Shown piece after piece: positions 1 to 39,264 of a stretch of DNA of 39,264 bases. Numbering within the stretch: the stretch's first letter is position 1; each line of letters starts with the position of its first letter. The position numbers were made by a program, and so were the translations under genes. The notes under the pieces are model-generated. The model saw only the letters and a list, made by a program, of their open reading frames with translations, had not been told where the DNA came from and ran no database searches. The stretch covers positions 1 to 39,264 of the forward strand of contig JABJGI010000028.1 of NCBI GenBank assembly GCA_018662305.1, read 5' to 3'. This DNA comes from Porticoccaceae bacterium. GTDB taxonomy: Bacteria > Pseudomonadota > Gammaproteobacteria > Pseudomonadales > GM7GCV1.

Positions 1-97
1 ATCTCCGGCACATAAGAATTCTGCTACCGTTGCTCCCTTCCGGGCCTGGCGGAGTTTACAGGTTCCAATTGCGAAGGGCCGACAGGGACACCATAGC
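1..97 (-). ncRNA. ffs: 4.5S / signal recognition particle RNA (partial, 3' end outside window)
   Basis: The reverse complement contains the conserved SRP RNA apical hairpin (GCCAGGCCCGGAAGGGAGCA, about positions 26-45), which is the Ffh-binding GGAA tetraloop and asymmetric loop, followed by the GTGCCGG strand of the lower helix, as in E. coli 4.5S RNA. The RNA guides the Ffh protein to ribosomes making membrane proteins. The 5' end is inferred to be near 97 from the promoter upstream; the 3' end lies before position 1. It is divergent from dnaX, an arrangement common in gammaproteobacteria. Confidence 0.93.
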
Positions 98-104
98 GGG
101 GCGC

Positions 105-133
105 ATTATGGTGAGTTGGTGCTGAATTATCAA
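105..133 (-). promoter_or_regulatory. sigma-70 promoter of ffs
   Basis: On the minus strand a -35 box TTGATA (128-133) is separated by exactly 17 bp from a -10 box CATAAT (105-110). Transcription would start near position 97, matching the start of the SRP RNA. Confidence 0.75.
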
Positions 134-225
134 ACCAGTTAGAAAGGTTTTACCTAGGCATTTTTATTTTCCAATTCCTTTGGCCAATCTAACTCAATTT
201 CGCCCTATCTCGCAGATAGCTCCGC

Positions 226-231
226 TATAAT
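226..231 (+). promoter_or_regulatory. probable -10 element of the dnaX promoter
   Basis: A perfect TATAAT lies 31 nt before the dnaX start codon. No convincing -35 box is seen at 16-18 bp spacing, so this rests on the -10 box and its position in the ffs-dnaX divergent region. Confidence 0.4.
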
Positions 232-262
232 CCGAAGATCAATTTAGAAGTCACCCTCCACA

Positions 263-1396
263 ATGAGTTATCAGGTTCTAGCGAGAAAATGGCGGCCCCA
301 GACCTTCCACGATGTGGTGGGCCAGGAGCATGTTCTCAAAGCGCTGGTAAACGCCCTCGATAACCAACGGCTTCATCACGCTTATCTTTTTACTGGTACT
401 CGCGGAGTGGGCAAAACCACGCTGGCACGCATATTGGCGCGTTGCCTGAATTGCGAGACGGGAATTACCAGTCGCCCCTGTGGTGAATGCAGTTCCTGTC
501 AGGAAATTACTGCGGGGAACTTTATTGATCTGATCGAAGTAGATGCGGCCTCCAGAACCAAGGTTGATGATACTCGCGATCTGATGGATAACGTCCAGTA
601 TGCGCCAACAAGAGGGCGCTATAAGGTCTATCTGATCGATGAGGTTCATATGTTGTCGACGCACAGCTTCAACGCTCTGCTGAAAACTCTTGAGGAACCA
701 CCCGAGCATGTGAAATTTCTGCTGGCCACAACTGACCCGCAGAAACTTCCGGTTACTGTTTTGTCTCGCTGTTTGCAGTTCAATTTAAAGAACATGAGTG
801 CCTCCCAGATATCTGAATATCTGGATAAGGTTTTGAAAAGCGAAGACATCAGCTTTGATCAGGCGAGCTTGGAACTAATTGCCCATGCCGCCTCTGGCAG
901 TATGCGTGATGCGCTCAGTTTGACCGATCAGGCCATCGCCCACGGCAATGGCAATCTAGCCGAGAATGAAGTGGCTAGTATGTTGGGCACGGTTGATCGA
1001 ACCCATCTTCACGACCTTCTTGATGCGCTGGTAAATGCCGACGGCCCAGCTTTGATTAATACCTGTCGCGAGATCGCCGGTCATTCGGTGGACTACCAGA
1101 CCCTTACCAGCCAACTGCTGAATATGATTCATACCATTGCTGTGCACCAGCAGGTCCCTGAAGTGGCAGTCACCAGTGTTTCCAACGATCGATTGCAGGT
1201 TTACGCAGATCAATTTGGTGCGGATCAGATTCAGCTTTTCTATCAGATGCTATTGGTGGGTCGCAAAGATATTCAAATTGCGCCTGATCCCGAAACAGGA
1301 TTCGAAATGCTGATGCTGCGGCTTTTGGCTTTTGCTCCGCAGGACCGCAGTGCGAGCGAAAACACCGCTGGAGCCAGCTCCGGAAAAAAGAACTAA
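263..1396 (+). CDS. dnaX: DNA polymerase III gamma-like subunit (zero-frame product of dnaX)
   Basis: This is the 377-aa product read without frameshifting. It carries the clamp-loader AAA+ module: Walker A GTRGVGKT (residues 45-52), the zinc cysteines C64, C73, C76 and C79, Walker B YLIDEVH (about 123-129) and the sensor-1/SRC region LSRC. It ends just after domain III, the collar that oligomerises the clamp loader, so it equals a gamma subunit. In the zero frame the stop TAA (1394-1396) comes one codon after the slippery A AAA AAG (1384-1390). The start is ATG 263 (MSYQVLARKWRP is the canonical N-terminus), with no strong Shine-Dalgarno. ybaB and recR follow, the usual cluster. Confidence 0.95.
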   Translation: MSYQVLARKWRPQTFHDVVGQEHVLKALVNALDNQRLHHAYLFTGTRGVGKTTLARILARCLNCETGITSRPCGECSSCQEITAGNFIDLIEVDAASRTKVDDTRDLMDNVQYAPTRGRYKVYLIDEVHMLSTHSFNALLKTLEEPPEHVKFLLATTDPQKLPVTVLSRCLQFNLKNMSASQISEYLDKVLKSEDISFDQASLELIAHAASGSMRDALSLTDQAIAHGNGNLAENEVASMLGTVDRTHLHDLLDALVNADGPALINTCREIAGHSVDYQTLTSQLLNMIHTIAVHQQVPEVAVTSVSNDRLQVYADQFGADQIQLFYQMLLVGRKDIQIAPDPETGFEMLMLRLLAFAPQDRSASENTAGASSGKKN

Positions 1397-2274
1397 ACCC
1401 GGATCGGCCACCCGAGCCGGTTCGGGAGCCCTCAGCTGATAGAGAGCCCTCAGCCCCTAAAGAGCCTTCAGCAGAGCCATCGGCGAATAAGGAGCAAGAG
1501 CCCTCAGCCCCTAAAGAGCCCTCAGCAGAGCCGTCAGCGAATAAAGAGCAAGAGCCTTCAGCGGATAGAGAGCCGTCGCCAGTCGCTGCTGATGCCGCTA
1601 CTGATACAGCACGGAAACCCGAATCTCCTGCACCAGAAATAGCCGACGACATTCAAGTAGATCAGGTTGATTCTTATGAATCATCCTCAGAGTCGAAAGT
1701 TGACGCGCTTAGCCCAACGCAAATCTCTGATGTATTGCGAGAAGCGGCGATTCTTGATTCGATAGGAGAACAACAACTCCAGGAGGAAAGTGAGGAGTCA
1801 GACGAGCCAGCGGCACCGATAGAAATACTGCAGTCAGAGCCGATCTCCCATGAACAACGACTGGCACAGTCCGACCCCGCTCCGGATCAGCTGGAAAATT
1901 CGGAAGACTGGATTGCGCTCTTTTCACACTTGCCGTTGGAAGGCATGCTGAAATCCATTTGTGGTCAGCTTTCATTCCGCACCAGGGTAGGAGATGAAGT
2001 TGCTTTTGATATCGACCCCAGCGTAAGTGGTGTGCTGTCAGATAAATACCAGACGAAATTTGCCGAAATTTTATCCGCCTATCTAGGGCAGAAATTACAG
2101 GTCATTATTGACAGTCAGAATGGTGCGAATGAATCGCCGACGGCGCGTACAACTAGGTTGCTTGCGGAAGCCCTTGCGGAGGCCGAGGCTCAATTATTGG
2201 AATCATCAGCCGCTCAGATTCTCAGTGAAGCATTTGATGCCAAACTGGTTCCCGGTTCGGTCAATCTCAAATAA
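263..2274 (+). CDS. dnaX: DNA polymerase III tau subunit, predicted by -1 frameshift
   Basis: If ribosomes slip -1 on A AAA AAG (1384-1390), reading resumes with GAA at 1390 and stays open to the TAA at 2272-2274, giving about 670 aa (E. coli tau is 643). The added part is a Pro/Glu/Ser/Ala-rich linker with an 18-residue tandem repeat, then a C-terminal domain starting near 1905 (EDWIALFSHLPLEGM) and ending LVPGSVNLK, typical of tau domain V, which binds the polymerase alpha subunit. Domain V is essential for coupling the two polymerases, so the shift is expected to occur. The alternative is a one-base sequencing error in the A-run, since an A7 run would fuse the frames directly. Confidence 0.85.
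1370..1426 (+). promoter_or_regulatory. programmed -1 ribosomal frameshift signal in dnaX
   Basis: There are three elements in the order and spacing known for E. coli dnaX. An SD-like GGAG (1370-1373) lies 10 nt before the heptamer. The slippery heptamer A AAA AAG (1384-1390) is in the zero frame. A stem-loop of 11 bp (1398-1408 with 1416-1426, two G-U pairs, 7-nt loop) starts 7 nt downstream. The zero-frame stop TAA sits at 1394-1396, inside the spacer. Confidence 0.85.
1444..1551 (+). repeat. 54-bp tandem repeat x2 in the tau linker
   Basis: Two consecutive 54-bp units (1444-1497 and 1498-1551), differing at a few third-codon positions, encode EPSAPKEPSAEPSANKEQ twice, and a partial third unit follows. 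The length is a multiple of three, so expansion or contraction keeps the tau frame. The repeat lies between domain III and the C-terminal domain, a flexible region. Confidence 0.85.
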
Positions 2275-2301
2275 AAGTATTGGTAGGAAGGAAGAACAGC
2301 C

Positions 2302-2634
2302 ATGAAAGATATGAAGTTTCTTATGCAGCAAGCCCAAAAAATGCAGGAGAAAATGAAACAGGCGCAGGAAGAGATCCAGTCTCTCCAAGTCACTGGTGAA
2401 TCCGGTGCGGGTATGGTTCAAGTCACCATGAATGGTCGCCACGACGCTTCCCGCGTCAAGATTGATCCTAGTCTGCTCTCAGCAGATTCGGCTGATGATC
2501 TTGAAATGCTGGAAGATTTGATCGCTGCCGCGGTAAACGATGCGGTTCGAAAAGTTGAGTCTGAGACTCAGTCAAAAATGGGTGACGTCACCGGCGGCAT
2601 GCAGATGCCCCCCGGCTTTGATTTTAAGCTCTAA
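2302..2634 (+). CDS. ybaB: YbaB/EbfC family nucleoid-associated DNA-binding protein
   Basis: A 110-aa protein with a charged coiled helix at the N-terminus ([20 protein letters not shown]), the conserved core ([19 protein letters not shown]) and a C-terminus ending in a PPGF motif, all typical of YbaB/EbfC. The family forms tweezer-like dimers that bind DNA and are nucleoid-associated. It sits between dnaX and recR, with a purine-rich ribosome site (GGAAGGAAG) before ATG 2302, and is almost certainly co-transcribed with both. Confidence 0.95.
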
Positions 2635-2668
2635 TTGCCCATCAACTGGCTGATACTACATCCAAAAT

Positions 2669-3262
2669 ATGCTGAGCCCACTACTCGAAAATCTCGTCAA
2701 AGCGCTTTCTGCACTTCCCGGCATTGGCCGTAAAACCGCCCAGCGCTTGGCTATCCATTTAGTCAGCCAAAAACCTGATGTCGCCCGACAATTAAGTTCG
2801 GCTCTTGCGGAAGCCGTGGAGCAGGTAGGTAAGTGCCAGCAGTGCCGAAATTTAACCGAGCAGGAGATCTGCAGTATCTGTAACGATATAAAGAGGGACG
2901 AGACACTACTTTGTGTTGTCGAGTCTCCTACTGATGTACTGGCGATCGAGACCGCTGGCGGTTATAGAGGAAGGTATTTTGTACTCTACGGACGGCTGTC
3001 GCCCATCGATGGCATCGGACCAGGGCAGCTGGGACTGGATGATCTGGAACAGATTGTCGGTAATGGGAAAATAGAAGAAGTTATTTTGGCAACCAACCTC
3101 ACCGTTGAGGGTGAGGCAACTGCGCACTTTATTTCTGACCGTGTGAAAGCACAGGGAGCCAAGGTAAGTCGCATAGCGCACGGCGTTCCAACCGGCGGAG
3201 AATTGGAATTTATTGATTCGCAAACCCTAGGTTTTGCGATACAGGGGCGAGCAAGTTATTAA
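2669..3262 (+). CDS. recR: recombination mediator RecR
   Basis: 197 aa (E. coli 201). It has an N-terminal helix-hairpin-helix LPGIGRKTAQR (16-26), a four-cysteine zinc finger (C56, C59, C68, C71), a Toprim domain beginning LCVVESPTDVLAIE (about 81-94) and the conserved C-terminal SRIAHGVPTGGELE. RecR works with RecO and RecF to load RecA onto SSB-coated gapped DNA. It is the third gene of dnaX-ybaB-recR. Its end overlaps the start of the RNase D gene by 29 nt. Confidence 0.97.
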   Translation: MLSPLLENLVKALSALPGIGRKTAQRLAIHLVSQKPDVARQLSSALAEAVEQVGKCQQCRNLTEQEICSICNDIKRDETLLCVVESPTDVLAIETAGGYRGRYFVLYGRLSPIDGIGPGQLGLDDLEQIVGNGKIEEVILATNLTVEGEATAHFISDRVKAQGAKVSRIAHGVPTGGELEFIDSQTLGFAIQGRASY

Positions 3263-4361
3263 CAATCTTTGGATTACCAGCAATCAGGAACTTGAGGCTT
3301 TAGCCGCCGATTTGACCGGATCTATCCTCGCGATAGATACCGAATTTACTCGCCGTACTACTTACTACGCCAAATTGGCGCTTGTTCAGATCGCTTCGGG
3401 TGAGAGGCGAGCGCTAATTGATCCCCTAAAAATTTCTGATTGGCAACCGCTTAGAGATCTCTTCGTCAGTGCCGAAACCAATATTTTTCACGCCGCTCTC
3501 GAAGATCTGGAAGTGTTCCGCAAGGATGTCGGTGCTCTGCCTGAGCCGCTCTTTGATACTCAAATTGCCGCTGCATTCTGTGGCCTGGGTGATAGCCTGA
3601 GTTACGCCGCGCTCGTGGAACTGTTGCACGAGGTTCAGCTCTCCAAAGCTGAGACTCAGTCCGACTGGATGAAACGACCTCTTAGCGAATCGCAGATTGG
3701 TTATGCTCTCGATGATGTAGAGTGGCTGCAACAAATTCACCAGGAGTTAGCGTCGCGCCTCCAGGTCGCTGACAAGCTCGAGTGGATGCAGCAATACTGC
3801 GACCAAGTGATAGAGAATATGCGCAAGGAAACAGATCCGAATCGAGCCTATTTGCGACTTAAAGGCGGCTGGAAACTAAACCCGGATGAACTGCGCGTGG
3901 CGGCACACCTGTGCCGATGGCGTGAAATCTCGGCTCGCAAATTAGATAAGCCCAAAAACTGGATAGTGAGAGACCAAGTAATTCTTGAGGTTGCTCGGAG
4001 AGTCCCCAAAGATGTGTCGGAATTACAGAGTCGCTTCGGTTTGGAGGCAGAGTCCGCGCGGCGCTATGGCAGGCAGTTGTTGGGTGAAATTGAAATTGCC
4101 CATCGAGACGCGGAAGAGGTCGAAGCGCCTGTACAGCCCATTAGTGGTGAGCAGCGCAAGGAATTAAAACAGCTACAGCAGCGAGTAGAATCCCTCGCGC
4201 AAGAAGCTCAAGTCGCAAACCGTTTAATTGCTAGTAAGTCGGATCTAGAGGCACTAATTCGCTGGCGCGCAGAGGATCCACGACAGGATAAACCAGCAAT
4301 GCTGAGTGACTGGAGAGCGGATACCTTTGCTGCAGATATTATCGAAGGAGTTACCCCCTAA
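3234..4361 (+). CDS. rnd: ribonuclease D
   Basis: 375 aa. The DEDD exonuclease domain begins ILAIDTEFTR (Exo I: D35, E37), continues with Exo II around FHAALEDLEVF and Exo III around YALDDVEWL, and is followed by an HRDC domain (about 210-290). RNase D trims the 3' ends of tRNA and other small RNAs. The best start is TTG 3234, inside recR; no later ATG or GTG fits before the conserved WITSNQELE. The overlap suggests translational coupling to recR. The ycgL gene follows with its ATG at 4361, the last base of the rnd stop codon, a pairing common in pseudomonads. Confidence 0.93.
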   Translation: MRYRGEQVINNLWITSNQELEALAADLTGSILAIDTEFTRRTTYYAKLALVQIASGERRALIDPLKISDWQPLRDLFVSAETNIFHAALEDLEVFRKDVGALPEPLFDTQIAAAFCGLGDSLSYAALVELLHEVQLSKAETQSDWMKRPLSESQIGYALDDVEWLQQIHQELASRLQVADKLEWMQQYCDQVIENMRKETDPNRAYLRLKGGWKLNPDELRVAAHLCRWREISARKLDKPKNWIVRDQVILEVARRVPKDVSELQSRFGLEAESARRYGRQLLGEIEIAHRDAEEVEAPVQPISGEQRKELKQLQQRVESLAQEAQVANRLIASKSDLEALIRWRAEDPRQDKPAMLSDWRADTFAADIIEGVTP

Positions 4362-4675
4362 TGCTGTGCAGTATCTATCGAGGTTCAAAGAAATCAGAGA
4401 CTTATCTCTATACCCGCTACGAGGAAAAAGTAGAGAAGGTGCCTGAAGAATTGCTGCAAACATTTGGCGAGCTAGAGCAAGTAATGGCGCTTGAGCTGGA
4501 TGCAAGTCGTCAGCTGGCAAGGGCAGATGCCACTGCTGTGCTTCAGGCTATAGAAGAGAAGGGTTACTATCTGCAACTGCCGCCAGCGGCATCTGAATTA
4601 ATGCCCGGGCAAAAAGAGTTGGAAGAGCAGATGGCTAAAATTGACGAGTTAAATGAAAAGCTGCCAAGAGGCTAG
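4361..4675 (+). CDS. ycgL: YcgL domain-containing protein
   Basis: A 104-aa protein beginning MLCSIYRGSKKSETYLYT, the signature of the YcgL family, with the later KGYYLQLPP motif. The biochemical function of the family is not established to my knowledge. It starts at the last base of the rnd stop codon (a TAATG overlap), so it is probably translated by reinitiation after rnd. The rnd-ycgL arrangement is widely conserved, which suggests a role linked to RNA metabolism, but that is inference. Confidence 0.92.
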   Translation: MLCSIYRGSKKSETYLYTRYEEKVEKVPEELLQTFGELEQVMALELDASRQLARADATAVLQAIEEKGYYLQLPPAASELMPGQKELEEQMAKIDELNEKLPRG

Positions 4676-4717
4676 CTCCCAGCCCATGAATCGAGCTATG
4701 ACCGAGTTGTTCGCAAA

Positions 4718-5068
4718 ATGAGTGCGACCTATTATTTCAGTCTTTGGGCGGTCTATATTATTGCCTTTGTGGTCGCCTATCGCTTTTTCTGGGAGTTTAC
4801 GCGTTGGCCAAAAGTCTGGTGGTTAGGCTCCTTTTTGCGAATTATGGTTCTCATCCTGTTTTTGACTCCCGCCACTCAGTCTGAAGGTGGAGAGTTTCTC
4901 TCCCCCGCCTGGATAACTCTGGTATTTGATGAATTGCAGGGTATCGGTGATGGATGGTTCAGAGCGGGTATAAATTTGATGGCGGCCACTGCCTTGGGCG
5001 TGATTGTCTATTTTGTGCATCTGGTTTTTTCTTTAATACAAAGAAGACGCAAGATTAAGAAGAGCTAA
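4718..5068 (+). CDS. small integral membrane protein of unknown function
   Basis: 116 aa, not recognised. Three hydrophobic segments are visible: YFSLWAVYIIAFVVAYRFFW (about 5-24), a second around residues 35-51 (LGSFLRIMVLILFLTPA) and a third around 85-107 (LMAATALGVIVYFVHLVFSL), ending in a basic tail RRRKIKKS. This predicts an inner-membrane protein. It lies 42 nt after ycgL and 67 nt before fadD. The pattern of three helices plus a basic tail gives no clear function. Confidence 0.75.
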   Translation: MSATYYFSLWAVYIIAFVVAYRFFWEFTRWPKVWWLGSFLRIMVLILFLTPATQSEGGEFLSPAWITLVFDELQGIGDGWFRAGINLMAATALGVIVYFVHLVFSLIQRRRKIKKS

Positions 5069-5135
5069 TTGGTGAAAGCAGACTAATTTGGTACAAAAAG
5101 GCATTATTTAGTCCGCTATCTCTGGGGAGGGTGAA

Positions 5136-6809
5136 GTGGAAAATACTCCAGTAATGGAAGCTCTGCGGAAAGCGAGAGATAAATACTCGATTCCACAAGA
5201 ACTTCCGAACTCCGAAATTCAGACTTTTGCTGATTTGTTTGCCTCTGCGCAAAAGAATTTTGCGAATCGGCCGGCTTACACCTGTCGTGGCAAGACGATA
5301 ACCTTCGCTGAGCTTGATCAGCTTTCGACTCGCTTGGCCGCCGCGCTTCAGCAGAGAGATTTTCTTGAGCCTGGCGATCGAGTCGCTATCCATCTTCCCA
5401 ATTTATTGCAGTACCCAGTAGTTGCCATGGCCATTCTCAAGGCGGGCTTGGTTCTTGTGAATGTAAATCCTCTCTATACCGATCGTGAGCTAGAAAACCT
5501 GCTCAAAGATTCCGGTGCAAAAATGATCTTCACCTTCGCCTGTCTTTGCGCAGAGTTAAATCAGATCATAAAAGATACCGAGGTTCAGGAAGTTGTTGTA
5601 ACCGAATTTGCTGATCTTCACGACAATCCCAAGCGCATGCTCATCAACTCGGTGCTGCGCTATATAAAACGCGCTGTCCCTAAGCTTGATTGGCCATGCA
5701 GTATCGCTTTTCGCTCAATGCTGAAGAGTGGTGATCCCGATAAATTTGCAGCCCATCAAGCGAGTCCGCAAGATATTTCTGTACTGCAATATACCGGTGG
5801 AACCACGGGCGCGGCGAAGGGTGTGATGCTCACCCAGGCAAACCTGATGGGCAATATGCGGCAAGTGTCGCAAGTTTATGACCACGCCAATTGGGAGAAG
5901 GGCAAGATGCGCATGATGGTGCCTCTGCCCATGTATCACATCTATGCCTTTGACGTGAGCTTTTGCCATGCTTTGAGTTGCGGTCACGAATCCATTCTTG
6001 TGACAAACCCGCGCGATCTGGATGGCTTCATTAAAGAGATGAAGGCCTACCCATTTGATGGTTTTATGGGTTTGAACACCTTATTTAACGGCTTGTTGAA
6101 TAAGGAAGAATTTTGCTCCTTGGATTTTTCGCGCTTACGCCTGAGTCTTTCGGGCGGCATGGCTTTAACTCGGCCCATTGCAGAACGCTGGGAAGAGGTT
6201 ACTAAAAATGGCATTTGTGAGGGTTACGGTTTGACAGAATCCTCCGGCATTCTTTGCGTAAACATTCCCGGTGCCACTCGCTTGGGGACTGTTGGTGTGG
6301 CTTTCGCAAGCACCGAGTTGAGGTTGATGAACGAAGAGGGGCAAGCCTGTGGCCTGAACGAGCCGGGCGAGCTTTGCTTTAAAGGTCCTAATGCCATGCG
6401 TGGCTACTGGGATCGACCAGAGGCGACAGCGGAGGTTATTGATCAGGAAGGTTGGATACATACCGGCGATATTGCCGTGATGGATGAGCTGGGCAGCCTT
6501 AGTATCGTTGATCGTAAAAAAGACATGATTATTGTCTCTGGGTTTAACGTTTATCCAAATGAAATTGAAGAAGTAGTTATTGGGCATCCTGATGTAGTCG
6601 AATGCGCAGCCGTTGCAGGGAAAAATGACAAGGGCGAATACGTCAAACTTTTTGTTGTGCCAGCCCGACCAGACTTAACCGAGGAGGAAATTTGTAACTA
6701 CTGCAGAGAAGAGCTAACAGCCTATAAAGTTCCGCGCGAAGTGGTGTTTAGGGAAGAATTACCCAAATCTAATGTAGGCAAGATTTTGCGTAAGGAATTG
6801 CGTGAATAA
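5136..6809 (+). CDS. fadD: long-chain fatty acid--CoA ligase (acyl-CoA synthetase)
   Basis: 557 aa (E. coli FadD 561). It has the ANL-superfamily motifs: the P-loop YTGGTTGAAKGV (about 218-229), GYGLTES (about 363-369), GWIHTGD (about 439-445), DRKKDMIIVSGFNVYPNEIE and the C-terminal KSNVGKILRK with the catalytic lysine. It activates fatty acids with ATP and CoA at the inner membrane for beta-oxidation or lipid synthesis. The start is GTG 5136, 5 nt after a strong GGGGAGG ribosome site; the GTG at 5131 is out of frame. It appears to be a single transcription unit. Substrate chain length cannot be read from the sequence. Confidence 0.93.
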   Translation: MENTPVMEALRKARDKYSIPQELPNSEIQTFADLFASAQKNFANRPAYTCRGKTITFAELDQLSTRLAAALQQRDFLEPGDRVAIHLPNLLQYPVVAMAILKAGLVLVNVNPLYTDRELENLLKDSGAKMIFTFACLCAELNQIIKDTEVQEVVVTEFADLHDNPKRMLINSVLRYIKRAVPKLDWPCSIAFRSMLKSGDPDKFAAHQASPQDISVLQYTGGTTGAAKGVMLTQANLMGNMRQVSQVYDHANWEKGKMRMMVPLPMYHIYAFDVSFCHALSCGHESILVTNPRDLDGFIKEMKAYPFDGFMGLNTLFNGLLNKEEFCSLDFSRLRLSLSGGMALTRPIAERWEEVTKNGICEGYGLTESSGILCVNIPGATRLGTVGVAFASTELRLMNEEGQACGLNEPGELCFKGPNAMRGYWDRPEATAEVIDQEGWIHTGDIAVMDELGSLSIVDRKKDMIIVSGFNVYPNEIEEVVIGHPDVVECAAVAGKNDKGEYVKLFVVPARPDLTEEEICNYCREELTAYKVPREVVFREELPKSNVGKILRKELRE

Positions 6810-6820
6810 CCCTAAAAACA

Positions 6821-6840
6821 GGGACTAAATCCCCATTTTT
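6821..6840 (+). terminator. weak terminator-like hairpin after fadD
   Basis: GGGA (6821-6824) pairs with TCCC (6830-6833) around a 5-nt loop, and a T5 run follows. The stem is only 4 bp, so this is a weak candidate. Confidence 0.3.
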
Positions 6841-6962
6841 ACCCTTTTATTGTTACTAAATTTAAACATCTTGGTGCGAAGCCCAAATATTCGTTGTCTG
6901 ATGATTGGCAGCGCGGCTAGAATGCGCCTTTAACTAATACCACCAAAACCCCGGAGGGGTAG

Positions 6963-7751
6963 ATGTTGAGTCCAGTCGCTTTTATAGCACCGAAAGGACC
7001 ATCTAACAGAGCGGAAAATTCTTCGAATTTTGCTCCAAATCTTGTGCGCGCTCTATCGGCAGCCTTTCTAATTGTTTTTTCAGTTTTTGCCAGTGCACAA
7101 CCTGATGACGTCGATCCGTTGGAAGGCATTAATAGAGATATTTATGCCTTCAACACCGTCGCTGACAAATATGTAGTTAAACTCATCGCGCAAGCTTACC
7201 GCTGGGTATTGCCAGACGTTGCTGAACGAGGTGTAGGTCGCTTTTTCGACAACCTGGAAGAGATCGGTAGCGCTATCAATAATCTGGCTCAAGGCAAGGT
7301 TTCAGCTGCAGCAAATAATTCCGGACGTTTTTTAGTGAATTCTACCCTCGGCATTGTCGGATTTATGGATGTTGCCGACGGAATGGGTCTTGAGAAAGAA
7401 GACTTTGAAGACTTTGGCCAAACCCTGGCTGTCTGGGGAGTCGATAGCGGACCTTATTTAATGCTCCCTTTTATCGGCCCAACAACTTTGCGGGATGGCC
7501 CCGCTCTATTTGTTGATGGTCAGACGTTGCCACAAACGCATCTTGAAGATATCGGTGCGCGCAATGCCGCAAGAACCTTAGACATTGTCTCTATACGCGC
7601 TAAATACATTGACGCAGATGAGGCACTTCCGGAAAAAGATCCATACTCCTTCGTTCGTGATGCTTACCTGCAGCGTCGAGAATATCTCATATTGGATGGA
7701 GAAATTGTCGATGACTTTGGTTCAGACGGCTTTGATGATTTTCTCGATTAA
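6963..7751 (+). CDS. mlaA: MlaA/VacJ-family outer-membrane phospholipid-trafficking protein lacking a lipobox
   Basis: 262 aa. The mature part shows the MlaA hallmarks DPLEGINRDIYAFN, the AANNSGRFLVNSTLGI block, FGQTLAVWGVDSGPYLMLPF and the C-terminal DPYSFVRDAYLQRREY. MlaA removes mislocalised phospholipids from the outer leaflet with MlaC and MlaFEDB. Unlike E. coli MlaA there is no lipobox cysteine: a long N-region is followed by a hydrophobic stretch and ASA-Q (about 44-47), which looks like a signal peptidase I site. The start ATG 6963 has a GGAGG ribosome site 6 nt upstream. In Pseudomonas a vacJ gene also precedes an RssB-like/STAS pair, tal and dusA. Confidence 0.92.
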   Translation: MLSPVAFIAPKGPSNRAENSSNFAPNLVRALSAAFLIVFSVFASAQPDDVDPLEGINRDIYAFNTVADKYVVKLIAQAYRWVLPDVAERGVGRFFDNLEEIGSAINNLAQGKVSAAANNSGRFLVNSTLGIVGFMDVADGMGLEKEDFEDFGQTLAVWGVDSGPYLMLPFIGPTTLRDGPALFVDGQTLPQTHLEDIGARNAARTLDIVSIRAKYIDADEALPEKDPYSFVRDAYLQRREYLILDGEIVDDFGSDGFDDFLD

Positions 7752-7763
7752 GTAGATAGCTGA

Positions 7764-8957
7764 GTGATACATCAGCGAATTCTTTTAGCGCACGATGATC
7801 CAGAAATACGCTCGAGTATTGCTTCTGTCCTGCGCAGAAATCAGTTTGAAGTTGAAGTCCGAGAGAGCATTGATTCCGTCATTAGTTTCGATAACTGTGA
7901 AAAACCGGATGTGGTTATGTGTCGTCTGGCTTGGTGTGACGACATTGAAAAAATTCTCAGAGAGACCTGCCCCAAAAGGCACACCATACAGTTTGTGCAG
8001 TTATTTGGGCCTCAAAGCGCCGAAATTGTTCTAAAGGCCTTTCACCGCGAAAACCATGACTGCTTGCAGGTTCCAGCAAGTGAACGATCCATCTTGCTAT
8101 CCATTAGCCGAGCGATTGAACGCCGAAACTTGTTAGCCAAGAATCTGCGAGCACAACGCAGGCTGGAACGTAGTAACGAGCAATTGGAAAAAAGCCTAGC
8201 ATTGTTGGAATCTGACGCCCAGGCCGGTCGGCATATGCAGCAAAATCTGCTGCCACCTTCACCCATCATCACGCCTCCTTATTACTGCGCTCGGAAAATA
8301 TGTCCCTCGCTCTATCTGAGTGGGGACTTTGTGAACTACGCCAGGGCCCTTGAGGATTACCAGCTATTCTACTTGCTGGATGTTTCCGGTCATGGCGCTT
8401 CCTCGGCTTTCGTGACCGTATTGGTGCGGCAGTTGATGCGCAGGGTGGTTCGCCGTCATGTTTCGCGCTACGACCTGGAAGCGCTGAAACTTGCTCCCGA
8501 AGGTTTTATGGAGCGAGTGAATGAGTTGATGGCGGAAAACGAACTGGACAAACATCTGACTATGTTTGCTGGTTCTGTGAATTTGAAATCCAATCGTCTG
8601 AGGTATTCAGTTGGGGCACAGATGCCCATGCCCATTCTGATTACCGATGAAGGTGCTGAATTCTTGCCAGGCAAGGGCAGGGCCGTCGGGCTATTTCCAG
8701 GTGGAGAATGGGAAGTCTACGAGCGTAAGATGCCCGAAAAATACATTCTTATTGCTTTTTCTGATGGGGTTTTGGAGCAGTTGCCGCAAAAGACCCTGGC
8801 TGAACAAGAAGCCTTTATGCTGAAAAAACTTAAGAACTGTCCGGCAGATATCGATAAAGTATTACCACGATTAGGAATAGAAGAGGTTGATGGTCTGCCG
8901 GATGATATTGCCGTATTTATGTTTGCTCGCGGACATCACAGCAAAGGCGAGTCATGA
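7764..8957 (+). CDS. RssB/HsbR-like response regulator with PP2C (SpoIIE-type) phosphatase domain and degenerate receiver
   Basis: 397 aa. Residues 1-115 fold like a receiver (QRILLAHDDPEIRSS), but the phospho-acceptor position is Arg54 (EKPDVVMCR) and the usual Lys is Val102 (CLQVP). A coiled linker (about 120-155) leads to a PPM/SpoIIE phosphatase with intact metal ligands: SGDF, LDVSGHG, SDGVLE and PDDIAVFMF. Such proteins dephosphorylate a STAS anti-sigma-factor antagonist, and one is encoded immediately downstream with an ATGA overlap. The start is GTG 7764, 12 nt after mlaA. HsbR-HsbA of P. aeruginosa is the closest described arrangement by architecture. The lost aspartate suggests control by protein contact, not phosphorylation. 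Confidence 0.88.
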   Translation: MIHQRILLAHDDPEIRSSIASVLRRNQFEVEVRESIDSVISFDNCEKPDVVMCRLAWCDDIEKILRETCPKRHTIQFVQLFGPQSAEIVLKAFHRENHDCLQVPASERSILLSISRAIERRNLLAKNLRAQRRLERSNEQLEKSLALLESDAQAGRHMQQNLLPPSPIITPPYYCARKICPSLYLSGDFVNYARALEDYQLFYLLDVSGHGASSAFVTVLVRQLMRRVVRRHVSRYDLEALKLAPEGFMERVNELMAENELDKHLTMFAGSVNLKSNRLRYSVGAQMPMPILITDEGAEFLPGKGRAVGLFPGGEWEVYERKMPEKYILIAFSDGVLEQLPQKTLAEQEAFMLKKLKNCPADIDKVLPRLGIEEVDGLPDDIAVFMFARGHHSKGES

Positions 8958-9448
8958 AGCTTGAGAACAGAATCTATTACGCAGAAGAGGCTGGCAGCTA
9001 TTACATGCGCTTTGTCGGCGATGTGCGTGTCACATTCTGCGGTGCATTAACCAACTATCTGGAGAGGCTTTTTTCGGTAGAGGAAATTTACTCCGTGGTG
9101 GTTGATCTGCGATCAGCGAAAGCGGTGGATAGCACAACTCTTGGCTTGCTCGCAAAACTCGCGCTCTACCTGAAAAAAACCAGAGAGCTCACGCCGGTGC
9201 TTCTGGTAGAAGATGAATCCATGACTCGCCTTCTGGAATCCATGGGTATCGATGAGATATTTAAGCTTACAGCCAAGCTTCCCAAGGATATAGGTCAGGA
9301 AAAAGAATTGGCCTGCTCGGCCGTCGGCGAAGAAGAAGCCCGAGAGAAAGTATTGGAAGCTCACAAAACCCTGATGGGCCTAAATAATAAGAATATGCTG
9401 GTCTTTTCTGACCTGGTGAAAAGTCTCGAGAAAGAATCTCCCAATTAG
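8954..9448 (+). CDS. STAS-domain anti-sigma-factor antagonist
   Basis: 164 aa with one STAS domain at residues 1-110: SVVVDLRSAKAVDSTTLGLL contains the conserved Asp-Ser (S60), which is phosphorylated in SpoIIAA-like proteins. A charged C-terminal extension (about 110-164) follows, as in HsbA-type proteins. Its ATG overlaps the stop of the PP2C regulator (ATGA), so the two are translationally coupled. The PP2C domain is predicted to dephosphorylate S60 and alter binding to an anti-sigma factor encoded elsewhere. It ends 2 nt from the convergent tal stop codon. Confidence 0.9.
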   Translation: MKLENRIYYAEEAGSYYMRFVGDVRVTFCGALTNYLERLFSVEEIYSVVVDLRSAKAVDSTTLGLLAKLALYLKKTRELTPVLLVEDESMTRLLESMGIDEIFKLTAKLPKDIGQEKELACSAVGEEEAREKVLEAHKTLMGLNNKNMLVFSDLVKSLEKESPN

Positions 9449-9450
9449 TT

Positions 9451-10407
9451 CTAGCTCATCCGTTCGATCAATAATTTTTCCAGCTTAAGCTGATCGGCCA
9501 TAAAGGCGCGAATTCCCTCTGCCAACTTCTCTGTCGCCATTGCATCTTCGTTGAGTTGTAGGCGGAAATCGGCTTCGTCTTTGACCCGATAGTCTTGATA
9601 TTCACCCACAGATTCTGGGGAAAGGACTCGTGGTAACTCGGCTTCTTCAGCAGAGAGTTCTTCGAGAAAATTCGGACCAATGGTCAAACGGTCACAACCT
9701 GCCAAAGCTTCGATTTGTCCAGCATTGCGAAAACTGGCCCCCATAACCACAGTGTTAAAACCGCGGTCCTTGTAGAGATTGTAAATATTGCGCACCGACA
9801 GCACACCGGGGTCTTTTTCCGCAGGGTAACCCTCCACGCCCTCGGCCTTTTTGTGCCAATCGAGAATTCGACCCACAAAGGGTGAGATAAGAAATGCCCC
9901 AGCTTCGGCGGCGGCAACAGCCTGAACACTGCTGAACAGAAGGGTCAGATTGCAGTTAGTGCCTTCCTTTTCGAGTATTTCCGCAGCGCGAATACCCTCC
10001 CAGGTAGAAGCTATCTTGATGAGCAACCTTTCCTTACCAATGCCGGCATCTTCATACAGAGCTACGAGCCGCCTGGCTCGATTAACCGTAGCTTCTGTGT
10101 CAAATGAAAGCCGTGCATCAACCTCTGTTGAAACCCTACCGGGCACAAGCTTTAATATCTCACAGCCGATCTGCACAGCGTAATGATCAGCCAGAACACT
10201 GAGTTTTTCTTCCTCCGGCAGCTCGAGTGACTTCGCCCAATTCGCAGAGTTGTCTATCAGAACTTGGTACTGATCCAGAGATGCGGCCTTGAGTAGAAGC
10301 GAAGGATTTGTTGTGGCATCAACAGGTTTAAATTGGGCAATGGCCTCAATGTCTCCAGTATCGGCAACGACATCGGTATATTCTCTAAGCTGATCGAGTT
10401 TATTCAT
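9451..10407 (-). CDS. tal: transaldolase
   Basis: 318 aa (E. coli TalB 317). It starts [19 protein letters not shown] and carries the transaldolase signature [12 protein letters not shown] and the Schiff-base lysine K131 in [16 protein letters not shown]. It moves a dihydroxyacetone unit between sugar phosphates in the pentose phosphate pathway, in the cytoplasm. It lies 11 nt downstream of dusA on the same strand, so the two probably share a transcript. Its stop is 2 nt from the convergent STAS gene. Confidence 0.97.
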
Positions 10408-10418
10408 GGTTGTTTTTG

Positions 10419-11459
10419 TTAGGCTGGAACTGCAGTCTCTGTTTCTGTCTTAGTCTCTGGGGAGTCAGATTGGCCTATCGGCCCAATCTGCGCAAGGGCT
10501 TGCTCAAGAACTTCAATGCCGGCATTGGGTTTGTGTGCGCCTTCGCTAATGACTCGACGATATCGCCGGGCTCCCGGTTGCCCCTGAAACAATCCCAAAA
10601 GGTGTCGGGTTACGGCCGGCAAGCGCAAACCAATAGAGAGCTGCTTCTCGATATAGGGATACATCTGTTCGACCGCGTCAAATTCACTTTGTAGATGGCC
10701 TGAAGCAGTATCGGTTTCACCATAAATTCTTGCGTCCACGTCTGCCAGCATCCAAGGGTTGTAATAGGCGCTGCGACCAATCATCACTCCATCCACTTTT
10801 TGCAGGTGAGTTTCGGATTGTTCAAGACTCTCAATACCACCGTTGATGTTAACTTCGAGATCAGGGAAGTCCTGCTTTAGCTGGTAAACAATTTCATAGT
10901 TTAGTGGTGGAATTTCCCGGTTTTGCTTGGGGCTTAACCCTTGCAGCCAGGCCTTACGCGCATGCACGATCAAGGCATCGACCTCGGCCTCAACAAGTTT
11001 TTCGGTGAACAATGCCAGAGATTCATAATCTTCCTGTTCGTCCACGCCAATGCGACTTTTTACCGTGATCGGAATGTCGACGGCAGCCTTCATTGCAGAG
11101 ACAGATTCCGCTACCAACTCAGGTTCTTTCATCAAGCAGGCACCAAAGGCGCCTCTCTGTACGCGATCACTTGGGCAGCCACAGTTCAGGTTAATCTCGT
11201 CATAACCATAGTCGGCGCCAATTTTGGCGCAGGCAGCGAGGTCTTTCGGTTCAGACCCGCCCAGTTGAAGTGCAATAGGGTGCTCTTCATCGTTATAGGT
11301 CAGATGTCGATCAACATCTCCGTGAATTAGCGCACCCGTTGTAACCATCTCTGTGTAGAGAAGGCTGTGCTTCGTCAGAAGTCGATGAAAATAGCGGCAG
11401 TGACGGTCGGTAAGATCCATCATCGGGGCCACGGAAAACCGCCTATCTAAAGTTTTCAT
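10419..11459 (-). CDS. dusA: tRNA-dihydrouridine(20/20a) synthase DusA
   Basis: 346 aa. The FMN-binding start [19 protein letters not shown], the active-site cysteine C95 in [20 protein letters not shown], the [13 protein letters not shown] block and [19 protein letters not shown] are characteristic of DusA. It reduces uridines 20 and 20a in the tRNA D-loop. The C-terminal tail (about 325-346, Thr/Glu/Pro-rich) is not conserved. It starts the dusA-tal operon, facing away from the polyamine operon. Confidence 0.96.
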
Positions 11460-11856
11460 AAATCAATGACTTAGGTGAGTTGGTCGCTCCAATGCGAGAT
11501 AGGAGCGATGGAGGTGGGAAGGGTACACGAAGAACCATGAAAATCAATAAAAACAAAGGGTTAGGTTTTTCCATTCTCTGGCAGTGTTGGTGAGTCATGC
11601 GAGACGCTCGCGACCAATTCTCACTAGATTCTTTTTGATATCGGCGAACTCAATATTTTTCTTGATTTCTACGAGATTAGACCTAAAATTCGCGCACTTT
11701 TTTAAGCTCCTGAGGACTTATGTACCCCTAGCCCAGGCGTTTTCCCATTGGTGAGAAGACGCGCAAGCATACAGCGACGTCATTTCTTCGGTTCTAGTTT
11801 TCTCTTTCTAAAATGAGTTGACTGATCCGAACAGACTCTACAGTGAGGAATGTTTG
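11460..11856. other. divergent dusA/speA intergenic region with two small hairpins
   Basis: 397 bp without a gene. It holds hairpin TCGCTCC/GGAGCGA (11484-11490 with 11502-11508), hairpin GCGAG/CTCGC (11599-11603 with 11607-11611) and a candidate speA promoter (11662-11689). The remainder is AT-rich and no further signal was recognised. The speA leader would be about 160 nt long. Confidence 0.5.
11662..11689 (+). promoter_or_regulatory. candidate promoter of the polyamine operon
   Basis: TTGATT (11662-11667) and TAAAAT (11684-11689) are 16 bp apart, an acceptable sigma-70 pair ahead of speA. Transcription would start near 11696. Confidence 0.4.
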
Positions 11857-13815
11857 ATGGTACATCAGTTTCCATCTGAGCCACCGGTGGTGGCGAACCC
11901 GCATGATTCTTCCTGGTCGATTGCCCAAAGCCTTGAGCTTTACGGCGTGCGCGACTGGGGAGAAAATTATTTTGATATTTCTCCCGCCGGAGAGATGGTC
12001 GCGCAACTGAAGGTTGGTAGTCAAACCTGTCAGGTGGCTTTGCTAGACATCATCGAGGGTATGAAAGCGCGTGGCATTGAGATGCCGAGTATCCTACGTA
12101 TCGAAAATCTTTTAGATGATCGCGTGAAAGCCCTCAACGAGGCGTTTAAGCGCGCGATTGCCGACTACAACTATCAGAACGATTACCGCGGTGTTTTCCC
12201 CATCAAGGTCAATCAGCAATGCCACGTTATCGAAGAAATTTCAGATTTTGGCACGCGCTACCACCACGGGTTTGAGGCGGGCAGTAAAGCCGAGTTGATT
12301 ATCGCCCTGAGCAAGCTGAAAGATGATCAGAGCCTGATTATCTGCAATGGCTACAAAGATTCTGAGTTTATTGAGCTCGGTCTGTACGCCAGGGAAATGG
12401 GGTTGAAGTGTTTCTTTGTTTTGGAGACGCCCTCTGAGCTGCCGACCATTCTTGAATGTAGCGAGAGGCTTGGTATTGAGCCTTTGTTGGGTGTGCGTAT
12501 TCGGCCATCCGTGGTCGTGGACGGTCATTGGAATCAGGACAGCGGTGATCGTTCAATCTTTGGCCTATCCACCGCGTCATTAGTTCAGATAGTCGAGCAA
12601 CTCAAGCAGCACCAGATGCTGCATTGCTTGCAGTTATTGCACTGCCACCTCGGTTCACAAATTCCCAATATTCGCAATGTTCGCAGCGGGGTGTTGGAAG
12701 CCTGTCGGTTCTACAGCGGTTTGATCGAAGAGGGTGCACCCATGGGGCTGCTCGACCTGGGCGGCGGTCTTGCGGTGGACTATGAAGGCACGCGTTCCAA
12801 TCACGATCACAGCATGAACTACCAGCTCGACGAGTACTGCGCGAACATCGTAGAAACCATTTGCGAGTGTCTCGATCCCCAGGGAATTGCGCACCCGGTG
12901 ATTGTGTCTGAGTCGGGCCGTTCCACGGTCGCCTATTCCTCTATGTTGCTATTCAACGTATTGGATGTGCGCGACCATCGTCCAGTGCCACTGCCAGACG
13001 CCTTGCCTGGAAACAGTCACGAACTGGTGCGCAATCTCTGGGAGGTGAATCAGGTCGTCACTGCCAAGAATTTTCAGGAATGCTACAACGACGCGCTATT
13101 TTATCGCGACGAAGTGCGCGAACTGTTCCGGCGCGGGCAAGTCAGCCTGGGGGATCGGGCACTGGGCGACAACATCACCCTCGCCATCTTGGAAAAGGTG
13201 GCTGCCGAGCTGCGGGTGACAAAGAAACAGTATCCGGAGCTCGATAACCTGCCCGAGATTCTCGCCGATACCTACTACGGAAATTTCAGCCTGTTTCAGT
13301 CCCTTCCAGATGTTTGGGCGATAGATCAAGTGTTTCCTGTGATGCCCATTCACCGGTTACAGGAAGCGCCGAATCGTGACGCCGTGATTGCCGATATCAC
13401 CTGCGACTGCGACGGCAAAATCGATCATTTTGCCAATGCCAACGGTATCAGGCGCACCACCCGCCTGCATTCTTTGAAAGAAGGCGAAGAATATTATCTC
13501 GGCGTGTTTTTGGTCGGCGCCTATCAGGAAACCTTGGGCGATCTGCATAACCTGTTTGGTGATACCAATGTGGTTAGCGTGCATATCAATGCCGACGGCA
13601 GCTATGACTTTGTTCGCGAATTTCACGGTGACAGTATTGCCGATGTTCTCTCCTATGTTGAGTACGACACCAAAATCATGACCGAAGAATTTCGCCAGCG
13701 TGCCGAGAACGCGGTTAAGAACGGGAAAATTACTGCGGCAAAGCGTAAGCAGATGATGAAAGCCTTTAAAGCCAGCCTTGATGGCTACACCTATTTTGAG
13801 AAAGAGGAACACTGA
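11857..13815 (+). CDS. speA: biosynthetic arginine decarboxylase
   Basis: 652 aa from ATG 11857 (E. coli 658). It has the PLP lysine K117 in RGVFPIKVNQ, the LLHCHLGSQIPNI motif, a glycine loop LLDLGGGLAVDYEG, and the C-terminal HSLKEGEEYYLGVFLVGAYQE and conserved aspartate/cysteine motif (ITCDCDGKIDHF). It converts arginine to agmatine. I prefer ATG 11857 because a GAGGAA ribosome site precedes it by 7 nt; an in-frame TTG at 11818 would add 13 residues. Its stop overlaps the next start (TGATG). Confidence 0.95.
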   Translation: MVHQFPSEPPVVANPHDSSWSIAQSLELYGVRDWGENYFDISPAGEMVAQLKVGSQTCQVALLDIIEGMKARGIEMPSILRIENLLDDRVKALNEAFKRAIADYNYQNDYRGVFPIKVNQQCHVIEEISDFGTRYHHGFEAGSKAELIIALSKLKDDQSLIICNGYKDSEFIELGLYAREMGLKCFFVLETPSELPTILECSERLGIEPLLGVRIRPSVVVDGHWNQDSGDRSIFGLSTASLVQIVEQLKQHQMLHCLQLLHCHLGSQIPNIRNVRSGVLEACRFYSGLIEEGAPMGLLDLGGGLAVDYEGTRSNHDHSMNYQLDEYCANIVETICECLDPQGIAHPVIVSESGRSTVAYSSMLLFNVLDVRDHRPVPLPDALPGNSHELVRNLWEVNQVVTAKNFQECYNDALFYRDEVRELFRRGQVSLGDRALGDNITLAILEKVAAELRVTKKQYPELDNLPEILADTYYGNFSLFQSLPDVWAIDQVFPVMPIHRLQEAPNRDAVIADITCDCDGKIDHFANANGIRRTTRLHSLKEGEEYYLGVFLVGAYQETLGDLHNLFGDTNVVSVHINADGSYDFVREFHGDSIADVLSYVEYDTKIMTEEFRQRAENAVKNGKITAAKRKQMMKAFKASLDGYTYFEKEEH

Positions 13816-15080
13816 TGAGCACTGCACTCAATTCAAATCTCAGCGAGACATTGAACAACAAAGTCATGATTATCGGCGCCGGTGGTGTCGGAAATGTCGT
13901 GGCCCATAAATGCGCTCAGCAAACAGAGATTTTTCAGGAAATTGTTCTTGCCAGTCGCACTGAATCCAAGTGTCAGGCTATTGAGGAAAATGTTCAGAAA
14001 AACACCGGGGTGACCATTCGCACCGCGCAGGTGGACGCCGACAACGTCCCTGAGCTCACGACGCTTTTGAAGGCTGAAAAGCCCTTTCTGGTGATCAATG
14101 TTGCGTTGCCATATCAGGACTTAACCATTATGGATGCCTGCCTCGCGGCGGGTGTGCACTATATGGATACTGCCAATTACGAGCCCTTGGATACTGCCAA
14201 GTTCGAATACAAATGGCAGTGGGCCTACCAAGATAAATTCAAGGAAGCAGGGTTAACCGCACTGCTGGGTAGTGGGTTTGACCCGGGTGCGACTAATGTG
14301 TTCACGGCCTATTTGGCCAAGCACTATTTCGACGAGATTCACGCGCTGGACATTATCGATGTCAACGGGGGTGATCATGGCTACCCGTTTGCCACCAACT
14401 TCAATCCGGAGATCAATATTCGCGAGGTCAGTGCCGAGTGCCGCCATTGGGAGGAGGGGGTTTTTGTGACAACGCCGCCCATGAGCAAGAAAGCGTCCTT
14501 TGCCTGTCCTGAGAATATCGGTACCTACAATATCTACCGTATGTATCACGAAGAGCTGGAATCGCTGTCGCTGCATTACCCCAGCCTAAAGCGCGCGCAG
14601 TTCTGGATGAGCTTTTCAGACAATTATCTGAAGCATCTGGAAGTGCTAGAAAACGTTGGTATGACCGGTATCGACGAGGTGGAATATGAAGGCCAGAAAA
14701 TCGTGCCCATTCAGTTCCTCGCCAAACTATTGCCTGATCCCTCAACCCTTGGCCCCAGAACCAAAGGCAAAACCTGCATTGGGGTGGTGGTGCAAGGTGT
14801 CAAGGATGGCCAGTCCAAAATCATGTACTGCTATCAGATCTGTGATCATGAAAGCTGTTACCGCGAGGTGCAATCCCAGGCGATTTCCTACACCACGGGC
14901 GTGCCCGCCATGATCGGTGCCAAGTTGATGATGCAGCAGCAATGGTTGCAACCGGGTGTATTTAACATTGAGCAGTTTGACCCGGATCCCTTTATGGAGG
15001 CGATGAACCAGTGTGGCTTGCCCTGGAAAGCGATAGAGCTTGATCAGTTCGACCTGAACCAGTTCGATCCAGACCAATAA
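13815..15080 (+). CDS. carboxynorspermidine/carboxyspermidine dehydrogenase (saccharopine dehydrogenase family)
   Basis: 421 aa. It has a Rossmann start VMIIGAGGVGNVVAHK (glycines 21-26), then VALPYQDLTIMDACLAAGVHYMDTANYEP, typical of the saccharopine dehydrogenase-like family that condenses aspartate semialdehyde with a diamine. With putrescine it would give carboxyspermidine. The assignment rests on the neighbouring decarboxylase nspC and the polyamine context; saccharopine metabolism alone would not explain the operon. The C-terminus carries a repetitive acidic tail (DQFDLNQFDPDQ). Its ATG overlaps the speA stop by one base (GAGGAA at 13804-13809 serves as ribosome site). Confidence 0.9.
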   Translation: MSTALNSNLSETLNNKVMIIGAGGVGNVVAHKCAQQTEIFQEIVLASRTESKCQAIEENVQKNTGVTIRTAQVDADNVPELTTLLKAEKPFLVINVALPYQDLTIMDACLAAGVHYMDTANYEPLDTAKFEYKWQWAYQDKFKEAGLTALLGSGFDPGATNVFTAYLAKHYFDEIHALDIIDVNGGDHGYPFATNFNPEINIREVSAECRHWEEGVFVTTPPMSKKASFACPENIGTYNIYRMYHEELESLSLHYPSLKRAQFWMSFSDNYLKHLEVLENVGMTGIDEVEYEGQKIVPIQFLAKLLPDPSTLGPRTKGKTCIGVVVQGVKDGQSKIMYCYQICDHESCYREVQSQAISYTTGVPAMIGAKLMMQQQWLQPGVFNIEQFDPDPFMEAMNQCGLPWKAIELDQFDLNQFDPDQ

Positions 15081-15089
15081 CTCGACAAT

Positions 15090-16286
15090 ATGATTTCTGA
15101 TTTCTCACAGCTCGATCTGCAACGCCTGCCATCACCCTGTTTTGTGGTGGATGAGGTCGCAGTGGAACGCAATTTAAAAATATTGCATGAGCTGGAACGG
15201 CGCAGTGGGGCAAAGGTCCTGCACGCGCTGAAGGCCTTTTCCATGTGGTCCTTGGCACCGTTGACAAAAAAGTACCTGTCCGGAACCTGTGCCAGCGGTT
15301 TGCATGAAGCTAGATTGGGCAGAGAGTTTTATAGCGGAGGCAACAGTGAAATCCATGTGTTTTCTGCTGCCTTTAATCAGCAGGATTTCACCGAGCTGCT
15401 CGAATTTGCTGATCATATTGTTTTTAACAGTTGCGCGCAGTTGCTTCGCTTTAAAACCCAGTGCGAGCAAGCGCAGCAGGTACGTCCGGAGCTCGCGTTT
15501 GGCTTGCGTATTAACCCGGAACACTCCGAGGGCGAAGTCGCACTTTATGACCCCTGCGCCGAGGGTTCGCGTTTAGGCGTGACACGCGAGCAACTAGATC
15601 GCTATCTGGAAAAAGCCGATTTTCGAGAGGCCTTTTCGCTGATTTCAGGGCTGCACTTTCATACGCTTTGCGAACAGGATTTTTTGCCCCTTCAGCGCAC
15701 ATTAACGGCGGTTGAAGAAAAGTTTTCAGACGTGCTGGGCGACATGGGGTGGGTGAATTTTGGTGGTGGACACCACATCACGCGTCTGGATTATCAGATA
15801 GACGCGCTGGTTGAGTGCGTTCAGCAATTTAGAGCGCGCTATCAAGTGCAGGTATATCTGGAACCTGGCGAAGCTGTGGCGATTGGCACCGGGGTGTTGG
15901 TATCAGAGGTACTTGATATGAGTTTCAACCAATTACCACAGGTGATTCTTGATACCTCTGCTACCTGCCATATGCCCGATACCCTGGAAATGCCCTATCG
16001 GGCCTCAATCAGCGGAGAGGTCGAGGCCAGTGATTCCGCCCATACCTACCGTTTGGGTGGGTTGAGCTGTCTGGCAGGTGATGTCATCGGTGATTACAGT
16101 TTTGCTCAACCCCTTAGGGTCGGCGATCGTTTGGTCTTTGAAGATATGGCCCATTACACCATGGTGAAAACCACGACCTTTAACGGTGTTGGCTTGCCAG
16201 CCATCGCCATCTGGAATTCAGTCACGGACGAACTCAAGGTTGTGCGTGAATTTGGCTATAACGACTTTAAAAATCGGCTTTCTTAA
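15090..16286 (+). CDS. nspC: carboxynorspermidine decarboxylase
   Basis: 398 aa, alanine racemase-fold decarboxylase. The PLP lysine is K48 in KVLHALKAFSMW; the substrate loop has GLRINPEHSEGEVALYDPC, the FGGGHHIT glycine loop, EPGEAVAIGTG and the second-subunit cysteine DTSATCHMPD. This set is specific to NspC. It removes CO2 from carboxyspermidine to give spermidine, or from carboxynorspermidine to give norspermidine. It starts 9 nt after the dehydrogenase, whose product it uses. Confidence 0.95.
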   Translation: MISDFSQLDLQRLPSPCFVVDEVAVERNLKILHELERRSGAKVLHALKAFSMWSLAPLTKKYLSGTCASGLHEARLGREFYSGGNSEIHVFSAAFNQQDFTELLEFADHIVFNSCAQLLRFKTQCEQAQQVRPELAFGLRINPEHSEGEVALYDPCAEGSRLGVTREQLDRYLEKADFREAFSLISGLHFHTLCEQDFLPLQRTLTAVEEKFSDVLGDMGWVNFGGGHHITRLDYQIDALVECVQQFRARYQVQVYLEPGEAVAIGTGVLVSEVLDMSFNQLPQVILDTSATCHMPDTLEMPYRASISGEVEASDSAHTYRLGGLSCLAGDVIGDYSFAQPLRVGDRLVFEDMAHYTMVKTTTFNGVGLPAIAIWNSVTDELKVVREFGYNDFKNRLS

Positions 16287-16319
16287 AGACGAAAATGAAC
16301 AAAGAGCATAACAAGTAAC

Positions 16320-17207
16320 ATGAGTGATACGCCGTCGGTTAAAACCATCTTTCTCGCCTCAGAAATTGAGCAATGCCCGCTTGACCAAGCGGCCTTCGCT
16401 ATCTTGCCCGTACCCTATGAAAAAACGGTGTCTTACGGTTCCGGCACGGCGAAAGGGCCAGAGGCCATACTAAAAGCCTCCGAACAGCTGGAAACCTGGG
16501 ATGGTCATTCCAACCCATCTGCCTTGGGTATTCATACCTGTGACGCGGTGGATTGTTCCGGTGAGGCTCAGACCGTCTTGGCGGGTATCGCCAAAGCGGT
16601 AAGAAGCATTCTTGATGCTGGCAGTATGCCGGTAGTTCTCGGCGGCGAGCATACGGTGACCTATGGGGTGATCCAGGGGTATCTGGATGCCGGAACAACG
16701 GATTTTGGCGTGGTGCAAATCGATGCCCACGCGGATTTACGTGATGCCTATGAGGGCGATCCGCTTAGTCATGCGTCAGTCATGAAACGCATCGTTGATA
16801 AAGGCATCCCCCTTTATCAGCTTGGCATCAGAGCCTACTGCGAAGAGGAAAAGGCGATTCGGGAAAGTCATCCGAAGATCTATTACCGGGATGCAGACGA
16901 TCTTGTCCCTACCGGAATTCAGGGTATTCAGCTGCCTGAAGACTTTCCCAAGAAGGTATTTTTTACCCTGGATATAGATGGCATGGATCCTGCTGTTTTT
17001 CCCTCAACAGGTACACCGGTTCCTGGAGGCCTAAGCTGGTATCAAACACTTAATCTGTTTGAGTCTGTCGCCAAACAGCGGCAGATCATTGGTTTTGACA
17101 TGATGGAGTTCGCGCCTATCAAGGGCTTTCATGCCTACGATTTTGCCGCGGCGCTTCTGAGTTACAAGTTAATGGGTATTGTCCAGCGGACTTCTGAAGT
17201 TCACTAG
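16320..17207 (+). CDS. speB: agmatinase
   Basis: 295 aa ureohydrolase. It has all manganese motifs: GGEHTVTYG, QIDAHADLRD and LDIDGMDPAVFPSTGTP. Agmatinase and arginase share these; agmatinase is favoured because speA lies in the same operon. The enzyme releases urea from agmatine, giving putrescine, the substrate of the two upstream enzymes. It starts 33 nt after nspC, with no strong ribosome site. Together the four genes take arginine to spermidine without SpeD or SpeE. Confidence 0.94.
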   Translation: MSDTPSVKTIFLASEIEQCPLDQAAFAILPVPYEKTVSYGSGTAKGPEAILKASEQLETWDGHSNPSALGIHTCDAVDCSGEAQTVLAGIAKAVRSILDAGSMPVVLGGEHTVTYGVIQGYLDAGTTDFGVVQIDAHADLRDAYEGDPLSHASVMKRIVDKGIPLYQLGIRAYCEEEKAIRESHPKIYYRDADDLVPTGIQGIQLPEDFPKKVFFTLDIDGMDPAVFPSTGTPVPGGLSWYQTLNLFESVAKQRQIIGFDMMEFAPIKGFHAYDFAAALLSYKLMGIVQRTSEVH

Positions 17208-17276
17208 AAATACCGCTAAAAGCAAAGCAAGGCCTGTATCGCATAGCGCGAATAACAGCGCGAAGAGATGTGATTT

Positions 17277-17453
17277 ATGAGTGATGAAGAATTGGATTCA
17301 GATTTTGATGAAGGCCCAGAGGAAGAGTTGCCAACTCCCAAAGATCAGACGAACGAGCGAAAACGCTTTATCAGAGAGCAGATAGAGTTGAGAACAATGG
17401 CGAAAGAACTCGGGCTCTCACCGGAAGACTACCTTGAAGCCTTTGGTGATTAA
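17277..17453 (+). CDS. small acidic hypothetical protein (58 aa)
   Basis: 58 aa, starting MSDEELDSDFDEGPEEELPT and ending AKELGLSPEDYLEAFGD. The N-terminal half is highly acidic and disordered-looking; the second half (about 25-58, RKRFIREQIELRTMAKELG) looks helical and amphipathic. It is not recognised. It is 69 nt downstream of speB in the same direction, so it may belong to the polyamine operon. Codon use resembles the neighbours. A weak ribosome site (GAAGAG, 17261-17266) precedes ATG 17277. Confidence 0.65.
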   Translation: MSDEELDSDFDEGPEEELPTPKDQTNERKRFIREQIELRTMAKELGLSPEDYLEAFGD

Positions 17454-17784
17454 TTCAAGGGTATTGGTCCGAAAAAATGAGCTTTTACCGCTCGGATGAG
17501 GTGATAGAAGCTCGAAGATCGTCGCAATGTCTGTATTTCAGTATGAGCAACTCGAAAGGGCTTCCAGTTTTATGCTCGAGTCAACTGACATGGCTCTGCG
17601 GTGAAAAAATCTGGATTTGCACCTGTGGCAAAGTAATATTGCGGTTATGCCCGTTATTGATGGCAAAGCGATTAATCATAGTATTGCCAACCTAAGTAGA
17701 AGTTGCTCAGCAATTCTATAAGAGTAGCTCTAATTGCCTTGATACCAGCCAGCGGCCGAAAATCGATCCTGCCTAGCTGGCGGT
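17454..17784. other. region with remnants of a possible small ORF
   Basis: No convincing gene. One frame reads MSVFQYEQLERASSFMLEST from ATG 17527, meets TGA at 17602-17604 and continues open as KNLDLHLWQSNIAVMPVIDG to a TAA near 17719. This could be a decayed ORF, but the evidence is thin. Confidence 0.3.
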
Positions 17785-17976
17785 ACTTAGCGAGGGAGTT
17801 CCTCTCCAAGAAAGATGATAATGCTCTCCAGCCAGGCGAAACGGGAATGCCTTGGCGAACCCATCTCCGCCAGTGATACGCCTGAGAATCTTCAGGTTTC
17901 GACCCTCTAAAATTAAAGTGGATGAATCTGGAATTTGGCTGTTTAATGTCGCCGCCGAAATCACTGCGAGGTGCTT
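17785..17976 (+). promoter_or_regulatory. structured 5' leader of nhaD, candidate cation-sensing riboswitch
   Basis: Several segments can pair. GAGGG (17792-17796) with CCCTC (17903-17907) closes a multibranched domain. Within it, CCAGGC (17832-17837) pairs with GCC/TGG (17849-17855, one bulge), TTGGCG (17852-17857) alternatively pairs with CGCCAG (17868-17873), and CCTGA/TCAGG forms a hairpin (17881-17885 with 17892-17896). Two alternative pairings of the same strand suggest a switch. Li+ (nhaA-I/II motif) and Na+ (DUF1646 motif) riboswitches are known upstream of such antiporters; I could not match a consensus from memory. Confidence 0.4.
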
Positions 17977-19416
17977 ATGCGCTTTACGAAATACACCCTT
18001 CTGTTGTTGGTTTTTCCACTAGCCATTCTCCTGCCAGAACTGGCTATTGCCCAGACAGATCAGGATATATTGCAACCACTAGACCTGACGACTAGCTGGG
18101 TCGGAATCACGTCGATTATCCTGTTTGTCCTGGCCTATTCTCTGGTTGTTGCCGAAGAATATACTCATTTGAGAAAGTCCAAGCCGGTGATATTGGCAGC
18201 CGGCCTAATATGGGCGCTGGTGGGGCTGGTATACGCTCAGAACGGTATTGATCATCTGGCTGAAGAAGCTGTTCGGGAGTTTATGGTGGAGTTCGGCGAG
18301 CTATTTTTATTCCTCCTGGCGGCTATGACTTACGTCAATTCGATGTCGGAACGCCGTGTATTTGAGGGGCTCCGCAGCTGGTTGGTCGGCAGAGGTTTCA
18401 GTTATCGAAACCTGTTTGTTATTACCGGCGTGATCAGCTTCTTTCTGTCACCTGTTATCGACAACCTGACTACAGCGCTGGTTATGTGTGCGGTGGTCAT
18501 GGCTGTTGGCAAAGGCAATGATCGATTCGTTGGCTTGGGATGCGTCAATATCGTGGTGGCCGCAAACGCGGGTGGTGCTTTTTCTCCTTTTGGCGATATT
18601 ACTACGCTGATGGTTTGGCAGGCAGGGCACATTGATTTCGGTACGTTCTTCTCCCTGTTTGTTCCTTCGGTTGTTAACTACGCAATTCCTGCCTGCCTGA
18701 TGTACTTTGCGGTGCCGAAAGGTATGCCAGAAGTATCGAATGATAGAGTTCGGATTAAACGAGGGGCCTTTGTGATTATTGGTCTATTCGCCTGCACGAT
18801 ATTGATCGCCGTCAGTTTTCATAACTTCCTTCACCTGCCTCCCTTCCTGGGCATGATGACCGGCTTGGGCCTGCTCAAGTTCTACGGCTATTACCTCAGG
18901 GTGACGCATGCTCCGCATCCCAATGACTCTGCGGAATCTCACATGGTTGGGGACGTAGATTCCTTCGATAGCTTTCGGGCAGTGGCCCGCGCCGAGTGGG
19001 ACACCTTGTTATTCTTTTTTGGCGTAATCATGTGTGTAGGAGGCCTGGGCTTTATCGGCTATCTGGGTTTGATCAGCGAATGGATGTATACAGACCTGGG
19101 CCCGACCGTGGCGAACTCTCTGGTCGGAGTGCTATCGGCGATTGTCGATAATATCCCGGTGATGGTTGCAGTACTGCAAATGGAGCCTGCTATGGATGAA
19201 TTACAATGGTTGCTCGTGACACTAACAGCAGGCGTAGGTGGTAGTTTGCTTTCGATTGGTTCCGCGGCAGGTGTTGCCTTAATGGGACAGGCTCACGGGA
19301 AATATACTTTTTTCGGGCACCTGAAATGGACGCCCGCGATCGCAGCTGGATTTGTTGCCAGCATCCTTGTTCATCTCTGGATTAATTCGCACCTGGAAGG
19401 GGTGGTTATCGGGTAG
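17977..19416 (+). CDS. nhaD: Na+/H+ antiporter, NhaD family
   Basis: 479 aa from ATG 17977. A signal-like N-terminus (MRFTKYTLLLLVFPLAILLP...AIAQ) is followed by about 12 hydrophobic segments and the family landmarks FLSPVIDNLTTALVMCAVV, VVAANAGGAFSPFGDITT, SAIVDNIPVMVAVL and LLSIGSAAGVALMGQ, i.e. the ion-transporter superfamily with two inverted halves each holding an Asn-Asp motif. It exchanges Na+ or Li+ for protons at the inner membrane. ATG 17977 is preferred to GTG 17971 because GAGG (17968-17971) is spaced 5 nt before it. A structured leader lies upstream. Confidence 0.93.
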   Translation: MRFTKYTLLLLVFPLAILLPELAIAQTDQDILQPLDLTTSWVGITSIILFVLAYSLVVAEEYTHLRKSKPVILAAGLIWALVGLVYAQNGIDHLAEEAVREFMVEFGELFLFLLAAMTYVNSMSERRVFEGLRSWLVGRGFSYRNLFVITGVISFFLSPVIDNLTTALVMCAVVMAVGKGNDRFVGLGCVNIVVAANAGGAFSPFGDITTLMVWQAGHIDFGTFFSLFVPSVVNYAIPACLMYFAVPKGMPEVSNDRVRIKRGAFVIIGLFACTILIAVSFHNFLHLPPFLGMMTGLGLLKFYGYYLRVTHAPHPNDSAESHMVGDVDSFDSFRAVARAEWDTLLFFFGVIMCVGGLGFIGYLGLISEWMYTDLGPTVANSLVGVLSAIVDNIPVMVAVLQMEPAMDELQWLLVTLTAGVGGSLLSIGSAAGVALMGQAHGKYTFFGHLKWTPAIAAGFVASILVHLWINSHLEGVVIG

Positions 19417-19566
19417 CTGTCTGTGTGGCGCATCTTTTTGGATGCGCTAACGCAAACCCCGAAATGTCGGAAAAAGGTTATCTGGGCGACCGCCAGAAAA
19501 GAGCGATTCACTACAAACTTTGCCGAATATCGGTCGTGCTTAATCTGCGTTGCTATTAGATTAGCG

Positions 19567-20205
19567 CTAGTCGTTTCGAAACCAGCCTGCCACTGAGTAT
19601 CTGTCGCGCCTGGCGGGAAGCACCTCGTGCGGAAAATCCTCGCTCAGAAAAACCACAATGGTGCCCCAGTGGGGCAGTACGCTGATCGCTTCACTACCGG
19701 CATCACTGGGATAAATAATTAGCTCGCCTCCGTCCTTGATACCCCAATCTTGATGTAGATAGATAATGAGAGACAGCACCCGGTTTGATGTGCCGCGAAA
19801 CGCATCCACATGCCTACGATAAAAAGTGTTAGGAGCGTAGTGGGCGAAGTGGCTTTCGAAGGTTCTGAGTCCGAGGAATAATCTATGATTAAGATATCGT
19901 CGCAGTTCTGCAGTCCATTTTAGCCAATGATTTCCCGCCAAAGACTCGCCTGTGATCCAGCAGATTTCATCGCCACGGATGCGCCCGTCGTGTCGATACC
20001 CGGCGGTGCGCCCAACTCCGGCTGTTTGGAAAGCACCCTTTTCCATATGGCTATGATGGTAGGAGAGTGAGCGAGTCAGTCGATCGGGTAGTGCCCTGGG
20101 ATTGATGCTATATCCCTGTGCTTCAAGGTCTCTGGCTATCCGCGAAAAAAGGCCATCTTCGAAGTTTCCACCACAGGATGTGTTTTTGCGAAGAGCAACT
20201 GACAT
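19567..20205 (-). CDS. 2OG-Fe(II) oxygenase, prolyl-4-hydroxylase / SM-20-like
   Basis: 212 aa. A double-stranded beta-helix fold carries the HxD...H...R motif: H132 and D134 (FYRRHVDAFRG), H193 (EDFPHEVLP) and R202 (RRDRYSVAGWF). RGDEICWITGE and DGGELIIYPSD are features shared with the bacterial prolyl hydroxylase PPHD, which hydroxylates a proline of EF-Tu; whether this one has that substrate is not known. It acts in the cytoplasm using 2-oxoglutarate and O2. It is transcribed in the same direction as mgtC, 264 nt downstream, so it is probably a separate unit. Confidence 0.88.
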   Translation of the reverse strand: MSVALRKNTSCGGNFEDGLFSRIARDLEAQGYSINPRALPDRLTRSLSYHHSHMEKGAFQTAGVGRTAGYRHDGRIRGDEICWITGESLAGNHWLKWTAELRRYLNHRLFLGLRTFESHFAHYAPNTFYRRHVDAFRGTSNRVLSLIIYLHQDWGIKDGGELIIYPSDAGSEAISVLPHWGTIVVFLSEDFPHEVLPARRDRYSVAGWFRND

Positions 20206-20469
20206 TATTAGAAAAAAAGCGCAGCGGCTACGTTGTTTCAGGACGGAGCATGCCGCGCAAACTGATTTTATTTCCCGTCTCTAGGGACAGGTTTTCCCTG
20301 CTAAATCCGATTCGGTATCAACACCATCTTGAGGTGGATGTCGCAACATTTGTCGTTCTTTTCCTCTGACTCAAAATATTATTAAGTGCTCGACCGGCGC
20401 AATAATGAACCGAATTTACTGAGCTGGAAAACGTAATATTTTGATCGTAAAGATCAAATTTTTTTCTGG
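20206..20469. other. intergenic region with a plus-strand terminator-like hairpin
   Basis: TTTGATC (20440-20446), loop GTAAA, GATCAAA (20452-20458), then seven T (20459-20465). On the plus strand this is a good intrinsic terminator shape, but no plus-strand gene precedes it. On the minus strand it sits 11 nt after the mgtC stop without a T-run. A short plus-strand RNA ending at 20465 is possible. Confidence 0.4.
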
Positions 20470-20979
20470 TTAATCCGGAAATTTGTCCGGCGAAAAACGC
20501 TTTTTTACGCGCGCATGTACGCCTTTTGTCAGGTTAAAAAAGTGTTCTTCCAGTAAATCAACGCCATAGAGAATGAGTACGATCAGCAAGGTAAGCTTGA
20601 TGGCGGGCGTGAGATGACCAGCCGCCACCAGTGTGCCTAGCGCGGCGAGGGCCCAGATGGCGGATGCCGAAGTTACCCCGATGACCGATCCCTTCTTAGT
20701 GAGCATGACGCCCGCGCCCAGGAATCCAACACCGGTGATAACCTGCCCAATCACGCGAGAAGGATCAACCAGGTCGCTCTGCAGGTTAAAAGCTGTCGCC
20801 AAAAATAAATAGGTTCCCAGTACGATCAGGGATGATGTTCGTATACCGACCGGTTTTCCCCTGAGCTGCCGTTCCAGCCCAATCGCAGTGCCACAAAAAA
20901 CAGCTGTTCCAATTGACGCCCAATCAAAAGGGCTGATCTCCAGGAGTTGTTCAAGCCAATGCATTGATTCGTTGTTCAT
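20470..20979 (-). CDS. MgtC/SapB family membrane protein
   Basis: 169 aa. The MgtC core starts at FDWASIGTAVFCGTAIGLERQLRGKPVGIRT, followed by VIGQVITGVGFLGAGVMLT and VTSASAIWALAALGTLVAAG, with about four membrane helices and a charged C-terminus. Family members bind or regulate ATP synthase or Mg2+-related physiology; bacterial homologues outside pathogens are of unclear role. The start ATG 20979 follows a GGGGG stretch about 11 nt upstream and overlaps the GNAT gene by 29 nt, suggesting coupled translation. Confidence 0.9.
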   Translation of the reverse strand: MNNESMHWLEQLLEISPFDWASIGTAVFCGTAIGLERQLRGKPVGIRTSSLIVLGTYLFLATAFNLQSDLVDPSRVIGQVITGVGFLGAGVMLTKKGSVIGVTSASAIWALAALGTLVAAGHLTPAIKLTLLIVLILYGVDLLEEHFFNLTKGVHARVKKRFSPDKFPD

Positions 20980-21457
20980 GAGATATCTGACCCCCGTTTG
21001 GAAGTTTGAGCCGCATACGAATAGCGGCTTCGCCGTCGGCGTAGTAATTGGGCAAGGTTTTTTGCGGACAAAATCCGCAGCGCCGGTACAGACGCTGGCT
21101 CCGGTTGTCGCTTTTTCTTACTTCGAGGCTACAGGCTCGGTGCCCTCGTTCCTGTAGCGCTTCAACAAGTTTCCATAAAAGTGCTGCGGCGATTCCTTGT
21201 CCTCGAAAATCTGGCAGTGTGGCCAATGAATACAAACGAGCGGGCTTTGGCGGTTGCGGCCTGAGTATCATTCCATAAGACGCGATTTTGCTATCGATGT
21301 CAGTGGCAACCCAGGTCATCGATTTGGCCTGGGTGAGTAAGTAGCGCATCTGTCGACGACTGATTCTGTCGGTCTCAAAACACTGTTCTTCAACGAGCAA
21401 AAGTTGATCCAGATCAGCTAGACCGGCTTGCCGCAATTGGTAGCGCCTGTCGTGCAT
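20951..21457 (-). CDS. GNAT-family N-acetyltransferase
   Basis: 168 aa with a single acetyltransferase domain. LYSLATLPDFRGQGIAAALL contains the acetyl-CoA-binding R/Q-G-x-G-x-A loop, and SDNRSQRLYRRCGFCPQKTLPNYYADGEAAIRMRLKL is RimI-like. Its ATG (21457) overlaps the stop of the ATP-grasp gene (TAATG), so they are translated in sequence. An acetyltransferase next to a RimK-type ligase suggests an acetylated peptide or peptide-modified product; this is inference. Confidence 0.88.
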   Translation of the reverse strand: MHDRRYQLRQAGLADLDQLLLVEEQCFETDRISRRQMRYLLTQAKSMTWVATDIDSKIASYGMILRPQPPKPARLYSLATLPDFRGQGIAAALLWKLVEALQERGHRACSLEVRKSDNRSQRLYRRCGFCPQKTLPNYYADGEAAIRMRLKLPNGGQISHEQRINALA

Positions 21458-22338
21458 TAGCGCCCCCGCAACTCCAGCCGTCGATGGAACTCGGACATGA
21501 TTTGCATGTAGAGCTCTTCGCCCAACCAGGCATCTTCGACTTTGTGTTCAATACTCGGGTTGTCATTTACCTCTATCACATAGGCCTTGTCGTGGCTGAC
21601 CTTAATGTCGACACCATAGAGACCGTTGCCAACCAGCTTGCAGGCCCTGAGTGCGATGTCGAGTACTTCTTTGGGAACCTCGTAGGTCGCCAATGTTTCA
21701 AATCCCCCAGAAAAATTTCGCTTGGATTGTGGGTTGTAGATCTGCCAATGATTGGGCGCCATGTAATAACGACAGGCATAGAGTGGACGGCCATTGAGTA
21801 CACCGATCCGCCAGTCATAATCGGTGTATAGATACTCCTGAACCAATACCAACGCTGATCCCTGTAGCAGCAAAGCTAGGTTTACTCGCAGCTCCGCCCG
21901 GTTGCATGCTTTAAATACGCCTAATGAAAAAGAGCCCTCGGGCATTTTTAGAACCATGGGGTAATCAAACAAGGCTTCCAGCGCAAGATGCGTGGCCTGG
22001 GAGTTGTCGCTCACAATTTCGGTTTGCAAGCTCGGGATTTTTTTATAGCTAAAGGCGTCATGGAGGAACACCTTATTACAGCACCGAAGAATAGAATCCG
22101 GATCGTCCATGACGATCAGGCCATTTGTTTCGGCTTCACAGGCAAGTCGGTAGCTGTGGTGATTAATTGCCGTCGTTTCTCGGATAAACAGGGCGTCAAA
22201 GTGGTTGATATCCAGCAATTGGTCTGCGTTGAGCACGCTGGCACGAATCCCCAGTTTTTCAGCAGCCTTAACAAATTTGCCTATGGCGCGCTTGTTGCTG
22301 GGAGGCACCGGTTCTTGATCGTTGACCAGAATGGCCAT
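21457..22338 (-). CDS. RimK-like ATP-grasp ligase domain (C-terminal part of a split gene)
   Basis: 293 aa. The sequence LFIRETTAINHHSYRLACEAE, DDPDSILRCCNKVFLHDAF, the catalytic acid/ligand block VIEVNDNPS and the LVLVQEYLYTDYDWRIGVLNG region mark the ATP-grasp domain of RimK-family proteins, which join an amino acid to a carboxylate using ATP. It starts MAILVNDQEPVPPSNKRAIG, where the family's second domain begins. In full-length homologues an RLAN domain precedes it. Here an in-frame TAG (22417-22419) lies 78 nt upstream of this ATG. No good ribosome site is visible before ATG 22338, so independent translation is uncertain. Confidence 0.75.
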   Translation of the reverse strand: MAILVNDQEPVPPSNKRAIGKFVKAAEKLGIRASVLNADQLLDINHFDALFIRETTAINHHSYRLACEAETNGLIVMDDPDSILRCCNKVFLHDAFSYKKIPSLQTEIVSDNSQATHLALEALFDYPMVLKMPEGSFSLGVFKACNRAELRVNLALLLQGSALVLVQEYLYTDYDWRIGVLNGRPLYACRYYMAPNHWQIYNPQSKRNFSGGFETLATYEVPKEVLDIALRACKLVGNGLYGVDIKVSHDKAYVIEVNDNPSIEHKVEDAWLGEELYMQIMSEFHRRLELRGR

Positions 22339-22416
22339 ATCCCAGCGAAGCTCTTTTTTGCGCCCACTGGAGCGGGTATAGGGCCCTTTTTTTTCAATGA
22401 TGTTGAAGAATTTGGC

Positions 22417-22905
22417 CTATTGGCTGGCCGGAAAATCGCTAAAAGATGCTCGTTTGATGGTTATTTCGCCAGAATCGAGCTCATAGCCAATTTCTAAAAT
22501 AGGTACGGTGTAACGCCGGAATACCTTTGTCGCAATTTTCTGCAGCTCGGGAATTTCTGCGCTCCCCATAAAAACCAGAAAGTTCCCAGATAGCAATGGA
22601 GCAAGAGCAGCCAGATCCTTGTTATTCAATTCCAGTTGTTGAGCAGTCAGGGTGCGGGCGCCGCCACGCATATCATTAATGGTTCGGACACTTGGAAAAA
22701 CCAGATGGTTGCGCGATTCGGCCAAAAGAGAGCAGTAATAGCCCCGGCTGAGATATTTTTCTGTGTTGCACAGATTGATCAACCGGATTCTGGGTTCATT
22801 CAGTTTGGGATAGTCTTTTAGATAGCTCTGAAAACTGATTTTTTCGAGGCCATCGTCACAGCCTGCCTCTATAGGTTCATCGGTAACAAGCAGTGTCTTA
22901 TACAT
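22417..22905 (-). CDS. RLAN (RimK-like ATP-grasp N-terminal) domain, truncated by amber codon
   Basis: 162 aa: MYKTLLVTDEPIEAGCDDGL, then SFQSYLKDYPKLNEPRIRLINLCNTEKYLSRGYYCSLLAE, typical of the RLAN domain that precedes the ATP-grasp domain in large RimK-family proteins. The frame stops at TAG (22417-22419). The start is ATG 22905 without a clear ribosome site. It is the first gene of an overlapping cluster (RLAN, ATP-grasp, GNAT, MgtC). Confidence 0.8.
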   Translation of the reverse strand: MYKTLLVTDEPIEAGCDDGLEKISFQSYLKDYPKLNEPRIRLINLCNTEKYLSRGYYCSLLAESRNHLVFPSVRTINDMRGGARTLTAQQLELNNKDLAALAPLLSGNFLVFMGSAEIPELQKIATKVFRRYTVPILEIGYELDSGEITIKRASFSDFPASQ

Positions 22906-22965
22906 GAGGGTTGGCTTAGGTCATGATTTGGCAAAAACGGATTTTTCTATGCCTGTCATCTATTG

Positions 22966-23265
22966 CTATTTAGCGGCGCTTTTTCTACCCCTAATTAGAG
23001 GAGATACTTTAGAGCAATACCGCATCCAGACTTTTTCATGATCTGTTTCTGCATTTTTCTCTCCATTGCAAACCGCAACAAAGCGCTCTTCTTCTGGTGA
23101 ACCAGGGCTCCTTGATCCTTCCGCCAGTGCTTGATAAGTCCAACCATGGTTCATTAAAAGTTCTGCTTGCTGGATACTGAACTCACCGCTTCGGTCAAGG
23201 CCATAATGAAAGTGCTGCTCGCCATAGAACCTTCGGCTAGAGAAAAAAGGGGAAAAATCTCGCAT
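22966..23265 (-). CDS. maoP: MaoP/YifE family (DUF413) macrodomain Ori protein homologue
   Basis: 99 aa. The DUF413 core is visible: GLDRSGEFSIQQAELLMNHG, then EERFVAVCNGEKNAETDHEKVW, close in order to E. coli MaoP (112 aa), which organises the Ori macrodomain. The E. coli gene lies divergently from hdfR, as here, and this conserved pairing supports both calls. The start ATG 23265 lies directly beside a 14-bp palindrome (23266-23279). Confidence 0.88.
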   Translation of the reverse strand: MRDFSPFFSSRRFYGEQHFHYGLDRSGEFSIQQAELLMNHGWTYQALAEGSRSPGSPEEERFVAVCNGEKNAETDHEKVWMRYCSKVSPLIRGRKSAAK

Positions 23266-23279
23266 ATTAATCGATTAAT
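23266..23279. promoter_or_regulatory. 14-bp perfect palindrome ATTAATCGATTAAT, candidate HdfR site
   Basis: ATTAATCGATTAAT is its own reverse complement and abuts the maoP start codon in the divergent maoP/hdfR region (120 bp). A second CGATTAAT occurs near 23357. LysR-type regulators often bind AT-rich palindromes in the region they share with a divergent target. No binding data are available. Confidence 0.4.
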
Positions 23280-23385
23280 TAAATGGCCAATAAATTGATG
23301 GTGCGCAAGTATCTTTTTTGCATGAAATCGAGTAAAACGATATTTTTTTCTGGCTTCGATTAATATTTTTGATCGATGTAGGCGG

Positions 23386-24255
23386 ATGAACACTGAACTC
23401 TTACGAACGTTTCTGGAGGTGGCAAAAACCCGGCATTTTGGTAATGCCGCTGAAAACCTTTATCTCACACAGTCGGCCGTGAGCTCCCGTATCAAACAGT
23501 TGGAAGAAACTGTGGGTGTTCCGCTGTTTACCCGACAGCGGAATAACATTTTGCTAACGCTATCAGGGGAAAGGTTACTTCCACATGCAGAGAATATGCT
23601 TGTCGCGTGGCAGATTGCGTTACAGGAAGTGGGTGTACCATCCAATCAGGCATTGCAGCTTACCCTAGGTGGAACCTCCAATCTCTGGGATGCCTTCTTG
23701 CAGTCTCTGTTGCCCAAACTCTCGGAAGAGTTTCCGGACCTGTATCTCCGTACTGAAATTAATTCCTCTCAAGAGTTAACACGTGCCTTGCTGGGCGGTC
23801 GCGTGGATATCATGATCGTGCTTGATCCGCCCACCAGCACTGATCTGGAAATCAGGCGAATAGGGAAGATGGAATTAATAATGGTCGCCAGTGTGCCCGG
23901 TGTTGCGCGTGAGGATATTCCAGACCTTGGTTACCTATATGTTGACTGGGGAACCGCCTTTAATATGGAGCAGGCGCGGTTATTTGATGAGCCGGTCGTA
24001 CCTCTGTTGCATACGGGCCAGGCACCCATTGCCCTGGAGTTTTTACTGTCTCAGGGTGGTGCTGCTTTCTTGCCCGCTGCTCTGGTATCACCCTATCTTG
24101 AGCAAGAGATGCTTTACCCGGTTCAGGATGCCGTTAGTACTTCACAGGAAATAAAGCTGGTCTTTTCCAAAAAGTCGGAAAAATGTGTTCAATTGATTCC
24201 TATTGTAAACATGTTAGAAGGTCTGTATACCAAAGCCATTGCTCAATCATCATGA
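23386..24255 (+). CDS. hdfR: HdfR, LysR-type transcriptional regulator
   Basis: 289 aa. The N-terminal winged helix [40 protein letters not shown] is nearly the same as that of E. coli HdfR ([40 protein letters not shown]), followed by an effector-binding region. In E. coli HdfR represses flhDC and activates gltBD. The divergent maoP gene is the conserved neighbour. It may regulate the shared intergenic region. Confidence 0.9.
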   Translation: [289 protein letters not shown]

Positions 24256-24714
24256 GGTTATGTTTGGTCCGTAATCTCCAGATGGCCAAAGCAAAAAATG
24301 CATGGATTCCAGTCAGCGTCCAAAGGTTTGAAAATAGGAGTCGTTGCCAGCGTCCCTGACTATTTTCAGCAATGGCTCGGTAATGGAAACAGTGAGCGTG
24401 CGGGCAAGGGGGGCAGGAAGCCGTTGTTCCTGGAAAATTTAGGGAGAAAATTTGTTCCCGTCGCAGTGCAACCAAAGTGCTACCAACCTAAATTCAGTAT
24501 CTTTAACCTATTGAAAATAAAAAAGAAATGAAACAATTAACCCAGTCCATCATGGGTGCAATTGACATGCGTCTGGGAGAGGGCGAACTAGATTGGGGAA
24601 ACGGATTATTCATAAAGGCGGGCATTATAACGATTTAGTAGAACAAGATAGCGATTCCAGAATAGTGCCTATGGCATAATCGCGAGCTTCCCAAAACAAC
24701 AAATTGTTCCTCAA
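24256..24714. other. 459-bp region between hdfR and gltX, no gene recognised
   Basis: A 77-codon ORF here (24298-24531) has a composition and ribosome site that look like chance. A perfect TTGACA (24562-24567) lacks a -10 at proper spacing. CATAAT (24675-24680), 35 nt before gltX, could be the gltX -10 box. Nothing else stands out. Confidence 0.4.
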
Positions 24715-26190
24715 ATGATCCGAGTTCGCGTTGCACCATCACCCACCGGTGACCCTCATGTGGGAACAGCCTACATTGCCCTGTTTAATCTCTGTTTTGC
24801 GCGCAAGATGGGCGGCAAATTTATTTTGCGCATCGAGGATACCGATCAGAGCCGCAGCACGGCGGAATCAGAACAAACTATTCTCTCAAGCCTGAAATGG
24901 ATGGGGCTGGAGTGGGATGAAGGTCCTGATGTCGGAGGCCCTCACGGCCCATATCGGCAGAGTGAGCGCGAAGATATCTATGCCAAATACGCACATCAGC
25001 TTATTGATGCGGGAAAGGCGTTCTATTGTTATCGCACCAGCGATGAGTTGGATCAAATGCGTGCTGAGCGCCGCGAGAAGGGTATACAGAAAGCCTTTAA
25101 GGCATCTGATTTACAACTACCTACCGCAGAAATTGCCGAGCGTAAGCTGGCAGGTCAGAAACCCGTGGTGCGCATGGTTGTGCCGGAAGAGGGCCTTTGT
25201 AAAATCCAGGATCGCCTGCGCGGTGAAATTGAACTGGATTGGGCCAATGTGGATGCTCAGATCCTGCTTAAAGCCGATGGCATGCCGACCTATCATCTCG
25301 CAAACGTAGTTGACGATCACCTGATGCAAATTACTCATGTAATTCGCGGGGAAGAGTGGATCAACTCTGCTCCCAAACACTACTTGCTCTATGAATACTT
25401 TGGTTGGGATATGCCTGAGCTCTGCCATATGCCACTGCTCAGAAATCCGGATAAGTCCAAACTAAGTAAGCGTAAAAACCCAACCAGTATTAACTTCTAT
25501 CGTGACGCAGGTTTCTTGCCAGAAGCGCTTCTCAACTATCTGGGGCGCATGGGTTGGTCAATGCCAGATGAAGCCGAAAAGTTCTCCCTCACTGAAATGG
25601 TTGAACACTTCGATATCGACAAGCTATCTCTTGGTGGGCCGGTGTTCGATCAGGAAAAATTGCGCTGGTTAAACGGGATGTGGATTCGCGAAGATCTGTC
25701 CGCCGATGATTTTATTCAGCGCTATGCTAGCTGGGCTTTCCCACCGGAAAAGGTCAAAGCCATTGTTCCGCTGATCCACGAGAGAGTGGAAACGCTGGCA
25801 GATGTCGCTCCATTAACAGCGCTGTTTTTTAATTCCTTGCCGGTATTGGATGAGGCAACCTTCGATCAATTAAAACTGGATCGGGAAACTCAGGTGAAAG
25901 TAATTCAGTTTGTTTCTTGGAAACTGGACTCTCAGGTCGCCTGGGGCAGGGATGATCTTTATCAGAGCCTAAGTGCTTTGGCAGAAGCAATGGATATCAA
26001 GCTTCGTGACTTCCTGCAGCCACTCTTTGTTGCCATGAGCGGCTCGACCGTCTGTCCGCCGCTATTCGATACCATGGCTGTGCTCGGGCCGGACTTGACC
26101 CGTGCGCGGTTTAGACATGCCCTAGATTGTTTGGGTGGGGTATCTAAGAAGGGCGCGAAGAAATTGGAAAGGGAGTTTCGAGAGTTTTAG
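24715..26190 (+). CDS. gltX: glutamyl-tRNA synthetase
   Basis: 491 aa. It has the class I signatures: [21 protein letters not shown] (HIGH-type HVGT), the [10 protein letters not shown] block, [21 protein letters not shown] and SKLSKRKNP (KMSKS-type). It charges tRNA-Glu with glutamate in the cytoplasm. Start ATG 24715, MIRVRVAPS; the length matches the family. It ends 18 nt before a strong bidirectional terminator. No fusion or truncation is seen. Confidence 0.97.
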
Positions 26191-26207
26191 TGCATCTGAA
26201 TACCAAT

Positions 26208-26237
26208 AAAAAGGGCAGCTAATTAGCTGCCCTTTTT
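26208..26237. terminator. bidirectional terminator between gltX and the first secreted paralogue
   Basis: A perfect 30-bp palindrome with 15-bp arms: core AGGGCAGC plus A5/T5 flanks. It can end both the gltX transcript (plus) and the convergent minus-strand gene ending at 26254. The same core, AAAAAGGGCAGC, recurs at 27558. Confidence 0.9.
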
Positions 26238-26253
26238 TCTTCTCTGGATAATT

Positions 26254-26805
26254 TTATTCAGTGACCCCAGTTCGGGTTCCCCAGCGCTGATAAACCAGAG
26301 CTTCGTCACTGCAGGGTTGCAGATTCAGCGTTCTGATTTGGTGAGGCGAATTGCCGTCGCGACCACCTCTCCAGCTGGAGGTGCCAGAGGTGAAGCACAT
26401 AGTAGGAGCCGCCTCAGGAATAAGCTGGCCATTTTCGGTCAGCATGATTTTCTGCATCTCATCATCATCTGAACACTCAGCCAAACCGATGGTGGAACCA
26501 CCGTTGGTGCCATTAATACGTGCGCAGCGATCAAAGCTGTAAAGGTTTATTTTGCCCATGGCGACTTCTTCAACAGGCATTTTCTGATCAACTGCCAACT
26601 GCCCTTGGTAGCTGTAGCAGGTGTGAGTTTGCAGGTTGCCCTCTGGGTTGGCGTTGTCTTGAAAGCCAAGCATGTCCAGACAATAGTGGTTTAGATTACC
26701 GTCCAGTTTGTTTATCAGATAAATCTCAACATCTTCCGCAACAGTAGCCAGAGAGAGAAAAGAAAACCCGGCCACTGCCAGGATGAGTTGATAGATACGG
26801 TGCAT
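26254..26805 (-). CDS. secreted protein, possible ricin-type beta-trefoil fold (paralogue 1)
   Basis: 183 aa from ATG 26805 (GGGGA ribosome site upstream). The signal peptide MHRIYQLILAVAGFSFLSLA, cleaved near ATVAED, predicts export. The mature part has three similar segments, each with a Cys pair and a Q-x-W/Q-like end: YCLDMLG...THTCYSY...DQKM, RCARING...GLAECSDDDEMQKI and MCFTSGT...NLQPCSDEALVYQRW. This resembles ricin B-lectin repeats, but ligand binding is unproven. It is a paralogue of the gene at 27609-28190. Its transcript may end at the palindromic terminator. Confidence 0.75.
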   Translation of the reverse strand: MHRIYQLILAVAGFSFLSLATVAEDVEIYLINKLDGNLNHYCLDMLGFQDNANPEGNLQTHTCYSYQGQLAVDQKMPVEEVAMGKINLYSFDRCARINGTNGGSTIGLAECSDDDEMQKIMLTENGQLIPEAAPTMCFTSGTSSWRGGRDGNSPHQIRTLNLQPCSDEALVYQRWGTRTGVTE

Positions 26806-26986
26806 TAATAATTTCCCCAACTTGATTTACATTTAAGATTGCAGACTACCTTTCTAAGCCTTTGAAACACATTAGCAATACATAAATTAATAAAAATACC
26901 GGTTTCGGATTCTCTGATGTGGATCATAATAAATTGGTAGGGCATTGATTAATCTAGTTGTGGATCAACTCTTTTAGGAGGAACCC

Positions 26987-27223
26987 ATGAATGCAGAACA
27001 TCACGATTTAGTGCATGAATTTCCCGAACTAAGGCAGCGGATACATGAGCTAAAAATTTCAGATCAGCATTTTCGTAAGCTGTTCGACGAATATCATCAG
27101 CTAACCAATACCATCGAAAATATGGAAAAGGACACCATTCCTGTAACTACAGCTACTGAACAAGCGGCAAAGCTCCGCCGCGTGAAGTTAAAAGATCAAC
27201 TTTATCAACGGATTTCAGCCTGA
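26987..27223 (+). CDS. YdcH family (DUF465) small coiled-coil protein
   Basis: 78 aa, mostly helical: LVHEFPELRQRIHELKISDQHFRKLFDEYHQL is the DUF465/YdcH signature, and the C-terminus holds KLRRVKLKDQLYQRI. The function of the family is not established to my knowledge. A very strong ribosome site (AGGAGG, 26976-26981) precedes ATG 26987. It is followed 7 nt later by a DksA-like gene, and the two probably form an operon ending at 27586. Confidence 0.9.
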   Translation: MNAEHHDLVHEFPELRQRIHELKISDQHFRKLFDEYHQLTNTIENMEKDTIPVTTATEQAAKLRRVKLKDQLYQRISA

Positions 27224-27230
27224 GGACGTT

Positions 27231-27542
27231 ATGGAAAACAGAAAAGCGAAAGAATTTTTGGAAGCTCGTCTAAAAGAACTTAATGAGAGACTACACAAGC
27301 TGAAGGAAGACGCTTCCCAAGCGCATTCCAGCGACTCTGCGGAAATGGCAGTAGAGCGGGAGAATGATGAAGTTGTAGATGCTATTGGTACGGAGACTCG
27401 AGAAGTGATACGCCAAGTACGCCGTGCGCTAGCCAAGATTGAAGACGGCAGTTACGGCATTTGCCAGCAATGTGGAATTACCATCCCCGAAGAAAGATTG
27501 GATGCTGTTCCTGAAGCGACCCATTGCACAGGCTGTGCATGA
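27231..27542 (+). CDS. TraR/DksA-family C4 zinc-finger protein
   Basis: 103 aa with an N-terminal coiled coil (about 5-70) and a C-terminal zinc finger with C78, C81, C99 and C102 in YGICQQCGITIPEERLDAVPEATHCTGC, the TraR/DksA signature. Members bind RNA polymerase in the secondary channel and modulate initiation, often in the stringent response. At 103 aa it is shorter than DksA (about 151), so it is a paralogue. It is in tandem with ydcH (7 nt gap) and ends before the terminator at 27558. Confidence 0.9.
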   Translation: MENRKAKEFLEARLKELNERLHKLKEDASQAHSSDSAEMAVERENDEVVDAIGTETREVIRQVRRALAKIEDGSYGICQQCGITIPEERLDAVPEATHCTGCA

Positions 27543-27557
27543 GTCCTTTTCAGAAAG

Positions 27558-27586
27558 AAAAAGGGCAGCCAGAGGCTGCCCTTTTT
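27558..27586. terminator. bidirectional terminator between the DksA-like gene and the second secreted paralogue
   Basis: 13-bp arms (27558-27570 and 27574-27586) around the loop AGA, with A/T runs on both sides. Its core shares AAAAAGGGCAGC with the terminator at 26208, and both sit just downstream of one of the two secreted paralogues. This may reflect duplication of gene plus terminator. Confidence 0.88.
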
Positions 27587-27608
27587 TATTCAAACTGCAG
27601 AGCAGTTT

Positions 27609-28190
27609 TTACATAGGCTCCACTGCACGGGTATACCAATGCTGGTAGCGCCCGGCTTCAGAAGTACAGGGTTGCAGGCTCAGTGTGCGCACCTGGTGCC
27701 GAGAGGGAGTAGTCGCCCCTCCGAGCCAACTAGCGGCGCCGGCAGTCAGGCAAAGCTCTGGATTGAGAGGGTCATAGTGAGAAGCGTTCCAGATAAAATG
27801 ACCGTTTTCCTTTAGTAGGAAGCTCTGCTCTTCGGTATCTTCGCATTCAGTCAGCATTATTCTGGCACCGGGCTGATCACCGGTTACTTCGCCGCAAAGA
27901 CCAATCTCGAACAGGTGAATTTTCCCATTGGCAATATCATCAGTGTCCATAGCTTGGTCCACTGTGGGAGGCGGTGGATCTGCTCGATAGCTGTAGCAGG
28001 TGTGAGTCTGGATAGGCACTTCCAGCTCCAGCCGATGAGGCGGGCCATTTACGTCGATGCAGTAGTCATGCAAATCACCGTCCAGGCGATCCATTAGTAC
28101 CACTTCTACAGGTTCCGCTTGCAGATGAAGGGAAGCCGCGGAGGCGGCGATGGCCAGAGTAGCCAAGATTGTTTTTTTCATTAGTCCCAT
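27609..28190 (-). CDS. secreted protein, possible ricin-type beta-trefoil fold (paralogue 2)
   Basis: 193 aa from ATG 28190 (GAGGA ribosome site). The signal peptide MGLMKKTILATLAIAASAAS runs to LQAEPVE. The mature part aligns with paralogue 1: VEVVLMDRLDGDLHDYCIDV, IQTHTCYSY, GKIHLFEIGLCGEV, LTECEDTEEQSFLLKENG, LCLTAGAASWLGG and LSLQPCTSEAGRYQHW. It shares the paired cysteines and Q-x-W end, again suggesting a beta-trefoil. Identity to paralogue 1 is moderate, so the duplication is not recent. The location, adjacent to a hairpin repeat element, is of interest. Confidence 0.75.
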   Translation of the reverse strand: MGLMKKTILATLAIAASAASLHLQAEPVEVVLMDRLDGDLHDYCIDVNGPPHRLELEVPIQTHTCYSYRADPPPPTVDQAMDTDDIANGKIHLFEIGLCGEVTGDQPGARIMLTECEDTEEQSFLLKENGHFIWNASHYDPLNPELCLTAGAASWLGGATTPSRHQVRTLSLQPCTSEAGRYQHWYTRAVEPM

Positions 28191-28363
28191 ATTTTTATTC
28201 CTCAATAAGAAAGCGAACCACAGCTAAATTAGCTTAGACGGGGCAGCTGCTTTGCAGTGTATTTAGGCTAGAGCCAAGTACAAAGCCTTTCAACATTTGT
28301 TTGCAGTAGTTTTGTTAAGTGAAACTTTAAGGGCTATTGGTGCTTGATGGACTTAGACGGGAT

Positions 28364-28516
28364 GGGCTCGCACATCCCTGTGCTCGGGCTTCGCCCCAGC
28401 TCGCAGACTCGCCGACCAAATTCGTTCCAGACGAATTAGTGACTCGTACATCCTGTACTCGGGCTTTCAGCCTTACTCACTGCGTTCGTAACCCAAAACC
28501 GCGTCCTGCGGTTTTG
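28364..28516. repeat. array of six small hairpins in two diverged units (intergenic repeat)
   Basis: Unit A has hairpins at 28370-28383 (GCACA/TGTGC), 28386-28396 (GGGC/GCCC) and 28419-28437 (AATTCGT/ACGAATT). Unit B has the matching hairpins at 28446-28458 (GTACA/TGTAC), 28462-28472 (GGCT/AGCC) and 28494-28516 (CAAAACCGC/GCGGTTTTG). The loops of hairpins 1 and 3 contain TCC in both units. Stems have changed while pairing is kept, so the structure is under selection or is a known mobile repeat family. The region 28206-28363 holds no other signal. Confidence 0.7.
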
Positions 28517-28606
28517 TGAACCGCCTTCGATCGACATGGATGTAGGACATGCAGAAATTGCAGGAGCAAATTTATGCCAGCGGCTCGACCCGCGCATCAA
28601 AACTAC

Positions 28607-28644
28607 AAATAAAAAGGCCCAACGCAAGGTTGGGCCTTTTTATT
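28607..28644 (-). terminator. terminator downstream of tRNA-Ala
   Basis: AAATAAAAAGGCCCAAC (28607-28623) pairs with the GTTGGGCC strand starting at 28629 around a 5-nt loop, with A/T runs on both sides. It lies immediately after the tRNA on the minus strand and would end its transcript. Confidence 0.85.
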
Positions 28645-28720
28645 TGGTGGAGCTAGGCGGGATCGAACCGCCGACCTCCTGCATGCCATGCAGGCGCTCT
28701 CCCAGCTGAGCTATAGCCCC
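28645..28720 (-). tRNA. tRNA-Ala (anticodon GGC)
   Basis: A 76-nt cloverleaf on the minus strand, from GGGGCTATAGCTCAGCTGGG (5' acceptor and D-arm) to CCACCA. The anticodon loop ATGGCAT gives GGC (alanine), the T-loop is GGTTCGATCC and the encoded CCA end is present. It closely matches E. coli tRNA-Ala(GGC). Its upstream promoter and downstream terminator are both recognisable, so it is transcribed alone. Confidence 0.97.
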
Positions 28721-28764
28721 GAATTCTGGTTGTCATTCCGGCAACGGAACTCGAAGGAGCGCGA

Positions 28765-28793
28765 ATTCTAGGGAGGGGCCAGAGGGGTGTCAA
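28765..28793 (-). promoter_or_regulatory. strong promoter of tRNA-Ala
   Basis: On the minus strand TTGACA (28788-28793), a 17-bp spacer and TAGAAT (28765-28770), followed by a GC-rich discriminator (TCGCGC), typical of stringently controlled stable-RNA promoters. Confidence 0.85.
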
Positions 28794-28855
28794 CTAGAAA
28801 GAAGGGTAGTGACAGCAGATTAGAAAATGCTAAGGCAATACCGCTGTAGTTTCCC

Positions 28856-28861
28856 TATAAT
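28856..28861 (+). promoter_or_regulatory. candidate -10 box of mdh promoter
   Basis: A perfect TATAAT lies 75 nt upstream of the mdh start. There is no good -35 box at 17 bp. Confidence 0.4.
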
Positions 28862-28936
28862 GCTTGACCCGAAGGTCGCCTGTGATTGCGGCTAATAATT
28901 AGAAAACTCAAAGTAATTATCATCCGGAGAGAAGCA

Positions 28937-29917
28937 GTGAAGTCACCAGTACGCGTAACCATTACCGGCGCCGCCGGCCAGATCAGTTATTCACTTTTGA
29001 TGCGTGTTGCATCCGGCCAGATGTTAGGCATGGATCAACCGGTGATTTTGAACTTGCTCGAAATTACTCCCGCGCTGGACGCCCTGAATGGCACGGCGAT
29101 GGAGATTGATGACTGCGCATTCCCACTGGTTCATGGCATCGTTCAAACGGATGATCCAAATGTTGCGTTTAAGGATTGCGATTACGCTCTTTTAGTGGGT
29201 GCGCGTCCTCGCGGCCCAGGCATGGAGCGAAAAGACCTACTTGAAGCCAATGCGGCAATTTTCTCGGTGCAGGGTAAAGCCATTAACGATCACGCCAGCC
29301 GCGATATTAAGGTTCTGGTTGTGGGTAACCCAGCCAATACCAATGCCTTAATTACTCAGCGCAATGCGCCAGATATTGATCCGCGCAATTTCACCGCCAT
29401 GATGCGTCTTGATCACAATCGCTCCCTAAGCCAGTTGGCGACTAAAACTAACAAGCATTCCACTGACGTTAAGCATATGACGGTTTGGGGAAATCATTCT
29501 GCTACCCAGTACCCAGATGTACACCACGCCACTATTGCCGGGGAGCCTGTATTGAATCTGGTTGACCAGGATTGGTATGCGGAAGAATTTATTCCGACAG
29601 TTCAGCAACGTGGTGCCGCCATTATCGCGGCGCGCGGCGCGTCTTCAGCAGCCTCAGCTGCCAATGCGGCTGTCGATCATATGCGCGATTGGGCCTTAGG
29701 AAGTGCCGAAGGTGATTGGGTCAGCATGGGCGTATACAGCGACGGCAGTTACGGTATCGAAGAGGGATTGATCTACTCTTTCCCTGTTACCTGTAATGAC
29801 GGCCAGTGGAGCATTGTTCAGGGTTTGGATATCAATGATTTTTCACGTGAGAAGATGACAGCCACTGAAACTGAACTGAAAGAAGAGCGTGATGCCGTTG
29901 CGCACCTGCTCGGATAA
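28937..29917 (+). CDS. mdh: malate dehydrogenase
   Basis: 326 aa from GTG 28937. It begins [20 protein letters not shown], a Rossmann glycine loop, with [19 protein letters not shown], the [10 protein letters not shown] segment (the D of the catalytic Asp-His pair), [16 protein letters not shown] (H as general base) and the C-terminal [19 protein letters not shown]. The sequence type is that of the cytosolic-like 326-329 aa MDH found in many proteobacteria. It interconverts malate and oxaloacetate with NAD in the TCA cycle. A GGAGAG ribosome site lies before GTG; upstream in-frame codons lack conserved sequence. Confidence 0.95.
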
Positions 29918-29955
29918 GCCTTTCATTTGTTCATTGCTCGCTCAAGGCTGCATTT

Positions 29956-30435
29956 ATGTCTGACTTAAATACTCTGATGCCGGGAGCCAAGGCTCCCGAC
30001 TTTAGTTTGGAAGACCAGAATGGTAATCAGGTTAGCCTGAGCCAATTTCTCGGTAAGATTGTGGTGGTGTATTTTTACCCCAAAGCTATGACCCCCGGCT
30101 GCACGGTTCAGGCCTGTGCACTGCGTGATTCCAAATCCGATTTAGAGAAAGCCGGTGTCGTGGTATTAGGTATCAGCCCGGACGCGTCCAAGCGCTTAAA
30201 GAAGTTTGAGGAAAGGGATGAGCTTAATTTCACTCTGCTTTCCGATGAGGATCACGCTCTTGCTGATCAATTCGGCGTATGGGGTTTAAAGAAATTTATG
30301 GGTCGCGAATACGACGGTATCCATCGTATGACCTTTATTATCGACAAAGAGGGCAATATCGCCCATACAATGACCAAGGTGAAAACCAAAAGTCACCACG
30401 AAGATGTCCTGAATTGGATATCGGAAAATTTATAA
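29956..30435 (+). CDS. bcp: thioredoxin-dependent peroxiredoxin (BCP/PrxQ type)
   Basis: 159 aa with the peroxiredoxin motif YFYPKAMTPGCTVQACALRD: peroxidatic Cys49 and resolving Cys54 in the same helix, typical of BCP/PrxQ. It begins MSDLNTLMPGAKAPDFSLED. It reduces peroxides using thioredoxin. It is co-directional with mdh (38 nt before) and yajC (13 nt after). Confidence 0.93.
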   Translation: MSDLNTLMPGAKAPDFSLEDQNGNQVSLSQFLGKIVVVYFYPKAMTPGCTVQACALRDSKSDLEKAGVVVLGISPDASKRLKKFEERDELNFTLLSDEDHALADQFGVWGLKKFMGREYDGIHRMTFIIDKEGNIAHTMTKVKTKSHHEDVLNWISENL

Positions 30436-30448
30436 CGGAGAAAAGTCT

Positions 30449-30778
30449 GTGCTCGAATTTTTAATACCCGCCGCCCATGCTCAGGAAGCAGTTCCTGCTG
30501 AAGGTAGTCCACTTGTTTCGCTAGTTATGTTTGGCGGTCTATTTCTGATTATGTATTTCATGCTGATTCGCCCTCAGAAGAAGCGCCAAAAGGAACATCT
30601 TGACCTTATGGGTGCTCTCAATAAAGGTGACGAAGTTGTATTGACCAGTGGGTTGATAGGCAAAATTACCGGCCTTTCGGATGACTATCTTACGGTTGAT
30701 ACAGGCACCGTGGAACTTAAGTTTCAGCGCGTAGCCGTCCATGCAGTGCTGCCTAAAGGAACAATTAAGTCCATTTAG
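30449..30778 (+). CDS. yajC: YajC-like preprotein translocase subunit, separate from secDF
   Basis: 109 aa. It starts GTG 30449 (GGAG at 30437-30440). A short periplasmic-like N-terminus (FLIPAAHAQEAVPAEG) is followed by one membrane helix VSLVMFGGLFLIMYFMLIRP, a basic stretch QKKRQKEH, and the YajC core LNKGDEVVLTSGLIGKITGL. YajC is the accessory subunit of SecDF and is usually encoded with secD and tgt. Here its partners are bcp and a PLP enzyme, and no secD or secF is in the window, so it is either the sole yajC in a rearranged context or a second copy. Confidence 0.9.
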   Translation: MLEFLIPAAHAQEAVPAEGSPLVSLVMFGGLFLIMYFMLIRPQKKRQKEHLDLMGALNKGDEVVLTSGLIGKITGLSDDYLTVDTGTVELKFQRVAVHAVLPKGTIKSI

Positions 30779-30779
30779 C

Positions 30780-31772
30780 ATGAAAGAAGCTCCGCGGCTT
30801 AATCTGGCTCATCTGCCAACACCGCTGCAGCTTCTTCCAAGTATTTCAGAGCAAGCCGGTCGCAACATCTGGGTAAAACGGGATGATCTGACCGGCTTTT
30901 CTATTTCCGGTAACAAAGTTCGCAAGCTTGAGTACAGCCTAGCCAAGGCCAAGCAAGAGGGTGCGGATGTTGTCATTACCTGTGGTGGCATTCAGTCAAA
31001 CCACTGTCGCGCTACGGCGATCCTGGGCGCAAAACTAGGTTTTAAGGTGCATTTGTTGCTACGCGGCGATGAACCTGAGCAGCCGGACGGTAACCTCTTT
31101 CTCGATCAGCTGGCTGGCGCAGAGATCAGCTATTTCGCCAAGCGTTATTACCAGGCCCACCTCGATTTTATTGCTGAAGAAACCTGTGAAAAGTATCGTC
31201 GAGAAGGACGCAAACCCTACTTTATTCCCACTGGCGCCAGTGATGCGGTGGGGGTTTGGGGCTATGCCAATGCCGCTGCAGAATTAAAAGAAGATTTTGC
31301 GCGCCTTGAAATTCAGCCAGAGCATATTCTTTGTGCCACGGGGTCAGGTGGAACCCAGGCAGGTTTAACCGCAGGAGTGGTGATGCACCGAATGCCAGCT
31401 CAGGTTACAGGCTATGCTGTCTGTGACGACGAGGCTTGGTTTGTGAATAAGGTAAATACCGATATTCACGATTGGATCGAAGAATATGAGCTCGATCTTG
31501 ATCTTGGTAGTCTGGATATCCGGGTTAGAGACGCCTACATCGGAGAGGGTTATGCCATCGCCGGTAAAGCAGTCTTTGATACCATCACTCAAGTATTTCG
31601 CAGCGAAGCCTTGCTGTTGGATCCAGTTTACTCAGGCAAAGCTTTTTACGGCATGTTGACCGATATTTCTGAGGGCAAGATTGAAGGTGAGGGAGACATC
31701 GTTTTTGTTCATACTGGCGGTGCTTTTGGTTTATTTGCACAGCGCCAACAATGGCAAAAATCAATGGGATAG
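30780..31772 (+). CDS. D-cysteine desulfhydrase / ACC deaminase-family PLP enzyme
   Basis: 330 aa from ATG 30780, one base after the yajC stop. The PLP lysine is K49 in SGNKVRKLEY; CGGIQSNHCRATA, FIPTGASDAVGVWGYANAAAEL and CATGSGGTQAGLTAG are the family's cofactor and substrate loops. D-cysteine desulfhydrase (E. coli DcyD 328 aa) is most likely; ACC deaminase is the alternative. It degrades D-cysteine to pyruvate, ammonia and sulfide. No cystine uptake gene is near. A bcp-yajC-dcyD order suggests one transcript. Confidence 0.85.
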   Translation: MKEAPRLNLAHLPTPLQLLPSISEQAGRNIWVKRDDLTGFSISGNKVRKLEYSLAKAKQEGADVVITCGGIQSNHCRATAILGAKLGFKVHLLLRGDEPEQPDGNLFLDQLAGAEISYFAKRYYQAHLDFIAEETCEKYRREGRKPYFIPTGASDAVGVWGYANAAAELKEDFARLEIQPEHILCATGSGGTQAGLTAGVVMHRMPAQVTGYAVCDDEAWFVNKVNTDIHDWIEEYELDLDLGSLDIRVRDAYIGEGYAIAGKAVFDTITQVFRSEALLLDPVYSGKAFYGMLTDISEGKIEGEGDIVFVHTGGAFGLFAQRQQWQKSMG

Positions 31773-31834
31773 AAAACGACAATAAATATTAATAAAACAA
31801 AGAGATATAGCTAATACCTAATCTAAAGTATAAA

Positions 31835-31840
31835 TATAAT
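31835..31840 (+). promoter_or_regulatory. candidate -10 box of the AGCS symporter gene
   Basis: A perfect TATAAT lies in a very AT-rich stretch, 28 nt before the start codon. No good -35 box is evident. Confidence 0.45.
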
Positions 31841-31867
31841 CTGTAGCGGTTGAGGAGCCTTAGAATC

Positions 31868-33202
31868 ATGTTTGAGAGCCTATTGGGAACCATAAATGGT
31901 TGGGTCTGGGGCCCGCCAATGCTACTGCTTTTATTGGGCACGGGCCTGTACCTGAGTATCGGTCTAAAAGGTCTGACGCTAAGGCAAATATCTCGAAGTT
32001 TTAAGGAATTGTGGGCCGGTCGGCTCGGCGCTGGTGAAGGAGAAATCCCACCCTTCAGAGCGCTAATGACTTCTCTTTCGGCGACAATCGGTACAGGGAA
32101 TATAGCTGGCGTAGCCACCGCCATAGGAATTGGCGGTCCTGGAGCCTTGTTCTGGATGTGGATGACGGCATTGGTGGGAATGGCGACCAAGTATGCCGAG
32201 GCTGTTTTGGCGGTGGAATACCGTCAGAAAAACGACAAGGGTGAAACCGTTGGCGGACCTATGTATTACATCCGCAACGGACTTGGGCCTAAGTGGGCCT
32301 GGATGGGTGTGGCCTTTGCGGTGCTCTGTGGCTTGGGAGGCTTTGGCATTGGCAATGGGGTTCAAGCAAATTCCGTGGCCGATGCGCTAAACCTCTCTTT
32401 TGGTGTGCCAGAAATTGCCACGGGTGTTGCTTTGGCGGTATTGATTGCCCTGGTGATCTTCGGCGGGGTTAAGCGCATCGCCGTGGTGGCGACTCGTCTG
32501 GTTCCCATTATGGCCGTGGCCTATATTCTTTGTGGATTGATTATCCTAGGTATCCACGCGGTGGAAATTCCCGCGGCTCTCGCGACTATCGTTAAATCTG
32601 CTTTTTCTCCCGTGGCGGCAACCGGTGGTTTTGCCGGATCGGCGGTCTGGCTGGCCATTCGCATGGGTGTTGCGCGAGGCGTATTCTCCAACGAAGCGGG
32701 TTTGGGCAGCGCGCCCATCGCTCACGCAGCAGCACAAACGGATAACCCCGTGCGTCAGGGGCGTATCGCCATGCTTGGGACTTTTATCGATACCATCATT
32801 CTCTGTTCTATTACTGGTCTGGTTATTGTCGTAACGGGTGTTTGGACAGGAACAGAGCAGGGCAGCGCTATGACGGCGGCTGGTTTCTCTTCAGTATTGC
32901 CCGGTGGGGACAAGATTGTTGCTCTTGGCCTGGCAGTCTTTGCCTTTACCACCCTACTTGGCTGGAGTTATTACAGTGAGAAATGTTTTGGTTTTCTTTT
33001 TGGGGTAAAGGCTCTGGTTCCCTTCAGAGTGCTATGGGTGCTTGCAATTCCCTTTGGTGCCACCATCAATCTAGGCATGGTTTGGACTATTGCAGACACG
33101 ATGAATGGCTTGATGGCGTTGCCCAATCTCATTGCTTTGTTAATGCTTAGCCCCATTGTTTTTCGCTTGACGCGGTCTGAGATCGAAAAATCTGGTGAAT
33201 AG
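31868..33202 (+). CDS. sodium:alanine (AGCS) symporter family protein
   Basis: 444 aa. Landmarks are FRALMTSLSATIGTGNIAGVATAIGIGGPGALFWMW, RMGVARGVFSNEAGLGSAPIAHAAA (the AGCS signature, residues about 270-295) and about 11 membrane helices. It imports alanine or glycine with Na+. ATG 31868 is preferred to TTG 31850: GAGGAG (31852-31857) is 10 nt upstream and no residues before it are conserved. The next gene overlaps its end by 8 nt. Confidence 0.92.
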   Translation: MFESLLGTINGWVWGPPMLLLLLGTGLYLSIGLKGLTLRQISRSFKELWAGRLGAGEGEIPPFRALMTSLSATIGTGNIAGVATAIGIGGPGALFWMWMTALVGMATKYAEAVLAVEYRQKNDKGETVGGPMYYIRNGLGPKWAWMGVAFAVLCGLGGFGIGNGVQANSVADALNLSFGVPEIATGVALAVLIALVIFGGVKRIAVVATRLVPIMAVAYILCGLIILGIHAVEIPAALATIVKSAFSPVAATGGFAGSAVWLAIRMGVARGVFSNEAGLGSAPIAHAAAQTDNPVRQGRIAMLGTFIDTIILCSITGLVIVVTGVWTGTEQGSAMTAAGFSSVLPGGDKIVALGLAVFAFTTLLGWSYYSEKCFGFLFGVKALVPFRVLWVLAIPFGATINLGMVWTIADTMNGLMALPNLIALLMLSPIVFRLTRSEIEKSGE

Positions 33203-34085
33203 CACTAAATTAACCATCGCAATTTCTTCACGGGCTCTTTTTGACCTCGATGAAAGTCATGAGGTGTATGAAAGCCAAGGCGTAGATGCATACGCCAAAT
33301 ACCAGATTGAGCATGAGGATGAACCTCTTGAGCCCGGCGAGGCCTTTGACCTAGTTCGTAAAATGCTCAAAATCAACGAGACCTTGGGTGAGCCAGCGGT
33401 TGAAGTGATTTTGTTATCGCGTAACAACGCCGATTCGGGACTAAGAATATTTAATACTATCGAACATTATGGACTCGCCATCAGCCGCGCTGCTTTCTGC
33501 GGCGGTCAGGATCCTTGGCGCTATGTGCGGGCTTTTGAGTGCGATTTGTTTTTGTCTCTGCATACGGAAGATGTACGGGGCGCTCTTGAGCAGGGTGTCG
33601 CCTCGGCGAGTTTAATGCCAACTTCTGGGAATGCTGATGAAGAGACTGAAGAAATACGCTTTGCCTTTGACGGTGATGCGGTACTTTTCTCAGACGAATC
33701 AGAGCGTATCTACAAAGAAAGGGGCTTAGATGCCTTCACCGAAAATGAAAGAAACTCCGCCCATACACCTATGTCTGGCGGGCCTTTCCGAAATTTCCTT
33801 CGAGCGCTGCAGCATCTGCAATCGAAATTCCCGCCAGGGGAGTGCCCCATCCGAACTGCCTTGGTAACCGCTCGCTCAGCACCTGCTCATGAACGAGTGA
33901 TTCGCACGCTTAGAGACTGGCGTATTTTTCTTGATGAGTCGCTATTCCTAGGCGGATTGCCTAAGGGCGAGTTCCTGCGCTCATATGGAGCCGATGTATT
34001 TTTCGACGACCAGCAGGCCCACTGTGATTCGGCTAGTGAGCATGTTGCCACCGGGCATGTACCCAGTGGCGTAGCGAACAGCTAA
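33195..34085 (+). CDS. 5'-nucleotidase (NT5C/cytosolic-type)
   Basis: 296 aa. The sequence KLTIAISSRALFDLDESHEVYESQG is typical of the N-terminus of bacterial members of this 5'-nucleotidase family, and FAFDGDAVLFSDESERIYKERGL holds the HAD-type nucleophile aspartate; LVTARSAPAHERVIRTL and FFDDQQAHCD follow. It dephosphorylates nucleoside monophosphates. The start is GTG 33195, overlapping the symporter stop by 8 nt, hence coupled. Its stop TAA overlaps the TAG of the convergent cupin gene. Confidence 0.85.
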   Translation: MNSTKLTIAISSRALFDLDESHEVYESQGVDAYAKYQIEHEDEPLEPGEAFDLVRKMLKINETLGEPAVEVILLSRNNADSGLRIFNTIEHYGLAISRAAFCGGQDPWRYVRAFECDLFLSLHTEDVRGALEQGVASASLMPTSGNADEETEEIRFAFDGDAVLFSDESERIYKERGLDAFTENERNSAHTPMSGGPFRNFLRALQHLQSKFPPGECPIRTALVTARSAPAHERVIRTLRDWRIFLDESLFLGGLPKGEFLRSYGADVFFDDQQAHCDSASEHVATGHVPSGVANS

Positions 34086-34519
34086 GGGTTTTCTGCTGGG
34101 GCTGGTGGCCCACCACCCAAATTTCTTCCTGGTCCAAAAACTTCAATGGTCACAACGTCTTCCAGTGCTTCATAGCGGTGTTCTACGTAGGCTGGGATAG
34201 TAATCATTTCTCCTGGTCCAAATGGAAAAGCTTCGTCTCCCATATAGGCGATAGCACTGCCTTCAAGTATCAAGACAATTTCTTCATCAGCATGGTTGTG
34301 AGAGGGCGTTGAATAGCCTTTTTCCAATTCGATTCGGCTAATACGGACAGTGGCCATAGCCACCGCTCGGCCGGTAATACCTGGTCTGAAATTACGGCCT
34401 TCCATACCAAAGAGGTCATGAACCTCCATGCTGGGTTCGATTAAAGGTTGCTGCGCATGAGTCGCTACGGAAAAGCAAAAGGCTGCAATCGCGATAGAAA
34501 TACTAATAATTTTGTTCAT
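34082..34519 (-). CDS. secreted single-domain cupin protein
   Basis: 145 aa from ATG 34519. A signal peptide (MNKIISISIAIAAFCFSVATHAQQ) predicts export. The mature cupin has the metal-binding motif SHNHADEEIVLILEG and the second motif with VEHRYE. A mononuclear metal site is likely; the substrate is unknown. It ends RNLGGGPPAPAENP. It is a lone gene with a GGGGA ribosome site, divergent from the cysB-like gene. Confidence 0.85.
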   Translation of the reverse strand: MNKIISISIAIAAFCFSVATHAQQPLIEPSMEVHDLFGMEGRNFRPGITGRAVAMATVRISRIELEKGYSTPSHNHADEEIVLILEGSAIAYMGDEAFPFGPGEMITIPAYVEHRYEALEDVVTIEVFGPGRNLGGGPPAPAENP

Positions 34520-34640
34520 TATTTGGGTCCCCAATTCAATCTTTGATCATAACGAAAGCAAGCGCGTTGCTGAGACTTATTGCGTAAAGAAAGCTGAATT
34601 CCTGGATCTCTTTTAAACCAAAGTGGTAAGGAAATCTTGA

Positions 34641-35669
<1,029 letters not shown>

Positions 35670-35706
35670 TTCCGACCTCTTTTGGGGTTAAACCTGGAGC
35701 AATTTT

Positions 35707-36105
35707 ATGGCGATCAAAGGTTACTGTTTGTGTCGAACTGTCCAGTACGAGTTGGATGGCGAAGTAGGGGATGCAGTGCGTTGTTACTGTCGCAGTTGCC
35801 AGTGCGTAACTGGTTCGGCATTTGCCACAGTGGCCATGGCCGACGCAAATCGATTCAGGATAACTGCTGGAGAGGAAGCCCTCTCTTCATTCGAATCTAG
35901 CCCCGGCAAACGACGGCATTTTTGTACCAGCTGTGGTTCGGCGATATACACCATGTTAGATACTGATCAAGCTACCTATCGAATGCGCGTGGGCGGGCTG
36001 GAGGACTCAGGCAGTGTCAATGTCACCAAACATATTTTTGTTGCTGAAAAGGTCAGCTGGTATGAGATTAATGACGATCTTCCTCAGTTTGATGGTTGGC
36101 CCTGA
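35707..36105 (+). CDS. GFA-family (glutathione-dependent formaldehyde-activating-like) zinc protein
   Basis: 132 aa. Zinc cysteines are C7, C9 (KGYCLCR), C26, C28 and C31 (VRCYCRSCQC) and CTSCGS (about 75-80), arranged as in the GFA/Mss4-like fold. Family members bind glutathione conjugates or are of unknown substrate; this short one cannot be assigned. GGAG at 35697-35700 serves as ribosome site. It lies 37 nt after cysB-like. Confidence 0.85.
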   Translation: MAIKGYCLCRTVQYELDGEVGDAVRCYCRSCQCVTGSAFATVAMADANRFRITAGEEALSSFESSPGKRRHFCTSCGSAIYTMLDTDQATYRMRVGGLEDSGSVNVTKHIFVAEKVSWYEINDDLPQFDGWP

Positions 36106-36125
36106 ATAGTGTAAAACGCTCACCT

Positions 36126-36187
36126 CTGGACAGTTGAGTCCAGCATATATATCAGTCTCTGATAAAGGAACGGTCCAGAGAGGACCG
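36126..36187. repeat. three consecutive small hairpins between the GFA and GNAT genes
   Basis: CTGGAC/GTCCAG (36126-36131 with 36138-36143), ATCAG/CTGAT (36151-36155 with 36159-36163) and CGGTCC/GGACCG (36171-36176 with 36182-36187). There is no T-run, so these are not classic terminators. They may act in the leader of the GNAT gene. Confidence 0.55.
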
Positions 36188-36203
36188 AGTTAAAAGGGTA
36201 ACT

Positions 36204-36749
36204 ATGGAAGTACAAACTTATGAGCTGGCCGATGGCCGAGCGCTCATTGTTAGGGAAGCAGACCAAAACGACGCAAAAACATTACTGGAGTTTTTACCAA
36301 AAGTCTTTGAGGAAACCGATGGTTTACTCATGACCCGTGGGGAGTTTGATCAATCCTTACGAGAGCAGATGGATCTGCTGGGTAAGCTGTCAGCATCAAA
36401 AACTCAGCTCGCTCTGGTAGGCCATATTGATGAGGAACTCGTCGGCTTACTCACCTTTACTGGAAGGGATTTAGAACGAGTCCGGCATACAGGAGAAGTT
36501 GGCCTTATTGTCGCGCAAGAATACTGGGGAAACGGCATCGGGAAAAACATGATGCGATCACTCCACTTCTGGGCAGAAGCCAATCCCTTGATTAGCAAGA
36601 TTGATTTGCGGGTTAGGCTGTCTAATCGTCGCGCCATCCATCTCTACGAAAGCTTGGGTTATCAAGTAGAAGGCTGGATTCGTCGAGCTGTGAAGATTGA
36701 CGGCGAGTACGACGATCATTACTGGATGGGAAAAGAGCTTCCCCACTAG
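36204..36749 (+). CDS. GNAT-family N-acetyltransferase
   Basis: 181 aa. EVGLIVAQEYWGNGIGKNMMRSLHFWAEA is the acetyl-CoA-binding motif, and NRRAIHLYESLGYQVEG is the conserved C-terminal core. This family acetylates amines of small molecules or protein N-termini; the substrate cannot be told. It has an AAGGG ribosome site and a structured upstream region. It is a separate gene from the GNAT at 20951. Confidence 0.9.
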   Translation: MEVQTYELADGRALIVREADQNDAKTLLEFLPKVFEETDGLLMTRGEFDQSLREQMDLLGKLSASKTQLALVGHIDEELVGLLTFTGRDLERVRHTGEVGLIVAQEYWGNGIGKNMMRSLHFWAEANPLISKIDLRVRLSNRRAIHLYESLGYQVEGWIRRAVKIDGEYDDHYWMGKELPH

Positions 36750-36858
36750 CTTCAATTCCTCATTAAATGGACACAAGCGCTATACCGGCACTTGAGTTTT
36801 TGTCATTTGCCTCTATGCTTGCCGGCCTTCACTAGTTCATTTTATTTAGGAGTCTCCT

Positions 36859-37479
36859 GTGGAAATCGCATGCCTCGATTTAGAAGGTGTTTTGTTGCCG
36901 GAAATTTGGGTGAAATTTGCTGAGGCAACAAGTATTGCCGAGCTCAAAGCCACTACAAGAGACATTCCCGACTACGATGAATTGATGACTATGCGTCTGG
37001 GTATTCTGGATCAGCATGGCTTGGGCGTTAACGAAATTCAGGAAGTAATTGCGACATTGTCACCTCTCGAGGGTGCTGCAGATTTTCTCAACTGGCTTCG
37101 TCGAAGGTTTCAGGTGGTCATCTTGTCCGACACCTTCTATCAGTTTGCTGGGCCGCTGATGAATCAGCTCGGCAATCCGACGTTACTCTGCCACAATCTT
37201 GAGATCGCAGAGAATGGCAGGGTAGTGGGTTACAAGCTGCGCCAGCGAGACCCTAAGCGCCAGTCCGTTATCGCGCTGAAAAGTTTGTATTACCGAATAA
37301 TCGCTGCTGGTGATTCATACAACGACACCAGCATGCTGGAAGAAGCTCACGCTGGAATACTATTCTGCCCGCCCCAAAACGTTATTGATGAGTTCCCACA
37401 GTACCCGGTGGCAACCAATTACGATGAATTTCGTGCGGAATTTATCAAAGCGAGTGAGAGAGATATTTCCCTCGACTAA
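36859..37479 (+). CDS. thrH: ThrH: bifunctional phosphoserine phosphatase / homoserine phosphotransferase
   Basis: 206 aa, almost the length of P. aeruginosa ThrH (205). The HAD motifs are LDLEGV (nucleophile region, D7), ILSDTF, and AGDSYNDTSML; the block ELKATTRDIPDYDELM and KLRQRDPKRQSVIALKSLYYR are close to ThrH. The P. aeruginosa protein shows phosphoserine phosphatase activity and can transfer phosphate to homoserine. GTG 36859 is the start, with AGGAG at 36849-36853. Confidence 0.93.
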   Translation: MEIACLDLEGVLLPEIWVKFAEATSIAELKATTRDIPDYDELMTMRLGILDQHGLGVNEIQEVIATLSPLEGAADFLNWLRRRFQVVILSDTFYQFAGPLMNQLGNPTLLCHNLEIAENGRVVGYKLRQRDPKRQSVIALKSLYYRIIAAGDSYNDTSMLEEAHAGILFCPPQNVIDEFPQYPVATNYDEFRAEFIKASERDISLD

Positions 37480-37502
37480 TTCAAGTTAGGAGAAGGCCTG
37501 AA

Positions 37503-38915
37503 TTAGGCAATCACCTGGGCAAGGGCTGTCAGGCTTAAATTGCGTTCAAGCTCCTTTAGTAGAGGCTGAATTTTGTCTAAGGTTTCCTGATATTCCGCAC
37601 CCGGATCTGAATCCATTACGATCCCTCCGCCACCCCAGGCATGAATGGTTTCTCCGTCGGCTTCCAGAGTGCGGATTGCGATATTAGTATCCATTGATCC
37701 GCAGCAGCTGAGATAGCCAATACAGCCACAATAGACGCCACGATCTTGCTGTTCCAGCTCAGCAATTATCTGCATTGAACGTCTTTTGGGAGCTCCGGTA
37801 ATTGAGCCACCCGGAAAGCAGTGTTCCAGCACAGATACAGAGTCCTGTGCTTCTGCTAATTCTCCAGTAATTCGGCTCACTAAATGGTGCACCGTAGGGA
37901 AGCTGTATAACTCATAAAGCCCTGGGACTCTTATGCTTCCGGGCTTGCAGCAGGTGCTTAGATCGTTCCTCATCAGATCGACAATCATTAGGTTTTCAGC
38001 GCGGTTTTTTTCGCTATCCATCAGTTGTCGTGCTAGTTGAGCGTCTTCAGCTGGATTGGAAGATCTCGGTGCCGTGCCTTTGATGGGCCAGGTCTGAATC
38101 TGGTTGTTTTGAACCTGAACAAATCTTTCGGGGGACATGGAGAGTATTTTTCGCTCTGCAAATCCAAGATAGGCGCCGTGAGGATTAGGGGTCAGTTCTC
38201 TAAGCTGTAAATAGGCCTCCGCGCTATCGCCGGCATATGGCGCACTGAAGTGCTGAGCCAGATTAACCTGGTAGCAATCTCCGGCGCCCAAATAATCAAT
38301 AACTCTTCCCACTCTTGCCAGATACTGAGATTGGCTTTGAGAGGCTCTAAACGGGGCGCTAAGCTCGAAAGATTTTGGCTCTGAGGCGGCATCGGCAGGC
38401 GTAGCTGAGTCGGCTAGACAGGACTTCACTCTGAGTTGCAGCTCTGGTGGACAATCCGGGTGAATAACTAAGAGTGCTCGATCTTTAAGGTGGTCGAGAA
38501 CAATTGCCCAGGCATACAAACCCATACAAACCGTAGAATTTGAGCGGCCAGTTCCCTTTCTCGGCAGACCGTAACTTTTGTGATTAGCCTCGTAGGAAAG
38601 GTATCCAATTAAGCCGCCACAAAAAGGAATATCCTCGTTGCTCTCCACGGATGCCAGAGAACAGAGACTGTCGCGTAGCGGCTCTAGAGGAGTTGACCCT
38701 GTGGTGGTATTTGGATCGAAACTCAGGCGTTCGAGAGGTTCGGCGGAGAGAATGTCAAAGCGACCGGAACTGGCGAGAGCGACTTTGGAATCTAATCCCG
38801 AATCCAACCAAACCGGATCTTCCAAATTTCTAATTTGATTGAAATATTCCAGAGCTGGGCGATAGCTAAGCTCTTCGGTGATGGGGCGAAGGTGGTGAAG
38901 GTTGGATGGGTTCAA
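37503..38915 (-). CDS. pabB: aminodeoxychorismate synthase component I
   Basis: 470 aa from TTG 38915. The chorismate-binding domain shows IDYLGAGDCYQVNLAQHFSA, LSMSPERFVQ, PIKGTAPRSSNP (the PIKGT Lys is diagnostic for PabB rather than TrpE), EKNRAENLMIVDLMRNDL and PGGSITGAPKRRSMQII. It makes aminodeoxychorismate for folate. The reading frame is open to a TTG at 39017, but that start would overlap the transglycosylase gene by 77 nt; TTG 38915 leaves a usual N-terminus of about 18 residues before the conserved YRPALEYF. The start is uncertain. Confidence 0.88.
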   Translation of the reverse strand: MNPSNLHHLRPITEELSYRPALEYFNQIRNLEDPVWLDSGLDSKVALASSGRFDILSAEPLERLSFDPNTTTGSTPLEPLRDSLCSLASVESNEDIPFCGGLIGYLSYEANHKSYGLPRKGTGRSNSTVCMGLYAWAIVLDHLKDRALLVIHPDCPPELQLRVKSCLADSATPADAASEPKSFELSAPFRASQSQSQYLARVGRVIDYLGAGDCYQVNLAQHFSAPYAGDSAEAYLQLRELTPNPHGAYLGFAERKILSMSPERFVQVQNNQIQTWPIKGTAPRSSNPAEDAQLARQLMDSEKNRAENLMIVDLMRNDLSTCCKPGSIRVPGLYELYSFPTVHHLVSRITGELAEAQDSVSVLEHCFPGGSITGAPKRRSMQIIAELEQQDRGVYCGCIGYLSCCGSMDTNIAIRTLEADGETIHAWGGGGIVMDSDPGAEYQETLDKIQPLLKELERNLSLTALAQVIA

Positions 38916-38940
38916 AGTTAGCGCTGCTCGGTAGCAGTTC

Positions 38941-39264
38941 TCAGGGCCATTTGGCCAGAGCGGTGAGCACGCGATCGCTATACCAGGATTGACCGTGGCT
39001 GCCGTTGTATCGTGCAAGGGCGGGTTCTAGGTCTCCGGACTCCATTTCCAAGTAATAGGCCAATATTGCACAGCCATAGCGTAAATTGGTGGCAATATCG
39101 GTGAGATTGTCTTCTGGGCGCCCCAACTCTGCTTTCCAGAAAGACATCACCTGCATCAAACCCAGAGCGCCAGATCGCGAGACGGCGTAGGGGTCAAACC
39201 CAGATTCAATTTCTATTAGTGACATAACCAGGTCTGGATCCAGGTCCGCTCGAACAGATTCAGC
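38941..39264 (-). CDS. lytic transglycosylase, partial (5' end outside window)
   Basis: The frame is open from the window edge to TGA 38941-38943, giving 107 residues. The catalytic glutamate region SLIEIESGFDPYAVSRSGALGLMQVMSFW is the Slt/MltC-type SLT fold, with ALARYNGSHGQSWYSDRV following. It cleaves peptidoglycan glycan strands in the periplasm. The signal sequence lies beyond 39264. The gene is upstream of pabB on the same strand, with a stop 26 nt before the preferred pabB start. Confidence 0.85.
   Translation of the reverse strand, partial: AESVRADLDPDLVMSLIEIESGFDPYAVSRSGALGLMQVMSFWKAELGRPEDNLTDIATNLRYGCAILAYYLEMESGDLEPALARYNGSHGQSWYSDRVLTALAKWP

Follow-up and report, generated by a model that had tools for sequence, protein, structure and literature searches.

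An in-frame TAG codon in an RLAN-ATP-grasp ligase gene of a Porticoccaceae bacterium, probably an early stage of gene loss

Background

Ligases that join an N-terminal RLAN domain (PF14401) to a C-terminal RimK-type ATP-grasp domain (PF08443) are encoded by single open reading frames (ORFs) in marine Gammaproteobacteria, among them Amphritea, Reinekea, Haliea, SAR92 and others. As members of the ATP-grasp ligases, they have a putative role in amide-bond formation. A literature search on the RLAN family and on split genes of this kind yielded nothing specific. Free-standing ATP-grasp ligases are represented by RimK, LysX and ArgX (PDB 5zct, 7qyr, 3vpd, 3vpb).

The window analysed here, a stretch of 39,264 nucleotides from a Porticoccaceae bacterium (GCA_018662305.1, contig JABJGI010000028.1), carries a ligase gene that shares with the single-ORF enzymes the domain order, the length, the invariant residues and the usual neighbour, a GNAT acetyltransferase gene. 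Unlike them, it has a TAG at residue 163. It resembles a bacterial nonsense pseudogene: a lone in-frame TAG breaks a gene that is intact in other respects, and related lineages have whole, remnant or no copies. Unlike such pseudogenes, the window gene shows no further decay so far.

Results and discussion

The ligase gene lies on the minus strand, which the first-pass annotation of this DNA had not given, in a frame of 482 codons (22905-21457) interrupted by one TAG. It opens with the ATG at 22905, runs for 162 codons to the TAG at 22419-22417 and continues with 319 open codons to the TAA at 21459-21457; the two halves share one frame with an open linker, as had been annotated, and the two domains do not stand in a single uninterrupted ORF. 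The RLAN-domain ORF (22420-22905) matched PF14401 with 110 bits against a cut-off of 25 (E 7.8e-32; residues 26-153, profile positions 2-131 of 150). Behind the TAG follow 26 codons without ATG, GTG or TTG (22339-22416), which span what remains of the last RLAN helix, followed by a disordered linker. The ATP-grasp ORF (21457-22338) begins with an ATG, codes for 293 amino acids with a complete RimK-type fold (PF08443, E 2.6e-11, 43.9 bits) and ends in a TAA that overlaps the start codon of the gene behind it (TAATG). Key motifs of this second half were indeed retained: the alignment has EVNDNP (as EVNDNPS), and 97 of the 101 near-invariant residues after residue 188 were kept, next to 27 of 28 before residue 156. 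Having lost five of 129 over both halves, the window copy keeps slightly fewer near-invariant residues than most relatives. Their retention on both sides of the TAG makes the observation more than a chance arrangement. Further stops or frameshifts were found in neither half.

The premature stop has no counterpart in orthologues. The homologues had been described as single proteins, which holds for all 81 loci compared (80 from genome contigs and one from a relative's genome), none of them with an internal stop. RLAN matches in order, class and phylum samples came from about 300 distinct genomes by our own tally, the order table omitting the weakest matches; among the places listed, nearly all stood in a single open frame with room for both domains. 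The exceptions were the window, the genomes G074, G540 and G002 described below, and G503, G648 and G026. Short RLAN frames in the last three were considered as the same split and rejected, all three being contig ends. A clade with a maintained split ligase was not found among the approximately 300 genomes with RLAN, nor was the same split found in the congeners of the window. A single-ORF version in relatives, named in advance as counter-evidence, does exist and therefore argues against an old shared split. The residue aligned to the TAG varies (R 23, Q 18, L 11, K 8, W 6, others), hence an ancestral glutamine cannot be inferred and the proposed origin by a CAG to TAG change is not sustained. 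The best identity of the window ligase to its homologues was about 57-60 %, at which synonymous sites are expected to be saturated, and the tree did not firmly place the window copy among the 36 rows around it.

The read-through protein was modelled with AlphaFold2 from 27 sequences (mean pLDDT 81). The last RLAN helix was predicted at residues 160-170 and the first ATP-grasp strand at 189-193, with residues 173-186 disordered in between; the RLAN profile covered residues 26-168 of the read-through protein, reaching profile position 149 of 150. According to the model, the TAG cuts the last RLAN helix, not the linker. The position "exactly at the domain boundary" in the first-pass annotation is not quite right: the TAG lies within the last predicted RLAN helix and the linker follows. 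The next possible start, 26-27 codons downstream, is Met190 at the first ATP-grasp strand. It had been put forward as a possible new start (MAILVNDQEP); this methionine is inherited, being part of the family motif RWD-M/L-AIL of intact homologues. A product from Met190 would have the full fold of free-standing RimK, LysX and ArgX; unlike these, the 293-residue ORF derives from a two-domain enzyme, and the sequence identity is 18-22 %.

A start at this place would suit a functional fission, in which the RLAN and ATP-grasp domains are two chains of one operon that associate into a working ligase, the second chain being made by re-initiation at the inherited methionine. Both ORFs are intact with their invariant residues kept, and the second begins at the first ATP-grasp strand as in the free-standing RimK enzymes. 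Met190 is preceded by an ordinary Shine-Dalgarno pairing (-4.0 kcal/mol vs a gene median of -3.0), but about a quarter of all window ATGs (26 %) pair equally well or better. The stop would also deprive the RLAN chain of the end of its helix, and the split is maintained in no other surveyed genome. We consider such a two-chain enzyme doubtful.

The pattern of constraint bears on the same question. In leave-one-out profile scores, the interval between stop and ATG of the window copy had z = -3.0 (rank 3 of 82), the N part -0.55 and the C part -0.80. In an end-branch test, with a tree from which the linker columns had been left out, the window branch ranked first of 29 in the interval 164-189 (2.5 vs a median of 0.98), second of 29 in the N part and third of 29 in the C part, i.e., a mild acceleration throughout. 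A nearly invariant tryptophan and one codon have been lost from the interval. The least family-like segment of the gene thus appears to be the one that would be untranslated in a split gene; this could mean that it has been so for some time, which lends weak support to a fission and is compatible with a general relaxation as well. However, residues 331-350 deviate almost as much (z -2.85), the tryptophan is also missing in the intact homologues L021, L048 and L052, and the RWD directly before Met190, which a split gene would leave untranslated, has stayed conserved. A maintained functional fission by one stop, with the interval already free of constraint, would be the one-mutation birth of a two-subunit enzyme, a claim that we find harder still to credit.

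Downstream of the ligase, on the same strand, follow intact genes for a RimI-like GNAT acetyltransferase (20951-21457), the conserved operon partner, an MgtC-family membrane protein (20470-20979; PF02308) and a 2OG-Fe(II) oxygenase (19567-20205; PF13640). A GNAT relative is located near the ligase in most homologous loci, mostly directly downstream; the oxygenase is a ligase neighbour in L014, L042 and the Haliea loci, and L014 shares with the window the order ligase-GNAT-MgtC-oxygenase. The GNAT start has a strong Shine-Dalgarno pairing (-8.6 kcal/mol). With its downstream genes intact, the operon, the ligase excepted, still appears to be functional. Upstream of the ligase, a 99-residue ORF (22966-23265, minus strand) matches hypothetical proteins of NCBIfam PRK11027 with an E of 4e-22, below the curated cut-off, and is adjoined by a gene for an HdfR-like LysR regulator (23386-24255).

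A genome-wide reassignment of TAG was rejected. Release factor RF1 (prfA) is present and intact, TAG terminates 12 of the 39 window ORFs, and a tRNA with a CUA anticodon was not found among the 33 tRNAs identified, an incomplete set. A scan for interrupted genes covering 608,648 bases of this genome, with at least 90 open codons on each side of the stop and the next start at least 20 codons on, returned the focal TAG as the only such pair. In six similar, weaker pairs no Pfam family spanned the stop, as expected for neighbouring genes, and a seventh, short pair had no match. RF1, this tRNA set, the TAG usage and the lack of another such gene in 609 kb give no hint of recoding. A programmed or suppressor-driven read-through of the TAG, which would give the full-length ligase, could draw on the frame being open across the stop and on a moderately stable RNA structure 3' of it (more stable than simple shuffles by about 2 SD). 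In addition to the missing signs of recoding, the site is variable, no homologue has a stop, and the sequence just 3' of the TAG is poorly conserved, the opposite of a selected read-through context. We hold read-through to be very improbable.

The single base that decides the case comes from a draft genome of 170 contigs, and it may be a sequence error or the base of a minority strain, the gene of the organism itself being intact. On the other side stand the lack of a second single-stop interruption in 609 kb, from which the assembly is not generally error-rich, and the mild acceleration of the ligase gene. We judge an erroneous base unlikely, though it leads the alternatives to a nonsense mutation. 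The set of alternatives in the first-pass annotation was sensible. After a nonsense mutation we rank base error or strain mixture first, the two-chain split next and read-through last. General assembly noise was also considered and is unsupported by the scan; the break in dnaX is a standard shift site and no error. This gene (263-2271, plus strand) carries A_AAA_AAG at 1384-1390, the zero frame ends just after with the TAA at 1394-1396, and the -1 frame contains the C-terminal part of tau (NF005942, profile positions 375-651). It has the "reversed" arrangement, with gamma made by the zero-frame stop and tau by frameshift, described for a minority of bacteria (PMC5009743).

Near the window, the presence of the ligase is patchy. 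Orthologues were not found in G001 of the same genus and G003 of the same family; G004 has an intact copy of 39 % identity. G002, a congener, retains an RLAN remnant of 103 residues and the ATP-grasp half is gone; the result of a first search, that this genome had no ligase gene, was rejected. The remnant (L146:1435-1746; G002:C198) adjoins a divergent GNAT gene and a RimK-like gene, with a peroxiredoxin-like gene next. In G074, which belongs to another family, the ligase frame (L145:953-2442; G074:C90) is shifted by a deletion of 4 bp, as judged against its congener G153; what results is a 144-residue RLAN ORF that overlaps a 358-residue ATP-grasp ORF. G540 has a multiply broken GNAT-ligase pair (L162:1624-3244; G540:C10) with a GNAT-RLAN chimeric ORF and pieces of the ATP-grasp part in other frames. 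The same family has been independently interrupted or lost in these three genomes, and in G074 the halves stay open as in the window. The breaks differ from the TAG of the window, being a deletion within the RLAN domain in G074, several breaks in G540 and a truncation in G002. Absent or remnant copies in near relatives together with independent breaks in two others argue that the ligase gene is dispensable and has been repeatedly lost.

A recent nonsense mutation in a dispensable RLAN-ATP-grasp ligase gene, now in an early stage of loss, is in our view the probable explanation. It is favoured by the single ORF in 81 of 81 loci, the patchy presence near home, the independent breaks, the mild acceleration, the cut helix and the normal use of TAG; the deviant segment between stop and ATG speaks against it and would suit two ORFs under separate maintenance. 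Nor does the sequence demonstrate decay beyond the stop, since the halves are without a further stop or frameshift and the catalytic motifs are kept. As an early pseudogene, the window copy would owe its one nonsense codon to a mutation in this lineage. Translation would end at the TAG and release a 162-residue RLAN fragment whose last helix is cut short; re-initiation at the inherited methionine, 78 nt downstream, would yield the ATP-grasp half at a low level at best, and the joined ligase would not be made. The intact GNAT gene downstream would keep its own strong ribosome-binding site. A study on endosymbionts (PMC13345370) states that transcripts from recently formed pseudogenes can remain present and even associate with ribosomes and that the proteins are rarely detected; on this account, expression alone would not prove function.

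Conclusions

The interrupted ligase gene most likely reflects ordinary gene loss, or else an unconfirmed base of the draft assembly, and not a novel mode of decoding. It adds one case of a lost or broken gene in a small-genome lineage (2.0-2.3 Mb in the genus), and it calls for caution, as a young break is expected to leave an intact-looking half after the stop. Should the two halves prove to be made and to work together, the locus would present a clean gene fission by one base, for which the intact relatives could serve as assay reference.
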